This document shows, in pieces, positions 1 through 64,000 of a stretch of 64,000 nt of DNA. The notes below the pieces were generated by a model that had not been told where the DNA came from, ran no database searches, and was given only the letters and a program-made list of their open reading frames with translations. Every line of letters starts with the position of its first letter. The stretch's first letter is position 1. Source of the stretch: Nitrospirales bacterium (GTDB lineage Bacteria; Nitrospirota; Nitrospiria; Nitrospirales; UBA8639); NCBI GenBank assembly GCA_029261295.1, contig JAJDBP010000009.1:62001-126000 (forward strand), given 5' to 3'. A program made the position numbers and the translations under genes.

Positions 1-2
1 CA

Positions 3-3000
3 TCGAAAAAGAAGAAGATACTTGAGCCGGAGCTTGAGGCTCCCTCGGGTGGGATCGGTCTGTTGGTCGCGCTGGAACCACGTATCATGTTCGATGGGGC
101 TGCGCTGGCCACCGGGGCGGAAGTTCTGCAAGACACTGCGACCACAGAGCAAACTCAAATCCCAGGTATTGATGGCGACACCGCAACTGATTCCTCAACC
201 ACCGAAGCATCTGATGATGCTCTCTGGACCTCAGGCCTTTCCCTCTCCGCTCCCTCTGATCGCAAAGAAATAGTGTTCATTGATACCAGTGTCGAGGATT
301 TTCAAACGCTCATGGAAGGCATTGATCCCAATGCCGAAGTCATTCTGTTGGATTCCACGCGTGACGGCATCGAACAGATCGCCGAAATTCTTGGTGAACG
401 TACCGACATTGATGCTGTCCATATCATTTCCCATGGGGATTCTGGTGAATTGCGCTTAGGCACCGGTGTGCTGAACATGGCGTCCATGCAGGGGGACTAT
501 GCCGATGACCTGGCGACGATCAATCAGGCCTTAACCGACGAAGCAGATTTTCTCATCTATGGCTGTAATTTTGGGGAAGGAGCTGGAGGGCAGGAAGCGG
601 CGACGCTGTTGGCTGAACTCACCGGCGCAGATATCGCTGCGAGTGACGATCTCACGGGAGCAGAAACTTTAGGCGGAGACTGGGATCTTGAAGTGCAGAC
701 CGGCACGATTGAAAGTGCCGTGATCGTAGATACTCAGGCCCAAGAAGCGTTTGTGGGAGTCCTCGATATCACGACGGGGCTGGTCGGCAACTGGACGCTT
801 GATTCGGATGCCACGGATTCGAGCGGGAACAGCTATGACGGCACGTTAACGGGTGATGCGGCGATTGACACGACGGATGCCACCGACATTGTGGGGGCAG
901 GAAAGCTGTCGTTAGATGGTTCTGGGGATTATGTCAATCTGGATGCCCATGTTGCTGGGTTTAGTGGATTAACTGAAGGCACAATCGCTGGGTGGGTGAG
1001 AGTGACGGATGCTGGCGAAAACATCCTTTTCTCGGTTTCCGATAAAGACGACGCTCAAAGTGTGGCAAAGTTCGGGATTGAAGCCGGAGGGCAGGTAAAA
1101 TGGTTGGCATCTGAAGGAGGGCTTGACGTTCTCGCCTATAGCACTCAAACGGTGAATGATGGGGCGTGGCATCATATTGCCGTCACGGTTAATTCGGGTG
1201 GGAATACATTGTATATCGATGGGGTTGTCGCCAGTGTCAGTTACTCGGCTGGCAGCGCTGCGACCACAAACTTTTTTAATAACGTTTCGGATATTGATGC
1301 CGTAGACATTGGACGCTCGGTTCGTGCGGGGGCACCAGAAGGCGAATTTAACGGTCTTGCAGATGAAGTGCGTGTCTATGATCGAGCCTTATCAGTCGCC
1401 GACATTAACGAACTTGTCGCTCAGGCCCCTACGTCGGTTGGAGAAATTGGGCACTGGACGTTTGATGCCAATGCCAATGATTCGAGCGGGAATAACAATA
1501 ACGGGACGCTCACCAATGGGGCTGCCATTGATACGACAGATACGACGGATCAAGTTGGAGTGGCGAAATTGTCGTTGGATGGCACGAATGATTACGTCGA
1601 TCTTTCTGCCCATATCAACAACTTTGAGGACCTTACACAAGGAACGATTTCAGCATGGATTAAAACGACCGGAACGAACGAAGCCATTTTTTCCCTTTCA
1701 GGCAATGGTGATGCGGATAGTCATGCTACTCTGATGGTTGGGGCTACAGGATATTTGACGTTTGAGGTATGGGACAACGATTCACCGTTGTTGGCGGTGT
1801 ATAACGGAAATGGTCCGACGATTAACGATGGGGCCTGGCATCATGTGGCGGTTTCAGTTGATGCGTCTGGAAACAGTTTATATTTAGATGGAGTAAAAAT
1901 TTCAAACGGTGATCTCATTTACGATACGGGATCAAGCAATACAAGTGCGTTTTTTGATGAGATCGGGAGCCGAGATTCTCTAGCTATTGGCCGTACGGAG
2001 AACGATAGCGGAGGACGATGGTACTTCTCTGGCCTTATTGATGACGTTCATGTACACAACCGTGCATTGAGCACGGCAATTATCGCCCAGTTGGCTCAAG
2101 AAGGGCCCGTAGCCAACGATGATACGGTCACCACCGATATGAATACGGCGGTCAATATTAATGTGGCCGCGAACGATACTGACCTCGATGGCGAAACGAT
2201 CACCGTCTTGGATGTCAGCAACCCGACAAACGGCACTGTTGTCAATAATGGAGACGGCACCGTTACCTATACTCCAACCACCAGCTATACCGGGGCCGAC
2301 AGCTTTACCTATGTGACGGCCGATTTGGATGACACGACGAGTTACTGGCGACTGGATGGTGATGCCACCGATTCGGTGAGCAGTAACGATGGCACCATTA
2401 CGGGTACTACCACGGTCGAAGGGAATTATGGCGATGCGTTAAGCTTTGATGAAGTCGATGACAAGGTTGTGGTTTCCGACTTTGCGATGTCGGATGAATT
2501 CAGTATCTCCTTTCAAATCAAAATCGATGATAACACCGGCTCCCTCTTTCAATATATCTACAGCCATGGCGATATCGACACCACGAACAGCTTGAATATC
2601 TTTTTGAATGAGGCTACGCATGGGACCGATCCGAATATGCTCCGGACCGTCATTCGAGACACGAACGATACTCTGTCAAACACCGCCTTAGAATTTGATG
2701 CCAGTGCCATCATCGGCGATGGCAATTGGCACACCTACACCTTGACCGTGGCTTCGGGCGAAGGGGCCAAAGTCTATCTGGATGGGGTCGTGCAAAATAC
2801 GGATGCCACGCGTGGTGGCGATGCATTTGATCCGGCGACCGACATTTATTTTGGGGCCAAGCATGATTTAGATGTGGATCGATTCTTTGGGGGTTCTCTG
2901 GATAGCGTACAAGTGTTTAACCGTGCTTTAAGCTCCGCAGAAATCAACAATACCATTGCCGGCGGTAGCTCATTAGGCACGGTGAATGTCACCGTAAATG

Positions 3001-6000
3001 CCAATACAGCTCCTACAGATATCGAGGCGATAGCCACAACTGATGGTGGTCTGAGCTTGAATGAAGATGGGGGGAATGATGCGTATCTGATCGCTGACGA
3101 CGGCAGCGCCATCATCGGTGGACTCACGTCTTTGACTGCTGAAGTGCGTTTCTCCATGGATTCCTTTTCAAATAGCACCAATTTCTTCTCCTACGCCACA
3201 GCAGGTGATGACAATACCTTCAAATTCAACATTCGTGACAACGGGGATCTCAGTCTTAGCATCAATAGTGTCAAAGTGAACTCCTCAGCCATGGATTACC
3301 GATTACTCGCCGATGGTGCACAACATACGCTGTCGGTCACCTGGAACAGTACCGGCGGTGTCTGGGAAATGTTTGTGGATGGATACTCGATGGATAGTGG
3401 GAGTGGCCTCGAGACGGGCGTAACTCTGGCCGGTGGTGGGACACTTGTGATGGGCAACGATCAAGACAGTGTGGACGGTGGCTATGATCCGGCCGCCGAA
3501 GTTTCGGCGACATTATATGATGCACGAATCTTTAACGATGTACGGACCAGTACTGAGATTGGTGATAATTACTATACGACGGTTTCAAGTGGCGAGAGCG
3601 GTCTAGTCGCGAATTGGACGTTTAATGATTTAACGACGGGTGGGGTCGTTACTGATACCGTCACAGGCAACGATTTGACCGTGAAGCATGCCAGTGGAGG
3701 TGGGTTTGTCACGAGTACTCCGGTACTTACCCTTGAGGTTAATGAAAATGTGGCTAATGGCACCGTGGTCGGAACAGTTTTAGGAACCGATCCCGAAGCC
3801 GATTCTTTGATCTACTCTCTGACGGATGACGCGAGTGGACGATTTACGATTGATGGTAATACTGGAGTGATTACTGTTGCTGATGGTTCTCTTCTCAATT
3901 ATGAGAATAATACTAGTCACACCATTACGGTTCGAATCAGCGATGGGAGTCAAACGTATGATGAAGTCTATACCATCAATGTGAATAATTTGGCTGAGGG
4001 GGTCATCGTTGTTGATACCACGAGTGATACGAGTGATGGGGATACGGACTCCTTAGATACCCTACTCCAGAATAAAGGGGCTGATGGTGTCATTTCTTTA
4101 CGAGAAGCCATTGAAGCCGCAAATAATACTTCCGGTACCGATACGATTAATTTTAATATTCTTGATGCACTCGTTGGTGGTGCACACACGATCGATGTGC
4201 TGTCGGCTCTGCCGGATATCACAGATACGGTGATTATTGATGGGACCTCAGAGCCGGACTTTGGTGGTACCCCGATCATTGAACTAGATGGGTCGAGTGC
4301 AGGAGCGGTGGATGGGTTGCGGCTTCTGGCCGGCAGTGATGGCAGCACCATTCAAGGCCTAGTTATTAATCAGTTTGGCTCGCAAGGCATCGAAATCAAT
4401 AATTCCGATGGGAACACGATTGCCGGCAATTATATTGGCACTGATGTGACTGGCACGATCGATTTGGGTAATGGCAGTGCGGGAATTTATCTCTTCAGTG
4501 CGCAGAATAATACAATAGGCGGTACCACCGCCGTCGCGCGGAATCTCATTTCGGGCAATCAAGGCAGTGGCATTTTGCGCCAGGGCTCTAATGGCGGCAA
4601 CGTCATCCAAGGCAATTATATCGGCACGGATGTCACCGGGACACTTGATCTGGGGAATTCCCAAAATGGGATTGCTTTTGCGGGGTCGGGGGCGGACACG
4701 ATTGGTGGGGCCGTAGCCGGAGCGGGCAATGTGATTTCGGGTAATAATTTTTCGGGGATCTCCATTGGGGTCGGCGCTGATGGCGTGACGATTCAGGGGA
4801 ATTATATTGGGACTAATGCGGCAGGCACGGGAGCCATTGCGAATTCAGGGGATGGGCTTGCTCTGAGCAGCGACAATAACCAAGTGGGCGGGACGAGTGC
4901 CCTCGCCCGGAATGTGATTTCAGGGAACACCGGAGATGGTCTCCAAATAGCAGGCGATAACAATACGGTTGAGGGCAACTATATTGGTATAAATGCTGCC
5001 GGGACCGGCTATCTTGGGAATGCCCTTCAAGGGGTTTTCATCACATCAAACGCTGATGGCAACACGATTGGCGGCACCGTAGCTGGGGCTCGAAATGTCA
5101 TTTCCGGTAACGATGAAGATGGGATTCGTCTGGATAATGCGACCAATACGACTATTCAAGGAAATTATGTGGGCCTCAATGCCGCGGGCACCGCGGCGAT
5201 TGGGAACTCTCAAGAGGGAATCAATCTTCTTAATACGACCACAGGTACGACAATTGGGGGGACAGCAGCGGGTGCACGTAATGTCGTGTCAGGAAATGCA
5301 GGCGAAGGGATTCTGATTGGCGGGACTTCAACCGGTTCAGTGGTACAAGGTAATTATATAGGGACAGACGCCGCAGGGACGGCAGATGTGGGCAATGCTA
5401 GCAGTGGGATACACATCTCCGCAGATGGCATTACCGTGGGTGGTACGACGGCCGGTGCTCGCAATATTATTTCAGGTAATGCTCAAGATGGGATTACCGT
5501 ATCAGGTGCATCCAATACAGTCATTCAAGGAAATTATATCGGCACTGATGTCACAGGCACGGCGGACCTTGGCAATAGTGATGAAGGCATTGAAGTCGTG
5601 AGCGCCACGAACACGACCATTGGCGGGTCAGTGGTCGGGGCTCGTAATGTCATTGCCGGCAATACCAGTGCGGGCATACGAGATGATTCCACCGGTACGA
5701 CAATTCGAGGTAATTATATTGGTGTTGATTCGACGGGAGCTGCCACTCTCGCGAATTCTTTTGGTATACAGACCTGGTCGAGTTCTACGAATTCCATTAT
5801 TGGTGGATCAGGTGCCAATGAAGGGAATGTGATTGGCGGCAATACCAATCAAGGTATCATCCTCTATTCAGGTTCTGGGCATACGGTACAGGGGAACTAT
5901 ATTGGTACGGATGCCTCCGGAACGGTGGATCTAGGCAATGGGCAAAATGGTATTTACCTCTCCTCTGCGAGTAACAACCTTATTGGGGGAACCGGAGTTG

Positions 6001-9000
6001 GGGAAGGCAATACAGTGGCTTTTAATGGGGCGAATGGAGTGGGCGTCGGCTCTGGCACGGGCAATGCCATCCTCGGTAATCAAATTTATTCGAATACCGA
6101 CTTAGGGATTGATTTAAGTGGCGGAACAGAAGACGGGTTTGGCGTGACCAGCAACGACGTTAGTGATGTCGATACCGGTGCAAACAACTTACAAAATTAT
6201 CCAGTGCTGTCGGCGGTGTCCACCACCGGCTCACAAGTCACGATCACTGGCTCCTTGAATAGCACGGCCACGACTACCTTCCGTATCGAATTCTTTGCCA
6301 GTGCCGCCGCTGACGGGAGTGGATACGGCGAGGCCGAGCGATACCTGGGCTTTGCCACTGTGACGACGGATGGGAGTGGCAATGCCACCATCAGTGAAAC
6401 GATTTCGGCTGTGGTGACGGGTGGCGAGTATGTGACCGCAACGGCGACGGTGATTGATGACGCAGGTCAGGTCGGCGTTGACGATGCGTTGGCGTATGGC
6501 AACACCTCTGAGTTTGGGTTGAGCGCTTTTGTAACGGCAGCTCCGACTGACCTTTCATCAGGCATTGAATTAAACACCGACAGTGGTAATGACGCATATC
6601 TCGTAGATGCTTCGAGTGGCCTGACGTATCTCAATGGGAACACGGGGTTTACTGCCGAATTTTCCTTCTCTGATCTGCAAGTGCCTACCACAAGCGCCAC
6701 CCTATACTCCAATCGGGATGCTGGATCCAGTTTCTCCTGGTTAGCGATTCAGGCTGATGGAACCTTAGATTGGACGGGCTATACGACGACCGCGCAATTC
6801 GCTCAATTATTTGATGGTGACCAGCATTCCGTGGCTGTGACCTGGGATGTGCCAACGGGCAGTCTGCAATTTTATGTTGATGGGGCGTTCGTGGAGGCAG
6901 TTGCTGGGCCAGCAGGAGCAACGACTACCGCTGGCGGAACACTAGTGGTTGGACAGCATCTTGATTATGCCACTGGCACGTTTGACCCTGACGATCACTT
7001 TTCTGGAACGATCCATGATGTTCGCTTTTGGGATGATGTGCGGACCAGCGGTGAAATTTCCCTCAATTATCTTCATAAATTTGATTCAACCACGGTTCCT
7101 ACCGGTCTGGTAGCCAATTGGCGAATGGATGGGTTTGATGGGTCGAATGAAGTTGTCGACATTGTCAGCGGTAACAACTTATCCATTGGTCATGCGGCGG
7201 ACGTCGGGTTCACCTCCAGTACGCCGATTGATACGCTGAATATTGACGAAAACGCGGTCAATGGAACGCGGGTAGGGTTCGTGATGCCGACGGACCCAGA
7301 GGTCGCGACCAACACATTTACGTTTTCGATGACTGATGTCAGTAATAATTTCCAGATTGATGTCAATACGGGAGAGATCACCGTTGCAGTCACGAACACC
7401 CTCGATTACGAAACCAATACGTCACACAATGTCGATGTGACGGTGACCGATGCTGATGGCAATAGTTATCTCGAAACCTTGACGATCAGTGTGAATGATA
7501 TAAACGACGCGCCGGTGAACACGGTGCCGGGGGCCCAAGTGGTGGCGGAAGACACGGCGTTGGGCCTCAGTGGCCTGAGTGTGAACGATGTGGATGGCAA
7601 CCTGAGCACGGTGCAGCTGGGCGTGACGCAAGGGACGGTGACGGTGACGTTAAGTGGCGGGGCGACCATCAGTGGGGGCGCCAATGGCAGTGGGACGCTG
7701 ACGTTGTCTGGGACCCAAGCCGACATCAATGCCACCCTGGCGAGTCTCAGCTATCAAGGCACCCTGAACTACACCGGGGCGGACACGCTGACAATGACCA
7801 GCACCGACGGCAACAGTGCGACGGACGTGGATGTGGTTGGGATTACGGTGACGGGGGTCAATGACGCGCCGGTGAACACGGTGCCGGGCGCGCAAGTGGT
7901 AGCGGAAGACACCGCGTTAGGTATCAGTGGTATTAGTGTGAATGATGTGGACGGCAATTTGAGCACTGTGCAGTTAGCGGTGACGCAAGGGACCGTGACG
8001 GTGACGTTAAGTGGCGGGACGAGTATCAGTGCGGGAACCAATGGCACGAGCACGCTGACCCTCAGTGGAACGCAGGCGGACATCAATGCCACGTTGGCCT
8101 CGCTCAGCTATCAAGGCAATCTGAATTATACGGGGGCGGATACGCTGACCGTGACGAGTGCCGATGGGAACAGTGCGACAGACGTGGATGTCGTGGGCAT
8201 CACGGTGGGCATGTTTGTGGACACGACTTCGGACGTATCAGATGGGGATATCTCTTCCACGGCGGCCCTTCTGGCGAACAAAGGCGCGGATGGCTTTATC
8301 TCCCTCCGTGAGGCGATTGAAGCCACCAACAATACCGGGGGACTGGATACCATTGGTTTTAATATTGGGTTAACTGATGCCGGACATGTCTATTATCAGG
8401 ACGATGCCACAGGTGGGTCGCTTTCCACGGTCACGAGTACGACGTTGGCTGATGGCAGCATTGCAGACTTTGATGCTGATTATGTTGGGGGTTCTGGTCA
8501 AGGTTTTTCATGGTGGCAGATCGAGCCAACTTCTCTCCTTCCGACAATTACCGATTCTGTGATCATTGATGGGGCGACGCAAGCTGGGTGGCAGGCAGGG
8601 CGACCGGTGATTGAACTGACGGGATCCTTAGCGGGCACTGGGGCCAATTTTAACGGACTGACCGTGAGCTCCAGTACTGGGAGTACAATTCAAGGGTTGG
8701 CGATTAACCAATTTGATTGGGATGGCATTCAATTGAATGGTTCGGGAAACCATTCGGTCGTGGGCAATTTCATTGGGACCGATATTACCGGCACGGTTGA
8801 TCTTGGCAATCGTATTAGTGGAATTGAGGTGAGTGCCGGGAGCAATGGGAACGTTATTGGCGGTTCGACCCTAGCCGAGCGGAATATAATCGCCGGGAAC
8901 AACCAGTTTGATGTGGTGTTAGGGTCGGGCACCGGGAATACGGTTCAGGGCAATTATCTGGGTGTGGATGTGACCGGAATGAATCTCTTAAGCAGTACGT

Positions 9001-12000
9001 ATGGCTTACGTATCTTCGGTGATAATAATCAAATTGGTGGGACTGGGGTCGGGGAAGAGAATGTGATTGCGGGAATTCGTCTGGAAACCAGTGCGCAAAC
9101 CAATACCTTTGAGGGCAATTTCATTGGCACGAATGCGGTTGGCACCGGCTCCCTTGGGTTTAGTCTGGGAATGGTGGTGTATGGTTCAGATAACGTGATT
9201 GGAGGGACCTCCGCGGGTGCTGGCAATGTCATTTCAGGAAATTCTTCAAGTGGCATTTGGTTGTCTGGAGCCTCGGCCACCGGGAACTTCATCCAAGGCA
9301 ATTATATTGGGACGGATATTACCGGAACCGTAGCGCTGGGCAATGGTGATGGGATTCGAATTTCTGGTGGCGCGAGTAATAATACCATTGGGGGCACAAC
9401 GGTTGGAGCCCGCAATATTATTTCGGGCAATACCAGTGATGGCATTGAAATCTCTGATGCGACTACCACGGGCAACATCGTGCAAGGTAACTATATTGGC
9501 ACCGACGTGACAGGGACCGCCGATTTGGGCAATACGCAATATGGGATCAATATTTCCGCAGGCGCCACGAATTCTCAAATTGGCGGGACTGTTGTTGGCG
9601 CACGCAATATCATTTCCGGTAACAACTTTAGCGGTATTGTCATTACGGGATCAGGGACTGATGGCCATGTTATTGAGGGGAATTATATTGGGACCGATGT
9701 CACAGGGGCAGCGGCTATAGGGAATACATTTCATGGCATCAATATTTCCACAAATGCGGCAAATAATCGAATTGGTGGCACAACAGCCGGGGCTGGGAAC
9801 CTGATTGCGAACAACTTGCAGGATGGAGTGACTCTCTCAACGAGTAGCACTGGAAACAGTATACTCTCTAATCAAATTCACTCAAATGGTGCCCTTGGGA
9901 TTGATCTTGCTAACGATGGCGTGACCGCTAATGACGTCGGTGATGCTGATGCCGGTGCCAATAACCTCCAGAACTTCCCCGTGCTGTCTACGGTGGTCAC
10001 GACGGGTTCTCAAGTCACAATCAACGGGACCTTCAATAGCACAGCGACCACCACGTATCGCATTGAGTTTTTTGCCAGTGTGACCGCTGATGGCAGTGGG
10101 TATGGCGAAGCCGAGCGGTATTTAGGCTTTGCGACGGTGACCACCGACGGTAGCGGCAATGCCACGATCAATTCGACCTTGACCGCAGCGGTCGTGGCTG
10201 GGGAGTTTGTCACCGCCACGGCGACGGTAGATTTAGGCGGAGGCAATTACGGAGACTCCTCGGAATTTGCCTTAAATGTTGCTGCGGTGGTGGGGAGTGC
10301 TGCCCCCGTTATCACCAACTTAGGTGGCGACGCGTTGGCCTACACTGAAGGCGACGGGGCGGTGGTCATTGACCAAAGCACCAATGCGGCGGTAACGGAT
10401 GCGGATAGCAGCGACCTTGACACCGGCACGTTGACAGTGTCCTTTCAAGCAGGCAGTGACAACGCCGAAGATGAACTGGCTATTCAGAACCAGGGCACGG
10501 GCGCAGGGCAGATAGGCGTCAGTGGCTCGAACGTCACCTACCAAGGCGTGACCATCGGGACCTTTACCGGCGGCACGGGGGGCACGGACCTCGTCATTAC
10601 GCTCAACGCCAACGCCGATGCTACAGCCGTCAGTGCCCTCACGCAGACCATCACCTACGAGAACACGGACACGGACAATCCGACGACGGGTGCACGGACG
10701 GTGCGCTACGTTCTCACTGATGGCGACGGTGGTACCAGTGCCAACTACGACACAACGGTAACTGTGAGTGGTGCTAATGATGCGCCAGTGAACACAGTGC
10801 CGGGGGCGCAAGTGGTGGCCGAAGACACGGCGTTGGGCATCAGTGGCCTGAGTGTGAACGATGTGGACGGCAACCTCTCGACGGTGCAGCTGGGCGTGAC
10901 GCAAGGGACGGTGACGGTGACCTTGAGTGGCGGGGCGACGATCAGTGCGGGCGTCAATGGCAGTGGGACGCTGACGTTGTCCGGCACGCAAGCCGACATC
11001 AATGCGACGCTGGCCTCCCTGAGCTATCAAGGCACTCTCAACTATAGCGGCGCGGACACGCTGACGATGACGAGCACGGACGGCAACTCGGCGACGGATG
11101 TGGACACGGTGGGCATCACGGTGAGTGGGGTGAATGATGCGCCGGTGAACACGGTGCCGGGGGCGCAAGTGGTGGCCGAAGACACGGCGTTGGGCATCAG
11201 TGGCCTGAGTGTGAACGATGTGGACGGTAACCTCTCGACGGTGCAGCTGGGCGTGACGCAAGGGACGGTGACGGTGACCTTGAGTGGCGGGGCGACGATC
11301 AGTGCGGGCGCCAATGGCACGAACACCTTAACCCTTAGTGGCACGCAAACGGACATCAACGCGACGTTGGCTTCGCTCAGCTATCAAGGGGACTTGAACT
11401 ACAATGGCGCGGACACGTTGACGGTCACGAGCACCGACGGCAACTCGGCGACGGACGTGGATGCCGTGGGCATCACCGTGACTGCCGTGAACGATGAACA
11501 ATCGTTGGATACCAATGGGGGGTTAACCCTTCCTCAAAGTACCCAAGCGGTGATTACCAATGCCATGTTGTCGACGAGTGATGTGGACCATGCGTTGAAT
11601 CAAATTGTTTACACGATTACCGCTGATTCGATTCATGGGACCATTCGGCTTGGGGGTACCCCACTAGGTGTGAGCAGTACATTTACCCAGGCTGATATTG
11701 ATGGAGGATTGCTGAGCTATCAAGATACTGATATTGGCACGACGGCAGATGCCTTTTCGTTCACGGTGGACGATGGTGTTGGAGCGGCCACGGCCGGGAC
11801 TTTCACCATTACGGTTACGCCCGTCAATGTAGCGCCCGTGATTACCAGTCATGGCGGTGGGGCCAGTGCAGGTCTTGCTTTGGCCGAAAATGTTACGGGC
11901 GTGACGACCATGACCGCCACCGACGCGGATGGGGATCCTCTGACCTATAGTATTGTGGGCGGCGCGGATGCCGCCCGGTTCGCCGTTGATGCTAGTACCG

Positions 12001-12884
12001 GAGCCCTACGCTTTTTGGGCGCCCCTGACTTTGAAAACCCGACAGATGTCGGTGGTAACAATGTGTATGACGTTCAGGTGCAGGTGAGTGATGGTGCCGG
12101 GGGTACGGATACACAGTCGCTGGCTATTTCGGTAACAGATGTTTTTGAGGGGGCAGCTCCTCCGCCGCCACCTGATCTTGTCCCGGAGCCTGAACCCGAA
12201 GCCACACCGGAACCAAGTCCTGAGCCCGACCCTGACCCAACGCCCACACCTCAAGATCCAGAGGCCTCCAGTAGCGCAGGGGATTCTGTGGCGAGTAATG
12301 TGGATGAGGCCGGGGGAATGGGGCGAGGTCCCGAAGAGTCGAGTGCCCAAGGCTCCAATCGGGAGCAGGTGGATGTGCTGGGCTTGCCTCCGTTATTGCG
12401 TCCAGCCTCCTGGGCGACGACGGCCGATCAAATTCGTGCTTATTATCCTGAAACGGAAGGGCTGACCCAATCCGAATTATCGCCGGAATTCCTTCAGCAG
12501 TTGAATGGATTTTCCGAAGAATTAGAAGAAACGCTTGAAGAGGAAACCGAGAGTCGTTCGCGTTTTGGGGAGATGATCAAGGGGACCGGGTTAACATTGT
12601 CGGCCGGGTTTGTCGCCTGGATGGTGCGTGGGGGCACCTTGGTGGCAGGGTTAATGGCCTCCTTGCCAGCTTGGCGGCAATTTGATCCGGTGCCTATCTT
12701 AGGGATGGACAAAAAAGGCAAAGAGGCGTGGACACGCCGAGTGCAGGAAGCCGCAAACATGGAAGCGCGCGAACATCAAGGATTAGAGCAAATTCTACAG
12801 GCGAATACGACTACAGGTGAGAGTCCGATGCCTCCCGCCACTTCTGAAAAACCGGTAAAGACCCCACCTGCAACTTTCTCATGA
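3..12884 (+). CDS. Giant modular DUF4347/LamG/cadherin/beta-helix surface protein, 5' end outside window
   Basis: The frame is open from base 3, so the TTG at 63 is probably not the start and the gene likely begins left of the window. Numbering from base 63 (4273 residues), the N-terminus has the LEPRIMFDGA motif typical of such giants. A DUF4347 domain follows (about 70-233, with His124 in ISHG and Cys168 in YGC), then LamG-like modules (about 240-680, 760-965, 985-1220, 2160-2380), cadherin-like modules, two CSLREA-like segments (SLREAIEA) each leading into a beta-helix array, and four 119-residue repeats. A Pro/Glu-rich linker (about 4033-4065) precedes a conserved C-terminal region with a hydrophobic segment near 4182-4208, suggesting membrane anchoring. 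The role is probably adhesion or biofilm matrix, exported by a type I-like route encoded elsewhere. The stop overlaps the next gene by ATGA. Confidence 0.9.
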   Translation, partial: SKKKKILEPELEAPSGGIGLLVALEPRIMFDGAALATGAEVLQDTATTEQTQIPGIDGDTATDSSTTEASDDALWTSGLSLSAPSDRKEIVFIDTSVEDFQTLMEGIDPNAEVILLDSTRDGIEQIAEILGERTDIDAVHIISHGDSGELRLGTGVLNMASMQGDYADDLATINQALTDEADFLIYGCNFGEGAGGQEAATLLAELTGADIAASDDLTGAETLGGDWDLEVQTGTIESAVIVDTQAQEAFVGVLDITTGLVGNWTLDSDATDSSGNSYDGTLTGDAAIDTTDATDIVGAGKLSLDGSGDYVNLDAHVAGFSGLTEGTIAGWVRVTDAGENILFSVSDKDDAQSVAKFGIEAGGQVKWLASEGGLDVLAYSTQTVNDGAWHHIAVTVNSGGNTLYIDGVVASVSYSAGSAATTNFFNNVSDIDAVDIGRSVRAGAPEGEFNGLADEVRVYDRALSVADINELVAQAPTSVGEIGHWTFDANANDSSGNNNNGTLTNGAAIDTTDTTDQVGVAKLSLDGTNDYVDLSAHINNFEDLTQGTISAWIKTTGTNEAIFSLSGNGDADSHATLMVGATGYLTFEVWDNDSPLLAVYNGNGPTINDGAWHHVAVSVDASGNSLYLDGVKISNGDLIYDTGSSNTSAFFDEIGSRDSLAIGRTENDSGGRWYFSGLIDDVHVHNRALSTAIIAQLAQEGPVANDDTVTTDMNTAVNINVAANDTDLDGETITVLDVSNPTNGTVVNNGDGTVTYTPTTSYTGADSFTYVTADLDDTTSYWRLDGDATDSVSSNDGTITGTTTVEGNYGDALSFDEVDDKVVVSDFAMSDEFSISFQIKIDDNTGSLFQYIYSHGDIDTTNSLNIFLNEATHGTDPNMLRTVIRDTNDTLSNTALEFDASAIIGDGNWHTYTLTVASGEGAKVYLDGVVQNTDATRGGDAFDPATDIYFGAKHDLDVDRFFGGSLDSVQVFNRALSSAEINNTIAGGSSLGTVNVTVNANTAPTDIEAIATTDGGLSLNEDGGNDAYLIADDGSAIIGGLTSLTAEVRFSMDSFSNSTNFFSYATAGDDNTFKFNIRDNGDLSLSINSVKVNSSAMDYRLLADGAQHTLSVTWNSTGGVWEMFVDGYSMDSGSGLETGVTLAGGGTLVMGNDQDSVDGGYDPAAEVSATLYDARIFNDVRTSTEIGDNYYTTVSSGESGLVANWTFNDLTTGGVVTDTVTGNDLTVKHASGGGFVTSTPVLTLEVNENVANGTVVGTVLGTDPEADSLIYSLTDDASGRFTIDGNTGVITVADGSLLNYENNTSHTITVRISDGSQTYDEVYTINVNNLAEGVIVVDTTSDTSDGDTDSLDTLLQNKGADGVISLREAIEAANNTSGTDTINFNILDALVGGAHTIDVLSALPDITDTVIIDGTSEPDFGGTPIIELDGSSAGAVDGLRLLAGSDGSTIQGLVINQFGSQGIEINNSDGNTIAGNYIGTDVTGTIDLGNGSAGIYLFSAQNNTIGGTTAVARNLISGNQGSGILRQGSNGGNVIQGNYIGTDVTGTLDLGNSQNGIAFAGSGADTIGGAVAGAGNVISGNNFSGISIGVGADGVTIQGNYIGTNAAGTGAIANSGDGLALSSDNNQVGGTSALARNVISGNTGDGLQIAGDNNTVEGNYIGINAAGTGYLGNALQGVFITSNADGNTIGGTVAGARNVISGNDEDGIRLDNATNTTIQGNYVGLNAAGTAAIGNSQEGINLLNTTTGTTIGGTAAGARNVVSGNAGEGILIGGTSTGSVVQGNYIGTDAAGTADVGNASSGIHISADGITVGGTTAGARNIISGNAQDGITVSGASNTVIQGNYIGTDVTGTADLGNSDEGIEVVSATNTTIGGSVVGARNVIAGNTSAGIRDDSTGTTIRGNYIGVDSTGAATLANSFGIQTWSSSTNSIIGGSGANEGNVIGGNTNQGIILYSGSGHTVQGNYIGTDASGTVDLGNGQNGIYLSSASNNLIGGTGVGEGNTVAFNGANGVGVGSGTGNAILGNQIYSNTDLGIDLSGGTEDGFGVTSNDVSDVDTGANNLQNYPVLSAVSTTGSQVTITGSLNSTATTTFRIEFFASAAADGSGYGEAERYLGFATVTTDGSGNATISETISAVVTGGEYVTATATVIDDAGQVGVDDALAYGNTSEFGLSAFVTAAPTDLSSGIELNTDSGNDAYLVDASSGLTYLNGNTGFTAEFSFSDLQVPTTSATLYSNRDAGSSFSWLAIQADGTLDWTGYTTTAQFAQLFDGDQHSVAVTWDVPTGSLQFYVDGAFVEAVAGPAGATTTAGGTLVVGQHLDYATGTFDPDDHFSGTIHDVRFWDDVRTSGEISLNYLHKFDSTTVPTGLVANWRMDGFDGSNEVVDIVSGNNLSIGHAADVGFTSSTPIDTLNIDENAVNGTRVGFVMPTDPEVATNTFTFSMTDVSNNFQIDVNTGEITVAVTNTLDYETNTSHNVDVTVTDADGNSYLETLTISVNDINDAPVNTVPGAQVVAEDTALGLSGLSVNDVDGNLSTVQLGVTQGTVTVTLSGGATISGGANGSGTLTLSGTQADINATLASLSYQGTLNYTGADTLTMTSTDGNSATDVDVVGITVTGVNDAPVNTVPGAQVVAEDTALGISGISVNDVDGNLSTVQLAVTQGTVTVTLSGGTSISAGTNGTSTLTLSGTQADINATLASLSYQGNLNYTGADTLTVTSADGNSATDVDVVGITVGMFVDTTSDVSDGDISSTAALLANKGADGFISLREAIEATNNTGGLDTIGFNIGLTDAGHVYYQDDATGGSLSTVTSTTLADGSIADFDADYVGGSGQGFSWWQIEPTSLLPTITDSVIIDGATQAGWQAGRPVIELTGSLAGTGANFNGLTVSSSTGSTIQGLAINQFDWDGIQLNGSGNHSVVGNFIGTDITGTVDLGNRISGIEVSAGSNGNVIGGSTLAERNIIAGNNQFDVVLGSGTGNTVQGNYLGVDVTGMNLLSSTYGLRIFGDNNQIGGTGVGEENVIAGIRLETSAQTNTFEGNFIGTNAVGTGSLGFSLGMVVYGSDNVIGGTSAGAGNVISGNSSSGIWLSGASATGNFIQGNYIGTDITGTVALGNGDGIRISGGASNNTIGGTTVGARNIISGNTSDGIEISDATTTGNIVQGNYIGTDVTGTADLGNTQYGINISAGATNSQIGGTVVGARNIISGNNFSGIVITGSGTDGHVIEGNYIGTDVTGAAAIGNTFHGINISTNAANNRIGGTTAGAGNLIANNLQDGVTLSTSSTGNSILSNQIHSNGALGIDLANDGVTANDVGDADAGANNLQNFPVLSTVVTTGSQVTINGTFNSTATTTYRIEFFASVTADGSGYGEAERYLGFATVTTDGSGNATINSTLTAAVVAGEFVTATATVDLGGGNYGDSSEFALNVAAVVGSAAPVITNLGGDALAYTEGDGAVVIDQSTNAAVTDADSSDLDTGTLTVSFQAGSDNAEDELAIQNQGTGAGQIGVSGSNVTYQGVTIGTFTGGTGGTDLVITLNANADATAVSALTQTITYENTDTDNPTTGARTVRYVLTDGDGGTSANYDTTVTVSGANDAPVNTVPGAQVVAEDTALGISGLSVNDVDGNLSTVQLGVTQGTVTVTLSGGATISAGVNGSGTLTLSGTQADINATLASLSYQGTLNYSGADTLTMTSTDGNSATDVDTVGITVSGVNDAPVNTVPGAQVVAEDTALGISGLSVNDVDGNLSTVQLGVTQGTVTVTLSGGATISAGANGTNTLTLSGTQTDINATLASLSYQGDLNYNGADTLTVTSTDGNSATDVDAVGITVTAVNDEQSLDTNGGLTLPQSTQAVITNAMLSTSDVDHALNQIVYTITADSIHGTIRLGGTPLGVSSTFTQADIDGGLLSYQDTDIGTTADAFSFTVDDGVGAATAGTFTITVTPVNVAPVITSHGGGASAGLALAENVTGVTTMTATDADGDPLTYSIVGGADAARFAVDASTGALRFLGAPDFENPTDVGGNNVYDVQVQVSDGAGGTDTQSLAISVTDVFEGAAPPPPPDLVPEPEPEATPEPSPEPDPDPTPTPQDPEASSSAGDSVASNVDEAGGMGRGPEESSAQGSNREQVDVLGLPPLLRPASWATTADQIRAYYPETEGLTQSELSPEFLQQLNGFSEELEETLEEETESRSRFGEMIKGTGLTLSAGFVAWMVRGGTLVAGLMASLPAWRQFDPVPILGMDKKGKEAWTRRVQEAANMEAREHQGLEQILQANTTTGESPMPPATSEKPVKTPPATFS
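4315..6110 (+). repeat. Beta-helix repeat array 1 within the giant gene (nine units)
   Basis: Nine imperfect units of about 59-63 residues carry the pattern NYIGTDxxGTxxLGN followed by IGGTxxGARNxISGN. Units begin near 4428, 4614, 4800, 4977, 5163, 5352, 5535, 5712 and 5898. The short alternating pattern of Gly, Asn and aliphatic residues is typical of right-handed parallel beta-helices (NosD/CSLREA-type proteins). The array follows a CSLREA-like segment at about 4000-4160. Confidence 0.85.
7503..8207 (+). repeat. Tandem pair of 119-residue Ig/cadherin-like repeats (units 1 and 2)
   Basis: Two units start at 7503 and 7860 with NDAPVNTVPGAQVVAEDTAL and share the same length (357 bp) and domain pattern. 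Unit 2 loses the last few residues where it joins the second CSLREA-like segment. They are close homologues of the pair at 10776-11489. Confidence 0.9.
8640..9850 (+). repeat. Beta-helix repeat array 2 within the giant gene (six units)
   Basis: Six units of the same NYIGTD/IGGT/ISGN type as array 1 follow a second CSLREA-like segment at about 8215-8360. The following module at 9960-10280 (GSQVTINGTFNSTATTTYRI) closely matches the module after array 1 at 6200-6520. A block of about 2 kb (CSLREA, helix array, trailing module) therefore appears to have been duplicated within the gene. Confidence 0.85.
10776..11489 (+). repeat. Tandem pair of near-identical 357-bp repeats (units 3 and 4)
   Basis: Units start at 10776 and 11133, each exactly 357 bp. 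By eye, the first 170 or so bases of the two units differ at only two or three positions, far closer than the surrounding modules. This indicates recent duplication or gene conversion and a region prone to copy-number change. Confidence 0.9.
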
Positions 12885-14398
12885 AGCGTCCTACTCCACT
12901 TCTTTGGATCAGTTTCGGGCTCGTTTCCCTGACCCTCAGTATTCTCCTGATGAGCGATCTGGCCGTGAACCTGATCCCCGATCAAGCGGTCGAGATTTTC
13001 GAATATCGTCAAAAATATAGTGAAGCGCTTGCCGTTCAATATTCTCTTTTAGCTGAAAATGGAGATAGTCGCGCTATCCAAGAAGCGTTTGACTTATTGG
13101 TTGAACGGAATGCGGACATTCTTTCTGCGGCTGTGGTGCTGGCGAATGGTCAAACATTAGCTTTGGCCGGACGGCATCAAGAGACTTGGAATCAGCCCAC
13201 TGGTGATTCTTCCACTCCCGATCATATTCAAGTACCCATTTATAACCAGGCCAAACGCTGGGGGACAGTACAGCTGCGGTTCCAATCTCTTGGAGAGAAA
13301 GAGTGGCTGGATTGGTTGAAGGACCCTTGGGTTCAATTTTTAGGGATGGTGGTTGGATCAGCTTTTATGGGCTATTTTCTCTATATGAAACGGACGCTTC
13401 GACAATTGGACCCTAGCTCGGTTGTTCCGTTGCGGGTGAAAGCGGCGTTTGATGTATTAGTTGAAAGCGTGGTGCTATTGGACAATGCCGAACGGATCGT
13501 ATTGGCGAATCGAGCTTTTGGTGAAGTGTTAGGGAAAGATCCCCTTACGCTTGTTGGCAAACGACTGGATGAATTCTGTTGGACATCTGTTCCTTCAGCA
13601 CCTCCTTTGGGTAAATTTCCCTGGACGACTGCACGAGAAGATAAATGCCTAGAGTTAGATTTTCCGATCATGCTGCCAGACGTCTCAGGAAAACTGTTGA
13701 AATTTAGAATGAATTGCACCCCTATTTTAAATGATGGTGAAAATGTCCAAGGTCTTTTGGTTTCTATGGATGATGTGACCAAGTTAGATGAAACCATTCG
13801 TGCATTGGAATCTTCAAAGGCGGAATTAGAAAGTCTGGCGATGCGCGATCCGTTAACTGGTTGCTTTAATCGACGTGCCTTGTTCGAAGCTTTTGAAGAT
13901 CTTGCCCAAGTGAGCACATCGGAGGGAACTGACCTAGGGTGTATTATGAGCGATATTGATCACTTTAAATCATTTAATGATCGGTTTGGTCATGCGGTTG
14001 GTGATCAAGTGATTCAGGTTGTGTCCAAAATTCTTTCCACGACCATCCGTCCCACCGATATTTTGGGACGGTATGGAGGGGAGGAATTTTGTATTTTGTT
14101 ACCTGGCCAAGGGCCAGAAGGAACCGCTCGGGCTGCTGAACGTCTTCGAGAGGCTATTGAGGTACAAGCCAGTCAAGCCGTGCGAACGACAGAAGGCACG
14201 AAAATTTTAATGAGCTTTGGGGTGTCATGCTTTTCATTGGGGGCAGCAGATCCTCTCGAATTAGTCGATCAGGCGGATAAGGCCCTGTATGCGGCCAAGG
14301 AAGGTGGGCGCAATCAAGTGGGGCAATGGACTACAGATGGCCCACAGGCAGGTATCCCTATTGAAATTGAGGTTGAGTTAGTTGGCGCTGAGTCATAA
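12881..14398 (+). CDS. Membrane-bound PAS-GGDEF diguanylate cyclase
   Basis: This 505-residue protein should make c-di-GMP from two GTP at the inner membrane. A first transmembrane segment (about 7-27), a periplasmic stretch and a second transmembrane segment (about 149-170) precede a PAS-like domain (about 185-305) and a GGDEF domain (about 325-490). The domain starts with DPLTGCFNRR, and the active-site motif GGEEF is intact at 399-403. RPTD at 390-393 lies exactly five residues before it, the position of the allosteric I-site (RxxD), so product inhibition is expected. The ATG overlaps the TGA of the giant surface-protein gene (ATGA), indicating translational coupling and a shared role in attachment or biofilm control. 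Confidence 0.95.
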   Translation: MKRPTPLLWISFGLVSLTLSILLMSDLAVNLIPDQAVEIFEYRQKYSEALAVQYSLLAENGDSRAIQEAFDLLVERNADILSAAVVLANGQTLALAGRHQETWNQPTGDSSTPDHIQVPIYNQAKRWGTVQLRFQSLGEKEWLDWLKDPWVQFLGMVVGSAFMGYFLYMKRTLRQLDPSSVVPLRVKAAFDVLVESVVLLDNAERIVLANRAFGEVLGKDPLTLVGKRLDEFCWTSVPSAPPLGKFPWTTAREDKCLELDFPIMLPDVSGKLLKFRMNCTPILNDGENVQGLLVSMDDVTKLDETIRALESSKAELESLAMRDPLTGCFNRRALFEAFEDLAQVSTSEGTDLGCIMSDIDHFKSFNDRFGHAVGDQVIQVVSKILSTTIRPTDILGRYGGEEFCILLPGQGPEGTARAAERLREAIEVQASQAVRTTEGTKILMSFGVSCFSLGAADPLELVDQADKALYAAKEGGRNQVGQWTTDGPQAGIPIEIEVELVGAES

Positions 14399-14410
14399 GG
14401 GGTAGAGGGA

Positions 14411-14449
14411 TTAAAATAAAAGGGAGCAGTCTTTGTACAAAACTGCCCC
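14411..14449 (-). terminator. Rho-independent terminator of the TIGR04255 gene
   Basis: On the minus strand a stem made from 14442-14449 and 14422-14430 (GGGGCAGT with ACTGCTCCC, one bulge) encloses an 11-base loop and is followed by TTTTATTTT. It lies about 45 bases downstream of the minus-strand gene ending at 14495. It also sits just past the end of the convergent GGDEF gene. Confidence 0.7.
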
Positions 14450-14494
14450 ACATGTTGAGAAAAGTATGATGATTGTTAGGGATCGCTCGTAAAG

Positions 14495-15208
14495 TTAACC
14501 TTGTGGTTTCATGGCTTGATGGAGGGTATCGGTGACCCACAGTTTGAAAAAGCGCTGAGCTGATTGATGATATTCATTGAGTTTTCCATTTACGTCTGTT
14601 AGGGCATGTTGGCCATCCACGAAAAAGTCATGATCAATCAAATAGCCCATTTCCTGGACCGGTTGAGCAATGGGAACCAACCCATGTCGAATACAGACTA
14701 AATCTTTTCCCCCGTTTAAGCCCATGAGCACTTCACTATGGGTAGCCTTCAATTCTCCAGCGGTTCCAGCCCAAGCTAAATCCCCTGTCCATTTACCTTG
14801 AAGTAATTGATCCCATTCTAGATCTGTGACGCCTAAGGCTGACTTGCGGACGATGTTTCGGAAGCGTAAGCCAATGCGCTGTAAGAATTGAGGCGGATAA
14901 TCCTTTTGTAATGCGGTTATGGCCTGTTGGAAATATTTTGTGAAATTTTCCCATCCATCATATTGTCTGGCCACTAAGGTTAAGGCTCCTTTGCCTAATA
15001 CTAATTGCCAGCGTTGGTCTTCACTGGTGAAATTATACGCGGATTTGTCTTGGGTGAGAGCAAATAAGGGGAATAATGTTTTCACCCCCTCTTGAAAGCC
15101 CACGGGAGGGGCCGCAGATATTTTCAAGTTTGGTGGAAAAGTCAGTTGGCAGGTCACATCCACAAGTGGTGTTTGTTGATAGGTGGTGGTGGTCATGGCT
15201 TTAGGCAT
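14495..15208 (-). CDS. TIGR04255-family protein
   Basis: A 237-residue protein matching the pattern of the sporadically distributed TIGR04255 family: an early FPPNL-K/I segment, GFQ near residue 40, and IGLRFRN in the middle. The function of the family is unknown. The longer frame reaches 15256, but the ATG at 15208 is preferred because AAAGGAC lies about nine bases upstream. It follows the HDOD gene on the same strand and ends before a clear terminator. TIGR04255 genes are sometimes found in accessory or defence-like contexts, but nothing nearby supports that here. Confidence 0.75.
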   Translation of the reverse strand: MPKAMTTTTYQQTPLVDVTCQLTFPPNLKISAAPPVGFQEGVKTLFPLFALTQDKSAYNFTSEDQRWQLVLGKGALTLVARQYDGWENFTKYFQQAITALQKDYPPQFLQRIGLRFRNIVRKSALGVTDLEWDQLLQGKWTGDLAWAGTAGELKATHSEVLMGLNGGKDLVCIRHGLVPIAQPVQEMGYLIDHDFFVDGQHALTDVNGKLNEYHQSAQRFFKLWVTDTLHQAMKPQG

Positions 15209-15345
15209 GATTAAATGGTCCTTTCGTCTTTTTTGCATTTCACCTATTGAAGTCATGAAGTTAGGGTGAGAACCATCAAACTCTTTGTTCTTTTTGTTGC
15301 CGCTGTTTTAATTTGTATTTTTTAGAGCGATTAGAATCCTTCATG

Positions 15346-16206
15346 CTAGGAAACTTGAAGTTGGGCTTCTTCCATGAGGTCTAACATTGAGGAGAGTTGT
15401 TTGCCTGCCTCAATGAGGCAGATTTTTACATTGTCTTCATCGAGACCTGTAAGGGTCCATGACTCTGGGGCCACTAAACTTTCCCAATTCCCATGTCCAT
15501 TTGGTGATTGAAACCCTTCTGTGAGAGCGAACGCAATGTTCAGTAATGCCGCTTCGAATTGGTGGTCGGCTGATCCATTTGGCTGATGTTGATGCCGAAT
15601 GGCTTCTCCTAGATTTTTTGGTAATTTCCAGGAGTCAACGAGCGCTTTTCCAATTTCGGTGTAATCAAACCCAATGAGGGTTTTTTCGACGTTTTGGATG
15701 GGTTCGCCCGTATTGCTCGCATTTTTTATGGCTTCTTCGGCTTGTTCTGGTAGATATTGATAGAGCAATAGATGCCCAATATCTCTCAATAATCCTTCCA
15801 CAAACATTCGCTCGCTATCCACCAAAAAGCACTTTCTTGCTAATTCTCGAGCAGCCAATCCGCTAAAGAAGCTATTGGCCCAATAAATGTTCATATTCAT
15901 GACCTGTTGGTTGAGCCCGGAGAAGGCCGTTGTCACGGACACGGCTAACACCAAATCATGTAAAGGCTGCATGCCTAATATTCCGACAGCACGTGAAATG
16001 GTTTCCACTTTTCTTGGCATGGCATAAAACGCACTATTCACCAGTTTCAAGACGATGGTGGTCATTCCTGGATCAATGCTAATTGCTGCCGAGAGGTCCG
16101 TCATTGTGGACTCTGGGTCGTCAATGACTTTTTTGACCTCCAAATACACTTCAGGTAGGGAGACTAAGGATGTGCAATTATCGACGATTTCATTAGGGCT
16201 TTTCAT
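15346..16206 (-). CDS. HDOD-domain signalling protein
   Basis: This 286-residue protein consists essentially of one HDOD domain, a catalytically inactive relative of HD phosphohydrolases used in signalling. Recognisable elements are the N-terminal LPEVYLEVKKVIDDP segment, IDPGMTTIVLKLVNSAFY, and the GLLRDIGHLLLY region where HD enzymes would have metal ligands. The following helical part contains LVDSWKLPKNLGEAIRHQH. It is a paralogue of the HDOD protein at 41658-42644. In other bacteria such proteins tie c-di-GMP or two-component signals to motility and stress; the partner here is not known. Confidence 0.9.
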   Translation of the reverse strand: MKSPNEIVDNCTSLVSLPEVYLEVKKVIDDPESTMTDLSAAISIDPGMTTIVLKLVNSAFYAMPRKVETISRAVGILGMQPLHDLVLAVSVTTAFSGLNQQVMNMNIYWANSFFSGLAARELARKCFLVDSERMFVEGLLRDIGHLLLYQYLPEQAEEAIKNASNTGEPIQNVEKTLIGFDYTEIGKALVDSWKLPKNLGEAIRHQHQPNGSADHQFEAALLNIAFALTEGFQSPNGHGNWESLVAPESWTLTGLDEDNVKICLIEAGKQLSSMLDLMEEAQLQVS

Positions 16207-16388
16207 AGAATGGTCTTTTTTTCAAATAGGGTGAAGGACGGCAAGAGTCTTCCCATGCGTCTTTTTCGGATTGTTATTGATTAATCTTGACAGATGGGAG
16301 TGGCAGGATCGTGATAAGGGGAACCCTCCTGATTTTGAGGAGAGTTTTTGGAGAGTGCTGTTGTTTGTTCTTGGGTGTAGGCTAGAGC

Positions 16389-17783
16389 TTATATCTGTGG
16401 AGGGTCAGTAGGGGTGGATTTTGAAGCTGGAGAATGGGATTGATGAATGCGGTTTTTCCCCCATGTAATAAGTCCATAGGAGAGGAGAAGGGCAATGGGG
16501 ACGAATATTCCTGAGGCAAGAGTCTCATTCGGTAGCCATCCTATCTCATGAAGAGCTTTAAAGAGATAATGGGCTAATCCACTCAGATAATACGCAATGA
16601 CAATGACCGATAATCCTTCGACGGTTTGTTGCAAAATTGCTTGGCTTTTGGTGGTTTGATCTACACTGGCTAAGAGCTTCGTATTTTGATCTTGAAGGAG
16701 CAAATTTTGTTCTTGTCGTGCGAGTTCAACTTGGGTGCGAAGGACAGCAATCGTTCCTTCGAAATCTTGTTCCAAGGCATGAATTCTCGTTAATAGTTGT
16801 TGGTACCCATCTGCCACCCCAGTAATTTTCCATCGAATATAATCCGAAATGGTCCGCCCAAATGGAAGGGAGCGTTCTTGTAAGGTTTTCAGGTTACTTT
16901 GCACAATACGGTCGTAAGGAACTGAGGCTGACAAGCGATATCGCATGGAATCGGCAAGACGCCCAACTTCCAAGAAATCTTGAGTGAGCCCTCCAAGCCA
17001 TTGTTGGAGCGTGCCGTGTGTGGCTCCGTTAAGTTCCTTCGTAATAAGACTACGTTGATATAGGTGGCGTTGTTCATACACCTGCACCTGATCTACTGAA
17101 CGGGAAAAGGCATTGTAAGGCAACAGGATCAAATGTGTGTAATTTTCAAGGGCAATGAGGATATCGATGAGCCGAGGAAGTTTGGCCACGAGTAGGTTTT
17201 GATCTGGGGCCCAAATGAGATAGCGTTCTCGGCCATGTTCATCGGGGGTAAAACTGGTGGCGATGGAAATGTCCTTTTCTAATACCTGACTTGCGTATAT
17301 TTGTGGGCCCGGTAAGACCGTGGCTAAATCTTCCTGGTCATAACTTCGCGCTGGTGTAATGAGTAAGTCTAAGGCGTTGACGGCTAAGCCCAGAGGGCTT
17401 AAGGGAAAGGCGTAGCCAGGAAAGGTTATTGGACCAAAACCCACCAACGGGTTGGGGCTATGGGGGATATGCCATATTTGATAACTATAATATTCAGTGT
17501 GGGCCTCCCACTTTGCGAGCAAAAGATCTCCATTAGCGGAACTCTTGACGCCGAATCCTACCTTATCTTCAATAACTGTTTGAGATGGTTCAATTTCCAG
17601 ACAGGTAAGAAGTTGCTGGAATTCCTTTCGGCATTGTGGTCGTTCAATGGCTGGATTTGCCATGCGATGGGCCGTGTGGTGAATGTGAGCGGGGGCATTG
17701 AGCCATTGCTCCCAATATCTTTCTTGGTCCTTGTGAAGTTGGCCGAGAAGGCTTTTTCCCGGTGATGAGGGTTTGAGGCTCAT
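16389..17783 (-). CDS. DUF3422-family membrane protein
   Basis: A 464-residue protein with a long soluble N-terminal domain, a coiled-coil-prone region (about 320-390, rich in Gln, Glu and Leu), and two C-terminal hydrophobic segments (about 393-410 and 425-445). The sequence QTVEGLSVIVIAYYLSGL just before the first hydrophobic segment is characteristic of DUF3422. The function of the family is not established. The topology suggests an inner-membrane protein with its large domain on one face. It is on the same strand as the flanking genes, but the spacing is over 150 bases on both sides. Confidence 0.85.
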   Translation of the reverse strand: MSLKPSSPGKSLLGQLHKDQERYWEQWLNAPAHIHHTAHRMANPAIERPQCRKEFQQLLTCLEIEPSQTVIEDKVGFGVKSSANGDLLLAKWEAHTEYYSYQIWHIPHSPNPLVGFGPITFPGYAFPLSPLGLAVNALDLLITPARSYDQEDLATVLPGPQIYASQVLEKDISIATSFTPDEHGRERYLIWAPDQNLLVAKLPRLIDILIALENYTHLILLPYNAFSRSVDQVQVYEQRHLYQRSLITKELNGATHGTLQQWLGGLTQDFLEVGRLADSMRYRLSASVPYDRIVQSNLKTLQERSLPFGRTISDYIRWKITGVADGYQQLLTRIHALEQDFEGTIAVLRTQVELARQEQNLLLQDQNTKLLASVDQTTKSQAILQQTVEGLSVIVIAYYLSGLAHYLFKALHEIGWLPNETLASGIFVPIALLLSYGLITWGKNRIHQSHSPASKSTPTDPPQI

Positions 17784-17943
17784 AATTAGGTTCGTTAGGA
17801 TCCTGGAAATTGATTTGTTTCGGAATCACACATTTTGGTTTCAGGTTCTACCCTAGTTGGATAGAACGTCGCAAGAGGCTTTTCGTGTATTCTTTCTTGG
17901 TGAAGGAGCAAGATGTGGCGAGTGAATAGAACTGATAATGAAT

Positions 17944-18933
17944 TTATTCTGTGGCTATCTGATGTTGTATCCAGTCTATGAGCCTGTTTTCAGCCCAAAA
18001 ACAATCTTCTTGTGGGTGGCGTCGTTGGAAAAATCCACAATGACCTCCATGGAGCGGTGAAAGTAATTCGATCCATTTATTATTATGGAGAGTGGAATTT
18101 AAAAAGATTTCATAAGGAATAAATGGATCATCCTGTGAAGTCATGATGAGGCTTGGAATGGTAATAGAGCCGAGTCCATTTTCGGCGGCGCTTTTGGTGT
18201 AGTAGTCATGAGCGTTGAGGTAGCCACCATCTGGGGCTGTGTAGACGTTGTCGAAATCCCACATGGTTTTTAAAGCCGAAAGTTGTGAAAGATTCCATTT
18301 TCCTGGGTAAAGGCGGTCTTTTCGTATTAATTTGGCCTTCAGGCTGCGTAAGAAATATTGATGATAGATCCAATTGGTTGGATGTTGCAGGGCACGCACA
18401 CATGATGCTGGCTGAATATTTGGACTTACTGCAACCACACCTCGAAGTGCGGGAAGGGTGTCCCCAATTTCTCCTGCTAATTTTAGTGTGAGATTGCCTC
18501 CCATGGAATACCCGATGAGCCAGATGTGTTGGCATCCGTCACGATTGCTGATTTCTTGAATGATTTGTCCAAAATCCTGGCTCAAGCCATTATGATAGAG
18601 AGTTGGTGTGAGATGTTCTGAGTCTCCGCAATTTCTCTGATTAATTCGGATGCAGTTCCATCCTTTTGCCCAAATTTTGTGAGCCAGGCCAATCATGTAA
18701 TGGGATTCGGTACAGCCCTCGAGCCCATGTATGAGTAAGACTGTGGGTTTGTCGAAAGGAGATGGTTGCCAATGGCACTTGGTGAGGAGCTTGGTTTCTG
18801 AGGTGACTTGAAACGTCCGATGTTGCGTTGGGATATCAGGCGATGTTATTCCGCGAGGCCACCAACGAGGTAGAAGCGTCATTCGGTGTGGCCCTCTTAG
18901 GAGTGGATGCGGGAGAAATTGTGGGAAATTCAA
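17944..18933 (-). CDS. YheT-like alpha/beta hydrolase
   Basis: A 329-residue alpha/beta-hydrolase of the YheT/ABHD type, likely acting on an ester or lipid substrate that cannot be named. The oxyanion segment is LIHGLEG, the nucleophile elbow GYSMGG contains the catalytic Ser, SQDDPFIP supplies the acid, and HGGHCGFF supplies the His. The frame begins with TTG at 18933; the next upstream in-frame stop is at 18981 and no ATG lies between. The TTG is preferred because it keeps the family's N-terminal signature (PHPLLRG then TLLP), which starting at the ATG at 18882 would lose. Confidence 0.9.
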   Translation of the reverse strand: MNFPQFLPHPLLRGPHRMTLLPRWWPRGITSPDIPTQHRTFQVTSETKLLTKCHWQPSPFDKPTVLLIHGLEGCTESHYMIGLAHKIWAKGWNCIRINQRNCGDSEHLTPTLYHNGLSQDFGQIIQEISNRDGCQHIWLIGYSMGGNLTLKLAGEIGDTLPALRGVVAVSPNIQPASCVRALQHPTNWIYHQYFLRSLKAKLIRKDRLYPGKWNLSQLSALKTMWDFDNVYTAPDGGYLNAHDYYTKSAAENGLGSITIPSLIMTSQDDPFIPYEIFLNSTLHNNKWIELLSPLHGGHCGFFQRRHPQEDCFWAENRLIDWIQHQIATE

Positions 18934-19195
18934 GTCAGAAGTTCCGTTATTTTCTTGAGACCATACAGGAGAATATTGTTAGGGAGAGAATTTAGTAAAC
19001 CGGGAGGATGCGAAAAATCAAGAGTAACACAAGTTGGTATGCGGTTCTTCTCTCAATGGGTGTGTGCTGGGGACCCTACTAGGCGTATTCTTTTGGTCGC
19101 AATTATTGACAGTCTGTCTATGATTTCGGTACAGGAGCCATGGGTAGTATCGTGTGTTGGGTGAGTCAGATACAACTGAGGTGGAGTCTCTTGTC

Positions 19196-19756
19196 ATGGG
19201 CTCCCATAGCCTGGGGAAAAGATGGAGAATGAGTAACTCGAAAAAGCCAAAATCTTCAAGTGGACGAGAAGGTTTTTTAATTTTTATGGTTGTCAGTTGC
19301 GGTATTTTAGCGTCGTTGTCATTAAATTCGATGACGAATCCAGGTGGGTCAGATGGTCCGAAAGACGCATCCCAAGTCAGTGAATTGGCCAAAAAAAAAG
19401 ATAAGCCAGTGGCATTAGTCGATGTTCCACTGTCTTCAGGAAATGAACCTCTTGATAAGCTGTTTGCGCAATCAGGATGTGCGGTTTGTCATACTATTCC
19501 CGGCATTGCCCCGGCTAAAGGGCGTCAGGGGCCAAAATTAGTCCTGGGAACCAATGGGCCAATACGATTGGCGGATCCTAATTACCAAGGAACGGCGGAG
19601 AGTGTTCGGGAGTATATTCAAGAGTCTATTTTAAGTCCTGGGGTGTATATTGTTCCGGGATATTCGGATCGAGTTATGCCTCGATGGTATGGGAAGCGGC
19701 TTAATGCCAAGGCTTTGGATCGTATCGCAGGTTATTTAGAAAACATAGAAGAGTGA
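19196..19756 (+). CDS. Membrane-anchored cytochrome c-like protein
   Basis: The protein has a positively charged N-terminus, one hydrophobic segment (about 27-42) likely to be an uncleaved anchor or signal, a linker, and a c-type heme domain. CAVCH is the heme-binding CXXCH motif. A Met in the RVMPRWYG segment is the probable distal ligand, as in many small periplasmic c-type cytochromes with an MP motif. The ATG at 19196 is chosen because GAGGTGGAG lies nine bases upstream; the ATG at 19229 is an alternative. The role is presumably periplasmic electron transfer, with the partner unknown. It is convergent with the next gene. Confidence 0.85.
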   Translation: MGSHSLGKRWRMSNSKKPKSSSGREGFLIFMVVSCGILASLSLNSMTNPGGSDGPKDASQVSELAKKKDKPVALVDVPLSSGNEPLDKLFAQSGCAVCHTIPGIAPAKGRQGPKLVLGTNGPIRLADPNYQGTAESVREYIQESILSPGVYIVPGYSDRVMPRWYGKRLNAKALDRIAGYLENIEE

Positions 19757-19763
19757 GGAGCTG

Positions 19764-19785
19764 AATAGTTCAAGGCCGAACTATT
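19764..19785. terminator. Hairpin between convergent genes
   Basis: AATAGTTC and GAACTATT form a perfect eight-base stem with a six-base loop, midway between the stops of the cytochrome gene (19756) and the barrel-like gene (19800). There is no U-tract on either side, so intrinsic termination is uncertain. Confidence 0.45.
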
Positions 19786-19799
19786 AGGACGTAGGGGCC

Positions 19800-20327
19800 T
19801 TAGGGGTGAAAACGAAACCCAAACAAGAGACCGATATTAAAATTGTCGCTATTTCTTCGATTGTCCAAGTCTAGATCTTGAAAGGTGAAAATGAGGGTGC
19901 TGGCTAATGAGATGGTTCGGCTGATATGAAAAGCGGCAGTGGCCCCAAATGGAAAGGAATAACTCGCATCGTTGTCATCAGTTCGACCTCGCTCATAGTC
20001 TGCATAGACAAACCCTAAGCCACCAAACGGGATCAGCGAGACGGATCCTAAGGGGATGTGGTAACGGGCAATTCCGGCAAAGGTAATTTGCGTTAAATCT
20101 CCACTGGGTGCAATTAAAAGTTGGGGCCCAATCGAGAACTCTTCATCTAAGAAATAGTCGCCTTGAAAGCTCAAATTGAATACGGTGTCATCGGCGGTAT
20201 CCGTCAGAAAACCAATGTCAGTTCCAAATCCCCAAGGATTTTCAGCCCAAACTTGGGTATTCCCCACCGTGAGGAAAAGAATAAGGATGACAATTGCTAG
20301 GATAGTTTTCAGCCATTTATCGATCAT
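19800..20327 (-). CDS. Outer-membrane beta-barrel-like protein
   Basis: A 175-residue protein with a clear signal peptide (hydrophobic 8-22, probable cleavage after VWA near residue 28). The mature part alternates hydrophobic and polar residues and is rich in Gly, Phe and Tyr, with repeated strands such as LIPFGGLGFVY and FPFGATAAFHI. This is the pattern of a small eight-stranded outer-membrane barrel of the OmpW/OmpA-like size class. No specific family could be named. The last strand ends in FGFRFHP. Function is unknown. Confidence 0.7.
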   Translation of the reverse strand: MIDKWLKTILAIVILILFLTVGNTQVWAENPWGFGTDIGFLTDTADDTVFNLSFQGDYFLDEEFSIGPQLLIAPSGDLTQITFAGIARYHIPLGSVSLIPFGGLGFVYADYERGRTDDNDASYSFPFGATAAFHISRTISLASTLIFTFQDLDLDNRRNSDNFNIGLLFGFRFHP

Positions 20328-20493
20328 TTTTCCTAGGTCTCCCTTTGTGAGCCATGTATTGAATTCAACAACCTCTCTCTTGTGGTAAAAAATATACCTT
20401 ATTTATCCAGACGATTTCACTACTTTTTTGCTAGGGGGAATTCCTCTTTAAGATGGGTAATCCTTTGCACCGTATTATTTATGGCACAACTTG

Positions 20494-20526
20494 ACGCTCC
20501 TCCACTTTGGTGGAGGAGCGTTTTTT
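20494..20526 (+). terminator. Strong orphan rho-independent terminator
   Basis: A perfect 12-base stem (20494-20505 with 20510-20521, ACGCTCCTCCAC and its complement) with a four-base loop is followed by TTTTTT on the plus strand. No plus-strand gene ends nearby; the two flanking genes are both on the minus strand. On the minus strand the hairpin is not followed by a U-tract. Confidence 0.8.
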
Positions 20527-20581
20527 GCGGGATGAAAGAAGGTTTTTCCGGCTTGGGATAACTGGTAATATCCAGAAAGGC

Positions 20582-20908
20582 CTAGTCTTTTAGACCAACG
20601 GCTTCAGATGCAGCCTCTCCAGCATCGGTAAGAGCCTCTCCGGTATTAGCCGCACCCTCTTTAATCGTGTCGGTGGTGGTTTCAACGGCCTCAGACATGA
20701 CTTCCCCGGCCTCCTTCGCAGCGCCGGTAATGGCGTCTCCTGTATTTTTCATGGCATCACTGACAGAATCGGTTGTACTTTCAACGGCTTGATCTAGAGC
20801 TTTACCAGCCTGTTCAGCTGGTCCATCAGATTCTCCGCAACCGAAAACAAAGAGACTCATCATACAAACGAAGAGTGTGGGCATTCGAAATGCTGGAAGG
20901 AATTTCAT
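20582..20908 (-). CDS. Small lipoprotein with amphipathic helical repeats
   Basis: A 108-residue predicted lipoprotein. A hydrophobic signal ends in a lipobox (FVFGC, lipidated Cys at about 24). The mature part is almost entirely Ala, Glu, Asp, Thr and Gly in an imperfect 11-residue periodicity (for example AGEVMSEAVETTTDTIKEGA), as in amphipathic helices of LEA-like or YtxH-like stress proteins. A strong Shine-Dalgarno sequence (AGGAGG, eight bases before the ATG) suggests good expression. It may be an envelope stress or spacer lipoprotein; the function is not known. Confidence 0.8.
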   Translation of the reverse strand: MKFLPAFRMPTLFVCMMSLFVFGCGESDGPAEQAGKALDQAVESTTDSVSDAMKNTGDAITGAAKEAGEVMSEAVETTTDTIKEGAANTGEALTDAGEAASEAVGLKD

Positions 20909-21368
20909 GTTCCTAACCTCCTGTTAAAAGATAACTGGCCCATGGGCCTCCGTCCTGGGATTCAGATGTTCAAGGGGGAAGGGGGAAGCATGCTCAGCAT
21001 GCCATGATCCTCTAGTTGGAACCCTGGATCACTTCATCTGTAGCATGAACGACTAGTATTGTAACGTAACATGAAAAAAGATCAATGTCTGAGTTTTTTT
21101 CTGTGGGCTGCATGTTTATCTTCCTAAGAGTGTTTTTTTATACGCTGGGTCATATTCCGTTAAGAACGTTCTTTCCCATTGTGAATGATTTCAGCCTCTT
21201 TTCTTAAGGAGAACAGAAAGTGGAAGCTTGATGAGCAGATTATTTCTGGTGGAGAGAGTCTGGAGTCTTTTTGTCTAAATTTTTTCTAAAAATGGTCGAT
21301 AAGAATCAATACATGATTTTCATGAAACATGGGTTGGGGTTCCACAATTTTAAGAAGTTGAGGGTGTT
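20909..21368. other. Intergenic region between divergent genes (460 bp)
   Basis: No convincing coding region was seen. The left end holds the leader and Shine-Dalgarno sequence of the minus-strand lipoprotein. GCATGC repeats at 20988-20993 and 20997-21002 form a short palindrome. The right two thirds is AT-rich and presumably holds the promoter of the gene starting at 21369, but I could not fix -35/-10 boxes with confidence. Confidence 0.5.
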
Positions 21369-22046
21369 ATGGCAAAACCAGTTGGAAAGCTAAGAAAAAT
21401 TAATTTAAATGAAGTGTGGGCTAATGAAGTTGACGGATTTGCGTCATGGTTGCAACAAGATGAGATTTTAGAAATGTTAGGGGAAGCCTTGGAGGTTTCT
21501 TTGAAGCCTGCTGGAGGCGACATCCCCTTAGATACTTTAGCCGGGGCCGTTTTGGCAAAAGATGCGAAGCGCGGTCATTATGTGATTGTGTTGGGTCATT
21601 TGGATGGCCTGAGCCACGAGTCATTTGGGAAACTCATTATGTATGCCGCTGGTCTAGAGGCCAAGGCCATTGTGTGTGTTGGTCAGGAAATTACTGCCGA
21701 AATTCGGCAGAGTTTAGATTGGCTCAATATGGTTTCTCGAGATGATGTGAATTTTTATGCGACAGAATTAGAATTATGGAGAATCGATGATTCCGTCCCT
21801 GCTCCAAATTTCAATGTGGTGTGTCAACCAAATATGTGGGCGAGGCAATTAAAAATGGGACAGGAAGATGGCGAATCGACTAGTGGTTCTAAAGGCAAAG
21901 ACTTTCCTGAATCAAAATCAAAAAAAGAAGATCCTGGAAAAGGTTCCAAAGACAAAACAGGTACGGCTCAGGGCAAATCAGGCCCGGGATCTAAAGACGG
22001 CGTATCCGTCCGTCAAAACTTTGTGTATACCAAAACGTTCTCCTAA
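21369..22046 (+). CDS. DUF4268-associated nuclease-fold protein, probably inactive
   Basis: Residues 1-160 match the N-terminal module often found with DUF4268 (PD-(D/E)XK-like): a start resembling GKLxxVxLxEVW, WLxxxExLxxLGE in the middle, then KLIMYAAGLEAKAIV, LDWLN and ELELWRIDDS with APxFNVV. In the usual family, as I recall it, the strand before the YAAGL segment reads VIENQL and supplies catalytic acidic residues. Here it reads VIVLGHLDG, so nuclease activity is doubtful. Residues 165-215 are a Lys/Ser/Gly-rich low-complexity tail. GAGGG lies four bases before the ATG. It may be a regulatory or DNA-binding remnant. Confidence 0.7.
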   Translation: MAKPVGKLRKINLNEVWANEVDGFASWLQQDEILEMLGEALEVSLKPAGGDIPLDTLAGAVLAKDAKRGHYVIVLGHLDGLSHESFGKLIMYAAGLEAKAIVCVGQEITAEIRQSLDWLNMVSRDDVNFYATELELWRIDDSVPAPNFNVVCQPNMWARQLKMGQEDGESTSGSKGKDFPESKSKKEDPGKGSKDKTGTAQGKSGPGSKDGVSVRQNFVYTKTFS

Positions 22047-22353
22047 AGATCATTCTCCACAAGGCCGGCCTGGTCTTTCGTTGCAGTTATTGTTTGAAGT
22101 GGTTCGATCCAATTTGGTGTGGATGCAGGGTAAGACAACTTCCTTGAGGATTTCCGGGCTACGAGATATGGGAAGCCGTAGGAGTCTCCTATCGGACCGT
22201 CTGGGATGTATTATTGGGTCTTGTTCCTTTCAATTGCGCTTTCCCACTTCTTTAATCCGTTAGAAAAGATGTTGGCCAGAATACCATGGTCTGTTTCATT
22301 TATTTCTAGACAGAATGTGAGACATTCTGTATTCTAACGGGTCTCATTTTTCT
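22047..22353. other. Intergenic region upstream of glnS (307 bp)
   Basis: An overlapping frame continues from within the previous gene to 22263, but it has no start signal and no recognisable product, so I treat this as non-coding. It holds the leader of glnS including the inverted repeat listed separately. Confidence 0.5.
22310..22330 (+). promoter_or_regulatory. Perfect inverted repeat in the glnS leader
   Basis: ACAGAATGT, a GAG spacer, then ACATTCTGT form perfect nine-base arms ending 24 bases before the glnS ATG. It could be a repressor operator or an RNA hairpin affecting translation, since no clear Shine-Dalgarno sequence precedes the ATG. Confidence 0.5.
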
Positions 22354-24036
22354 ATGACGCCTTCCGAAAACCATCCCCCCATTGATTTCATTCGCACCAT
22401 GATCGCTGAAGATCAGGATGCGGGACGGTCTGTTCAACGAGTTCATACGCGCTTTCCGCCGGAACCAAATGGGCATCTCCATATTGGGCATGCTAAATCC
22501 ATTTGCTTGAATTTTGCTATTGCACAGGAGTTTGGTGGGCTCTGTAATTTGCGCTTAGACGATACCAATCCAACTAAAGAACATATGGATTATGTCCGGT
22601 CGATTCAGGAAGATGTACGATGGCTAGGATTTGATTGGGGAGATCGGTTGTATTACGCCTCGGACTATTTTGAATCGTTATATGAGTATGCTCTCAAGTT
22701 GATTCGAAAAGGCAAAGCCTATGTGGATAATTTGAGTGCTGAGGAACTCCGAGAATATCGAGGAACCTTAACGGAAGCTGGAAAAAAAAGCCCACACCGG
22801 CAACGAACTCTCGAAGAAAACCTTTATTTATTTGCCAAAATGCGGGCGGGAGAATTTGAGGAAGGTACGCATGTTTTGCGTGCCAAAATCGATATGGCTT
22901 CTCCCAATATGAATTTGCGGGATCCCGCATTATACCGCATACGGAAAGCGACCCACTATCGGACTGGGGATGCATGGTGCATATATCCGACCTATGATTT
23001 TGCTCATCCCCTTTCCGATGCACTTGAAGGTATTACGCATTCCTTGTGTACCTTAGAGTTTGAGGATCACCGTCCACTCTATGATTGGGTGTTGGATGAG
23101 TGTGAAGTGCCCTGCCATTCCCAGCAAATTGAATTTGCTCGATTGAATCTTGCTCATACAGTAATGAGCAAACGAAAACTTCTGAAATTGGTGGAAGAAG
23201 GACAGGTTCAAGGGTGGGATGATCCTCGAATGCCAACCATTAAGGGGCTGCGTCGTCGAGGGTATACGCCTGCGGCTATTCGAAGTTTTTGTGATCGTGT
23301 CGGTGTTGCTAAGCGGGACAGTGTGATTGAGATGGGCCTTTTAGAGCATACAATCCGTGAAGATTTGAACCGAACTTCACCGCGAGTCATGGCGGTGCTC
23401 CATCCTGTGAAAGTCATTATTGAGAATTACCCTGAGGGGCAGACCGAAGAAGTCGAGGCGGTGAATAATCCGGAAGATGTCGGGCAAGGAGTCCGACAAC
23501 TCACGTTTTCCCGAGAAATATATATTGAGGCTGACGATTTTCGTGAAGATCCACCTAAAAAATTTTTTCGACTATCCGTTGGGCAAGAGGTTCGTCTTCG
23601 CTATGCCTATATTATTCGCTGTGTTGGAGTCGAAAAAGATCAGGATGGAACGATCGTCGCGCTTCGATGTACCTTTGATCCAGAGAGTAAGCGTGGGGGC
23701 ACTCAAGCTGGTCGAAAAGTGAAGGGAACCATCCATTGGGTGTCGGTTGGCCATGCTCTACCGACTGAGGTTCGGATATATGAACCGCTTTTAACCAAAC
23801 CATCCGCTCTGCCAAAAAAATCCATAACTTCTGAGCCCATTCTCAATCCCTGTTCGTTGCAGGTTCTTTCCCCTTGCTGGGCGGAAGCGAGCTTAAAGCA
23901 TGCGAGTGTTGGGAGTCGATTTCAGTTTGAGCGTCAGGGGTATTTTTGTTTGGATCCTGATTCTATGAACCAAAAACTTGTCTTTAATCGGACCGTTTCT
24001 CTTAAAGATCCCTGGGCAAAAATGGAAAAAAAGTAA
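22354..24036 (+). CDS. glnS: Glutaminyl-tRNA synthetase
   Basis: Charges tRNA-Gln with glutamine in the cytosol. The protein has 560 residues, close to the usual bacterial length. It is a class I synthetase with the PPEPNGHLHIGHAKS signature (HIGH at 43-46), LRLDDTNP, the GlnRS-type YPTYDFAHPLSDALEGITHSL segment, and the KMSKS-like VMSKRK. The C-terminal anticodon-binding barrels are present. GlnRS rather than GluRS is supported by LDDTNPTKE and by the C-terminal beta-barrel architecture. If the genome also had GatCAB this enzyme would be an alternative route to Gln-tRNA, but no gat gene is in view. The start at 22354 has a weak ribosome-binding site. Confidence 0.97.
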   Translation: MTPSENHPPIDFIRTMIAEDQDAGRSVQRVHTRFPPEPNGHLHIGHAKSICLNFAIAQEFGGLCNLRLDDTNPTKEHMDYVRSIQEDVRWLGFDWGDRLYYASDYFESLYEYALKLIRKGKAYVDNLSAEELREYRGTLTEAGKKSPHRQRTLEENLYLFAKMRAGEFEEGTHVLRAKIDMASPNMNLRDPALYRIRKATHYRTGDAWCIYPTYDFAHPLSDALEGITHSLCTLEFEDHRPLYDWVLDECEVPCHSQQIEFARLNLAHTVMSKRKLLKLVEEGQVQGWDDPRMPTIKGLRRRGYTPAAIRSFCDRVGVAKRDSVIEMGLLEHTIREDLNRTSPRVMAVLHPVKVIIENYPEGQTEEVEAVNNPEDVGQGVRQLTFSREIYIEADDFREDPPKKFFRLSVGQEVRLRYAYIIRCVGVEKDQDGTIVALRCTFDPESKRGGTQAGRKVKGTIHWVSVGHALPTEVRIYEPLLTKPSALPKKSITSEPILNPCSLQVLSPCWAEASLKHASVGSRFQFERQGYFCLDPDSMNQKLVFNRTVSLKDPWAKMEKK

Positions 24037-24103
24037 GATGAAACAGTTGGATCCTATGGAGTTGGGAACTATAAATTATTATTTTCTGTGGTAAAATGAA
24101 GCT

Positions 24104-24400
24104 ATGTACCATGAAGGCATTTTGGGGTTATTAATGTTTTGGCGAATTACTGAGCATTTCATTGGCCCTCATACAAAAAAAATAATGTTACGACGGAAAA
24201 TGCTCGGAGGAAAGTTGTGTGTTCGTAAATATATCCACCAGGATCTTCCACCGCCCAATGGACATCGAATCGGTACCATATACTCTTTGACCCGAAGGCG
24301 ATTCTTTTGGCGATTTCGTCTGTGGAAACCTCTGCAATCAACCTACTTTACTTTAAACCCGAATGGGCGATGGGTCCAAATGTGTCGTACCTTTCATTAG
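24104..24400 (+). CDS. Small basic hypothetical protein (doubtful)
   Basis: A 98-residue frame with many Arg, Lys, Phe and Trp residues and no recognised domain. The ATG at 24104 has no clear Shine-Dalgarno sequence. The only support is length and a position in an otherwise empty gap after glnS. It could be spurious. Confidence 0.25.
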   Translation: MYHEGILGLLMFWRITEHFIGPHTKKIMLRRKMLGGKLCVRKYIHQDLPPPNGHRIGTIYSLTRRRFFWRFRLWKPLQSTYFTLNPNGRWVQMCRTFH

Positions 24401-24668
24401 GCATCAAAAACTTGTCTCCTTCATTTTTTCTGTTTCCTCTCCTCCTTTGATAGATTTCAAAAATTCCTCAGACAGAGATTCCCATTTCAGACCTCTAATC
24501 TAAGTATAAATATGGATATCAAATATTCTCCATTTCTAGTTAGTATTGGCCTAGTTCACTGTCTAATGTAAACCGATTTTATATAGATTAAACATTAAGA
24601 CTTTTCAAATTCCTACCGATAAAGAATAGAGAGGTAGGAATGAAGAGCCGCTTAGGGGGATCTTCTGC
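24401..24668. other. AT-rich intergenic region with a leader hairpin
   Basis: The stretch is AT-rich with no gene. ATTCCTACC at 24609-24617 and GGTAGGAAT at 24633-24641 form a perfect nine-base stem with a 15-base loop just upstream of the small membrane peptide at 24669. An AGGGGGA ribosome-binding site ends at 24660. Confidence 0.45.
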
Positions 24669-24800
24669 ATGTTAGGGAAAGCCTGTTTTGTCTTAGCGAT
24701 GGTCTTTTTAGCCTGTTGTGTCGCGGTACTCTCCTGGTTTGGATGGGTACATGGCATTTCATGGGCTCAACGAAGATCGAGTTTTCCTGGCCACATGTAG
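24669..24800 (+). CDS. Candidate 43-residue single-span membrane peptide
   Basis: A short frame of 43 codons starts with ATG at 24669 and stops at TAG 24798-24800. GGGGGA lies eight bases before the start. Residues 6-30 form one strongly hydrophobic segment with three Cys (FVLAMVFLACCVAVLSWFGW), followed by a basic tail with QRR. This is the look of a genuine small membrane protein. No homologue is recognised. A hairpin lies in its leader. It may be a regulator of a neighbouring membrane system or a toxin-like peptide; neither is shown. Confidence 0.45.
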   Translation: MLGKACFVLAMVFLACCVAVLSWFGWVHGISWAQRRSSFPGHM

Positions 24801-24999
24801 ATGTCCCAGTCGGTTTTTATCGTTCCTGCCTGTTTGACTTAATCAAATCCTAGCTGTTTCTTGAAAAATTGTTTTTGAGTTTTCTCGTTACAAAAACCTA
24901 TCCAAACAGTCCTAAAGGAATGTTTAGAAAGGCCGGATAGATCTAAAGTCTCGATTGTGGTCTGCGGACTGTATTTATTTTGAACCCAAACGGTGTGAT

Positions 25000-25740
25000 A
25001 TGCGGAAAAATGGTTCTTCTTCAAAAGGGATGAACGGTCAGCCAGTTCAAACAGGAATAGAATCGAACTGGATTGATGGCGAGACGTACCCTCAACCAGA
25101 AAGTGTCAATGATACGTTTTGGCGTTGGGAATTTCTTCGTCGCCGAGCCGATTATCGACAGGATTGGGAAAAGTATTTTCAGTCAACCTATGAATATGAT
25201 GTCGCCTGTGCTAACGATCCTAAATTCCCTACGCGCTATCGAAAGAAAGTTGTTTCACCTGAGCATCCTGCATTCAAAGCGCGCATGCCAAATTCCCTAG
25301 AAAAGTATCATTTGAGCGGATTACCTAATCCGGCGATCTCGAAACCGTGGATGCTATCGTTTGATTCCAATTATGGGCGCATTTATTTTGGACAAGGGCC
25401 GGATTGGTTGGGGGGAGGCGAAGAAATTAGTTTATGTTTATCTGAATGGCGGGTAGCTGCAGTTTTTGATCTCAAGAAGCCTCTTTCTCCTCAAATGGAT
25501 AAAGTGAAAACAGATTTATTGGAATGGCAAGAACATCAAGTAGGTCGGAATCTAGATCGGAGAAAATCACGAGATGAATGGCCTTTGTATTTACGGGTGT
25601 TGGATGGCGTTGATCTAGGTGTTACTTTTCGAGAGATTGGACGACAGCTGTTTGATATTCAGGATGATGATGAGGCTGAAGCTCGGATTGCCCAGTTGTA
25701 TAAACAAGCCTGTCAAATCAGTTTGCATTTTCCGAATTGA
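25000..25740 (+). CDS. DUF6499/DUF2285-like protein preceding a DUF2791 ATPase
   Basis: The N-terminal part contains WRWEFLRRRADYRQDWEKYF, the signature of DUF6499, a 'transcriptional regulator domain' common on integrative elements of Proteobacteria. The C-terminal part (LYLRVLDGVDLGVTFREIGRQLF, then an Arg/Lys-rich helix) resembles DUF2285, which usually occurs with DUF6499. The combination suggests DNA-binding or regulation, probably of the ATPase gene 93 bases downstream. The start is uncertain: the frame runs back to a TTG at 24955, and ATG at 25000 or 25030 are both possible, with no good ribosome-binding site. Such genes are usually part of mobile or accessory regions. Confidence 0.65.
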   Translation: MRKNGSSSKGMNGQPVQTGIESNWIDGETYPQPESVNDTFWRWEFLRRRADYRQDWEKYFQSTYEYDVACANDPKFPTRYRKKVVSPEHPAFKARMPNSLEKYHLSGLPNPAISKPWMLSFDSNYGRIYFGQGPDWLGGGEEISLCLSEWRVAAVFDLKKPLSPQMDKVKTDLLEWQEHQVGRNLDRRKSRDEWPLYLRVLDGVDLGVTFREIGRQLFDIQDDDEAEARIAQLYKQACQISLHFPN

Positions 25741-25833
25741 CCTGCATCTATGTCTATGAAGAAAGATGGGCCTCACCTGATACTCCACGTTGCTGTTGGT
25801 CTATGCGTGACAGGCAAAGAGTAGGAAGCGAAT

Positions 25834-28413
25834 ATGAGTAAATTAATCGATGCGTTAAACCGGCTGCAATCACTCAAAGATGAGGCTCCTCTTATTGTGA
25901 GGACTGCCGCGAGTCAAGTTTCGCCAATTGTTTCCCCTCCTCCACCAAGTTCGGAAAGGGTGGCGACAAGGGGAAAGAGGAAATCTTCTTCCCAAAAGTC
26001 TGTAGCCGATGAGAAGCCTTTATTTAATATGGCCGGCAAAGATTGGTTAAGTGTCCTTCAGCAAGATTATCTGAATAATTTTGTGCGGGAAGGGGGAGGA
26101 GCGATTAAATTTGCCGTGTTTCCCCAAGAGGAGGCTCTTCAGGGATGTCAACAATCTTTGAATGGTATGGCCAATGCGGAAGGCTATTGTTTTGCCAAAG
26201 TGGATTCACGATTCACGAAAGTCCATATGGTCGAGCGGCTTTTCCACAAGATTGCTAAGCAAATAGATTGGGATGATTTAGCCTACCGATTTGTGGTTCG
26301 ACTCTTAGAGGAGCATGGATACCAAATTCCAAACAATCGCAGTGAATTTTCATTGCGACAGGTTGCGACGTTAAATGAGCGGAAAGAGCCCATGCTGCGG
26401 CGAGATGTTCAAACCTGGTTAGAAAAGTCTATTGAAGGGGATATTGGACTGTGTCGTGAATTTCGTATGGCCATGATTCGATTATGTTTAGCGCAATTTG
26501 ATGCCGGTGATTCGGATCGGGTACTGGCCACCTCAGTTAAAGAATGGTTATGTGGAGATCTTCGCCTGGTCTCTGGAGTGAAAAAGGCTCTTATTTATCA
26601 GAAGGTTGCTCGTCATAATGCGCGGTATATGTTGTCTTCGTTAACTCGGTGGCTGCGCTTAACGGGAAAAGGAGGGTTAATTCTCTCGCTTGACATTTCT
26701 CGCTATTTTACCAAGGGGCAGGAATCTTCTGGCGATGGTTCTTTGACGTTTACCCCATCGGCCACGATGGACGTCTTTGAATTGCTTCGGCAATTTTTAG
26801 ATACGGCTGATGAAATCGAAGGGTTATTAATGGTGGTCTTGGCTCCGGAAGCGTTCCTCACTGATTCTCGTCGAAGTGTGGATCGATACGAAGCCCTGAA
26901 ACTTCGAGTGTGGGACGATGTGCGTCCCAGGCATCGCCAGAACCCTTTGGCCACGTTGGTCAGGATTCAAGGGCAGGGAGCAAAGCAGGATGGATCTACC
27001 CAACTGGCGCCGTCCAAACTACAGGGACATGGTACCGTTCCAGATGTTGAGGCTAGACGTGTTGTGGAGGGTCTACGGGCTGGAGTCCCCAATAAACATG
27101 TGGTGACGGCATTAGGGTGTTTGCAACCTGAGGTTGAAGGACGGTTTCGTCGAATGATGGAAGCCACCCAACAAAATGTCACAACCGGACCTTGCCCAAG
27201 GGGAATGGTACTTGAGGGCGAGTTTGGAAGTGGAAAGTCACATGTGTTGGAATATTTGCAACATTTGGCCTTGGATGCCAATTTTATTTGTAGCCGTATC
27301 GTGATTAGTAAAGAAACACCGTTGTATCATCCGGTACGCCTTTTTTATTCGGCGATTGAATCTGCTGTTGTGCCAAATAAACAAGGTGAAGTATTTGCAG
27401 AAATTGCTGGGGAGTGTGATGTGTGGACCCCAAGGTATAAGGAGTTGGTCGCTTGGGCCAATAATCCTGAAAATCTGGTCGACTCGCGATTTGCCGCAAC
27501 CCTTTTACTCTATGAGCGAATGAGTTCTGATGCGGAACTTGGTCATCGCATGGCCAGATTTTGGACGGGGGATCCTATCGGGGTTGGCGATTTGAAAAAA
27601 TATCTGCAAGAGGCGGGATTCGGAGGACAATATACCTTTGGTCGAGTGTCGGCAACAGACCTGGCTCTTCAACGTTTTCAATTCGCATCACGTTTGATGC
27701 AAGCCGCTGGATATGCCGGGTGGATTTTACTCATTGATGAAGCCGAATTAATCGGGCGATATTCTATGACTCAGCGAGCGAAATCTTATGCAGAAGTGGC
27801 GAGATTGATGAATATGATTGAGGGGCAGATGCTCCCCGGGCTTGGGACGGTTATGGCTTTGACGAATGATTTCCGAGAGGAGATCTTAGAGAAAAAAGGG
27901 GATAGTGTGAAAATGTTGGAGAAGCTGCGTGCCAAACAAACCGACGTGGATCGAGTGTTAGCTGACAAGGCGGAAAAAGGCATGGGACTACTCAAGTCTC
28001 AGCGCATCCCGTTAGGACATCCTTCTTTTGATACTATTCAAGAAGTTCATCAGATTGTTCGAGGCTTACATCTCAAGGGCCATGGGTGGCATATGTGGGA
28101 AAATGTCTCAGAGCATTCAGTAGAGAATGTGCCTGGCAAAAGCATGCGGAAACATGTAAAAAGTTGGGTTACTGAATGGGACCTCCTTCGTCTCTATCCT
28201 GGTGAGGAATGTGAAATTGAAACGTCTACGTGGAAGCCTTCTTATGAGGAAATGGAGGATACGTCAACTCAACGTGTGTCTGAACCCATTCACTCTGAAC
28301 CAATGGCCAAGGAAGCTCCAAAAGCGTTGAATGCATCCGAAGACGTGCCTGACTTGGTGGCTCCTTCCAATTCTACGGTACCCACTTCTTCTGTTGCACC
28401 CACCTCTTCATAA
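25834..28413 (+). CDS. DUF2791 (BrxC/BrxD-family) large P-loop ATPase, paralogue 1
   Basis: This is an 859-residue STAND/AAA-like ATPase of the BREX-associated DUF2791 type. A disordered Ser/Pro/Lys-rich leader (1-65) precedes an N-terminal half (about 68-400) that resembles the same fold but has no Walker A motif. The C-terminal half opens with LRAGVPNKHVVTALGC, then Walker A GEFGSGKS (462-469), ISKETPLY, and Walker B ILLIDE (631-636). A Pro/Ser/Thr-rich tail closes the protein. It is more similar to the truncated paralogue at 62613 than to that at 60234, sharing GYQIP, NERxEPxLRRD and ARYM. AGGAAG lies six bases before the ATG. It probably couples ATP hydrolysis to a DNA-directed defence or stress function; this is inference from the family. 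Confidence 0.8.
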   Translation: MSKLIDALNRLQSLKDEAPLIVRTAASQVSPIVSPPPPSSERVATRGKRKSSSQKSVADEKPLFNMAGKDWLSVLQQDYLNNFVREGGGAIKFAVFPQEEALQGCQQSLNGMANAEGYCFAKVDSRFTKVHMVERLFHKIAKQIDWDDLAYRFVVRLLEEHGYQIPNNRSEFSLRQVATLNERKEPMLRRDVQTWLEKSIEGDIGLCREFRMAMIRLCLAQFDAGDSDRVLATSVKEWLCGDLRLVSGVKKALIYQKVARHNARYMLSSLTRWLRLTGKGGLILSLDISRYFTKGQESSGDGSLTFTPSATMDVFELLRQFLDTADEIEGLLMVVLAPEAFLTDSRRSVDRYEALKLRVWDDVRPRHRQNPLATLVRIQGQGAKQDGSTQLAPSKLQGHGTVPDVEARRVVEGLRAGVPNKHVVTALGCLQPEVEGRFRRMMEATQQNVTTGPCPRGMVLEGEFGSGKSHVLEYLQHLALDANFICSRIVISKETPLYHPVRLFYSAIESAVVPNKQGEVFAEIAGECDVWTPRYKELVAWANNPENLVDSRFAATLLLYERMSSDAELGHRMARFWTGDPIGVGDLKKYLQEAGFGGQYTFGRVSATDLALQRFQFASRLMQAAGYAGWILLIDEAELIGRYSMTQRAKSYAEVARLMNMIEGQMLPGLGTVMALTNDFREEILEKKGDSVKMLEKLRAKQTDVDRVLADKAEKGMGLLKSQRIPLGHPSFDTIQEVHQIVRGLHLKGHGWHMWENVSEHSVENVPGKSMRKHVKSWVTEWDLLRLYPGEECEIETSTWKPSYEEMEDTSTQRVSEPIHSEPMAKEAPKALNASEDVPDLVAPSNSTVPTSSVAPTSS

Positions 28414-28607
28414 TATGAATTAGCGGGAAAAGTGGTTTCTATGGTATTATTGTGAGTAGGGTCTATGGATTGGGCACTTATTACCTGAAACTTGAAGGCC
28501 TTATTTTCTTTCCTTGTTTCCGAGACGCAATTTCTTGATTTCCAACCGTTCCTTTTAAATCTCATGTTTTCCCTCCAATCGTTGCTTTCGTAGTTCTCCC
28601 ACTATTC

Positions 28608-29936
28608 GTGCAACATTTTCGTTCATCACACCTCTCAAAAATTTTTCGTATGTGGTGGCCCTTAGCGGGAAGTTGGCTCCTTATGGGTGTGGAATTACTT
28701 CTCGTAGCTGCCACCATTTCTCGCTTAGCCAATCCAGAAATTCATTTGGCGGCCTATGGTGGTGTCGTCTTTCCGCTCTCGCTGTTCATCGAGGCCCCCA
28801 TCATCATGATGCTGGTGGCTTCCACAGCTCTATGCAGAGATTGGGCAGCTTACTGCCTCATGCGAAATTTTACGTTAATACTAGGAGGAGGATTGACCCT
28901 CCTCCATGTCCTTTTAGCATTTACCCCCTTGTATGATGTGGTGGTTGAAGTATTGTTAGGTGCACCTCAGCCCGTTTGGGAGCCAGCTAGAATGGGCTTG
29001 CAGATGATGACGCCTTGGACTCTGTCGATTGCTGTGAGACGATTTTTCCAAGGGCTCATCATTCGTGGGGGGCGAACACGCTTAGTTGGCTTAGGAACCC
29101 TTATCCGGTTAGGAGTGAGTGCCTCGGTGTTATTGTGTGGATTGATGATAGGCACCTTCCCAGGAATTATCGTGGCTACGGGAGCCCTGGTTGCTGGAGT
29201 ACTTATTGAGGCGGGCTTTATGTATGCGTGCGTTCGACCGGTTGTGCAAGATTTTCAACAACAACGAGTGGGACAACAACCACCATTGACCATCCAATAT
29301 TTATGTACCTTCTATTGGCCGTTAGCCCTCACTCCTCTGATTTCCTTAGCCACGTTGTCTGTTGGAAGTGCGGCCATCAGTCGAATGCCACGTGCCCTGG
29401 AATCATTAGCCGTCTGGCCGGTGTTAGGGGGGTTGACGTTTATGTTTCGTAGTGTAGGAATTGCGGTTCAGGAAGTTGTCGTGACATTTTCTGATAGACC
29501 CGAATTTCTTCGCCCCTTACAACAATTTGTTTGGATTATTTCACTCGGAGCGAGTGGCACGTTGCTGTTGATCGCGGCCACCCCTCTTTCTACTATTTGG
29601 TTTGAATCAATTGCCGCTCTCAGTCCAGAACTATCAGCTCTAGCGGGGTCTGCGCTCTGGGTGGCCATTGTACTTCCGGCCTTGAGTCCTTGGGAAAGTT
29701 ATTTTCAGGGAGAATTGGTGTATCGTGGTGCCACAACTTATGTGACGCAGGCGGTTCTTCTCTACCTCTTGGGAACTTCGAGTCTACTCATTCTAGGAGT
29801 GTTGTATGGACAGATTACGGGGTTATATGTGGGAATAGCGGCCACCTTAACTGGGATTAGTATTCAAACGTGGTGGCTATGGTGGCACAGTCACAACGTG
29901 CATGGCTCGCACCTTCATTCTCAGGATTGCACTTGA
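28608..29936 (+). CDS. MOP-superfamily flippase resembling the ANK (progressive ankylosis) family
   Basis: A polytopic inner-membrane protein of 442 residues with about 12 hydrophobic segments. The N-terminal part (WWPLAGSWLLMGVELLLVAATISRL, then AAYGGVVFPLSLFIEAPIIM) and the middle (YWPLALTPLISLAT and RMPRALESLAVWPVLGGL) match the pattern of ANK-like members of the MATE/MOP superfamily. It is likely an exporter or flippase; the substrate is unknown. The frame starts with GTG at 28608, and an ATG at 28650 is an alternative. The GTG keeps the short basic leader before the first membrane segment. Confidence 0.75.
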   Translation: MQHFRSSHLSKIFRMWWPLAGSWLLMGVELLLVAATISRLANPEIHLAAYGGVVFPLSLFIEAPIIMMLVASTALCRDWAAYCLMRNFTLILGGGLTLLHVLLAFTPLYDVVVEVLLGAPQPVWEPARMGLQMMTPWTLSIAVRRFFQGLIIRGGRTRLVGLGTLIRLGVSASVLLCGLMIGTFPGIIVATGALVAGVLIEAGFMYACVRPVVQDFQQQRVGQQPPLTIQYLCTFYWPLALTPLISLATLSVGSAAISRMPRALESLAVWPVLGGLTFMFRSVGIAVQEVVVTFSDRPEFLRPLQQFVWIISLGASGTLLLIAATPLSTIWFESIAALSPELSALAGSALWVAIVLPALSPWESYFQGELVYRGATTYVTQAVLLYLLGTSSLLILGVLYGQITGLYVGIAATLTGISIQTWWLWWHSHNVHGSHLHSQDCT

Positions 29937-30168
29937 TCAGGATAGCCTGAAATTAGAAGAATCGGCTTCTCAGTATTAAACTAGAAGGACTCAGGTTTTT
30001 TTAATCCCATTCTGAATGTAAGCCCCTTCAAGTTGTAGGGATTTTCATGCAGGAAGTTTAGGCATTTTAAACGGAGAGCTGATGGTAACTATTTGAATTA
30101 TTTGATGAAATTATTCTTAAGCCCAAATGCAACAAGAAGGAACATTCCTTGCTGTTCTTTATGGCTGT

Positions 30169-30555
30169 ATGAACAAAATTTTAATCATTGAGGATGATGA
30201 ACTTGTTCGAGATTCGGTTTCGCTCTCCTTAGAATCTGCTGGGTATATTGTTATGGAGGCCGCGACCTGTCAGGAAGGTCTTCAAAATCAAAAGCAATTT
30301 GGAGCGTCTGTGATTATTTCCGATGTCGTGTCTTTAGAACATGAAGGAGGGGCGCTTCTTCGGCGGATTTGCCACCAATCTTCTGATCTTCCGCTGATCA
30401 CGCTCACTGGGACCTTGCCTGATTCTGAAACGACACCGTCCTGGTCCCAGCCCCAGCCCACTAAGGATGAATCTTCTCACACGTTGCAAAAGCCCTTTAC
30501 TCTCGACGAACTTCTGGCGACCGTTCAAAGCGCCTTAACTCGTTCCGTCCTCTAA
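30169..30555 (+). CDS. Stand-alone response-regulator receiver domain (atypical)
   Basis: A receiver-domain protein of 128 residues from the ATG at 30169, where MNKILIIEDDE forms the usual first strand. Acidic pocket residues (EDD) are present, the probable phospho-acceptor Asp is in ISDV, Thr is in TLTG and Lys is in QKPF. The Asp is followed by VVSLEHEGG rather than the usual xMPxxxG loop, and a Pro/Ser/Gln-rich insertion (SETTPSWSQPQPTKDESSH) precedes the final Lys. It may therefore be a weakly phosphorylated or divergent receiver. The longer frame from 30127 lacks support. No histidine kinase is adjacent. Confidence 0.75.
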   Translation: MNKILIIEDDELVRDSVSLSLESAGYIVMEAATCQEGLQNQKQFGASVIISDVVSLEHEGGALLRRICHQSSDLPLITLTGTLPDSETTPSWSQPQPTKDESSHTLQKPFTLDELLATVQSALTRSVL

Positions 30556-30663
30556 TACACTTCCAGCGCTCTTTTCTCCTACTAAATTCCTTCTCGTATT
30601 GTTGGCCCTTCAAGTCGGTAGAGAGCCACCGACCTGCATTGGGATATGACACATATCTAGAAG

Positions 30664-31131
30664 TTAGTCACTGGGAGGTTCGAAATGGCCAGGAGGGCGT
30701 GAGCCCCATGGGAGGGTCGTTGCACGGATTTGCTTGGACAAGCTTTGGAGATTCACATGAGCAGCACGAATAAGTTTTGGATCACCATGATGAACAAGGT
30801 GTGTCAGCAAGACAAACAATTCAGGATGTTCGTGGCGAACGTGAATCATGCGTTCAAAAAGGGGATCCATGTCATGGGGTTCTGGAAGTTCAGGCTCCTC
30901 TTCATCCGCATCATTCCATAATTTTTGAATAACCTGAGGGTCATGGTGGAGCCAGGATGTGGGAATAGATAGTTGCTGGGCAATCAAATTGAGTAAGGAA
31001 AGTGGAGGATCGATACTGCCATTATGGATGGATTCCAAGCTTGTGAACTCTATATTCGCTTGATCGGCTAACTGCGCCATTGGGATTTGACGATACTGGC
31101 ACCATTGAAGAAGATACAGTTCTTTCAACAT
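30664..31131 (-). CDS. Xre-like HTH protein
   Basis: The N-terminal 60 residues form a Cro/C1-type helix-turn-helix (QWCQYRQIPMAQLADQANIEFTSLESIHNG then LLNLIAQQLSIP), followed by an acidic linker and a helical C-terminal part rich in His and Glu. The frame extends to a TTG at 31161, but the ATG at 31131 starts cleanly just before the domain. It is divergent from the TIGR03790 gene with about 100 bases between starts. A TACCTA-N3-TAGGTA palindrome lies in that gap and is a natural candidate for its binding site. Target genes are unknown. Confidence 0.75.
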   Translation of the reverse strand: MLKELYLLQWCQYRQIPMAQLADQANIEFTSLESIHNGSIDPPLSLLNLIAQQLSIPTSWLHHDPQVIQKLWNDADEEEPELPEPHDMDPLFERMIHVRHEHPELFVLLTHLVHHGDPKLIRAAHVNLQSLSKQIRATTLPWGSRPPGHFEPPSD

Positions 31132-31204
31132 GGGCGGATCATAGCCAACCGGTTGAAGCAAGTCTACCGTTCTTTCTATCGCTCAGAGCATTTTAGACGT
31201 CTCC

Positions 31205-31219
31205 TACCTAGATTAGGTA
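31205..31219. promoter_or_regulatory. Palindrome between divergent HTH and TIGR03790 genes
   Basis: TACCTA, GAT, TAGGTA form six-base arms around a three-base centre, 11 bases before the ATG of the TIGR03790 gene. It overlaps a GGTAAAAT stretch that could be part of a -10 region. Size and place fit an operator for the divergent Xre-like protein. Confidence 0.4.
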
Positions 31220-31229
31220 AAATGCAGGC

Positions 31230-33002
31230 ATGAAACACGTCTGGTTTCAGTTATGGATTGGTACAGCCTTGCTGGTAATTCTGTCACCCTTTTCAGGTAT
31301 GGCATTTGTTGCACCTGATCAGGTTGCTGTTCTTGCAAATAGTCAAAGTCCAGAAAGCCTACAATTGGCAACCTATTATATGAGACGCCGAGGAATTCCC
31401 TCAGCCAATCGCGTGGATCTCAATCTTCCTACCACAGACACAATTAGTCGTGAGGTCTATGAAAATGAAGTGCTCAAGCCTGTGCGTCAGGCATTCATGC
31501 AACATGAGTTGAGCTCTCGAATCAAAGTGTTGGTGACGACTTTTGGTATACCTTTACGAGTTGCAGGACCAAAGGTGACGTCTCAAGAGAAAGAATGGAT
31601 TCATGATGCTCAGGGTTGGATGCAGGCGGCTTGGGATCTTCTCCAAGAACAAGAGCAAATTGCGATCAAGCAGCAAATGAATTTATCCCCCTCTCCTCAA
31701 TCTTCTCATGATTCTATTATTTCCTTTCAAGGATCTGCTCAGTCCCTGACCAGATCCCAGATTCATACATGGAGAACAGAACTCCAACAAATACTTCAGG
31801 GAGTGCGTCGCGAAGTTGAAAGAAAGCCGGAAGGGGCGGGTCGGAAGACTTTGCTGGTTTCTCACGACAAAATCATCAGACAAGTGTTTGGAAAATTTGG
31901 GAGGAAGGAAAAACTGGGCGCCCCGTCTCGTGTATCGGTTATTGATCAGCGTAAGGGAGGCAGGATTTCCGCAGTGCTTATGAGCCTTATGCACCAACCC
32001 TCTGAAGCCAAGCGCACACAAGCCTATGCCCTTGTGCAGGAGGCCTTTGGTATGTGGGGGATTCTGGCATTTGCCCAATGGGAAGTGGCACGGTATGAAC
32101 AAGCTGAAGGTAGTGCGAGCCTTGATAGCGAGTTAAGCTTGCTCTGGTGGGAGGCGGAAACTTACCCTTTGGAAGGACGTCTCCCCAATCCTTTCTATCT
32201 TGGGTACGGAGATCAATTCCATAAATGGCCACTTCCGCTTATGATGGTCAGTCGAATTGATGCCCCAACATTCACGCATGCCAGGGGTCTTATCGAGCAA
32301 TCGATAGCCACAGAATCGTCGGGTCTACAAGGAAATGTGTATGTCGATGCCCAAGGGATGAAAAAGGGGCCGCCCTTGTCCTATGGGCATTACGATAGTG
32401 ATTTGCAGAACTTTGCCCAAGACTTTCGCAAAGAGTCGGGGTATCCGGTACAGTTTGAAAATACCGAGCAACGCTTCAATAAACCCGGCCAAGCGCCGAA
32501 TGTCGCACTGTATGTTGGATGGTATCGGCTGAGGCATTATGAAGATGCCTTTACGTTTAATCCCGGAGCGATTGGTTATCATATTGCGTCAGGCGAAGCC
32601 GTCAATATTCATAACCCGAAAGAACTGGGGTGGTGCAAAAATGCCTTGGAACGAGGGATTGCGGTGACGCTAGGTCCGGTCGATGAACCGTATTTAGATG
32701 CCTTCCCTTTGCCGCGGGAATTTTTTGGTTTATTGTTTTCTGGGAAGTATTCACTGGTAGAAGCCTATTATCTTTCGAAACGATATGTGAGTTGGAAGAT
32801 GGTCCTTTTTGGCGATCCGCTCTATCGTCCCTGGTTCAAAGTAAAACCTGATCAACAAAAGGCCGCACAGACGTTGCTGCAAAACCGACCGTTTCCCGCT
32901 TCTCCAACTCAAGTCGTTTTTCCTGCACCTGATGCGGTTCAAGATCTTTCGAAATTCCCTGGAAAGTATGTGGCCTTTGATTCGAGGGTGTTGAACCCCT
33001 AA
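31230..33002 (+). CDS. TIGR03790-family exported protein
   Basis: A 590-residue protein with a signal peptide (hydrophobic 8-25, cleavage near GMA-FVA). The body matches TIGR03790: an early QVAVLANSQSPESLQLATYYMRRRGIPSANRVDL, IKVLVTTFGIPLRV, YVGWYRLRHY, GAIGYHIASGEA, and a C-terminal SLVEAYYLSKRYVSWKMVLFGDPLYRPW. The family is of unknown function, resembles clan CD (C25-like) peptidase folds in its second half, and occurs mainly in Acidobacteria, Deltaproteobacteria and Nitrospirota relatives. It probably acts in the periplasm or at the surface. The ATG at 31230 lies just after a palindrome shared with the divergent HTH gene. Confidence 0.85.
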   Translation: MKHVWFQLWIGTALLVILSPFSGMAFVAPDQVAVLANSQSPESLQLATYYMRRRGIPSANRVDLNLPTTDTISREVYENEVLKPVRQAFMQHELSSRIKVLVTTFGIPLRVAGPKVTSQEKEWIHDAQGWMQAAWDLLQEQEQIAIKQQMNLSPSPQSSHDSIISFQGSAQSLTRSQIHTWRTELQQILQGVRREVERKPEGAGRKTLLVSHDKIIRQVFGKFGRKEKLGAPSRVSVIDQRKGGRISAVLMSLMHQPSEAKRTQAYALVQEAFGMWGILAFAQWEVARYEQAEGSASLDSELSLLWWEAETYPLEGRLPNPFYLGYGDQFHKWPLPLMMVSRIDAPTFTHARGLIEQSIATESSGLQGNVYVDAQGMKKGPPLSYGHYDSDLQNFAQDFRKESGYPVQFENTEQRFNKPGQAPNVALYVGWYRLRHYEDAFTFNPGAIGYHIASGEAVNIHNPKELGWCKNALERGIAVTLGPVDEPYLDAFPLPREFFGLLFSGKYSLVEAYYLSKRYVSWKMVLFGDPLYRPWFKVKPDQQKAAQTLLQNRPFPASPTQVVFPAPDAVQDLSKFPGKYVAFDSRVLNP

Positions 33003-33055
33003 ACTTTGACCTCGTGGTTCATGGGTGATCCACTACTTATTCAGGAAGGGTGGAG

Positions 33056-33553
33056 ATGATGAAGCAATCTTCCAGTATTTCTTCTTATTGGATTTGGCCA
33101 AGTCCGGTGGGTGATTTGTTACTCGTGGATAACGGGAAAGGTTTGTGCCGATTGCAATTTCAGGATGGCGCACATCCTCTCGCGATTGATGTGCAATGGA
33201 AGAAGCAACGCAGTCCGTTTGCCGCTGTCATTAATGAACTCGAAGCATATTTTTCCGGACGCTTAGAACGCTTTACCATTCCTTTATCGTTGGAAGGGAC
33301 CGCGTTCCAGCGTGCAGTGTGGCGGGCGCTCAAAACGATTCCCTATGGGAAAACGGTATCGTATGGCGCCATCTCCAAAAAAATTGGTAATCCCAAAGCC
33401 TCCCGGGCTGTCGGAGCAGCCAATGGGCAAAATCCCGTGTCGATCATAGTGCCCTGCCATCGCGTCATTGGTTCAACCGGCAAATTGGTAGGCTACGGTG
33501 GCGGACTCCCCATCAAAACTGCGCTATTAGAATTAGAACAATCCAAACAGTAA
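33056..33553 (+). CDS. ogt: O6-methylguanine-DNA methyltransferase
   Basis: Repairs O6-alkylguanine in DNA by transferring the alkyl group to its own Cys. The active-site motif IVPCHRVIGSTG is intact, with RAVGAANGQNPV before it and LVGYGGGL after it. The wing-helix DNA-binding segment TAFQRAVWRALKTIPYGKTVSYG is typical. The length (166 residues) fits the single-domain Ogt/MGMT type without an Ada domain. The frame opens with GTG at 33050, but the ATG at 33056 (or 33059) is preferred because AGGAAGGG lies just upstream. It stands alone. Confidence 0.92.
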   Translation: MMKQSSSISSYWIWPSPVGDLLLVDNGKGLCRLQFQDGAHPLAIDVQWKKQRSPFAAVINELEAYFSGRLERFTIPLSLEGTAFQRAVWRALKTIPYGKTVSYGAISKKIGNPKASRAVGAANGQNPVSIIVPCHRVIGSTGKLVGYGGGLPIKTALLELEQSKQ

Positions 33554-34037
33554 GTCGCCTGCATGGCTCGGCCAGGCCACCAGGCCAGAGAATCTCAATG
33601 AGGGACGGCTCTTCTACGTAGAGGCTCGGTACTACAGAACCCGTTCGTGCTGCCTTGGAATGTGGTCTGTGAACATTCACGGTATCTTTCTTTGCCTTGT
33701 CCGACGCCTGCTGACAGGCTCCAGGGACGGACGCTCTGATCATTCTGCAGACCTTGTTTGGGCGTAGCGAGTTGGTCTGCTCTCCTATGGTTCGCGTCTG
33801 TCCCTTTCAATCTAGCCTGTCTGGGCGTCAATGGTTTTGGGCCCTTTTGCCGAAACAAAAGGGCCACGTCTGCCGGGGCGACACTCGGCATCACAGAAAA
33901 TGAAAGTGATACCAAAGTCCAATTGGATCTGATTGAATGATGACGGTGTGGCGTCAGGTGTCCCTGACTTGGCAGGCCATTCTTAGGACGAATAAAAGGG
34001 CGGCTGTTTTTTGAGTAGGGACGGCGGCGGGATAGGT
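33554..34037. other. Non-coding gap containing dispersed repeat copy A
   Basis: No gene is supported in these 484 bases. Short frames on both strands exist only because the repeat element at 33702-33890 has few stops. The outer parts (33554-33701 and 33891-34037) have no counterpart in the second copy of the element, so its ends can be placed by comparison. Confidence 0.6.
33702..33890 (+). repeat. Dispersed intergenic repeat, copy A, with two hairpins
   Basis: The copy aligns over its whole length with 57976-58161: CGACGCCTGC at the left, CTTGTTTG-GCG-AGCGAGTTGG in the middle, then GGGCGTCAATGGTTTTG. The first hairpin (33840-33865) pairs GGCCCTTTTG with CAAAAGGGCC around CCGAAA. The second is weaker (33871-33875 with 33886-33890). 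It has no open frame with a start signal and is not flanked by target-site duplications that I could see. Similar intergenic elements, often mis-annotated as small ORFs, occur in many environmental bacteria. Confidence 0.8.
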
Positions 34038-34553
34038 TTACGGAATGGTAGCATTGATATCTTTGACGTATCGGCTTAAGGCTTCGTGAATGACGGGGAA
34101 GGCCAGTTTGTCCCAGGGAATGTCCTGGAGGGAAACAAGTTTGACCTCCAGGCTTTCAGCACCAGGTTTAAAATTCAGGTTTTGGAGGCGAGCTCGGTAC
34201 ACGACGTAGACCTGAGAGACCTGAGGGAGACTGAAGATACCCAATAATGCATGAATGTGAATGTCGGCGTTGGCCTCTTCCACGGTTTCTCGTGCGGCCG
34301 CTTCTTCTGTACTTTCCCCCAATTCCATGAACCCAGCTGGAAAAGTCCAAAGTCCGACTCGAGGTTCGATGGCTCGGCGGCAGAGAAGGATTTTATCTTC
34401 CCACTCCGGGATGGTGCCTGCCACAATTTTTGGGTTTTGATAATGAATGGTTTGACACGCTGGGCAAACGGCACGCAGAAGTGTTTCCCCTGCGGGAATT
34501 TTTTGCTCGACGCTGTTTCCGCATGTACTGCAAAAATAAATGGTTGGGATCAT
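34038..34553 (-). CDS. Zinc-ribbon NUDIX hydrolase
   Basis: A 171-residue protein that opens with a zinc ribbon (CSTCG and CPAC, four Cys) and continues into a NUDIX domain. The Nudix box reads G-x5-E-x7-RE-x2-EE (from GFMELGE to RETVEEAN); the box's final Gly is replaced by Asn and the usual aliphatic after RE is Thr. The catalytic glutamates are present, so it is probably active on a nucleoside diphosphate derivative. Zinc ribbon plus NUDIX is the plan of NudC-like NADH pyrophosphatases and related ADP-ribose enzymes, but the protein is shorter than NudC. The ATG at 34553 replaces an upstream TTG at 34571. Confidence 0.88.
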   Translation of the reverse strand: MIPTIYFCSTCGNSVEQKIPAGETLLRAVCPACQTIHYQNPKIVAGTIPEWEDKILLCRRAIEPRVGLWTFPAGFMELGESTEEAAARETVEEANADIHIHALLGIFSLPQVSQVYVVYRARLQNLNFKPGAESLEVKLVSLQDIPWDKLAFPVIHEALSRYVKDINATIP

Positions 34554-34797
34554 CAGGATCCGTATGGTCAAAAGACGATGAAGGTGACGAAGTTTCCGTG
34601 TGTGTATGATACCTGGAATGGCGCTAATTTCAAATGATTACAAAAGAGAATGCGGAAGAAAAGGTTAGGCTTCGGGGTGTAAAGAATCCAAAGTTCGTGA
34701 TTGTGGTCACGTGCAATCCTTTGGTAAGGTTGTCCTCCACTTTCTCTGTCCACGAACCCCATTCGCAACGTATCAGTGAGTAAAGGATGAAGCCAGT

Positions 34798-36483
34798 ATG
34801 AGTGCGAACGATAAGCAAGTCATCTTTTCATTGGTGGGTGTTGGAAAAATTCATCCACCAAAAAAGCAGGTGCTAAAAGATATTTACCTTTCATTTTATT
34901 ATGGCGCCAAAATTGGGGTGTTAGGGTTAAATGGCTCCGGGAAAAGTTCACTTCTGCGAATTATCGGTGGGGTGGATCCTGACTATGTTGGGGAAATTAC
35001 CTTTTCTAAAGGATATTCCGTTGGTCTCTTTGAACAAGAACCCCACCTTGAGCCAGGGAAGACTGTTAGGGAAGTTGTTGAAGAAGGCCGAGCAGAAGTT
35101 GTCCAACTCTTGAAGGATTATGAAGCCATTAGTCAGAAATTTGCTGAGGAAATGAGCCCAGAAGATATGGAGGCCTTAATCGAGCGCCAGGGCAAATTGC
35201 AGGAACAAATTGAGGCCGTCAATGGGTGGGAATTAGAACATCAACTAGAGATTGCCATGGATGCTCTCCGCTGTCCTCCGCCGGAGGCCAAGGTGGACCT
35301 CTTGTCGGGAGGTGAGCAGCGACGTGTCGCATTGTGCCGATTGTTGATTCAGGAGCCTGATATTTTGCTGCTGGATGAGCCGACCAATCATTTAGATGCT
35401 GAGACCGTGCAATGGTTGGAGCAGCACCTCAAGGAATACAAAGGCACTGTGATTGCGGTGACACATGACCGGTATTTTTTAGATAACGTCGCTGGGTGGA
35501 TTTTGGAGCTGGATCGTGGTCAGGGCATTCCGTTCCAGGGGAACTATACGTCTTGGTTGGAGCAAAAGCAGGGCAGGCTGGCACAGGAAGAAAAGTCTGA
35601 GTCGAAACGGCAGAAAACCTTAGAACGAGAGTTAGAGTGGATTCGTATGTCCCCGAAAGGCCGGCAGGCCAAGGGAAAAGCTCGGGTGACCAAATATGAA
35701 CAATTGGTGAGTGAAGAGCAGGATCGACAATCTGACGATTTGGAGATTTATATTCCGTCCGGCCCTCGGCTTGGAGATGTGGTGGTGGAGATTGATGGGT
35801 TGTCTAAAAGCTTTGGCGATACGCTTTTGTTTGAACAGGTGTCGTTCTCTCTGCCCAAAGGTGGGATCGTGGGAGTGGTTGGCCCCAATGGTGCTGGCAA
35901 ATCCACCTTATTTAAGATTATTGCGGGAATAGAAAAGGCTGATAACGGAACCTCAAAGCTTGGGGAGACAGTTAAGCTCGGCTATGTCGATCAGGGCCGG
36001 GTGTTAGATGACAATCTCAATGTGTGGGAATGTATTACCGGGGGCAATGAAACGGTGCCGCTGGGGAAAATGGAAGTCAATTCCCGAGGGTATGTGTCTC
36101 GGTTCAATTTTTCAGGGTCGGATCAACAAAAGAAAGTGAAAGATTTGTCGGGTGGTGAGCGGAACCGTGTGCATCTCGCGCGCATGCTCAAAGAGGGGGC
36201 GAATTTGTTGTTACTAGATGAGCCTTCCAATGATCTTGATGTGAATACCTTGCGTGCGTTGGAAGAAGGATTGGACCATTTTGGTGGCTGTGCCATGGTA
36301 AGCAGCCATGATCGCTGGTTCCTAGATCGTGTCGCCACTCATATCTTGGCTTTTGAAGGCAACAGTGAGGTGGTTTGGTATGAGGGTAACTATTCGGAGT
36401 ATGAAGCCAATCGAAAAAAACGATTGGGGAAAGCCGCTGAGCGGCCGCATCAAATTCGGTATCGTAAATTGACCAAATCATAA
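34798..36483 (+). CDS. ettA: Energy-dependent translational throttle protein (ABC-F ATPase)
   Basis: A 561-residue cytosolic ABC-F protein with two ATP-binding domains and no membrane segments. Walker A motifs are GLNGSGKSS (first) and GPNGAGKST (second). The signature motifs are LLSGGEQRRVALCRLL and LSGGERNRVHLARML, and Walker B motifs are LLLDEPTNHLD and LLLDEPSNDLD. The linker (ELEWIRMSPKGRQAKGKARVTKYEQL) is the EttA-type P-site tRNA interaction motif. The opening sequence FSLVGVGKIHPPKKQVLKDIYLSF and the total length match EttA rather than Uup. EttA binds the ribosomal E site and gates early elongation by ATP/ADP ratio. Confidence 0.95.
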   Translation: MSANDKQVIFSLVGVGKIHPPKKQVLKDIYLSFYYGAKIGVLGLNGSGKSSLLRIIGGVDPDYVGEITFSKGYSVGLFEQEPHLEPGKTVREVVEEGRAEVVQLLKDYEAISQKFAEEMSPEDMEALIERQGKLQEQIEAVNGWELEHQLEIAMDALRCPPPEAKVDLLSGGEQRRVALCRLLIQEPDILLLDEPTNHLDAETVQWLEQHLKEYKGTVIAVTHDRYFLDNVAGWILELDRGQGIPFQGNYTSWLEQKQGRLAQEEKSESKRQKTLERELEWIRMSPKGRQAKGKARVTKYEQLVSEEQDRQSDDLEIYIPSGPRLGDVVVEIDGLSKSFGDTLLFEQVSFSLPKGGIVGVVGPNGAGKSTLFKIIAGIEKADNGTSKLGETVKLGYVDQGRVLDDNLNVWECITGGNETVPLGKMEVNSRGYVSRFNFSGSDQQKKVKDLSGGERNRVHLARMLKEGANLLLLDEPSNDLDVNTLRALEEGLDHFGGCAMVSSHDRWFLDRVATHILAFEGNSEVVWYEGNYSEYEANRKKRLGKAAERPHQIRYRKLTKS

Positions 36484-36492
36484 TGAGAGCTG

Positions 36493-36759
36493 ATGAGTCC
36501 CGAACATTCTCATTCTCCACCAAGTTCTCGGCCTCCTTCGACTCAGAGGGCAGAGCCCCAGAAATCTAGATCAGTGATGATCGCGAGAATAGTGGGAATT
36601 TTCTGTGTAGCCGGAGGGTTTGTTTTAGGCATTCAAGGGCTGGATCAGCCAAATTCTCCCTTACTTTCTATGGCACTAGGGTTGATTGTCATCGGGATGG
36701 TGGCTCAAGTTTTTGCCCTTGTACGATCATGGTATTTACATTCTCATCGGAATATTTAG
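36493..36759 (+). CDS. Small two-span membrane protein
   Basis: An 88-residue protein starting 9 bases after the ettA stop. A Pro/Ser-rich polar N-terminus (1-28) is followed by two hydrophobic segments (about 30-48 and 55-76) joined by a short loop. No known family is recognised. The tight spacing after ettA suggests a shared transcript. Function is unknown. Confidence 0.65.
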   Translation: MSPEHSHSPPSSRPPSTQRAEPQKSRSVMIARIVGIFCVAGGFVLGIQGLDQPNSPLLSMALGLIVIGMVAQVFALVRSWYLHSHRNI

Positions 36760-36777
36760 GTCTGTTGTATTTTGAAT

Positions 36778-37209
36778 ATGAATGCTGGATATAGAGTTGT
36801 GTCCTTTCCCCTTTTCCTTCTCACTTTTGTTCTGAGTTGTCTTATGGCAAGTTGTTCGCCTTGGCGTGATTCCTATTTTGATGGAGGGATGGATGAGTTG
36901 ACTCAAAAAGACGTGAGGGCCAAATTAGGAAAGCCGCACATTGTTGAAGCTCCCTTACTTTCAGATGTGACGACGTGGAAGTATCGATATGTTCTGTCTG
37001 AGGGTGATTTAGACCCAGTAGGCATCAAAACACTTGGAAAAGAAGCCGGGAGCGTCTTGGGCGGACCGGAAGGGGCCTTGAGGGAGAAGGTCTATTGCTA
37101 TGTGTATGAATTGAGATTTGACCAGGCGGCGGTGCTTCGTCAGTGGGATCGTCAATTATGCCAAGTCCCATCTGTCCCCAATCCTTTTGAACAGGGATTA
37201 TCGAATTAA
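36778..37209 (+). CDS. Predicted lipoprotein with BamE/SmpA-like fold
   Basis: A 143-residue protein whose signal ends in a lipobox (LMASC, with the lipidated Cys near residue 26). The following LTQKDVRAKLGKPHIVEAPLLSDVTTWKYRYV resembles the helix-strand start of BamE/SmpA-OmlA-type domains, where a short helix with LGxP precedes aromatic strands. It may be an outer-membrane-attached lipoprotein, possibly linked to envelope assembly. The frame begins at TTG 36772 but the ATG at 36778 is the likely start. It lies just after the small membrane protein gene, probably in the same transcript. Confidence 0.6.
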   Translation: MNAGYRVVSFPLFLLTFVLSCLMASCSPWRDSYFDGGMDELTQKDVRAKLGKPHIVEAPLLSDVTTWKYRYVLSEGDLDPVGIKTLGKEAGSVLGGPEGALREKVYCYVYELRFDQAAVLRQWDRQLCQVPSVPNPFEQGLSN

Positions 37210-37298
37210 TTCGTCCGTTGATTCTGGGATCGGTGAAGACTTGCGTGTTTCTCGCTAGGTTTTTTATCTATAACTAAACGAATTCCTGGTAGCAGTCT

Positions 37299-37637
37299 AT
37301 GGGAGTTTTTAAAAGCGGCGCCTTTCTTCAGCAGTGTTTTTCAGTTCATCCTCTTACTCTGAACTTGAAAGTCGTCACTCTTCCAGACCTCGTAGGAGTT
37401 TTTTGCACCAATTGCCGAATGAAACATCGGGTCACCGTTCAAAGGGTGGTGCCTTTGGAAAATGAGGAATTGGGCAAAGAAGGCATGTTGTCTTTTCAGG
37501 AATGTTCCCAACAGCATCCCGAAGATGTCAGGATTTCATTGGTGGATGTTGTCAAAAATTCGGTGGAATTTCGATGCCGCCCTTGCCGCCGAACCTATTT
37601 TCTGGATGTCGAGATGATTGAGACCCACCAATCTTGA
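37299..37637 (+). CDS. Small hypothetical protein with paired CxxC motifs
   Basis: A 112-residue protein with CTNC at about 36-39 and CRPC at about 93-96, plausibly forming a zinc ribbon. Between them lies a region rich in Glu and Val. No ribosome-binding site is strong before the ATG at 37299. The spacing of the two Cys pairs supports a folded zinc-binding protein rather than a chance frame. Function is unknown. Confidence 0.5.
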   Translation: MGVFKSGAFLQQCFSVHPLTLNLKVVTLPDLVGVFCTNCRMKHRVTVQRVVPLENEELGKEGMLSFQECSQQHPEDVRISLVDVVKNSVEFRCRPCRRTYFLDVEMIETHQS

Positions 37638-37691
37638 AATTTTCCTCAAAATGGTGGACAAGAAAACGATAGCCAACAAGGTAGGATGAAA

Positions 37692-37727
37692 TAACGGCCA
37701 CACCAAGATTCCCTGATGTGGCCGTTA
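37692..37727 (-). terminator. Terminator of the peroxiredoxin gene
   Basis: TAACGGCCACA (37692-37702) and TGTGGCCGTTA (37717-37727) form a perfect 11-base stem with a 14-base loop. On the minus strand it is followed by a T-rich tract (TTTC after the stem), 18 bases past the stop of the gene at 37745. Confidence 0.65.
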
Positions 37728-37744
37728 GAGGAAAACGGAAGTTT

Positions 37745-38380
37745 TTAGCGGTTTGGCTGAGGGGTATACCGTAAATACGGTTTAACAACCCGATGCCCTT
37801 TCGGGAATAAATTGGGAATATCCGCGTCAGTGACTGCGGGCGTGATAATGCAATCTTCTCCATCTTTCCAGTTGGCTGGTGTGGCGACTTTAAATTTTGC
37901 CGTGAGTTGCAGGGAGTCAACTACACGCAATATTTCATTGAAATTTCGGCCAGCTGATGCTGGATAGGTCAACATCATTTTAACTTTTTTGTCTGGCCCT
38001 ATGACAAAGACGGAACGGACGGTCATGTTATCCAATGCATTGGGATGAATCATGTCATACAGGTTCGCGACCGTCTTTTCAGGGTCTGCGATAATGGGGT
38101 AGCTAACTGTACAGCCTTGGGTTTCATTAATATCGTTGACCCAACTCTTGTGTGAATCAAGACCATCCACACTGACGGCCAAGACTTTCACGTTGCGTTT
38201 CTTGAAATCATCGGTAATCTTGGCCATGGCTCCAAGTTCTGTCGTACAAACCGGGGTGAAATCTTTGGGGTGTGAGAAGAGAATGCCCCAACCATCTCCA
38301 AGCCATTCATGGAAGTTTACCGAGCCCTGTGTCGTTTCTGCTGTAAAATTTGGTGCTTCATCTCCAAGTCGCAATGCCAT
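37745..38380 (-). CDS. 1-Cys peroxiredoxin (Prx6 type)
   Basis: This 211-residue cytosolic peroxidase reduces hydrogen peroxide and organic peroxides. The active-site motif PKDFTPVCTTELG holds the peroxidatic Cys45. The length and the C-terminal extension (FNEILRVVDSLQLT, then TPANWKDGEDCIITP) are those of the Prx6/AhpC-TSA 1-Cys class rather than 2-Cys Prx. The reductant partner is not encoded nearby. A terminator follows. The upstream gap to purE holds no clear OxyR-type site that I could identify. Confidence 0.93.
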   Translation of the reverse strand: MALRLGDEAPNFTAETTQGSVNFHEWLGDGWGILFSHPKDFTPVCTTELGAMAKITDDFKKRNVKVLAVSVDGLDSHKSWVNDINETQGCTVSYPIIADPEKTVANLYDMIHPNALDNMTVRSVFVIGPDKKVKMMLTYPASAGRNFNEILRVVDSLQLTAKFKVATPANWKDGEDCIITPAVTDADIPNLFPKGHRVVKPYLRYTPQPNR

Positions 38381-38621
38381 AATGCCCCTCTTTTCTGTTA
38401 TGAAAACTGTGGATAAGATATCTCCGGGTTTTCAACCCATTGAGAATAATTGTTGATGATAGTGATTTTCTTCTTTCCAACCCTATTCAACAATGAAGAA
38501 GTCTAAGGCAGATTCCTTGGGATGGTCAATATGAGATAGAATGAAGCGATTTTTGGGGCAATGATTTGAGGTTGAGAATAATTAAAACTTTGAGATCTAC
38601 GACGAAAGGGGAAAGTGAATT

Positions 38622-39110
38622 ATGGCGGAGTCCTCATTACAAGTTGCCGTGATTATGGGGAGTAAATCTGATTGGGATACGATGAGGTTGACCAGTGAAA
38701 CTCTGGCTAAACTGGACATTGCCCATGAATGTAAAGTGCTCTCTGCTCATCGAGCTCCCGATGCCCTGGTTGAATATATCGCACAGGCAGAAAACCGTGG
38801 AGTGGGTGTCTTTATTGCCGGGGCGGGAGGTGCCGCACATTTAGGTGGTGTCATTGCGGCCAAAACGCAACGTCCGGTACTTGGCGTTCCTATGCAATCG
38901 AAATCTCTTGGAGGTCTTGATTCATTGTTGTCAATTGTTCAAATGCCGAAGGGGATTCCTGTCGGCTCCTTAGCCATTGGCAATGCTGGCGCCATTAATG
39001 CCGCTTTGCTCGCGGCAGCGATTTTGGCCTTAGCTGATTCGGCACTTTCCCAACGTTTGCGAGCCTATCGGGAAGAACAGACCCGTGCCGTTTTAGCAGA
39101 TCAGCTCTAA
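38622..39110 (+). CDS. purE: N5-carboxyaminoimidazole ribonucleotide mutase
   Basis: Converts N5-CAIR to CAIR in purine synthesis. The protein is 162 residues, the usual class I PurE length. It contains the [11 protein letters not shown] start, [40 protein letters not shown] and the [13 protein letters not shown] segment; all are standard PurE signatures. GGGGAAAG precedes the ATG by about 8 bases. purK is not adjacent. It stands alone and is convergent with the next gene. Confidence 0.97.
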
Positions 39111-39185
39111 TTAATCGTCTGGTCTTGGGTTTGTAGGGAACGATATTCGTTCAGGCATTAAGGGGTGGCTATTTTCGTTAACCCT

Positions 39186-39395
39186 TTAGGGATCAATTTG
39201 TTCAAAGCGGGAAACCCATTTTCCGCCGACCTCGACCTTCTCACAAAACATATCCAAGGGTCTGACCCACAAACCGCATTCCCCGTAAAGGGCTCTATAG
39301 ACCACCAAATCTTCCTCGGTTTCTGAGTGTTTAGCCACGCCAATGACCTGATACGTGTTCCCTTTGTAATGACGATAGGTGCCTAATTGAATCAT
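39186..39395 (-). CDS. DUF1653-domain protein
   Basis: A 69-residue protein composed entirely of one DUF1653 domain: GTYRHYKGNTYQVIGVAKHSETEEDLVVYRALYG, then LWVRPLDMFCEKVE. The pattern is very well conserved in this short family, whose function is unknown. TGGAG lies six bases before the ATG. It is followed on the same strand by no gene and preceded by the SpoU-type methyltransferase, with which it could share a transcript. Confidence 0.88.
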   Translation of the reverse strand: MIQLGTYRHYKGNTYQVIGVAKHSETEEDLVVYRALYGECGLWVRPLDMFCEKVEVGGKWVSRFEQIDP

Positions 39396-39454
39396 GGGTC
39401 ACTCCATTTAGACAAAAGGTCTTTTCGGTGAAAAGTACAATTGGTTCATTTATC

Positions 39455-40225
39455 TTAGTAACCAGGCGGATATTGTTGACGATAGGTATGGAGAGCAATG
39501 CTGCCGGCCACTGTCGCATTCAACGGGATTGAGGGATGTATTTGAGATATGCTGAATCGTGTGGCGTACGGTAAGGAGGGAATGCCCATACCTTCTTCCC
39601 CAATTAGCAGACGAATGTCTTTTGGCCAGGTAAGACTAGCGATATCCTCACCCTGCATGTCCAAGGGAACCACCCATTTCAAGAACTCCGGCTTGTGTAA
39701 TTCTGAGATAGAACATCCTTGAGCGAGCGATTGAGAAAAAACGGCTCCGCTACTTGCTCGAATGACCTTAGGATGAAAGGGATGCACGGCTTCAGCGAGA
39801 AGAATAACTGTGCGGACGTCAAAAGCGCGGCAGGATCGTAAGAGTGCTCCAAGGTTTCCTGGGTCACCGATGGGGCAAAGAATTTCAAGTCCTTGAGGAG
39901 GTTGCGATAGGTCAAATGTGGGAATGAGGGGGATTGGGCAAATCGCCAAGGGTTCGTTCGTTCCAAAAATATCTAATTCGGCAAAGAGTTTTCTGGTAAG
40001 AGAAAAGCAGGTTGCCGCATTTAAGAGATCGTCAGTGTCTCCATGAGATGGAGGAAGCAAAATTTCACAGAGGGGAAAGTTCGAGTGTTGCGTCATTTCC
40101 ATTCTGAGTTTTGTTCCGGATACCACACATTGTTGGTGGATTTTGCTCCCTTGTGATGTCAGCAAGGAAATCCAGCGTTTAAACTGTGGGTTGTGCTGGC
40201 TAGAAATTAGTAAAGGTGAAGCCAT
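39455..40225 (-). CDS. SpoU-family RNA methyltransferase
   Basis: A SpoU/TrmH-type enzyme that 2'-O-methylates ribose in rRNA or tRNA using AdoMet. The N-terminal RNA-binding part begins at LLISSQHNPQFKRWISL. The knotted catalytic domain contains GDPGNLGALLRSCRAF (motif 1, Asn/Arg), LLIGEEGMGIP (motif 2) and IPLNATVAGSIALH, where the usual Asn is present (motif 3). The frame is open to 40318, but the ATG at 40225 starts just before the N-terminal domain and is preferred. The exact RNA target cannot be read from the sequence. Confidence 0.9.
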   Translation of the reverse strand: MASPLLISSQHNPQFKRWISLLTSQGSKIHQQCVVSGTKLRMEMTQHSNFPLCEILLPPSHGDTDDLLNAATCFSLTRKLFAELDIFGTNEPLAICPIPLIPTFDLSQPPQGLEILCPIGDPGNLGALLRSCRAFDVRTVILLAEAVHPFHPKVIRASSGAVFSQSLAQGCSISELHKPEFLKWVVPLDMQGEDIASLTWPKDIRLLIGEEGMGIPSLPYATRFSISQIHPSIPLNATVAGSIALHTYRQQYPPGY

Positions 40226-40465
40226 GAGCGTATTGGCAAAGAAAACAATGAATTGACTCAGGTTTTTGTTTGTCAGTGAGATATGAGATCTCATGGCCTT
40301 TCTGTAATGGGAGATCATAGCAAAAATTGCTTAAGAGACCTACAGGAATAGCCGATAACTGAATCAAACGGATAACACCAGAACTCCGTCCTAGGGCAAG
40401 AGTTTCCGTCATTGGCGTTTTTGATTTTGGCATGTTCACGTTGGTTGGTCGAACAGGAGGCATCT

Positions 40466-41611
40466 ATGTTGGGAGATTGGTTAGGAGAGAAAGTCAATTT
40501 GCCCGAACAGGGTGATGCAGCTGTCTCGTCTTCGATACAAGATAATGGGCTGGATCAGACAGAGGATTTCACTAAAGCTGTGGAATCATTAGGAAGAATA
40601 TTGCGTTCTTTAGGTCGTCATGCATTTGAGATGGACGAACGTTCGGAAGAAGAGATCGAGAAGGATTTTGAACGATGGGCCATGCATGTGTTAGTAGGCT
40701 CATCCATACGGGATGAACATTCAGAGAGTGAGGGCGAGCCTATTCAGCGAGATTGGGGTGAGCTGACAAAATTTGTCAATCGGCATCGACAGCAAGAAAA
40801 ACAATATATTGAGCGAAACCTCCAAGATGTCAGGAACGTGTTATGGGAGTTTACAAATTCCGTTGGACGAGCTGTGGTTGAAGATCAAGAATCAGATCAA
40901 CAAGTAAGCAATTATCTTGAGCAATTGCGGGTGGCCACAGAAGCTGGAACCTTTAACGAGGTGAAGCAGGCCTTATTATCGGTGGTGCAAGGGATGAATA
41001 TGGTTGTTGATGAACGAAAAAGACGTCAGCAACTTCGCATTCAACGACTAGGTGAGAAATTGCGGTCGGTGGAACAAGAGTTGGGAAGTGTACGAAAAGA
41101 AATGGCGTTAGATCCTCTTACCAAGCTCTATAATCGAGGGGCTTTGGATCTCCAGTTAGAACGCACCGCCAGTATTAGCTTTTTTTCAGAATCCGCAGCA
41201 TGCATTTTAATGGTCGATATCGATCATTTTAAACACATTAATGATACCTATGGTCACCCAGCGGGAGATGCAGTCATTCAGCAGCTCTCTGATCGCTTGG
41301 TGTCAACGTTTCCCAGAAAAGGAGACTTTGTTGCCCGGTATGGAGGAGAAGAGTTTTGCGTCTTACTTTCTGGGGCTAATGTAAAAGTGTGCCAACGGTT
41401 AGGAGAGCGATTGGTGGAAACGGTGCGCAAAGAAGTGTTTCAATATCAAGAAATTAGTATACCTGCGACCGTATCGGTTGGAGTCGCTGAGTTAATCCAT
41501 GGAGAAACTGTTCCTACTTGGTTGGAACGCGCTGATCGGGCGTTGTACCGGGCAAAGGACAGTGGACGGGATCAGGTGTGTCTGGCCCTAGAACTGGTGG
41601 ACACAGCGTAG
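40466..41611 (+). CDS. Cytosolic GGDEF diguanylate cyclase
   Basis: This 381-residue protein has no membrane segment. The N-terminal 200 residues are helical with coiled-coil character (KRRQQLRIQRLGEKLRSVEQELGSV just before the catalytic domain). The GGDEF domain follows, with DPLTKLYNRGALD, DIDHFKHIND and the active-site motif GGEEF at 293-297. RKGD at 284-287 is a well-placed I-site. The catalytic core and I-site suggest an active, product-inhibited cyclase. The ATG at 40466 is chosen over 40412 because CAGGAGG lies six bases upstream. It is convergent with an HDOD gene that may read the signal. Confidence 0.94.
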   Translation: MLGDWLGEKVNLPEQGDAAVSSSIQDNGLDQTEDFTKAVESLGRILRSLGRHAFEMDERSEEEIEKDFERWAMHVLVGSSIRDEHSESEGEPIQRDWGELTKFVNRHRQQEKQYIERNLQDVRNVLWEFTNSVGRAVVEDQESDQQVSNYLEQLRVATEAGTFNEVKQALLSVVQGMNMVVDERKRRQQLRIQRLGEKLRSVEQELGSVRKEMALDPLTKLYNRGALDLQLERTASISFFSESAACILMVDIDHFKHINDTYGHPAGDAVIQQLSDRLVSTFPRKGDFVARYGGEEFCVLLSGANVKVCQRLGERLVETVRKEVFQYQEISIPATVSVGVAELIHGETVPTWLERADRALYRAKDSGRDQVCLALELVDTA

Positions 41612-41619
41612 GTAAACAG

Positions 41620-41642
41620 ACATTCAAGCCATTCGTGAATGT
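41620..41642. terminator. Hairpin between convergent GGDEF and HDOD genes
   Basis: ACATTCA and TGAATGT form a perfect seven-base stem with a nine-base loop, between stops at 41611 and 41658. There is no strong U-tract immediately after the stem on either strand, so termination is only suggested by position. Confidence 0.4.
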
Positions 41643-41657
41643 TGCCGTCCCGGTCTT

Positions 41658-42644
41658 TTAGGTTGGCTTGGCGGAGGACGAAGGCGCGAGGGTTTTTAGG
41701 GCCAAGTGGTGGATGTGAGTGATCTCCTCAAAACTTCCCAGTCGCGTATGAAAGAAGCTTGCGATTTGAGGAATACCCGCCTTGATATGTTCCAAAATGG
41801 GTCCCCAATTTTCTGATTGAATCGTTAATCGTCCTTGGCTTTTCTCCCGCACGAGTTCAATGGCCGCTTCGGTGTTAGGATTCATCCAAATGTCGGCAAC
41901 TAAGCTAGAAAGAGCAACGACATCAACCAGTAGTTGTAAGTCCGGGGGAGTTTCAAACAGTTCTGGAGTATGGCTATAGAGAATGGCCACCTGAAATTCT
42001 TCTGGGAGTTCCCATTGTTGGGCGAGCCACGCACCGACTTGCGAATGATCAATTCCGAGATGTTCCAGCTCAAGTCCGTATAACTGGTCATGGCCCTCAT
42101 AGGCATGACCGTGCAAACTTTGTAGCTCCTCAGATGCCACTTCGTTGAGGGCTAAGATACCGATATCTTGAAGGAGGGCTGCAAGGAACATGAGTTCCGC
42201 ATCGGCATTCTCCACATGTTCTCCAATAGCCCGAGCAGCCATACTGGCAAAGATAGATCTTCGCCAAAACTGTACATGATCAATAGCAGATGCAGAGGTG
42301 TTTTTCATGTCTTTAATAAGCCGATAAAAACAAAATGAAAGAGCGAGGTTGGCAATAGTAGAAAATCCGAGGAGATTCACTCCTGCCAAGACGCTAGTCA
42401 CTTTTTGCCGGCCCCCACCATAATAGGCGGAGTTGGCCATGAATAAGATTTGTGCCGCCATACCAGGGTCTTGACTAATCACCTCAGCTAGAGTGGAAGC
42501 GTTCGTTGTCTCGTCTTGGCACATTTTGAGAATTCTTGAGGCTAATGGAGACAAGATGGGGAGAGACTTACAGTCTTTAATTTTTTCAAAAATTGTTTCA
42601 TTCGCTTCGCTTTGTTCGATCTCTAGGGGAAGTGAAAGTTGCAT
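41658..42644 (-). CDS. HDOD-domain signalling protein, paralogue 2
   Basis: A 328-residue HDOD protein similar in plan to that at 15346-16206. It contains LPILSPLASRILKMCQD, SQDPGMAAQILFMANSAYY, and LAALLQDIGILALNEV, where an active HD enzyme would have metal ligands. The C-terminal helical part includes VGAWLAQQWELPEEFQVAILYSH. It is non-catalytic and acts in signal relay. Its gene is convergent with a GGDEF gene. The start ATG at 42644 is the first in frame. Confidence 0.9.
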   Translation of the reverse strand: MQLSLPLEIEQSEANETIFEKIKDCKSLPILSPLASRILKMCQDETTNASTLAEVISQDPGMAAQILFMANSAYYGGGRQKVTSVLAGVNLLGFSTIANLALSFCFYRLIKDMKNTSASAIDHVQFWRRSIFASMAARAIGEHVENADAELMFLAALLQDIGILALNEVASEELQSLHGHAYEGHDQLYGLELEHLGIDHSQVGAWLAQQWELPEEFQVAILYSHTPELFETPPDLQLLVDVVALSSLVADIWMNPNTEAAIELVREKSQGRLTIQSENWGPILEHIKAGIPQIASFFHTRLGSFEEITHIHHLALKTLAPSSSAKPT

Positions 42645-42863
42645 AATAGCGTCCTTAACGATTGGGAGTTATCGGTGATAATTCAGTGAAATTTCTTAGT
42701 TTTTTTTCATGGTTCTTCTTCATATTTCGGTTAAATCAGCCGTGAGCTTGAGAGGGATTTAAGGTCTTCAGTGGATTTATGGGCTGGCTGGCGCTCCATT
42801 AGGCATTTGAGTCTGTGAAGAAATATTCAAGAAAATCAATGTCCCAAGCTGGGTCTTTTTTCA

Positions 42864-44831
42864 TTAGTTAGATTGAGAATATGAATAGACGATTCCAATT
42901 CTGAAAACGAGAGGTGGGGAAGAAAATCCACGAAAATTTTCATAAGACGCATTCGTGAAGTTTTCTAAGGCGGCATACCATTGCCAGCCCGGTAACGGGC
43001 GAAGGGTCAGTGTCGTATCGGCTTTGGTATAGCTTCCCACGCGAGACATTTGGGTTGGTATTTGAAAGTCCCGCCTCGAGCTGACATAGGTGACGCGACT
43101 CTGAAGGGTGATGGTCGGATCCACCTGAATGGTGAAACCAAAGCCACCTCGCCAAGTCGGGCGATTCCTCAAGGCTTCTCCCGTTTTGGCGACCCGGGTT
43201 GTGAGGTAGGTCAGGTTGGCTTGGAATGAAATGGGGCCCTGCGGTGAGAGTTGCCCGGAAAGTTCCATACCTTTCGTCACAGCGGAATCTAAATTCGTGA
43301 GCTGGAATCGGTTTTGAGCCAGAAGGGCTGGATCCAGGTCAATAAGTCCGTGAAAACGATTATGGAAATAGGTGACTGAGGTCGTGAATTCGTTATGAGG
43401 TGTGTGGAAATGGATGCCGAGATCCCATCCTGTACTGGTTTCCGGTTTTAAGGCAGGGTTGCCAATGAGTGGGTCTCCCAAGCTAGCTAAGCCAGGCAAT
43501 TTGAATCCTTTGCCATAGGCTCCTCGAATATGCAGTAAAGGGAGCAGTTCATAACGTGCACTGACTCGAGGACTTAGCCGTGGTTGGGATTGGTCCGTCA
43601 GATCTAACCGAGCCCCGGTATTGAGCTGAAAGGAATTCCACGGAGTGGCTGTCAGCTCAATAAACGTTCCCCCAACTGTTCGGTCTAGAGAAAAATTTAA
43701 GGGTTCATTTGAACGACCTCCAAAAGAACGCAAGTCCTGAGTGCCATGACGATTGCCTTTTTCATGGGTAACTTGCCCACCAAAGGAAAAGTTCAACTGT
43801 GACGTCATAGACCAGGTTTCCGTTAGGCGGGCCTGATAGCGGTCATAATCCGTGTTGAAGCGGGTCGGAGGAATTTGGAAGATAGCGGGAGTGGAGAGCA
43901 CTCCTGGATTTTCAACATCCTGAGAGCGGTGTGAAAGACTGAGGAAAATTTGATGGTGCCAATCAGCGGGGGTGTCTAACGAAGCGGTTAGCCCGGTCAA
44001 GATTGTTCGAGTCTCCCGTTTTTCCGTTTCACGAAGTAAGGCAAACGTGGGGCCGCCGCTGCCTTCTGGAAAACTTCGAACAGAGGAATGAGTGTAGTTG
44101 CCCGTTAGTCGAATATCCCAATTTCCCTCGGGTTCTATTCCTAGGTTCCAACCCATGGCATGTTGAGCAAAAGCATCTTTCTCGACTTGTGCGTCATTAC
44201 GAGTATGGGATAAAGAAAAATGAGCCGAGAGAGGTCCTGTGATTCCTTGCCCTTGAATCAGACCTTTCCGAGAATCGAATCGACCTCCTTCCATGAGTAT
44301 CCGAACTTCAGTGTCTTTGCCAGGAGGTTTGGTAATGAGATTAATCGCGCCGGCCATGGCCTCCGATCCATAAAAGGCGGAAAGTGGTCCGCGAACAATT
44401 TCAATCCGTGTGATCTGGTCAATGGGAAATGTTGAGAGATCGACCGATCCGCCGCGTTGGTCTGTCGAATCATTAATAGGGATTCCATCCAACATTATTA
44501 ATGTAAAATTGGGATCTGCCCCTCGCAAATAAACTGAGCTAATTCCCCCACGACCTCCCATTTCATCTAAATGCATACCTGGGACGTGCTGAAGAAGACT
44601 GGTGAGACGATTGGGTTGGACGGAAGATGAGTCTGAATGTGTAATCACGGTGTGGCTCTGAGTTGTACGACTGAGTCGAGTCGGATAGGCTGACCCTGTG
44701 ACTATGATGGGATCGAGAGTGAGGGCTGTGGTGTTCTCTGCCATGACGACGGGAGTGCCTAATGGGGTCATACAGAAAACCATCGAAAAGAAATACCAGT
44801 TGACGAAGAAGAGCCTTTGGTGCAAAGACAT
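42864..44831 (-). CDS. TonB-dependent outer-membrane receptor
   Basis: A 655-residue receptor importing an unknown ligand across the outer membrane with TonB energy. A signal peptide (about 1-31, cleavage near MAE) precedes a TonB box-like DPIIVTGS, a plug domain (LLQHVPGMHLDEMGGRGGISSVYLRGADPNFTLIMLDGIPIND and IVRGPLSAFYGSEAMAGAINLITK), and a C-terminal barrel. Length and plug features resemble BtuB-type (cobalamin) and siderophore receptors; the ligand cannot be named. The short upstream gap (121 bases) has no cobalamin riboswitch. No TonB/ExbB or periplasmic binding protein gene is adjacent. Confidence 0.93.
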   Translation of the reverse strand: MSLHQRLFFVNWYFFSMVFCMTPLGTPVVMAENTTALTLDPIIVTGSAYPTRLSRTTQSHTVITHSDSSSVQPNRLTSLLQHVPGMHLDEMGGRGGISSVYLRGADPNFTLIMLDGIPINDSTDQRGGSVDLSTFPIDQITRIEIVRGPLSAFYGSEAMAGAINLITKPPGKDTEVRILMEGGRFDSRKGLIQGQGITGPLSAHFSLSHTRNDAQVEKDAFAQHAMGWNLGIEPEGNWDIRLTGNYTHSSVRSFPEGSGGPTFALLRETEKRETRTILTGLTASLDTPADWHHQIFLSLSHRSQDVENPGVLSTPAIFQIPPTRFNTDYDRYQARLTETWSMTSQLNFSFGGQVTHEKGNRHGTQDLRSFGGRSNEPLNFSLDRTVGGTFIELTATPWNSFQLNTGARLDLTDQSQPRLSPRVSARYELLPLLHIRGAYGKGFKLPGLASLGDPLIGNPALKPETSTGWDLGIHFHTPHNEFTTSVTYFHNRFHGLIDLDPALLAQNRFQLTNLDSAVTKGMELSGQLSPQGPISFQANLTYLTTRVAKTGEALRNRPTWRGGFGFTIQVDPTITLQSRVTYVSSRRDFQIPTQMSRVGSYTKADTTLTLRPLPGWQWYAALENFTNASYENFRGFSSPPLVFRIGIVYSYSQSN

Positions 44832-44952
44832 GCCGGGTTCGATTCATGGTCTTGGGTTCAATAAACTAGCCTTGTGAGTGTACTATAATGTGGCGTATGC
44901 GTAGGAATCTTTCTTTTCATTCTTAATTATTCTTTGCGATCGAAAGGCCAAA

Positions 44953-46302
44953 ATGTCTCAACCAGGATATCGTCCTAAACCATTAGAAGTTTCTACGATG
45001 CCACCAGGCGTCCAGCATTTGGTCGCGAATGAAGGAGCGGAACGATTTAGCTACTATGGCATGAAGGCGATTCTTGTGGTGTTTATGACGAGTATGTTGA
45101 TGAATGCTCAGGGTGAATTAAGCCCTATGAGTGAAGCCGAAGCTATGGTGTATTTCCACCGGTTTGGTGCGGCTGTCTATTTTTTCCCATTTGTGGGGGC
45201 GCTTTTGGCTGACGCGTTATGGGGTAAATATAAAACAATCATTACTCTTTCTCTTGTGTATTGTGCCGGGCATTTTGCGCTGGCACTTGATCATACCCGG
45301 ATAGGGTTATTGATTGGGTTGTCATTGATAGCCATTGGCTCTGGAGGGATTAAGCCATGCGTCTCTGCGATATTAGGTGATCAATTTAGTTCAAAAAATC
45401 GCCATCTCCTTCCTCGGGCTTTTTCCTGGTTCTATTTCGCGATTAATGTGGGGGCGTTTTGCTCGATGATCTTGACGCCTCTCATTTTAGAATCCTTTGG
45501 ACCTGGACTCGCATTTGGTGTGCCAGGAATCCTCATGTTTATCGCCACATTTGTTTTTTGGATAGGGCGGCATCGGTATACCCATATCCCACCGGATAGC
45601 TTTGAGTTTATCCAAGAATTGAAAAACCCTGTTGCTTGGAGAGCCATTCTCAAATTATCAGGCATTTATCTCTTTGTGGCCTTTTTCTGGTCATTGTTTG
45701 ATCAAACATCGTCAGCCTGGGTACTTCAGGCGCAGCACATGGATCGACATTGGCTGGGAATTGACTGGCTTCCATCTCAAGTGCAGGCCATCAATCCCAT
45801 TCTTATTCTGTTGTTTATCCCACTATTCGTGTACGGCCTGTATCCTTTGTTGAGCCGATGCATGGAATTAACGGCATTACGAAAAATGTCCATTGGGTTT
45901 TTTGTGACGGTTGGAGCCTTTTTGATTTCGGCCTATATTGAGCAACTCATTGCGCAAGGGCAGACGCCACCGATTGGCTGGCAGATATTGGCGTTTGTGG
46001 TCATCACGGCTGCCGAAGTGATGGTGTCTATTACTTGTCTAGAGTTTTCTTATACTCAAGCCCCACTCAAATTAAAGTCCCTGGTGATGGGGATTTTCTT
46101 ATTATCCGTGTCGGTTGGGAATGGGTTCACCGCCCTGGTCAATCATTGGATTCAAAATCCTGATGGAACGGTCGCTCTTACGGGGCCGGCCTATTATTGG
46201 TTTTTTGCGGGAGTGATGTTTGTGGTCGCGTGTGTATTTCTTTTGGTGGTGGGGAGGTATCAGGAGACAACCTATCTGCAAGGAAGTGCGGGTGGAACAT
46301 GA
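44953..46302 (+). CDS. POT-family proton-dependent peptide transporter
   Basis: A 449-residue inner-membrane symporter of the POT/PTR2 family, moving di- and tripeptides with protons. The early ANEGAERFSYYGMKAIL holds the ExxERFxYY motif that is diagnostic for proton coupling, and FPFVGALLADALWGKYKTI follows. About 12 to 14 hydrophobic segments are visible. It is divergent from the TonB receptor gene and convergent with the next gene by only 14 bases, so the two 3' ends nearly meet. Confidence 0.93.
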   Translation: MSQPGYRPKPLEVSTMPPGVQHLVANEGAERFSYYGMKAILVVFMTSMLMNAQGELSPMSEAEAMVYFHRFGAAVYFFPFVGALLADALWGKYKTIITLSLVYCAGHFALALDHTRIGLLIGLSLIAIGSGGIKPCVSAILGDQFSSKNRHLLPRAFSWFYFAINVGAFCSMILTPLILESFGPGLAFGVPGILMFIATFVFWIGRHRYTHIPPDSFEFIQELKNPVAWRAILKLSGIYLFVAFFWSLFDQTSSAWVLQAQHMDRHWLGIDWLPSQVQAINPILILLFIPLFVYGLYPLLSRCMELTALRKMSIGFFVTVGAFLISAYIEQLIAQGQTPPIGWQILAFVVITAAEVMVSITCLEFSYTQAPLKLKSLVMGIFLLSVSVGNGFTALVNHWIQNPDGTVALTGPAYYWFFAGVMFVVACVFLLVVGRYQETTYLQGSAGGT

Positions 46303-46316
46303 AGGTCCCTGTCAAC

Positions 46317-47102
46317 CTATCGGGCTGGAGAAGGAGATTGCGATTCTTGGCGGAAATACAGAATTTGATTCACACGAAATGCCTGATCATAGTCTCCGGG
46401 CTGGATGTACTGGGAATGAAAACAGCGGCCATCAAATATCATGAGCCGATTGGGTTTCATTTCAATAAGATGCAGTAATTCCCAATAGGCGTTGCCATCA
46501 TTAATATAGTGATTGTCCCGACATGCAAAGAGTGGGTTAAAGATCATACTATTCTGAAAGTTTTCATACCCTTCTGGGTTGGCTAAAAATTCATCACTCA
46601 ACTCTAACTGGTCAGCTAATCGTCTGATGGTGGTATCTGGCACAATTGGCACTCGTTCGAGTTCGGTTGGTCGATGGCGATAGAGGCCTGTTCCACCTTT
46701 ACAAAACCCTTCAGGATTGAGATAGACCATGGCGGTGACATCTTGATCAATATGCGGTTGACGTTGTCCGACGTTTAACTGGAAATCCTGCATTTTAATG
46801 CCTTGAAAAACGACTGGTTGTGGGGAAAAAAAAGGGGAGAGATGGCAATTCCAAATTTGACTTAAGTGATCAATCAACGGTTGAGTCTCCACGTTGAGAC
46901 TGGCTCGCACTCCAGGGAAATTCCCCACTATTTCGTACCTGTCTGTATACGGAAGTTCTAACGCGGATTGGAGGATGTCCCCCGGGTGTAGATAGAAATT
47001 ATCGGCAATGATCAACTTGTGTCCACCCAACCCGACTTCATACCTGGAAAGGTCAGGGGTGGGATTGACGGCAAAGAGATCTGGACGGAGGGTCTTAGGC
47101 AT
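46317..47102 (-). CDS. DUF6445-like putative 2-oxoglutarate/Fe(II) oxygenase
   Basis: A 261-residue protein with a candidate 2-His-1-Asp iron triad: H-x-D in PHIDQD near residue 137 and His in DGRCFHSQY near 232, followed by FRVNQILYF with an Arg positioned for a 2-oxoglutarate carboxylate. This is the plan of jelly-roll Fe(II)/2OG dioxygenases, and overall features match DUF6445 proteins. The substrate is unknown. It lies between a POT transporter and a small exported protein, with no operon evidence. The start at 47102 is the first ATG in frame. Confidence 0.65.
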   Translation of the reverse strand: MPKTLRPDLFAVNPTPDLSRYEVGLGGHKLIIADNFYLHPGDILQSALELPYTDRYEIVGNFPGVRASLNVETQPLIDHLSQIWNCHLSPFFSPQPVVFQGIKMQDFQLNVGQRQPHIDQDVTAMVYLNPEGFCKGGTGLYRHRPTELERVPIVPDTTIRRLADQLELSDEFLANPEGYENFQNSMIFNPLFACRDNHYINDGNAYWELLHLIEMKPNRLMIFDGRCFHSQYIQPGDYDQAFRVNQILYFRQESQSPSPAR

Positions 47103-47304
47103 TGAGTCCTATTAAGCCAATGATTGCAGTAGACTACATCATGAAAACTGAAGCATGGTGCGCTGGATGAAGTTGGACAGTCAAGTGCTAGGAAGAGATA
47201 AAACGTCTAGTGTCATTTCAATAGATTTTTCGCGTTGAGGTGAATTCTGGGATGAAGGGATTGTAGAGCCCGCTGATTGAAAGTCGAAATAATAGAGGAT
47301 ATTG

Positions 47305-47811
47305 CTAAAAAGAGTGGTCGCCATGGACGTCCAAAAATCCCGGAGCGAGGACTCGACTTTCGGCTGTAAGAACTCCACGTTCTCGGAAGCCATGGTAGGT
47401 AATGGTGATTTCTGTATCAGGTCCGCGCCAAGTAAATTGTTGATTAAGCCCGCGCATCATTCCCCCATGTGTTGGGCCATTTTTCCCAAAGCGTCCCTCC
47501 AAATACCTTAAAAGTGATTTGTGCGTGGCTGTTCCTTTGTAGCGAAAGAGAACGCGCGCGTATTGATCGTTTAACCCATAGAGCTTTACCGATTCCATCG
47601 GTATTCCCTCGAGCACAGGATTGTCCTGTTTGAATGTATACACATGAAGGGTATTGGAAGCGTCGATCTCTTTCAGATCATTTCTGTTGGCAAGTGGATT
47701 CCCCCATTGGAGGCCAAAAAATCCATTGGGATCTTTGACAATGGGGGTTCCGCCTATTGCTGCTCCAGAGAATATGAGTATGGCAAGCACGCTTAGGACG
47801 AATCCTCTCAT
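47305..47811 (-). CDS. Exported hypothetical protein
   Basis: A 168-residue protein from the ATG at 47811, chosen because it places a signal peptide (MRGFVLSVLAILIFSGAAIGG) at the N-terminus. The longer frame to 47880 adds a polar leader with no support. The mature part contains GFFGLQWGNPLANR and LYGLNDQYARVLFRYKG, a compact pattern seen in small periplasmic proteins of unknown function. No domain is named. Confidence 0.65.
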   Translation of the reverse strand: MRGFVLSVLAILIFSGAAIGGTPIVKDPNGFFGLQWGNPLANRNDLKEIDASNTLHVYTFKQDNPVLEGIPMESVKLYGLNDQYARVLFRYKGTATHKSLLRYLEGRFGKNGPTHGGMMRGLNQQFTWRGPDTEITITYHGFRERGVLTAESRVLAPGFLDVHGDHSF

Positions 47812-47984
47812 GAAGATTGAATCTGGTGTGTATTGGAGGTGGCGAATGGGACTCATCTTGGATGGGGCCCACGGTATCATGGTTATGTAATCGAGGCAAT
47901 ATACATGAGCGCGACAGAGAAGGTTCTCTAATGTGCTCAGCTGAAGTGGATTGTCATTTCGAATGTGAAGAATTGGGGAGACAA

Positions 47985-48932
47985 TTAGACAGAAAGAAAG
48001 GCCGGTTGGAGCTCGAGTAGGGAAGGAGTGGCAGAAGTTTCAGCTGTGCGATTGATGATATGGGACTTTTCGGGTGTGCCAGCGTTTAAGGTAATCCATT
48101 TATCTGGATTCTCTAAAATGGCTCGGACTAGTTGGGTGTGGAGAAGATGTCCGGCTCGCTTTGCCTGAAAGTGTCCAATAATAGGAAATCCGATGAGAGA
48201 AAGGTCACCAATAAGGTCAAGTACTTTGTGACGGATGCATTCATTGTGGAAGCGCAAGTCATCTTCATTGACTAATCCAGTTTCTGAAAACACCACGGTA
48301 TTATTCAGGGATCCGCCTAAGCCTAGTCCCCGAGACCAGAGAAATTCGACTTCTTTCCGAAAAGCAAAAGTACGGGCGGATGAAATGTTCCTCGTGAATT
48401 CCTGTGGAGTGCAGGAATGTTGATAATCTTGTTGTTGAATCATGGGATGGGGAAAGTCAATGAAATAACTAATATGAGGAAGTGCGGAAGGAAAAACGGA
48501 AATTGATCGCTGGCCATCTTCCACATGAATAGGCTGAACGATTTTGATGTAACTGCGCGGTTCTTCCTGGGCAATGGGCGCACCATCTTGAAGAATTTCC
48601 ACAAAAGGGGCGGCACTCCCATCAGCTGCTGGAATCTCATGTCCCTGCAGTTCGACATAAGCATTATCAATTTCTAGTCCAGCTAAGGCGGACAAAACAT
48701 GTTCGACGGTTTGAATTTGGAAATCACCAAATTGTAAGGTGGTGCAATGATCAGTCTGTCCTAAAAATTGGATGGTCGCTGGGCACGCTTCGATGGTATC
48801 GCCAACTTGTTTGACAAAGATAATGCCAGTATTTGCCGGGGCCGGATGAATGGCAATGGAGCCAAGGCTTCCAGAATGAAGACCGATGCCAGATAAAAAG
48901 ACAGACTTTGAAAGGGTATGCTGTAGGCGCAT
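47985..48932 (-). CDS. lpxC: UDP-3-O-acyl-N-acetylglucosamine deacetylase
   Basis: Catalyses the committed step of lipid A synthesis, a zinc-dependent deacetylation in the cytosol. Expected signatures are present: LSGIGLHSG at the start, the VEHVLSALAGLEIDNAYVELQGHEIPAADGS region with zinc-ligand His, and HKVLDLIGDLSLIGFPIIGHFQAKRAGH with further zinc and catalytic residues. Starting at the ATG 48932 gives 315 residues, near the usual 300-310; the frame runs back to a TTG at 48980. Its presence shows the organism has an LPS outer membrane. It is not in an ftsZ or division cluster here. Confidence 0.95.
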   Translation of the reverse strand: MRLQHTLSKSVFLSGIGLHSGSLGSIAIHPAPANTGIIFVKQVGDTIEACPATIQFLGQTDHCTTLQFGDFQIQTVEHVLSALAGLEIDNAYVELQGHEIPAADGSAAPFVEILQDGAPIAQEEPRSYIKIVQPIHVEDGQRSISVFPSALPHISYFIDFPHPMIQQQDYQHSCTPQEFTRNISSARTFAFRKEVEFLWSRGLGLGGSLNNTVVFSETGLVNEDDLRFHNECIRHKVLDLIGDLSLIGFPIIGHFQAKRAGHLLHTQLVRAILENPDKWITLNAGTPEKSHIINRTAETSATPSLLELQPAFLSV

Positions 48933-49149
48933 TAAAGAGGTACTTACTAATCTTAGGATAACTTTTTTATCTAACTGCAAATCTGATACTTATATAACGG
49001 ATAGAAAAACAGCTCGGTTTTGATTAATAACCTCAGGAAGGTCTATTCCCCGTGTTGTAGGAATACAACAAGTGTATCCTTTTATCACATTGTTTTTGTT
49101 CTAATTTTTCCCCTTTTGAAGAAATAAACCTTGTCTGTCCAACTTCATT

Positions 49150-49497
49150 TCAACAAGGCTCAGGTGAGGAGGGCCCCGTAAAAACTCTTAGGAAACGCAA
49201 AGACTCGTCCTTTGAGGTCGACAAGGCCGAGGTGAGTGCCAATTGTTTAATAATGCCACGATGTTTTTGAGACAACCCCGATGCTTCAAAAATTTTCTCA
49301 TATAATGGCCATTTTTTCTCAGGGTCTTTCAATAAGGCTTGGAGAAAGGAGTCAGGTTTGGTTCGAAGAGTGTTTGATAAATGTTGAACAGCCTTTTCAA
49401 TACTATGGTAGGGGGGGGCCAAATTGAGGTGGGCGTAAAAGGTTTGCAGATGAACGCGGTATTCTTCGCGTAGGGTTTGAACGGGTTCAGTGGCCAC
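49150..49497 (-). CDS. Small helical hypothetical protein
   Basis: A 115-residue protein predicted to be mostly helical, with no signal peptide, membrane segment or known motif. It has the polar, Leu-rich heptad-like content of small cytosolic helical bundles (SNTLRTKPDSFLQALLKDPEK). It sits 165 bases downstream of the sigma factor gene on the same strand. It may be an accessory or anti-sigma-like protein, but the sequence gives no proof. Confidence 0.5.
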   Translation of the reverse strand: MATEPVQTLREEYRVHLQTFYAHLNLAPPYHSIEKAVQHLSNTLRTKPDSFLQALLKDPEKKWPLYEKIFEASGLSQKHRGIIKQLALTSALSTSKDESLRFLRVFTGPSSPEPC

Positions 49498-49662
49498 TGG
49501 GCATGATTCCTTATATATGGGTTGAAGAGGTCTATAAGACCCGAGATCATGCTAAAGAGTAGGCAGGTGGTTTGACAAGTCTATTGAGAAGCCCTGGATT
49601 CAGTAGGCCGGCCTCCATTTTTATATGGGGAGTGATGCCGAGAAGGAAAGAATCAAGCCAAG

Positions 49663-50808
49663 CTATTTAATTGCGGCGAGCATGTCCTTCATGGCCGGTT
49701 CTTTTAATTTTTGAAGAGCTTTGGCTTCTATTTGACGAACTCGTTCCCGAGTGACTGACATACTTTTTCCGACTTCCTCAAGGGTCCAGGGTTCATCTTG
49801 TCCAATCCCAAATCGAAGTCGGATCACCATTTGTTCTCTGGGGGTTAATGAGTCCAAGATTCGTTGAACCTGTTGGTTGGTTTCCTGCCGTGATACGGGC
49901 CCATCGGGTGTAATGGTATTTTGATCAGGGATAAAATCTGTGAGAAACGTGTCTCCCTCTCCCACCGGTGTTTCTAAGGAAATGGGATCTTGAAACGCCT
50001 GAAGGGTTTCATGAACTTTTTCCCGACTGAGTTGAAGAGCCTCACCGATATCTTCTACTTGCGCTTGGCGAGCAAAGCGTTGTGTCAACCGCTTGGAGGT
50101 TCGCGCAATTTTGTTCGAGATTTCATTGAGATGCACGGGGACTCGAATGGTACGTGACTGATCGGCCAGCGACCGGGTAATTCCCTGACGAATCCACCAA
50201 GTGGCATAGGTGCTGAATTTAAACCCTTTTTGATATTGGAATCGTTCTGCCGCTTTCATGAGACCGATATTGCCTTCTTGAACGAGGTCGAGAAACGCTA
50301 ATCCGTGTCCGGTATAGCGCTTAGCAATATCAACAACCAAGCGTAGATTTCGTTGGACAAGCTCAGACTTAGCTTTTTCTAATTGATACTTAGCTTTTTT
50401 TAACTGTTGGCAAAGTGATTGTGTCTTGTCTTGGTGTTCAGGATGACTCTCTCCTAATGTGCTGAGTGTCGCTTTAAGTTTTTCAATTGCTGGAGAAGAA
50501 AGACCACTTAATTCCAAGGTTTCTTTCAGTATGGAAATCGTTTCTTCTTTTCCCGGGTATTTTTTCAAACTGTGTGTGACTTGGAGTCCTTGTTTAATAA
50601 TAAGTCGAATAGCCTCAGATGCGACATCGATTTCTTTGGCCAAAATTATTTCTGAGTCTTTATTTAACAGAGGGCGACTGCCAAATGATCTGAAATATAA
50701 CGATTCCAAAGCAGGGTTATATGGTTTAACAGTGGATTTGGGGTCGTTCTTTTTGACCACAACACCATCGGTTTCTGTGGAATGTTCCATGACGCTTTGA
50801 AATTTCAT
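49663..50808 (-). CDS. Sigma-70 family RNA polymerase sigma factor (group 1/2)
   Basis: A 381-residue sigma factor. An early LYFRSFGSRPLLNKDSEIILAKEI is region 1.2-like. Regions 2.1-2.4 include LVQRNLRLVVDIAKRYTGHGLAFLDLVQEGNIGLMKAAERF and FSTYATWWIRQGITRSLADQSRTIRVPVHLNE. Region 3 is present, and region 4 ends with VTRERVRQIEAKALQKLKEP. The region 2.4/4.2 residues are close to those of primary sigma factors, so it should read standard -35/-10 promoters. It lacks the long region 1.1 of RpoD, so a group 2 (RpoS-like) role is likely. AGGA lies about seven bases before the ATG. Confidence 0.92.
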   Translation of the reverse strand: MKFQSVMEHSTETDGVVVKKNDPKSTVKPYNPALESLYFRSFGSRPLLNKDSEIILAKEIDVASEAIRLIIKQGLQVTHSLKKYPGKEETISILKETLELSGLSSPAIEKLKATLSTLGESHPEHQDKTQSLCQQLKKAKYQLEKAKSELVQRNLRLVVDIAKRYTGHGLAFLDLVQEGNIGLMKAAERFQYQKGFKFSTYATWWIRQGITRSLADQSRTIRVPVHLNEISNKIARTSKRLTQRFARQAQVEDIGEALQLSREKVHETLQAFQDPISLETPVGEGDTFLTDFIPDQNTITPDGPVSRQETNQQVQRILDSLTPREQMVIRLRFGIGQDEPWTLEEVGKSMSVTRERVRQIEAKALQKLKEPAMKDMLAAIK

Positions 50809-51211
50809 AATGTGTTCCTAAAAAATCCCTTCTCTTGTACCCTTCTTAATTTTTGATTTCGCTTCCTTTAATGGAGATAAGACCTTATAGAGCAAAAATC
50901 AAGCCAATGCGAGAAAAAACAGTTTATTAAGCTTTAAAAATAGGTGGTTTGCTGGTAGAAATCAGCTTTGCCTGGTTTATTTGTTGTTTTTGGTTTTTAC
51001 TGAATAATATTCCGTTAAATGCCTAAAAATATTAAAGAAAACAGTGTATTTACCCACTGAGGTCTTCCAGGCGGTATATGCCTTCTTTATAAAGATCGGC
51101 AAAAACTCCCAATCCCTGGATGGGTCAAGAGGGGAAAATGTTTGATTAAAGAGGGAATTGATTTAAAAAGAGAAGAAAATGCGGAGAAAATTGACAGGTG
51201 CGTTAAATATC
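50809..51211. other. Intergenic region upstream of the sigma factor gene (403 bp)
   Basis: No coding region is supported. The stretch is AT-rich and holds the leader of the minus-strand sigma gene with AGGAAC as ribosome-binding site. TATAAG-like segments on the minus strand near 50890 could be part of a promoter, but I could not pair them with a -35 at standard spacing. The rightmost part is the trailer of the TrkA-like gene. Confidence 0.45.
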
Positions 51212-51901
51212 CTACACATCGTTGCAGAAACGGTCCAAATCTTTTTCTTGCCCAATCATCACTAGAAAATCACCTTTTTCTACGACATCATCGGGTTTTG
51301 GCGTGAAATTAAAGGTCTCCTCTGTACTAATCTGACCTTTCACCATGCGACTGACCTGTTGCTTAATGCCAATAATATTTAAATTGTGTTGGCCTCGTTG
51401 TTTTATTTCTTCCAAGCTCATTCCTGAAAGTTTATCTGAAACGGCCATCTCTTCAATGCTATATCCAGGGGAGAGTTCCAAATATTCAATCACACCAGGA
51501 GACACGAGGCGATGAGCCAAACGGATGGCCGCATCCCGTTCCGGATAAATAACTTCATCTACGCCAAGGTTTTTTAAAATCTTACCTTGAATGGGGGCGA
51601 CCGCTTTGGCCACGATTGATTTGACACCCATTTCCTTGAGTGTTTGAACAATGAGAATGCTCGCTTCAATATTCTCTCCGATACTGACCACAGCCACGTC
51701 GACATTTTGGGCACTCACGGCTTTTAATGCTCGTTCATCAGTGGCGTCGCATTGGACCGCGAACGTGGCAATATCACTGATGGCCTGAATCCGTTCCTCA
51801 TCTTTGTCGATCGCAAGAACCTCACAGCCTTTTTCGACCATGGTTTGAGCCACGCTATATCCAAATCGTCCAAGGCCGATGACGGTAAATAATCGTTTCA
51901 T
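51212..51901 (-). CDS. TrkA-like RCK protein (potassium uptake regulator)
   Basis: A 229-residue cytosolic protein with an N-terminal Rossmann RCK_N domain (FTVIGLGRFGYSVAQTMVEKGCEVLAIDKDEERIQ) containing the GxGxxG nucleotide-binding motif, and a C-terminal RCK_C domain (about 140-220). One RCK unit, as in KtrA, should gate a Ktr-type K+ channel subunit in response to ADP/ATP or NAD(H). No membrane subunit (TrkH/KtrB) is adjacent in the window, so its partner is elsewhere. The ATG at 51901 directly precedes the domain. Confidence 0.9.
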   Translation of the reverse strand: MKRLFTVIGLGRFGYSVAQTMVEKGCEVLAIDKDEERIQAISDIATFAVQCDATDERALKAVSAQNVDVAVVSIGENIEASILIVQTLKEMGVKSIVAKAVAPIQGKILKNLGVDEVIYPERDAAIRLAHRLVSPGVIEYLELSPGYSIEEMAVSDKLSGMSLEEIKQRGQHNLNIIGIKQQVSRMVKGQISTEETFNFTPKPDDVVEKGDFLVMIGQEKDLDRFCNDV

Positions 51902-52131
51902 AAGAGATTAGAAGAGAGACAGTAAGAGAAAGGATCCATGACCGGTAGATGCGAAATGGCTTAGAGAAATGTTGGGATTCGTGGACAATGATTTGAAGGG
52001 ATGATTATGCAATTAATCATAAGGCTGATAGCAAGAGGTGTCAAGAAAAGAAGGGGGCGGCGGCGGATCTATTTTGCCAAGGGTACCTCCCTCATAATGA
52101 AGGGTATCGATCGCAGGAATGCCCTGATAGA

Positions 52132-53043
52132 ATGCCGACCCTTATGAAATACTTTCAATCGGGCGAACGCATTCATTTGATTGATAAAAAAGAACGGCAT
52201 TACGCGCTCACACTGAAAGCTGGTGAGATGTTTCAGCATAGCGGTGATCGGATTCCCCATGATTCAATTATCGGAAAACCTGATGGCACCGCAGTGGAAT
52301 TTTCCCCAAACAAAGTCATGATTGCCATTCACCCCACGTTGGCCGAATATTCGTTAAAAATGCCACGAGGCGCACAGGTCATTTACCCTAAGGATTTGGC
52401 CATTATGCCCATGTGGGCAGATGTGTACCCCGGCGCCAGGGTGTTTGAGGCAGGAGTAGGATCGGGGGCACTCACCATGGCCCTCCTACGCGCAGTGGGT
52501 GAGAGAGGGTGTGTCGTCAGTTACGAAATACGTGAAGATTTTGCTGCCACGGCGACGAAAAATATCGAACGATTTATGGGAAAGGTTCCCAATCATTTCC
52601 TACACATTCGTGATGCCTATGAAGGGATCGAAATAGGGGAAGAGCCATCGTCTTGGCAGTTTGATCGTGTGGTCTTAGACATTCCTGAGCCGTGGCAAGT
52701 CGTGCCTCATGCCGCCCGTGCTCTACGTGTTGGAGGTATTTACCTGAGTTTTGTCCCGACTGTACCCCAAGTGATGCAGACCGTACAGGCCCTTGAAGAA
52801 ACCAAGGTCTTTACCTTAGTGCAAAACTTCGAGACGCTACTTCGGACATGGAATGTAAAAGGCCGGAGTGTCCGACCCGATCATCGGATGGTAGCGCACT
52901 CAGGGTTTATTACGGTGGCAAGAAAAGTTGATGCACGGATGTGGCAAGCTGGGTCATTTGATGAAACGAATGATGCGCTCACGTCAGATATTCACCCCAT
53001 CAAGGAGGATGATGTTATTGAGAATGAACTAGATCTTCTCTAA
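52132..53043 (+). CDS. trmI: tRNA (adenine-N1)-methyltransferase
   Basis: A 303-residue class I methyltransferase of the TrmI type, which makes m1A58 in the T loop of tRNA. An N-terminal domain (about 1-95) is followed by the AdoMet-binding domain with VFEAGVGSGALTMALLRAVG, YEIREDFA, and DRVVLDIPEPW, the motif IV sequence of the family. The protein is cytosolic. The start has no strong ribosome-binding site; ATG at 52144 is an alternative that would only trim four residues. It begins a compact run with the receiver and HD-GYP genes, 26 bases upstream of the first. Confidence 0.92.
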   Translation: MPTLMKYFQSGERIHLIDKKERHYALTLKAGEMFQHSGDRIPHDSIIGKPDGTAVEFSPNKVMIAIHPTLAEYSLKMPRGAQVIYPKDLAIMPMWADVYPGARVFEAGVGSGALTMALLRAVGERGCVVSYEIREDFAATATKNIERFMGKVPNHFLHIRDAYEGIEIGEEPSSWQFDRVVLDIPEPWQVVPHAARALRVGGIYLSFVPTVPQVMQTVQALEETKVFTLVQNFETLLRTWNVKGRSVRPDHRMVAHSGFITVARKVDARMWQAGSFDETNDALTSDIHPIKEDDVIENELDLL

Positions 53044-53069
53044 GTACGCCTGGCCAAAGCCAGTGCCAT

Positions 53070-53456
53070 ATGATACCGATGAGTTCTCCAGTTAAAACGA
53101 TTTTAATCGCCGATGACGATGAGGACCTTCGGTTACTCGTCACGGTCACCCTCGAAAAGCCTTCCTATCGAATTCTCACCGCAGCAGACGGGTCCCAAGC
53201 CTTAGACGCCGCTCAACAATGTGTCCCGGATTTACTCATTCTTGATTGGATGATGCCGGGTCTTAATGGCTGTGAGGTCATTACCCAATTGCGGCGAAAC
53301 GTGAAAACCGCCGATCTTCCTATCATCATGTTGACGGCCAAAGATGGGCAGGAATCCCAAGAGCTCATGACCTCACTTCTTCTTGCCGGATTTTTAGTGA
53401 AACCATTCAGCCCACTGGCCTTGATCAAAAAAGTCAAAGAGGTGTTGGAATCATGA
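53070..53456 (+). CDS. CheY-like response regulator
   Basis: A 128-residue stand-alone receiver domain. The acidic pocket (ADDDED), phospho-acceptor Asp in LILDWMMPG, Thr in MLTAK and Lys in LVKPF are all canonical, so it should be phosphorylated. The ATG at 53079 is an alternative start. The stop overlaps the ATG of the HD-GYP gene (ATGA), implying coupled translation. This pair is likely a functional unit in which phosphorylation controls c-di-GMP breakdown. Confidence 0.93.
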   Translation: MIPMSSPVKTILIADDDEDLRLLVTVTLEKPSYRILTAADGSQALDAAQQCVPDLLILDWMMPGLNGCEVITQLRRNVKTADLPIIMLTAKDGQESQELMTSLLLAGFLVKPFSPLALIKKVKEVLES

Positions 53457-54352
53457 AATCCAATGCCTCAAATCCAAAGAGAAGCGATTTTCCTTCCAAC
53501 CAGGATACGGCAATCGTACCTTTAGAAACCGTTGCCTCAGAGAAGCAGCTAGAAGCTGCCAGGTCTCAGTTGTTGGTGTACGCAAAAGATTTGAAGCAGC
53601 TGTTGGATAAAGAGGAGAAAAAAACACTTCAACTCAAGCAGGCTCATGCCCAATTACTCACCTATGCCAAAGATCTCAAGCTTGCTCTCAATGCCGAGCA
53701 GCACAAAAATAGTGAGTTGGAGCAATCGTATACGGATACCATGCTTCGTTTGGCGAGAGCGTCTCGGTATAAGGATGAAGAAACGGGTGCACATATTGAA
53801 CGTCTCAGCCACTATGCCAAATCATTGGCATTACATATTGGTTGGGATGCGAAACGGGCGCAAGGATTATTCGCGATTGCTCCGATGCATGACGTCGGGA
53901 AGATTGGAGTACCCGATGCTGTGCTTGGGAAACAAGGGCCGTTGACAGATGAAGAATGGGAGGCGATTAAACAACATCCTGTGTTAGGGGCAAGCTTGCT
54001 GAGTGGTTCGGCTTCGCCATTATTGGAGATGGCGAAGGAAGTGGCTCTGACCCATCATGAACGGTGGGATGGAAGCGGCTATCCGTGTGGGTTACAAGGA
54101 AAGCAAATTCCCATTGCCGGTCGGATTGTGATGCTGTGTGACCTGTACGATGCCTTACGAAGTCGCCGTCCATACAAACCAGCTTTCTCGCATGTGAAAG
54201 CCACGGACATTATGCTGAATGGAAACGAGCGGACCAAACCGACACATTTTGATCCGAGTTTACTGGAAGTATTTCGCGAGATGCACCATCAATTTGACGA
54301 GATTTATTCAACAGTCAAAGAAACCAAAGATTCCCCAAAGCCCTCTCCATGA
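53453..54352 (+). CDS. HD-GYP c-di-GMP phosphodiesterase
   Basis: A 299-residue protein with a coiled-coil N-terminus (about 25-100, containing two QLL-YAKDLKxxL-like repeats) and an HD-GYP domain. The catalytic HDVGKIGVPD and the HHERWDGSGYP signature are intact, so it should hydrolyse c-di-GMP to GMP. The receiver that usually sits at the N-terminus of such regulators (RpfG type) is encoded as the separate upstream protein, overlapping by ATGA. The C-terminus ends shortly before a palindromic hairpin. Confidence 0.95.
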   Translation: MKSNASNPKRSDFPSNQDTAIVPLETVASEKQLEAARSQLLVYAKDLKQLLDKEEKKTLQLKQAHAQLLTYAKDLKLALNAEQHKNSELEQSYTDTMLRLARASRYKDEETGAHIERLSHYAKSLALHIGWDAKRAQGLFAIAPMHDVGKIGVPDAVLGKQGPLTDEEWEAIKQHPVLGASLLSGSASPLLEMAKEVALTHHERWDGSGYPCGLQGKQIPIAGRIVMLCDLYDALRSRRPYKPAFSHVKATDIMLNGNERTKPTHFDPSLLEVFREMHHQFDEIYSTVKETKDSPKPSP

Positions 54353-54356
54353 ATCG

Positions 54357-54380
54357 TCCTATCGAGTATGCTCGATAGGA
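54357..54380. terminator. Bidirectional hairpin overlapping the rhodanese stop codon
   Basis: TCCTATCGAG (54357-54366) and CTCGATAGGA (54371-54380) form a perfect ten-base stem with a TATG loop. It lies between convergent stops (54352 and 54359) and contains the stop codon of the rhodanese gene. There is no U-tract, so it may act by structure or require Rho. Confidence 0.55.
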
Positions 54381-54775
54381 TATCGTGCTTCTTCCCATGC
54401 GTTCATACTTCCTGCCACATTGTAGACATTCTTATACCCTAAACTCATCAATGTTTCGGCGGCGCTATTGCTGCGGTGCCCGGATTGGCAATACACCACG
54501 ATGTGGCTATCGAGTTCGGCACCCACTTCCTGGTGTCGATTTTTTATTTGCCGGAAATCAATATTGAAATCGGTTCCGGGAATAAATCCTCCGAGATGTT
54601 CTTCAGGAGAACGAACGTCGATTAACACAAATCCTTTTTGGCTGGGTTGGCCGGCCTTATCCATGCTGGCTTTGAGTTGTTGGACGGTTAAGACATAGGG
54701 TTCAGCTTGTGCATGAATAGGTGCAATGACCAAGAAGAATAGAAGAAAAATGCTAGAAAGGGATATGCGCATCAT
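54359..54775 (-). CDS. Periplasmic rhodanese
   Basis: A 138-residue single-domain rhodanese with a signal peptide (hydrophobic 6-19, cleavage after AQA near residue 24), so it acts in the periplasm as a sulfur carrier or transferase. The domain contains LIDVRSPEEHLGGFIPGTDFNIDF and the active-site loop VVYCQSGHRS with the catalytic Cys. The final helix NVAGSMNAWEEARYPIE is typical. Its physiological partner is not apparent. It is convergent with the HD-GYP gene. Confidence 0.92.
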   Translation of the reverse strand: MMRISLSSIFLLFFLVIAPIHAQAEPYVLTVQQLKASMDKAGQPSQKGFVLIDVRSPEEHLGGFIPGTDFNIDFRQIKNRHQEVGAELDSHIVVYCQSGHRSNSAAETLMSLGYKNVYNVAGSMNAWEEARYPIEHTR

Positions 54776-54924
54776 GACTTGGCTCCTTCATGAAAAAGAA
54801 ACAGATTCCACGCGAAGTGGAAGGACGAATCAGTTTGGGGCACATCTAAAATTGTATGTCTCACCGAAAGACATGGTCAAGCATGGGTGCCAGCGAATGT
54901 TACGGCGAGTTGGCTTCGAGTGGA

Positions 54925-55500
54925 TTAAGAAGAGGAAGGACTTGTTCGTTTTAAATCATCAAGGGTAAGGAGGGAGTGAAGGGCCAGGCCCTGGTTGGTA
55001 AGACGATCATGTCGGTCCGTTTCGGAACGATCAACAATGACGAAAGTATGGCTCACAAGAAGTCCTTGATTGCGGGCAGCATCGGTGGCTTTGAGCAGGG
55101 AGCCTCCGGTAGTGAGGACATCGTCAACCACTACGGCCTTTTCGCCAACTTCAAAGTTTCCCTCGATTAACTTGCCCAAGCCATGATCTTTGGCCTGTTT
55201 GCGGACCACAAAGGTGCGCCATTCTTGTTGGGGATTTGCCGAAAAGGCAAAATCGGAAATGCTGGTCGCCAGAGGAATGGCGCCAATTTCCAACCCGCCA
55301 ATTAACTCAAAATCCTGTGTTTTAAGGAGATCAAACGCTAATTGTGCGACAAGGTGACGAGAGTAGGGCTGAGCCAATACAATACGGCAATCCACATAAT
55401 AGGGACTGGTTTTTCCTGAAGCCAAACGAAAGCCTTCTTGGGTATTCCATTTGAAGGCTTCAAGGTCGTGAAAGGCTTGAATCAGAGCATCTTTTGACAT
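54925..55500 (-). CDS. pyrE: Orotate phosphoribosyltransferase
   Basis: A 191-residue cytosolic enzyme of pyrimidine synthesis that joins orotate to PRPP to give OMP. The PRPP-binding motif VVVDDVLTTGGSLLKA is intact. LASGKTSPYYVDCRIVLAQP in the N-terminal part and VVRKQAKDHGLGKLIEG in the middle (flexible loop) are typical of PyrE. The gene is monocistronic as far as visible. It lacks the upstream rph of the enterobacterial arrangement. Confidence 0.95.
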   Translation of the reverse strand: MSKDALIQAFHDLEAFKWNTQEGFRLASGKTSPYYVDCRIVLAQPYSRHLVAQLAFDLLKTQDFELIGGLEIGAIPLATSISDFAFSANPQQEWRTFVVRKQAKDHGLGKLIEGNFEVGEKAVVVDDVLTTGGSLLKATDAARNQGLLVSHTFVIVDRSETDRHDRLTNQGLALHSLLTLDDLKRTSPSSS

Positions 55501-55711
55501 AAGTGATGATGCGAATTGATGATGAACTTGTATCGTTGGGCACGTAAGCAGATTCTTCTACCATTATGACTTTCGTAACTGCAAGCAATCATGCTGAAAT
55601 CTCTTAGGGCATCAAACGGATAACTTGTTAGTTGTAGCAACCTTGTTTCATGAACGTTTGATGACCAAAAAATTTCTTAAATGAGTTGATCAGGGAAAAG
55701 GAGTAAGGGCG

Positions 55712-56569
55712 ATGTTTAAAATGAAAAAGCGGCCGGTCAAAAAAGAAAAGCCACCGGTCTTGTATAACATTCTAGAAAACTATACCGACCATGATCCACC
55801 GGGCAACGTGATGGTCTGTGCCATGACCGGGACAGACAATCTAGAGATGCGTACGAAAGTACTCTCGGAAAGTTATGACATTCCCCAAGAAACGGTAGAA
55901 CGGTTGCTCGCTGAGGGTGGGGTTTATCTGTATCCGCAGGAAGGCTTGTTGGTGACCAAAGGCGCTTTTGTCTCAAAGGTCGATTCAACGGGAAAAGAAC
56001 CTCCACAATCATGGGTGATGGATGTTGAGCAATATGCTGCGGCGGAGCGATTACACCAAAGTTATGGATTAACTCTGGAAGAGGGGATGGAGCGTGTCTT
56101 TTACCGAGGATTACCTCAAGAATTACAAGATCGTTTAAAAAAACCTAACTTGGGTTTAGACTATGCCACGCTTGAATCTTCTGTGGCAGCTGGTGGTGAT
56201 GTTCGATATATAGATTTTCGGAAAGACTGGTCGCCGCACTTTAAACGGAAATGTGTTATGCCGGATGGTCGCCTCATCGAAACCAGCGGGCTTGAGGATT
56301 TTGCAGAGTTACATGGAACCACAGTGGAAGATGCTCGAACGCTTTTAGATAATGGGGGAACTTTGGAATTAAAAGATCGAGGTGTATTGGCCTGTCAGAT
56401 TATTAATGGACAACCATCCGTCGCACGGTTCAATGTGCGGCAATTTAAGAAAGCTAAAGCTTTAGCCAAAGAAAAAGAACTCCATCTCTTGGATGCCCTC
56501 AGTGAAGTCGCCTATCAAGACCCCACTCTTATGCGTGCTCTCAATAGAGCCGATCAAGCCTCCTCGTGA
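55712..56569 (+). CDS. Hypothetical protein with three helical repeats
   Basis: A 285-residue cytosolic protein of unrecognised family. It starts with a Lys-rich segment (KMKKRPVKKEKPP). Three related segments can be lined up by eye: YDIPQETVERLLAEGGVYL (about 53-71), YGLTLEEGMERVFYRGLP (about 114-131), and HGTTVEDARTLLDNGGTLEL (about 199-218). Each is a short helix-turn unit beginning with a Tyr/His-x-x-T/P and ending in Gly. This suggests internal duplication of a small helical domain, possibly DNA- or ligand-binding. It stands alone between pyrE and a glycine-zipper lipoprotein gene. Function is unknown. Confidence 0.6.
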   Translation: MFKMKKRPVKKEKPPVLYNILENYTDHDPPGNVMVCAMTGTDNLEMRTKVLSESYDIPQETVERLLAEGGVYLYPQEGLLVTKGAFVSKVDSTGKEPPQSWVMDVEQYAAAERLHQSYGLTLEEGMERVFYRGLPQELQDRLKKPNLGLDYATLESSVAAGGDVRYIDFRKDWSPHFKRKCVMPDGRLIETSGLEDFAELHGTTVEDARTLLDNGGTLELKDRGVLACQIINGQPSVARFNVRQFKKAKALAKEKELHLLDALSEVAYQDPTLMRALNRADQASS

Positions 56570-56606
56570 GAAACTTACCAAACATGGAGTAACCATCCGG
56601 TAAGCC

Positions 56607-57035
56607 TCAGTCCCAGCCAATGGACTCGTAGCCGCGTTCATGAAGACAGCGGTTTACAAAGGCTTTGAATGTTGGAGTGGGTTGAGAGGCTTGAAAGAGT
56701 CCACGTATTAATCCTGCGGTCGCTCCCACGGCAGCACCAACCGCCGCTCCCGAACCGGCTGCTCCTCTAATTGCTCCCCCCACCGCCCCGGTGGCGCCGC
56801 CTACTCCGGCTCCGACGGCAGTATTCCCGCCAACGGTTGCGGTCTCATTTTCCGGTACATATTCCTCTGCCAGTTTTTCGCATTCTTCTATATCTCCCTC
56901 CGCCTGCTCCTGTCCCACCTGTTTGAGGTGGCTATTGGGATACAGGATTGGGCGAGGTCCAGCGCACCCGCTACCCAATAGCAGCATGCTAATCAAGCCT
57001 AGAGATAGCAAATGAAGTGAAGGCAGCCGTGGCAA
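56607..57035 (-). CDS. Glycine-zipper lipoprotein
   Basis: A 142-residue predicted lipoprotein with a signal ending in a lipobox (LGSGC, Cys near residue 24). The central part (about 68-112) is a run of Gly and Ala with GxxxG spacing (VGGNTAVGAGVGGATGAVGG and following), the mark of a glycine-zipper 2TM segment. The C-terminus NRCLHERGYESIGWD is a motif seen in many such lipoproteins. It is probably attached to the outer membrane with a spanning or oligomeric segment. Function is unknown. Confidence 0.8.
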   Translation of the reverse strand: MPRLPSLHLLSLGLISMLLLGSGCAGPRPILYPNSHLKQVGQEQAEGDIEECEKLAEEYVPENETATVGGNTAVGAGVGGATGAVGGAIRGAAGSGAAVGAAVGATAGLIRGLFQASQPTPTFKAFVNRCLHERGYESIGWD

Positions 57036-57153
57036 GATGGGATCTCCTTTTTTATCCTAACATCTAGTGGGGCTTAGAGGGGAGTGGTAGTTCCACAAAT
57101 CTTGATGTTCGGTAGATCAGGAAAGTATGAGGAATGATGTATTTGTTTGAAGG

Positions 57154-57190
57154 GTGCCGGGGTTCGGCCCGGCGGCCGAGGTCCTTTAGT
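57154..57190 (-). repeat. Inverted fragment of the dispersed intergenic repeat, copy C
   Basis: Read on the minus strand, this stretch has the terminal hairpin of the dispersed repeat (GCCGGG, CCGAA, CCCCGGC). It matches the GCCGGG-CCGAAA-CCCGGC end of copy B at 58142-58161, about 1 kb away in the opposite direction. Only the terminal part is present, so it is a truncated copy. Confidence 0.55.
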
Positions 57191-57267
57191 TTAGAATTAT
57201 GTGGAAATTCCGATTATGGATTATATGCTTTCAGATATTTCCCTCTTACTGGTAAAGGCAGAATATT

Positions 57268-57897
57268 TTGACTTTTGATTCCAAAGAGCAGCTAGATGAA
57301 ATTTTCAGATTGGTTGCGGAGTATAACCAAGATGATGAGGGCGAAGTTCACATGATTGAACTGTTAGGCCCCTATCTTCAAAAACGCCCAAACCATGTCT
57401 ACGCTTGGTATCTTTATGGAGATGCTCTGAGGGTAGTGGGGCGATTCGAAGAAGCGATAAAAGCCTTAAAAAAGGCTTTGCCGAAGACTCCTATCCTATT
57501 CAGATCCTATGTGTGCGCTCGAATCGGAATGGCCTATGAGGGTAGTTATTCTCCTGGGTTGGCAGAAAAATGGCTTAAACGTGCCACTGAGAAGGAGATT
57601 TGCGATCAAGGTTGGGCTTGGGTATTTCGAGGATGTCTTTTGGCAAGCGCTGGAAAATTCCCAGAAGCTCTTTTTGCCCATCGTGAAGCGTTGAAACAAA
57701 TAAATGTAGATAAAGAAGAGGCCCACTTAAATATAGGGTATGTGCTACGAGCCATGGGTCGATATGCGGAAGCCTGCAAACATTTCAAAAAGGCTTTAGT
57801 GATAGACCCAGAATACTCTGAAGCTCTTTCTGCTCTTGAAGGTCTCAAGAGCATACAAAAATCCATAAAAATGGCTCGAGAAATTGAGTCCTCATAG
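57268..57897 (+). CDS. TPR-repeat protein
   Basis: A 209-residue protein of tetratricopeptide repeats. Recognisable units are YAWYLYGDALRVVGRFEEAIKALKKAL (about 50-76) and AHLNIGYVLRAMGRYAEACKHFKKALVIDPEYSEAL (about 152-187), with two less regular ones between. The start is TTG at 57268: the in-frame stop at 57253 excludes an upstream start, and the only later ATG (near residue 29) would cut into the repeats. AAAGG lies about nine bases upstream. It has no signal peptide and probably acts in protein-protein interactions in the cytosol. Confidence 0.8.
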   Translation: MTFDSKEQLDEIFRLVAEYNQDDEGEVHMIELLGPYLQKRPNHVYAWYLYGDALRVVGRFEEAIKALKKALPKTPILFRSYVCARIGMAYEGSYSPGLAEKWLKRATEKEICDQGWAWVFRGCLLASAGKFPEALFAHREALKQINVDKEEAHLNIGYVLRAMGRYAEACKHFKKALVIDPEYSEALSALEGLKSIQKSIKMAREIESS

Positions 57898-57975
57898 CAG
57901 ATCAATATCTCAATAATCGAATTCTAATTGCCTCGTTGTTCTGCTAATCCCCCCACCTCTCTAATTCCTCGTTTT

Positions 57976-58161
57976 CGACGCCTGCCGTCCGGCCTTGGGA
58001 GCGGACGCTCTTATCATCCTGCGAGCCTTGTTTGAGCGCAGCGAGTTGGATCGCTCTCCATCTTGCGTCCGTTCCATCGAACCTGGCCGGATTGGGCGTC
58101 AATGGTTTTGTCTACTTTTCCCGAAAGAAAAGTAGATTGGCTGCCGGGCCGAAACCCGGCA
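57976..58161 (+). repeat. Dispersed intergenic repeat, copy B, with two hairpins
   Basis: Full-length partner of copy A at 33702-33890. The first hairpin (58111-58136) pairs TCTACTTTTC with GAAAAGTAGA around CCGAAA. The second (58142-58161) pairs TGCCGGG with CCCGGCA around CCGAAA. Both loops are the same six bases, while the stems differ from copy A with compensating changes. It fills most of the 332-base gap 57898-58229, which has no other supported feature. Confidence 0.8.
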
Positions 58162-58229
58162 ATGATACTATCTGAAATTTGGTTTTTTCCTACGAAAAAG
58201 ACTTTGATTGGAGGGATGTGCACTTCTTT

Positions 58230-59027
58230 CTATTTCAGGTGGGTGGCAGAGGGTGGCTTCACGGCTTTTCCGGCGAAGGTCATCAAAATTTTGTGCGGAA
58301 TGATTTTACTGATCCATAACGATAGGCGGCCTTGCCAGCCAATGGTTACTAGGGTGCGTTTGGATTTCAGAGCCTGTAATGAGGTCTGGACAACTTGTTG
58401 TGGCGATTGCGCAAGGAAGATTTGTTTTGGCTGATGCCCGGCGGTTTGATGAAAGTCGGTGTCGGTAAAACCTGGGCAGCAGACTTGTATAGTCACACCT
58501 CGATCCTTTGTTTCTTGTGCTAATCCTTTTGAAAAGGCAATGAGGAAGGCTTTGGTCGCAGCATATTCTGTCATATATGGAATAGGGAAGAATCCAGCGA
58601 CGGAAGCCACGGTAATAATCGCCCCGTGCTTGCGAACTAACATGTCAGGCAAAAATAATCGAATACTTTCTACAATAGTCGTTATGTGTAGTTGGAGCAT
58701 GTTGTGAATGGTTGCCAATGGAATGTCTGCAAAATCTCCATAGCATCCAAACCCGGCATTATTGATGAGGAGAGATATGTCTGACCGGTAAGACCGGGCC
58801 AGATCATAGAGCTTTTCGGCTGACTGAGGTTGGCTGAGATCCAGTAATTCCACCCAAATGTCTTTTTGCGAGACCTGCTGAAGTTCCTCCCGTAACAATT
58901 CGAGTCGTTTCATATCCCGACTAACTAGAAGTAGCTCATAGCCTTGCGTGGCAAGGGCGCGGGCATATTCTGCTCCAATGCCTCGAGAGGCTCCTGTAAT
59001 CACAGCAAATGGTGTGGTTTGATTCAT
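58230..59027 (-). CDS. Short-chain dehydrogenase/reductase
   Basis: A 265-residue classical SDR. The cofactor-binding TGASRGIG motif lies near the N-terminus, and the basic residue in VSRDMKR suggests NADP(H) preference. The NNAG motif is present (LLINNAGFGCYG), and the catalytic Ser (VASVAG) and YAATK (Tyr and Lys) are in order. The C-terminal part ends with a hydrophobic and basic tail (LSLWISKIIPHKILMTFAGKAVKPP), as in DltE/YqjQ-like SDRs. The substrate is unknown. It is divergent from the ATPase operon that starts at 59276, with about 250 bases between. Confidence 0.92.
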   Translation of the reverse strand: MNQTTPFAVITGASRGIGAEYARALATQGYELLLVSRDMKRLELLREELQQVSQKDIWVELLDLSQPQSAEKLYDLARSYRSDISLLINNAGFGCYGDFADIPLATIHNMLQLHITTIVESIRLFLPDMLVRKHGAIITVASVAGFFPIPYMTEYAATKAFLIAFSKGLAQETKDRGVTIQVCCPGFTDTDFHQTAGHQPKQIFLAQSPQQVVQTSLQALKSKRTLVTIGWQGRLSLWISKIIPHKILMTFAGKAVKPPSATHLK

Positions 59028-59275
59028 TGTCTTCCTCTTGTCCTCAGCATACAGCTTCTTTCTCTCTCATGAAAATTTAGAAAAACGAATGGTGCGTTCT
59101 GCCAAGGTCTTTCTCACTTTTCCTCATTTAGTCATACTTCTTCGTTGATAACATTAAGAACTTCGGTGGTTTTGCCGAATGGTTTCTTAGGAGCCTGAGG
59201 TTCTTGGTTGTGTGAATCTGATGATCAATGTCACGAATACAATCCAAGTGATGTTCTTACCGAAATAGGATGTCT

Positions 59276-60151
59276 ATGTCTGAGTCGTACGATTCTGAAT
59301 CGTCTACAGGAGTGCTAGATGCGGTGGAGACTAGTACTCCACCTCAAGAATCTGCTCAACACAAAGCAGGAAGTTTGGAACAAGCCTTAGCTGAAATTGA
59401 AGCTGAGGCCGGAGACCTCGTTAAAACGACCAAACAGGTGATGGCGTCGTTTAAAAAGATCAAAGACGCAGCCAAAGTTGGGGATTTGGTCAAACTTCGC
59501 AAATTACTTGATGAAGGCAAATCGGCCACGCTCGAGTTAGGTTGTGATTTTCTCAAAACGCAAGAACGACTGAACTTTGATGAATCCAGTTATCTGGCTG
59601 GTAAAGATTTTCGTCAGGAGCTCCTCACGACTGCCCAACAAATGGGCGTGAATCTCTATGAACATGATGGGTATTTGTTTTCCTATCCTGTCCTGTTGAA
59701 AATTTTACATAAAGAACGGGCTGTGTCTATCGACCGGATGCGGGAAAGTCGGTTGCGTCCGTCGGTTCTTGTCAAACGCCTGAAGGAAGTCCAGAACAAG
59801 CCCTTACGGTTTAAACCTCAAACCTTTCTCGAAATGTTGTATACCGCGTATTCCATTGTTGTCGCGGGACGAGGCAAGCATTTGATTGGGAAGGGGACCG
59901 TCATCCCGCTTTTGGAACTTTATCAATTGTTGACCTTATTGCCGTGGCAAGCCAGTGAATACACCCGGCAGGAATTTGGCCGGGATGTGTATTTGCTCGA
60001 TAAAAGTGGAACAATTACGACCAAAAACCACCATCGGGCAAATTTCCATGCGAGTACTGGCGTGCGTGATGTCTCAAAGACGTTGACTGTGATTGCACAA
60101 GGAGGACGAGAGAAAACCTATTACGGGATTTCCTTTGTCAAAGTCGGATAA
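59276..60151 (+). CDS. Uncharacterised first gene of the ATPase operon
   Basis: A 291-residue protein of no recognised family from the ATG at 59276, which has TAGGA five bases upstream; the ATG at 59270 would add two residues. An acidic polar N-terminus (1-30) is followed by a helical segment (about 33-105, LEQALAEIEAEAGDLVKTTKQVM). The globular C-terminal part contains RQELLTTAQQMGVNLYEHDGYLFSYPVLLKIL and MLYTAYSIVVAGRGKHLIGKGTVIPLLELYQLLTLLPW. No membrane segment or signal peptide is seen. It precedes the tandem DUF2791 ATPases by 82 bases on the same strand and probably works with them, perhaps as a sensor or adaptor. That role is inference from position only. Confidence 0.7.
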   Translation: MSESYDSESSTGVLDAVETSTPPQESAQHKAGSLEQALAEIEAEAGDLVKTTKQVMASFKKIKDAAKVGDLVKLRKLLDEGKSATLELGCDFLKTQERLNFDESSYLAGKDFRQELLTTAQQMGVNLYEHDGYLFSYPVLLKILHKERAVSIDRMRESRLRPSVLVKRLKEVQNKPLRFKPQTFLEMLYTAYSIVVAGRGKHLIGKGTVIPLLELYQLLTLLPWQASEYTRQEFGRDVYLLDKSGTITTKNHHRANFHASTGVRDVSKTLTVIAQGGREKTYYGISFVKVG

Positions 60152-60233
60152 CCATGACGGCTTGTCGGTTAAGTTTTCTTAGGGTGCACCGACAAGAGGA
60201 AGCAGAATAAAAGGATAATAAAGGGAAAAAACT

Positions 60234-62510
60234 ATGTCTCCACAGGAATGGTTAAAAGTACTGAAAACCGCCTATCTTCAGGGCTATATTCGTCGAGGTG
60301 GCTCGTCGGTCAAGTTTGTGGTGGTTGAAGAAGCAGAAGACACCAACGCTGTGGTTTCTGGGGTTGGGGAAATAGCCCAGGAGGAAGGGTTTGTCACCAT
60401 TGAAGCCGACTCTCGGCAGACCAAGGTTCAGCTCATTGATTTGTTATTCCAGGAAATGGCCAAGCAAGTAGATTGGGAAGTGTTGGCCTATGACTGTGTG
60501 AAGAAACTTTTCCAGGAGAATCAACGACACATTCCAGGTACGCGCGAGGAATGTAGCTGGCGGTCCTTAGCGGAAGCGAATAGTTGTGATGAAGCCACGA
60601 TTCAACGTGATGTGAATTCGTGGTTAGAACGCAGTTTGTTCCAAGATTTTCAAATGAGTCGGGAATTTCGGTTGGCCATGATTCAATTATGCCTAGCCCA
60701 ACTCGACCCTTCGGGACGTGATTCTAAAGAGGCCGGAGCGATCCAGTCGTGGCTTCGTGGGGAATTGCGCCAGATGTCTGCGCTGAAGAAACTCCTGATT
60801 TTCCAAAAGGTCACTCGCAGCAATGCCAGGGATTTAATTGCTTCGTTTGCACATTGGGTACGTCTGCTTGGAAAGCCCGGAGTGGTGTTAACTATTGATA
60901 TTTCTGCTTTCTTAGGCAAGAAGGGGGTTGATCCGAAATCCCTGAGTTATTCTCCTTCGGCAGTCATGGATGCGTATGAAATGTTACGGCAGTTTATTGA
61001 TGGCAGTGATGACATGGAAGGCCTGTTGTTAGTCGTGGTCACGCCAAAAACATTTTTGACCGATCAACGATTAGGGCTGAATCGATATGAAGCGTTGAAG
61101 CTAAGAATTTGGGATGATGTCCGCGATAAAACCCGCCCGAATCCGTTTGCGCCAATGGTTCGAATGACCGAGGCAACGGCTCAATTTGAAGAGAATCGAT
61201 TAGCGGCTCGAGTGGGAAGTCGGAAGGATGATGTTCAACACCAGCGAGTCATTGAGTCTCTTCGCGCTGGAGTTCCCAGTCCAGGAGCCGTCAAAGCTTT
61301 GGGTTGTCCTCAACCTACGGTCAAATCAAAGTTCCAGCAGGTGTTGCAGGATGCTCAAGATAGTATTCATAAAGGGTGGACCACGAAGGGGTTGCTCATT
61401 GAAGGTGGTTTTGGCACGGGGAAATCCCATCTATTGGAATCACTGCGACATATGGCTCTTGAGTCCAAGTTTGTGTGTAGTAAAGTGGTGATTAGTAAAG
61501 AAACCCCCTTGTATAGCCCGGCTTTAATGTTCCGAGCGGCCATTGGGGCTGCCGATATTCCCCAAAAACGAGGGGATGCCTTAGCTGAAGTGGCAGCAGA
61601 TTTGAATTTTAAAAGTCCTCAATATGCAGAATTTTATGAGTGGGTCCATCGTCAAGGCGGAGAGATTGATGGTCGATTTGCCGCGACCTTATTTCTCTAT
61701 GAACGGATGGTGAATGATCCCGAACTGAGTCATCGGATGATTCGATTTTGGGCCGGTGATCCGTTAACGGATGCTGAGATTAAACGATACCTCAAGTCTT
61801 GCGATGCCAATGTGACCTACCGTTTTGAACGCGTGTCCCCTATGGAAATGGCCTTGCAACGGTTTAAATTTGTCTCCCGGCTCATGATTGCAGCAGGGTA
61901 TTCTGGATGGATTTTACTCATCGATGAAGCCGAAATTATTGGCCGCTATTCCTTTAAGCAGCGAGCCCAATCTTACGCGGAATTAGCACGATGGTTAGGG
62001 CGACTCGAGGCGTCGAGTTTTGCGGACTTGGGGTATAAATCTGGGTTGGCGGCCGTCATGGCGTTGACTGATGATTTCCAAAGCGCAATCTTAGAGGAAA
62101 AGGGTGATCGAGAAAAAGTTCCAGAAAAGCTGAGGGAAACCGGCTCGGAGACTGATCTTGTTTTGTCTCGTCAGGCAGAACAGGGTATGCGATTAATCGA
62201 GTGCGAGCGGATTCCGTTAGTGGGACCCTACGATCAATTGGTGGAAGATATTTATCATAAAATACGCGCCATTCATGGGGCGGCCTATGGATGGGAACCT
62301 CCTCAGGTTCCGACGATTGAACGCTTGTCGAGTACGCGGATGCGTGAATATGTCAAAGGGTGGATTACCGAGTGGGATCTCAAGCGATTGGATCCCGATC
62401 AGCAAGTGGAAATTGAGTTGACGGAAATCAAACAAGATTATTCCGAAGATATTGAGTTGGAAGGTTCTCAGGAAGAAGCCTTGCAACCGGCCCTTGCAGA
62501 ATCTCCCTAG
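60234..62510 (+). CDS. DUF2791 (BrxC/BrxD-family) large P-loop ATPase, paralogue 2
   Basis: A 758-residue paralogue of the ATPase at 25834 without its disordered leader. The N-terminal half (about 1-330) opens with PQEWLKVLKTAYLQGYIRRGGSSVKFVV, a strand-loop where an active member would have Walker A but only GGSS appears. The C-terminal half has LRAGVPSPGAVKALGCPQPTVK, Walker A GGFGTGKS (391-398), VVISKETPLY and Walker B ILLIDE (560-565) followed by AEIIGRY. The tail is acidic. AAAGGG lies about eight bases before the ATG. The next gene is a close relative 102 bases downstream, so the two may form a hetero-oligomer. It probably drives an ATP-dependent step of a DNA-related system. Confidence 0.82.
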   Translation: MSPQEWLKVLKTAYLQGYIRRGGSSVKFVVVEEAEDTNAVVSGVGEIAQEEGFVTIEADSRQTKVQLIDLLFQEMAKQVDWEVLAYDCVKKLFQENQRHIPGTREECSWRSLAEANSCDEATIQRDVNSWLERSLFQDFQMSREFRLAMIQLCLAQLDPSGRDSKEAGAIQSWLRGELRQMSALKKLLIFQKVTRSNARDLIASFAHWVRLLGKPGVVLTIDISAFLGKKGVDPKSLSYSPSAVMDAYEMLRQFIDGSDDMEGLLLVVVTPKTFLTDQRLGLNRYEALKLRIWDDVRDKTRPNPFAPMVRMTEATAQFEENRLAARVGSRKDDVQHQRVIESLRAGVPSPGAVKALGCPQPTVKSKFQQVLQDAQDSIHKGWTTKGLLIEGGFGTGKSHLLESLRHMALESKFVCSKVVISKETPLYSPALMFRAAIGAADIPQKRGDALAEVAADLNFKSPQYAEFYEWVHRQGGEIDGRFAATLFLYERMVNDPELSHRMIRFWAGDPLTDAEIKRYLKSCDANVTYRFERVSPMEMALQRFKFVSRLMIAAGYSGWILLIDEAEIIGRYSFKQRAQSYAELARWLGRLEASSFADLGYKSGLAAVMALTDDFQSAILEEKGDREKVPEKLRETGSETDLVLSRQAEQGMRLIECERIPLVGPYDQLVEDIYHKIRAIHGAAYGWEPPQVPTIERLSSTRMREYVKGWITEWDLKRLDPDQQVEIELTEIKQDYSEDIELEGSQEEALQPALAESP

Positions 62511-62612
62511 TTGGATGACTCGTCAGCTTGCCTGGATGTTCTGATGATCTAGGTCAGTAGGACCTAAGTGGGTTGAGCTTTCCTTAAATTCCCAAGCTAA
62601 AGGATTTGTATT

Positions 62613-64000
62613 ATGGAGTTACGGCCTCAGGAATGGTTTCAGACGATTCAACAAGAATATCTCCAACGGTTTGTGGGGCAGGGTGGGTCGTCGGTGAAAT
62701 TTGTAGTGACACCTTCCGACGCGGATCGGGTGCTTGTCCAGGATCAATTGTTGGCATTGGCAGAGAAAGAACACTATGCCTGTGTCCGGGTGGATGCCAA
62801 AGAAACGAAGATCCATATGATGGATAAATTTTTCCATCAGGTCTCTCGTCGTGTTCCCTGGAATGACTTGGCCTCTCAATTCGTCCGACGATTACTTCAA
62901 GAAAACGGTTATCAAATCCCTGAAGGGAAAGAGGATTTTTCCATGGCTGGGGTGGCTCGGATGAATGAACGAGCGGAACCCTTATTGCGAAGAGATTTAA
63001 ACACGTGGTTGGAAAGGGCGATTTATCATGACACGCAGATGTGTCAAGAATTCCGAATGGCCATGATTCGTCTGTGTTTGGGGCAAATGGATTCTGGAGC
63101 AGAAAGTCCATTCATGACCGAACCGGTGAAGGCTTGGTTGTGCGGAGAATTGCGTCAGATTTCATCTCTGAAAGAAGCGTTAATTTTTCAAAAGATTGTC
63201 AGGACGAATGCCCGGTATATGTTTGCGTCATTATCCCGCTGGTTTCGACTTGTTGGGAAAACGGGTTTAGTGGTGTCATTGGATTTGAGTCGCTGTTTGG
63301 AAAGTAAAAAGGCGACTTCTCCCGAGGGCCTCTATTATGGAGTGTCTGCCACGCTGGATGCGTATGAAATGTTACGACAGTTTATTGATGGCACGGATGA
63401 ATTAGAAAGTCTCTTATTGGTGGTATCCGTTCCTCCAGGGTTCCTAACGGATACGAAACGAGGTCTCAGTCGATATGAGGCGTTGAAATTGCGTATTTGG
63501 GATGAAGTACGCGATCGACAATATCAAAACCCCTTAGGAGCGTTGATTCGATTAGGAGCAACCCCAAAGGACGAAGGCGAGGTGGGTGTTTCAGAGGATC
63601 ATTTTAGTCAAACGTCTATGGCTAATGGTGATGTGAGCCATCAACGGACCATGGAGGCCTTACGATCGGGCGTGCCCAATCGAGATGTGGTGAAGGTATT
63701 GGGGAGTCATCAGCCTGATCTCGAAGGAAAATTTCGGCGAATGTTGCAACAAATGCCCGATCAGGCTGCTCAAGGGGTTTCCACGAAAGGTCTGGTGATT
63801 GAGGGAGGGTTTGGGAGTGGGAAGTCCCATTTGCTGAAAGCGTTACAGCATGTGGCCATTGAGCAACAGTTTGTCTGTAGCCCCATTGTTATTAGTAAGG
63901 AAACTCCTTTCTATAATGTGGCGACCTTGTTTCGGGCAGCCATGAATGATGCCATTGTCCCTGGGAAACAGGGTGATGCGTTAACAGAAGTTGCAGGAGA
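62613..64000 (+). CDS. DUF2791 (BrxC/BrxD-family) ATPase, paralogue 3, cut by window end
   Basis: An open frame of 462 complete codons runs from ATG 62613 to the window edge with no stop. AAAGGA lies eight bases upstream. The protein opens with LRPQEWFQTIQQEYLQRFVG, matches the same N-terminal half (KIHMMDKFFHQVSRRVPWNDL, GYQIPEGKEDF, NERAEPLLRRD), and reaches LRSGVPNRDVVKVLGS and Walker A GGFGSGKS (398-405), then ISKETPFY. The Walker B region is beyond the window. It is more similar to the distant 25834 paralogue than to its neighbour at 60234, so duplication and dispersal happened after the two types diverged. Confidence 0.85.
   Translation, partial: MELRPQEWFQTIQQEYLQRFVGQGGSSVKFVVTPSDADRVLVQDQLLALAEKEHYACVRVDAKETKIHMMDKFFHQVSRRVPWNDLASQFVRRLLQENGYQIPEGKEDFSMAGVARMNERAEPLLRRDLNTWLERAIYHDTQMCQEFRMAMIRLCLGQMDSGAESPFMTEPVKAWLCGELRQISSLKEALIFQKIVRTNARYMFASLSRWFRLVGKTGLVVSLDLSRCLESKKATSPEGLYYGVSATLDAYEMLRQFIDGTDELESLLLVVSVPPGFLTDTKRGLSRYEALKLRIWDEVRDRQYQNPLGALIRLGATPKDEGEVGVSEDHFSQTSMANGDVSHQRTMEALRSGVPNRDVVKVLGSHQPDLEGKFRRMLQQMPDQAAQGVSTKGLVIEGGFGSGKSHLLKALQHVAIEQQFVCSPIVISKETPFYNVATLFRAAMNDAIVPGKQGDALTEVAG

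What the first reader, a model, noticed from the sequence alone, without database searches (positions are those of the whole stretch)
59276..64000. Operon of an unknown protein and two tandem BREX-type ATPases: candidate undescribed system
Seen: three consecutive plus-strand genes with gaps of 82 and 102 bases, the last two encoding paralogous DUF2791-type ATPases; the third runs off the window. Known: BrxC/BrxD-family (DUF2791) ATPases are parts of BREX phage defence and occur with helicase or TerB-type genes in other putative conflict systems. Inference: the operon may encode a defence or DNA-stress complex with two non-identical ATPases and a novel adaptor. No pglX, pglZ or brxL is in view, so it is not a standard BREX locus as far as visible.
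Basis: partly seen in the sequence, partly recalled or inferred. Interest (0 to 1): 0.85.

Follow-up and report, generated by a model that had tools for sequence, protein, structure and literature searches.

The report
Conserved paired ORC-like ATPase cassette
A family of nitrite-oxidising bacteria carries, at a fixed place in its chromosome, a slowly evolving set of genes for a DNA-machine-like motor protein (each copy a dead and a live motor domain fused together) plus an unknown partner protein and a probable nitric-oxide-sensing switch; it looks like a phage-defence part turned into a household gene, but its job is still unknown.

Summary
The three genes are real. U (59270-60151, 293 aa) matches no family. 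A1 (60234-62510, 758 aa) and A2 (62613 onward; complete at 774 aa outside the window) both pass Pfam BrxC_BrxD. In the family (Nitrospirales) the cassette sits beside the same flanking genes in several genera; the paralogue tree suggests vertical descent after one fusion and two duplications; U and A1 evolve as slowly as housekeeping genes. The only PF10923 proteins in these genomes are these paralogues, so no BREX. The next genes are a histidine kinase with a CxxCH (haem-c) Tll0287 domain, a proposed NO sensor, and a single-domain receiver; the kinase was found only in genomes that have A1. Best reading: a defence-type BrxD ATPase turned into a chromosomal ORC/TnsC-like machine under two-component control, not an active phage-defence island. 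Function untested. Plasmid relatives (unknown-BrxD-BrxD-BrxHI-like helicase) suggest the defence ancestry.

The parts
59270..60151 (+). U: 293 aa protein of no known family; predicted N-terminal helices (residues ~32-124) then a mixed alpha/beta C-terminal part; candidate adaptor
   Evidence: ORF; no family over cut-off; alignment of 12 relatives, 32-84% identity; low-confidence model, secondary structure only
60234..62510 (+). A1: 758 aa two-module BrxD-like (ORC/Cdc6-clade) ATPase
   Evidence: structure model; fold matches
60234..61193 (+). A1 N-module (about residues 1-320): BrxD-like, without P-loop, Walker B reduced to a lone Asp; a separate gene in genus g4 and family f20
   Evidence: profile positions 69-335 matched by residues 44-315; motif table; split genes
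61230..62393 (+). A1 C-module (about residues 333-720): active-looking AAA+ module
   Evidence: Walker A G-x-FG[TSA]GKSH and Walker B 'DE' in all 34 rows; ORC2, ORC, TnsC, BrxC, RdrA matches
61404..61427 (+). Walker A of A1 (GGFGTGKS, residues 391-398)
61923..61928 (+). Walker B Asp-Glu of A1 (residues 564-565)
62613..64000 (+). A2: second two-module ATPase, cut by the window end (full length 774 aa, ends at window-equivalent 64937 = L004:6938); tandem duplicate of A1
25834..28413 (+). A3: third paralogue, 859 aa, about 31 kb upstream of U; same two-module build with an N-terminal extension
24955..25740 (+). V: 261 aa protein directly upstream of A3 (weak match to a proteobacterial regulator-like domain); kept next to A3 in g1 and g9

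Best explanation
The cassette is a chromosomally fixed, vertically inherited ATPase machine derived from a BrxD-type (ORC/Cdc6-clade AAA+) defence component. Each A protein is a fused pair of one dead and one live AAA+ module, so an assembly of A1 and/or A2 would alternate inactive and active sites, as in ORC or NSF. U is the partner/adaptor that brings it to its substrate, probably DNA. ATP binding and hydrolysis by the C-modules would drive assembly on, or remodelling of, that substrate (for example loading a helicase). The linked haem-c (NO/redox) histidine kinase and single-domain receiver would switch the machine on or off by phosphorylation. Shown here: gene order, two-module build, motif state, split form in relatives, duplication history, conservation, linkage and co-occurrence of the kinase with A1. 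Inferred: complex formation, DNA substrate, helicase loading, NO control, and absence of a phage-defence role.
For: Same flanking genes (SDR, lipoprotein, 285-aa protein, PyrE, HD-domain, TrmI) beside the cassette in genera g1, g7, g8, g9; in g5 (G024) most of these flanks lie about 16 kb off. Paralogue tree consistent with the grouping of genera, with one fusion then two duplications. dN/dS against L046: U 0.037, A1 0.034, A2 0.063, versus PyrE 0.068 (dS above 1, so only roughly comparable). GC of U/A1/A2 0.46-0.48, equal to the window's 0.477. Active C-module and dead N-module in every row that covers them; N and C as separate genes behind U in g4 and f20. C-module fold: A. pernix ORC2 Z 10.2, TnsC 9.9, ORC 9.9, BrxC 9.5. 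The kinase follows the ATPase by 9-34 bp in g3, g7, g8. In 19 genomes tested at E 1e-60 an orthologous kinase occurs only where A1 is present; U, A1, A2 and the kinase are all missing in G031 and G034, congeners of G024 that keep A3. Tll0287 domain with CxxCH in g1, g5, g6, g9; such kinase-fused domains behave as NO sensors (PMC12889525).
Against: No biochemical or genetic data. Slow evolution and vertical descent do not exclude a defence role. The U model is too poor to assign a fold (pLDDT 40), so 'adaptor, DNA-binding' is a guess. In g1, g5 and g9 the kinase lies roughly 0.4-0.7 kb beyond A2, with a small RNA-binding gene on the other strand in between in g5 and g9, so co-transcription is not assured there. 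In g3, g7 and g8 the kinase has lost the haem domain. A3 occurs without U in G031 and G034.
Confidence: 0.45

Rival explanations
1. It is a standing anti-phage system, a cousin of Shango or of the BrxD-BrxHI dyad, fixed in this lineage; the helicase is supplied from elsewhere in the chromosome.
For: BrxD family membership and a SngB profile match at E about 1e-16. A Desulfomonile plasmid carries hypothetical-BrxD-BrxD-BrxHI/SngC-like helicase, and an Aulosira plasmid has the same four genes directly behind a phosphatase-brxD-helicase run that looks like BREX-2. U is weakly similar to the first gene of that set (hhalign score 26.4; 150 shuffles: mean 14.7, max 23.0). The best SngC-like helicase of each genome (an Lhr-sized ORF) is chromosomal.
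Against: Fixed chromosomal position, tree following the genera, slow evolution; no U-like gene in viral contigs or plasmids and no C-module match in phages; those helicases also occur in relatives that lack A.
Confidence: 0.3
2. It is a target-selection or chromatin-like complex: a TnsC/ORC-type filament or ring that marks DNA sites, used for chromosome organisation or replication control.
For: Fold matches to ORC2, ORC, Cdc6 and TnsC.
Against: The same fold matches also include NSF, ClpX and RdrA with similar Z; fold does not give function; no winged-helix domain could be assigned.
Confidence: 0.2
3. It is a degraded BREX remnant.
For: BrxD-like ATPases remain without pglX, pglZ or brxL.
Against: Intact reading frames, motifs kept in all rows, strong purifying selection and duplication of paralogues.
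Confidence: 0.02

Closest known systems
BrxD of type-2 BREX (PF10923 / NF033438), an ORC-Cdc6 AAA+ paired with BrxHI helicase (PMC12839542)
   Same: Family membership by profile; ORC/Cdc6-clade fold; intact Walker motifs in one module
   Different: Two modules per chain, the first dead; no pglW/X/Z or brxHI beside it; scores 79-97 bits against the BrxD equivalog cut-off of 350
Shango (SngA TerB-like, SngB ATPase, SngC helicase; PMC10250203)
   Same: Three-gene unit with a BrxC/D-type ATPase and an extra protein; SngB profile match
   Different: U is not TerB-like by Pfam; no helicase in the unit; ATPase doubled and fused; chromosomal core locus rather than a variable defence hotspot
Unnamed plasmid module hypothetical-BrxD-BrxD-BrxHI-like helicase (Desulfomonile NC_018026.1, Aulosira AP018310.1)
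   Same: Small unknown protein followed by two BrxD-like genes; weak profile similarity of the first gene to U
   Different: Has the helicase; both ATPases there keep a P-loop, so neither is dead; plasmid-borne
ORC / archaeal Orc1-Cdc6, TnsC, NSF
   Same: C-module fold; mixing of active and inactive AAA+ modules (ORC, NSF; general knowledge)
   Different: Sequence identity 15% or less; function unknown here

Membership tests
BrxC_BrxD family (PF10923, ex DUF2791) | Profile score above the gathering cut-off (22.2 bits) | tested here: met
   118 (A1) and 110 (A2) bits; A3 stretches over cut-off
BREX BrxD equivalog (NF033438) | Score above the curated cut-off (350 bits) | tested here: not met
   79.3 and 96.6 bits
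BREX system | pglZ, pglX or brxX, brxC, brxL and the rest in the locus | tested here: not met
   Next genes are SDR, kinase, receiver; PF10923 elsewhere in these genomes only in the three paralogues. pglX and pglZ models were not run genome-wide
Shango | TerB-like SngA | tested here: not met
   U: no Pfam match at E 0.1, no PADLOC match
Shango | SngC helicase in the same operon | tested here: not met
   None between SDR and the kinase/receiver; genome-wide SngC matches are elsewhere
ORC/Cdc6-clade AAA+ | Walker A, Walker B and AAA+ core fold | tested here: met
   C-module only: motifs, fold matches (Z 9.9-10.2; middling)
ORC/Cdc6-clade AAA+ | Ring or filament assembly with an arginine finger | not testable with these tools
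   No multimer prediction; arginine finger not assigned
sCache_heme (Tll0287) NO-sensor kinase, linked gene | CxxCH in a PF11845 domain between two TM segments, fused to a kinase | tested here: met
   PF11845, HisKA and HATPase_c matches; CVTCH at residue 195; TM segments read by eye only

The most novel reading that the evidence does not exclude
A previously undescribed cellular AAA+ system of nitrite-oxidising Nitrospirales: fused dead/live ORC-like ATPases with a dedicated partner U, switched by a nitric-oxide-sensing two-component pair, exapted from a BrxD-type phage-defence module.
Probability: 0.3. Interest if true: 0.8.

Novelty: new variant of a known kind. Interest (0 to 1): 0.58.

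Why it matters
No tested function for BrxD was found in the papers read here; the proposal in print (PMC12839542) is that it loads or activates BrxHI helicase. A lineage in which BrxD-like modules were fused, duplicated and kept for what looks like a cellular role, with split forms in relatives, gives a BREX-free setting in which to find out what this ATPase does. It would also be a case of a defence component turned into a housekeeping one, and the linked predicted NO sensor points to a testable input in organisms whose metabolism revolves around nitrite.

Tried and rejected
U fold: the AlphaFold model from 13 close orthologues had pLDDT 40, so no fold search was made. PDB profile search with U gave mainly helical-bundle, coiled-coil and designed-protein matches, taken as composition. 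Viral-contig scans with the U, plasmid-U and C-module profiles gave nothing useful; one weak P-loop-only match, L129, was not pursued. Plasmids: no U relative; phages were searched with the C-module only: none. The idea that the g4 DEAD/DSHCT helicase pair is part of the system: seen divergent to U in G033 and G239, but not shown in G268 or f20 and not in g1, so left open. The small protein D behind the split ATPase genes in G091 and G268 is confined to those two of 296 genomes, so it is not core. Shango and BREX membership rejected (see Membership tests). Promoter and terminator scan no better than shuffles. Direct hhalign of U against the single Desulfomonile protein gave nothing; the two-sequence profile gave E 0.0078, probability 5%, and a global alignment E 0.00075: kept as weak evidence only.

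Full report
Observation. The three ORFs and their gaps are as reported. The window is G000:C37:62001-126000. Reading on, A2 is complete at 774 aa (L004:4614-6938), followed about 470 bp later by a histidine kinase (Tll0287, HisKA, HATPase_c) and a receiver-only response regulator. A1 and A2 pass Pfam BrxC_BrxD; U matches nothing over a cut-off.

Two modules per ATPase. In A1, BrxC_BrxD matches in more than one stretch: the N-terminal half (residues 44-315) aligns to profile positions 69-335, and a second start of the profile (positions 6-111) maps to the C half. In an alignment of 34 A proteins, including concatenated split forms, the N-half has no P-loop (a conserved GGxxxK stretch instead) and at most a lone Asp at Walker B in all rows that cover it. 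The C-half has Walker A (G-x-FG[TSA]GKSH) and Walker B 'DE' in all 34. The AlphaFold model (pLDDT 68, pTM 0.70) matches A. pernix ORC2 (Z 10.2), TnsC (9.9), yeast ORC (9.9), ClpX, BrxC (9.5) and RdrA through the C-module; chain-wide matches go to the double-ring ATPase NSF with high rmsd. Foldseek alone gave no E below 0.001. The fold class is therefore supported and the function is not.

Split forms. In genus g4 (G033, G239, G268) and family f20 (G091) the order is U, N-module gene, C-module gene. The tree puts these outside all fused forms under midpoint rooting. Within the fused forms, A3 separates first, then single-copy A1 of g3, g7, g8, then the A1/A2 tandem pair in g1, g5, g6, g9, with mostly well-supported clades that match the genera. 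One fusion and two duplications followed by vertical descent is the simplest reading.

Distribution. The triad or its remains are found in the g1 genomes searched (U not found in G006 and G018) and in further genera of the family. It is absent from g2, g10, part of g4 and the other families of the order. Across 296 genomes of the phylum only this family and f20 have it. PF10923 hits in the 41 relatives searched fall only in the three paralogues. Named relatives are Nitrospirales/Nitrospirota MAGs, for example NPIRA03, NPIRA06 and OFTM42.

Fixed place and slow evolution. The cassette is flanked by the same SDR gene and block (lipoprotein, 285-aa protein, PyrE, rhodanese, HD, REC, TrmI) in g1, g7, g8 and g9; in G024 (g5) the block lies about 16 kb away. 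In G031 (g5) the flank block is present without the cassette. dN/dS of own against L046: U 0.037, A1 0.034, A2 0.063, PyrE 0.068, kinase 0.109, SDR 0.131. dS is above 1, so these are rank comparisons only. GC equals the window mean.

Kinase link. In g3, g7 and g8 the kinase begins 9-34 bp after A1. A search of 19 genomes at E 1e-60 found orthologous kinases only where A1 exists; G031, G034 and the g2, g4 and g10 genomes tested have none. A C-terminal-only match in G054 and an N-terminal-only match at a second place in G022 are other kinases. The sensor carries CxxCH in g1, g5, g6 and g9, the same genera that have A2, and is lost in g3, g7 and g8, where no A2 was found; this is probably one evolutionary event, so it is not independent evidence. 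Tll0287 domains fused to signalling modules have the properties of NO, not oxygen, sensors (preprint PMC12889525, one such protein measured). NO control of the cassette is an inference.

Defence ancestry. tblastn with the f20 C-module found BrxD genes of BREX-2 loci and, in a Desulfomonile plasmid, a four-gene set: 279-aa unknown, BrxD-like, BrxD-like, BrxHI/SngC-like helicase. The Aulosira plasmid carries the same set right behind a phosphatase-domain gene (pglZ-like), BrxD and a BrxHI-like helicase. The first gene of the set shows weak but above-shuffle profile similarity to U over its C-terminal part. BrxD is described as an ORC-Cdc6 ATPase forming a dyad with BrxHI, perhaps its loader (PMC12839542); Shango has TerB, ATPase and helicase (PMC10250203). 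The present cassette lacks the helicase and TerB and is not a member of either.

Conclusion. Parts and history are well supported. The mechanism (paired dead/live AAA+ ring or filament, adapted by U, switched by the NO/redox kinase and receiver) is a hypothesis at about 0.45 against a defence reading at about 0.3.

Noticed in passing
window 28608-30555: A membrane (MATE/Wzx-like) protein and a receiver-only response regulator follow A3 in the same order in g1, g5 and g9; a second BrxD-like ATPase near a stand-alone receiver.
   Followed up: partly
L098:7165-12591 (NC_018026.1) and L099:7001-12395 (AP018310.1): Plasmid four-gene cluster unknown-BrxD-BrxD-BrxHI-like helicase, in Aulosira directly behind a pglZ-like, brxD, helicase run; looks like an unnamed defence module.
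   Followed up: partly
L068:6448-9677 (-), L092:6255-9445 (-): Beside the split U-N-C genes in g4, a helicase is in two genes with swapped order: Helicase_C plus DSHCT first, DEAD second.
   Followed up: partly
L062:9012-9326 and L071:6014-6301: A small RRM-like RNA-binding protein gene lies on the opposite strand between A2 and the kinase in g5 and g9.
   Followed up: no
L091:374-937 (-), L093:1-414 (-): A homologous small protein follows the split C-module gene in one f20 genome and one g4 genome only.
   Followed up: partly
L118:1-348 and L119:1-333: Two contigs of G083 start at the same point inside a C-module gene with near-identical sequence and different downstream genes, suggesting a repeated copy.
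   Followed up: no
window 62611-63111 (-): A 166-aa antisense ORF over the start of A2; no sign that it is a gene.
   Followed up: no
L004:18476 onward: A secreted-looking protein of repeated roughly 80-aa units (motif GEGQVTSDPEGINC...).
   Followed up: no
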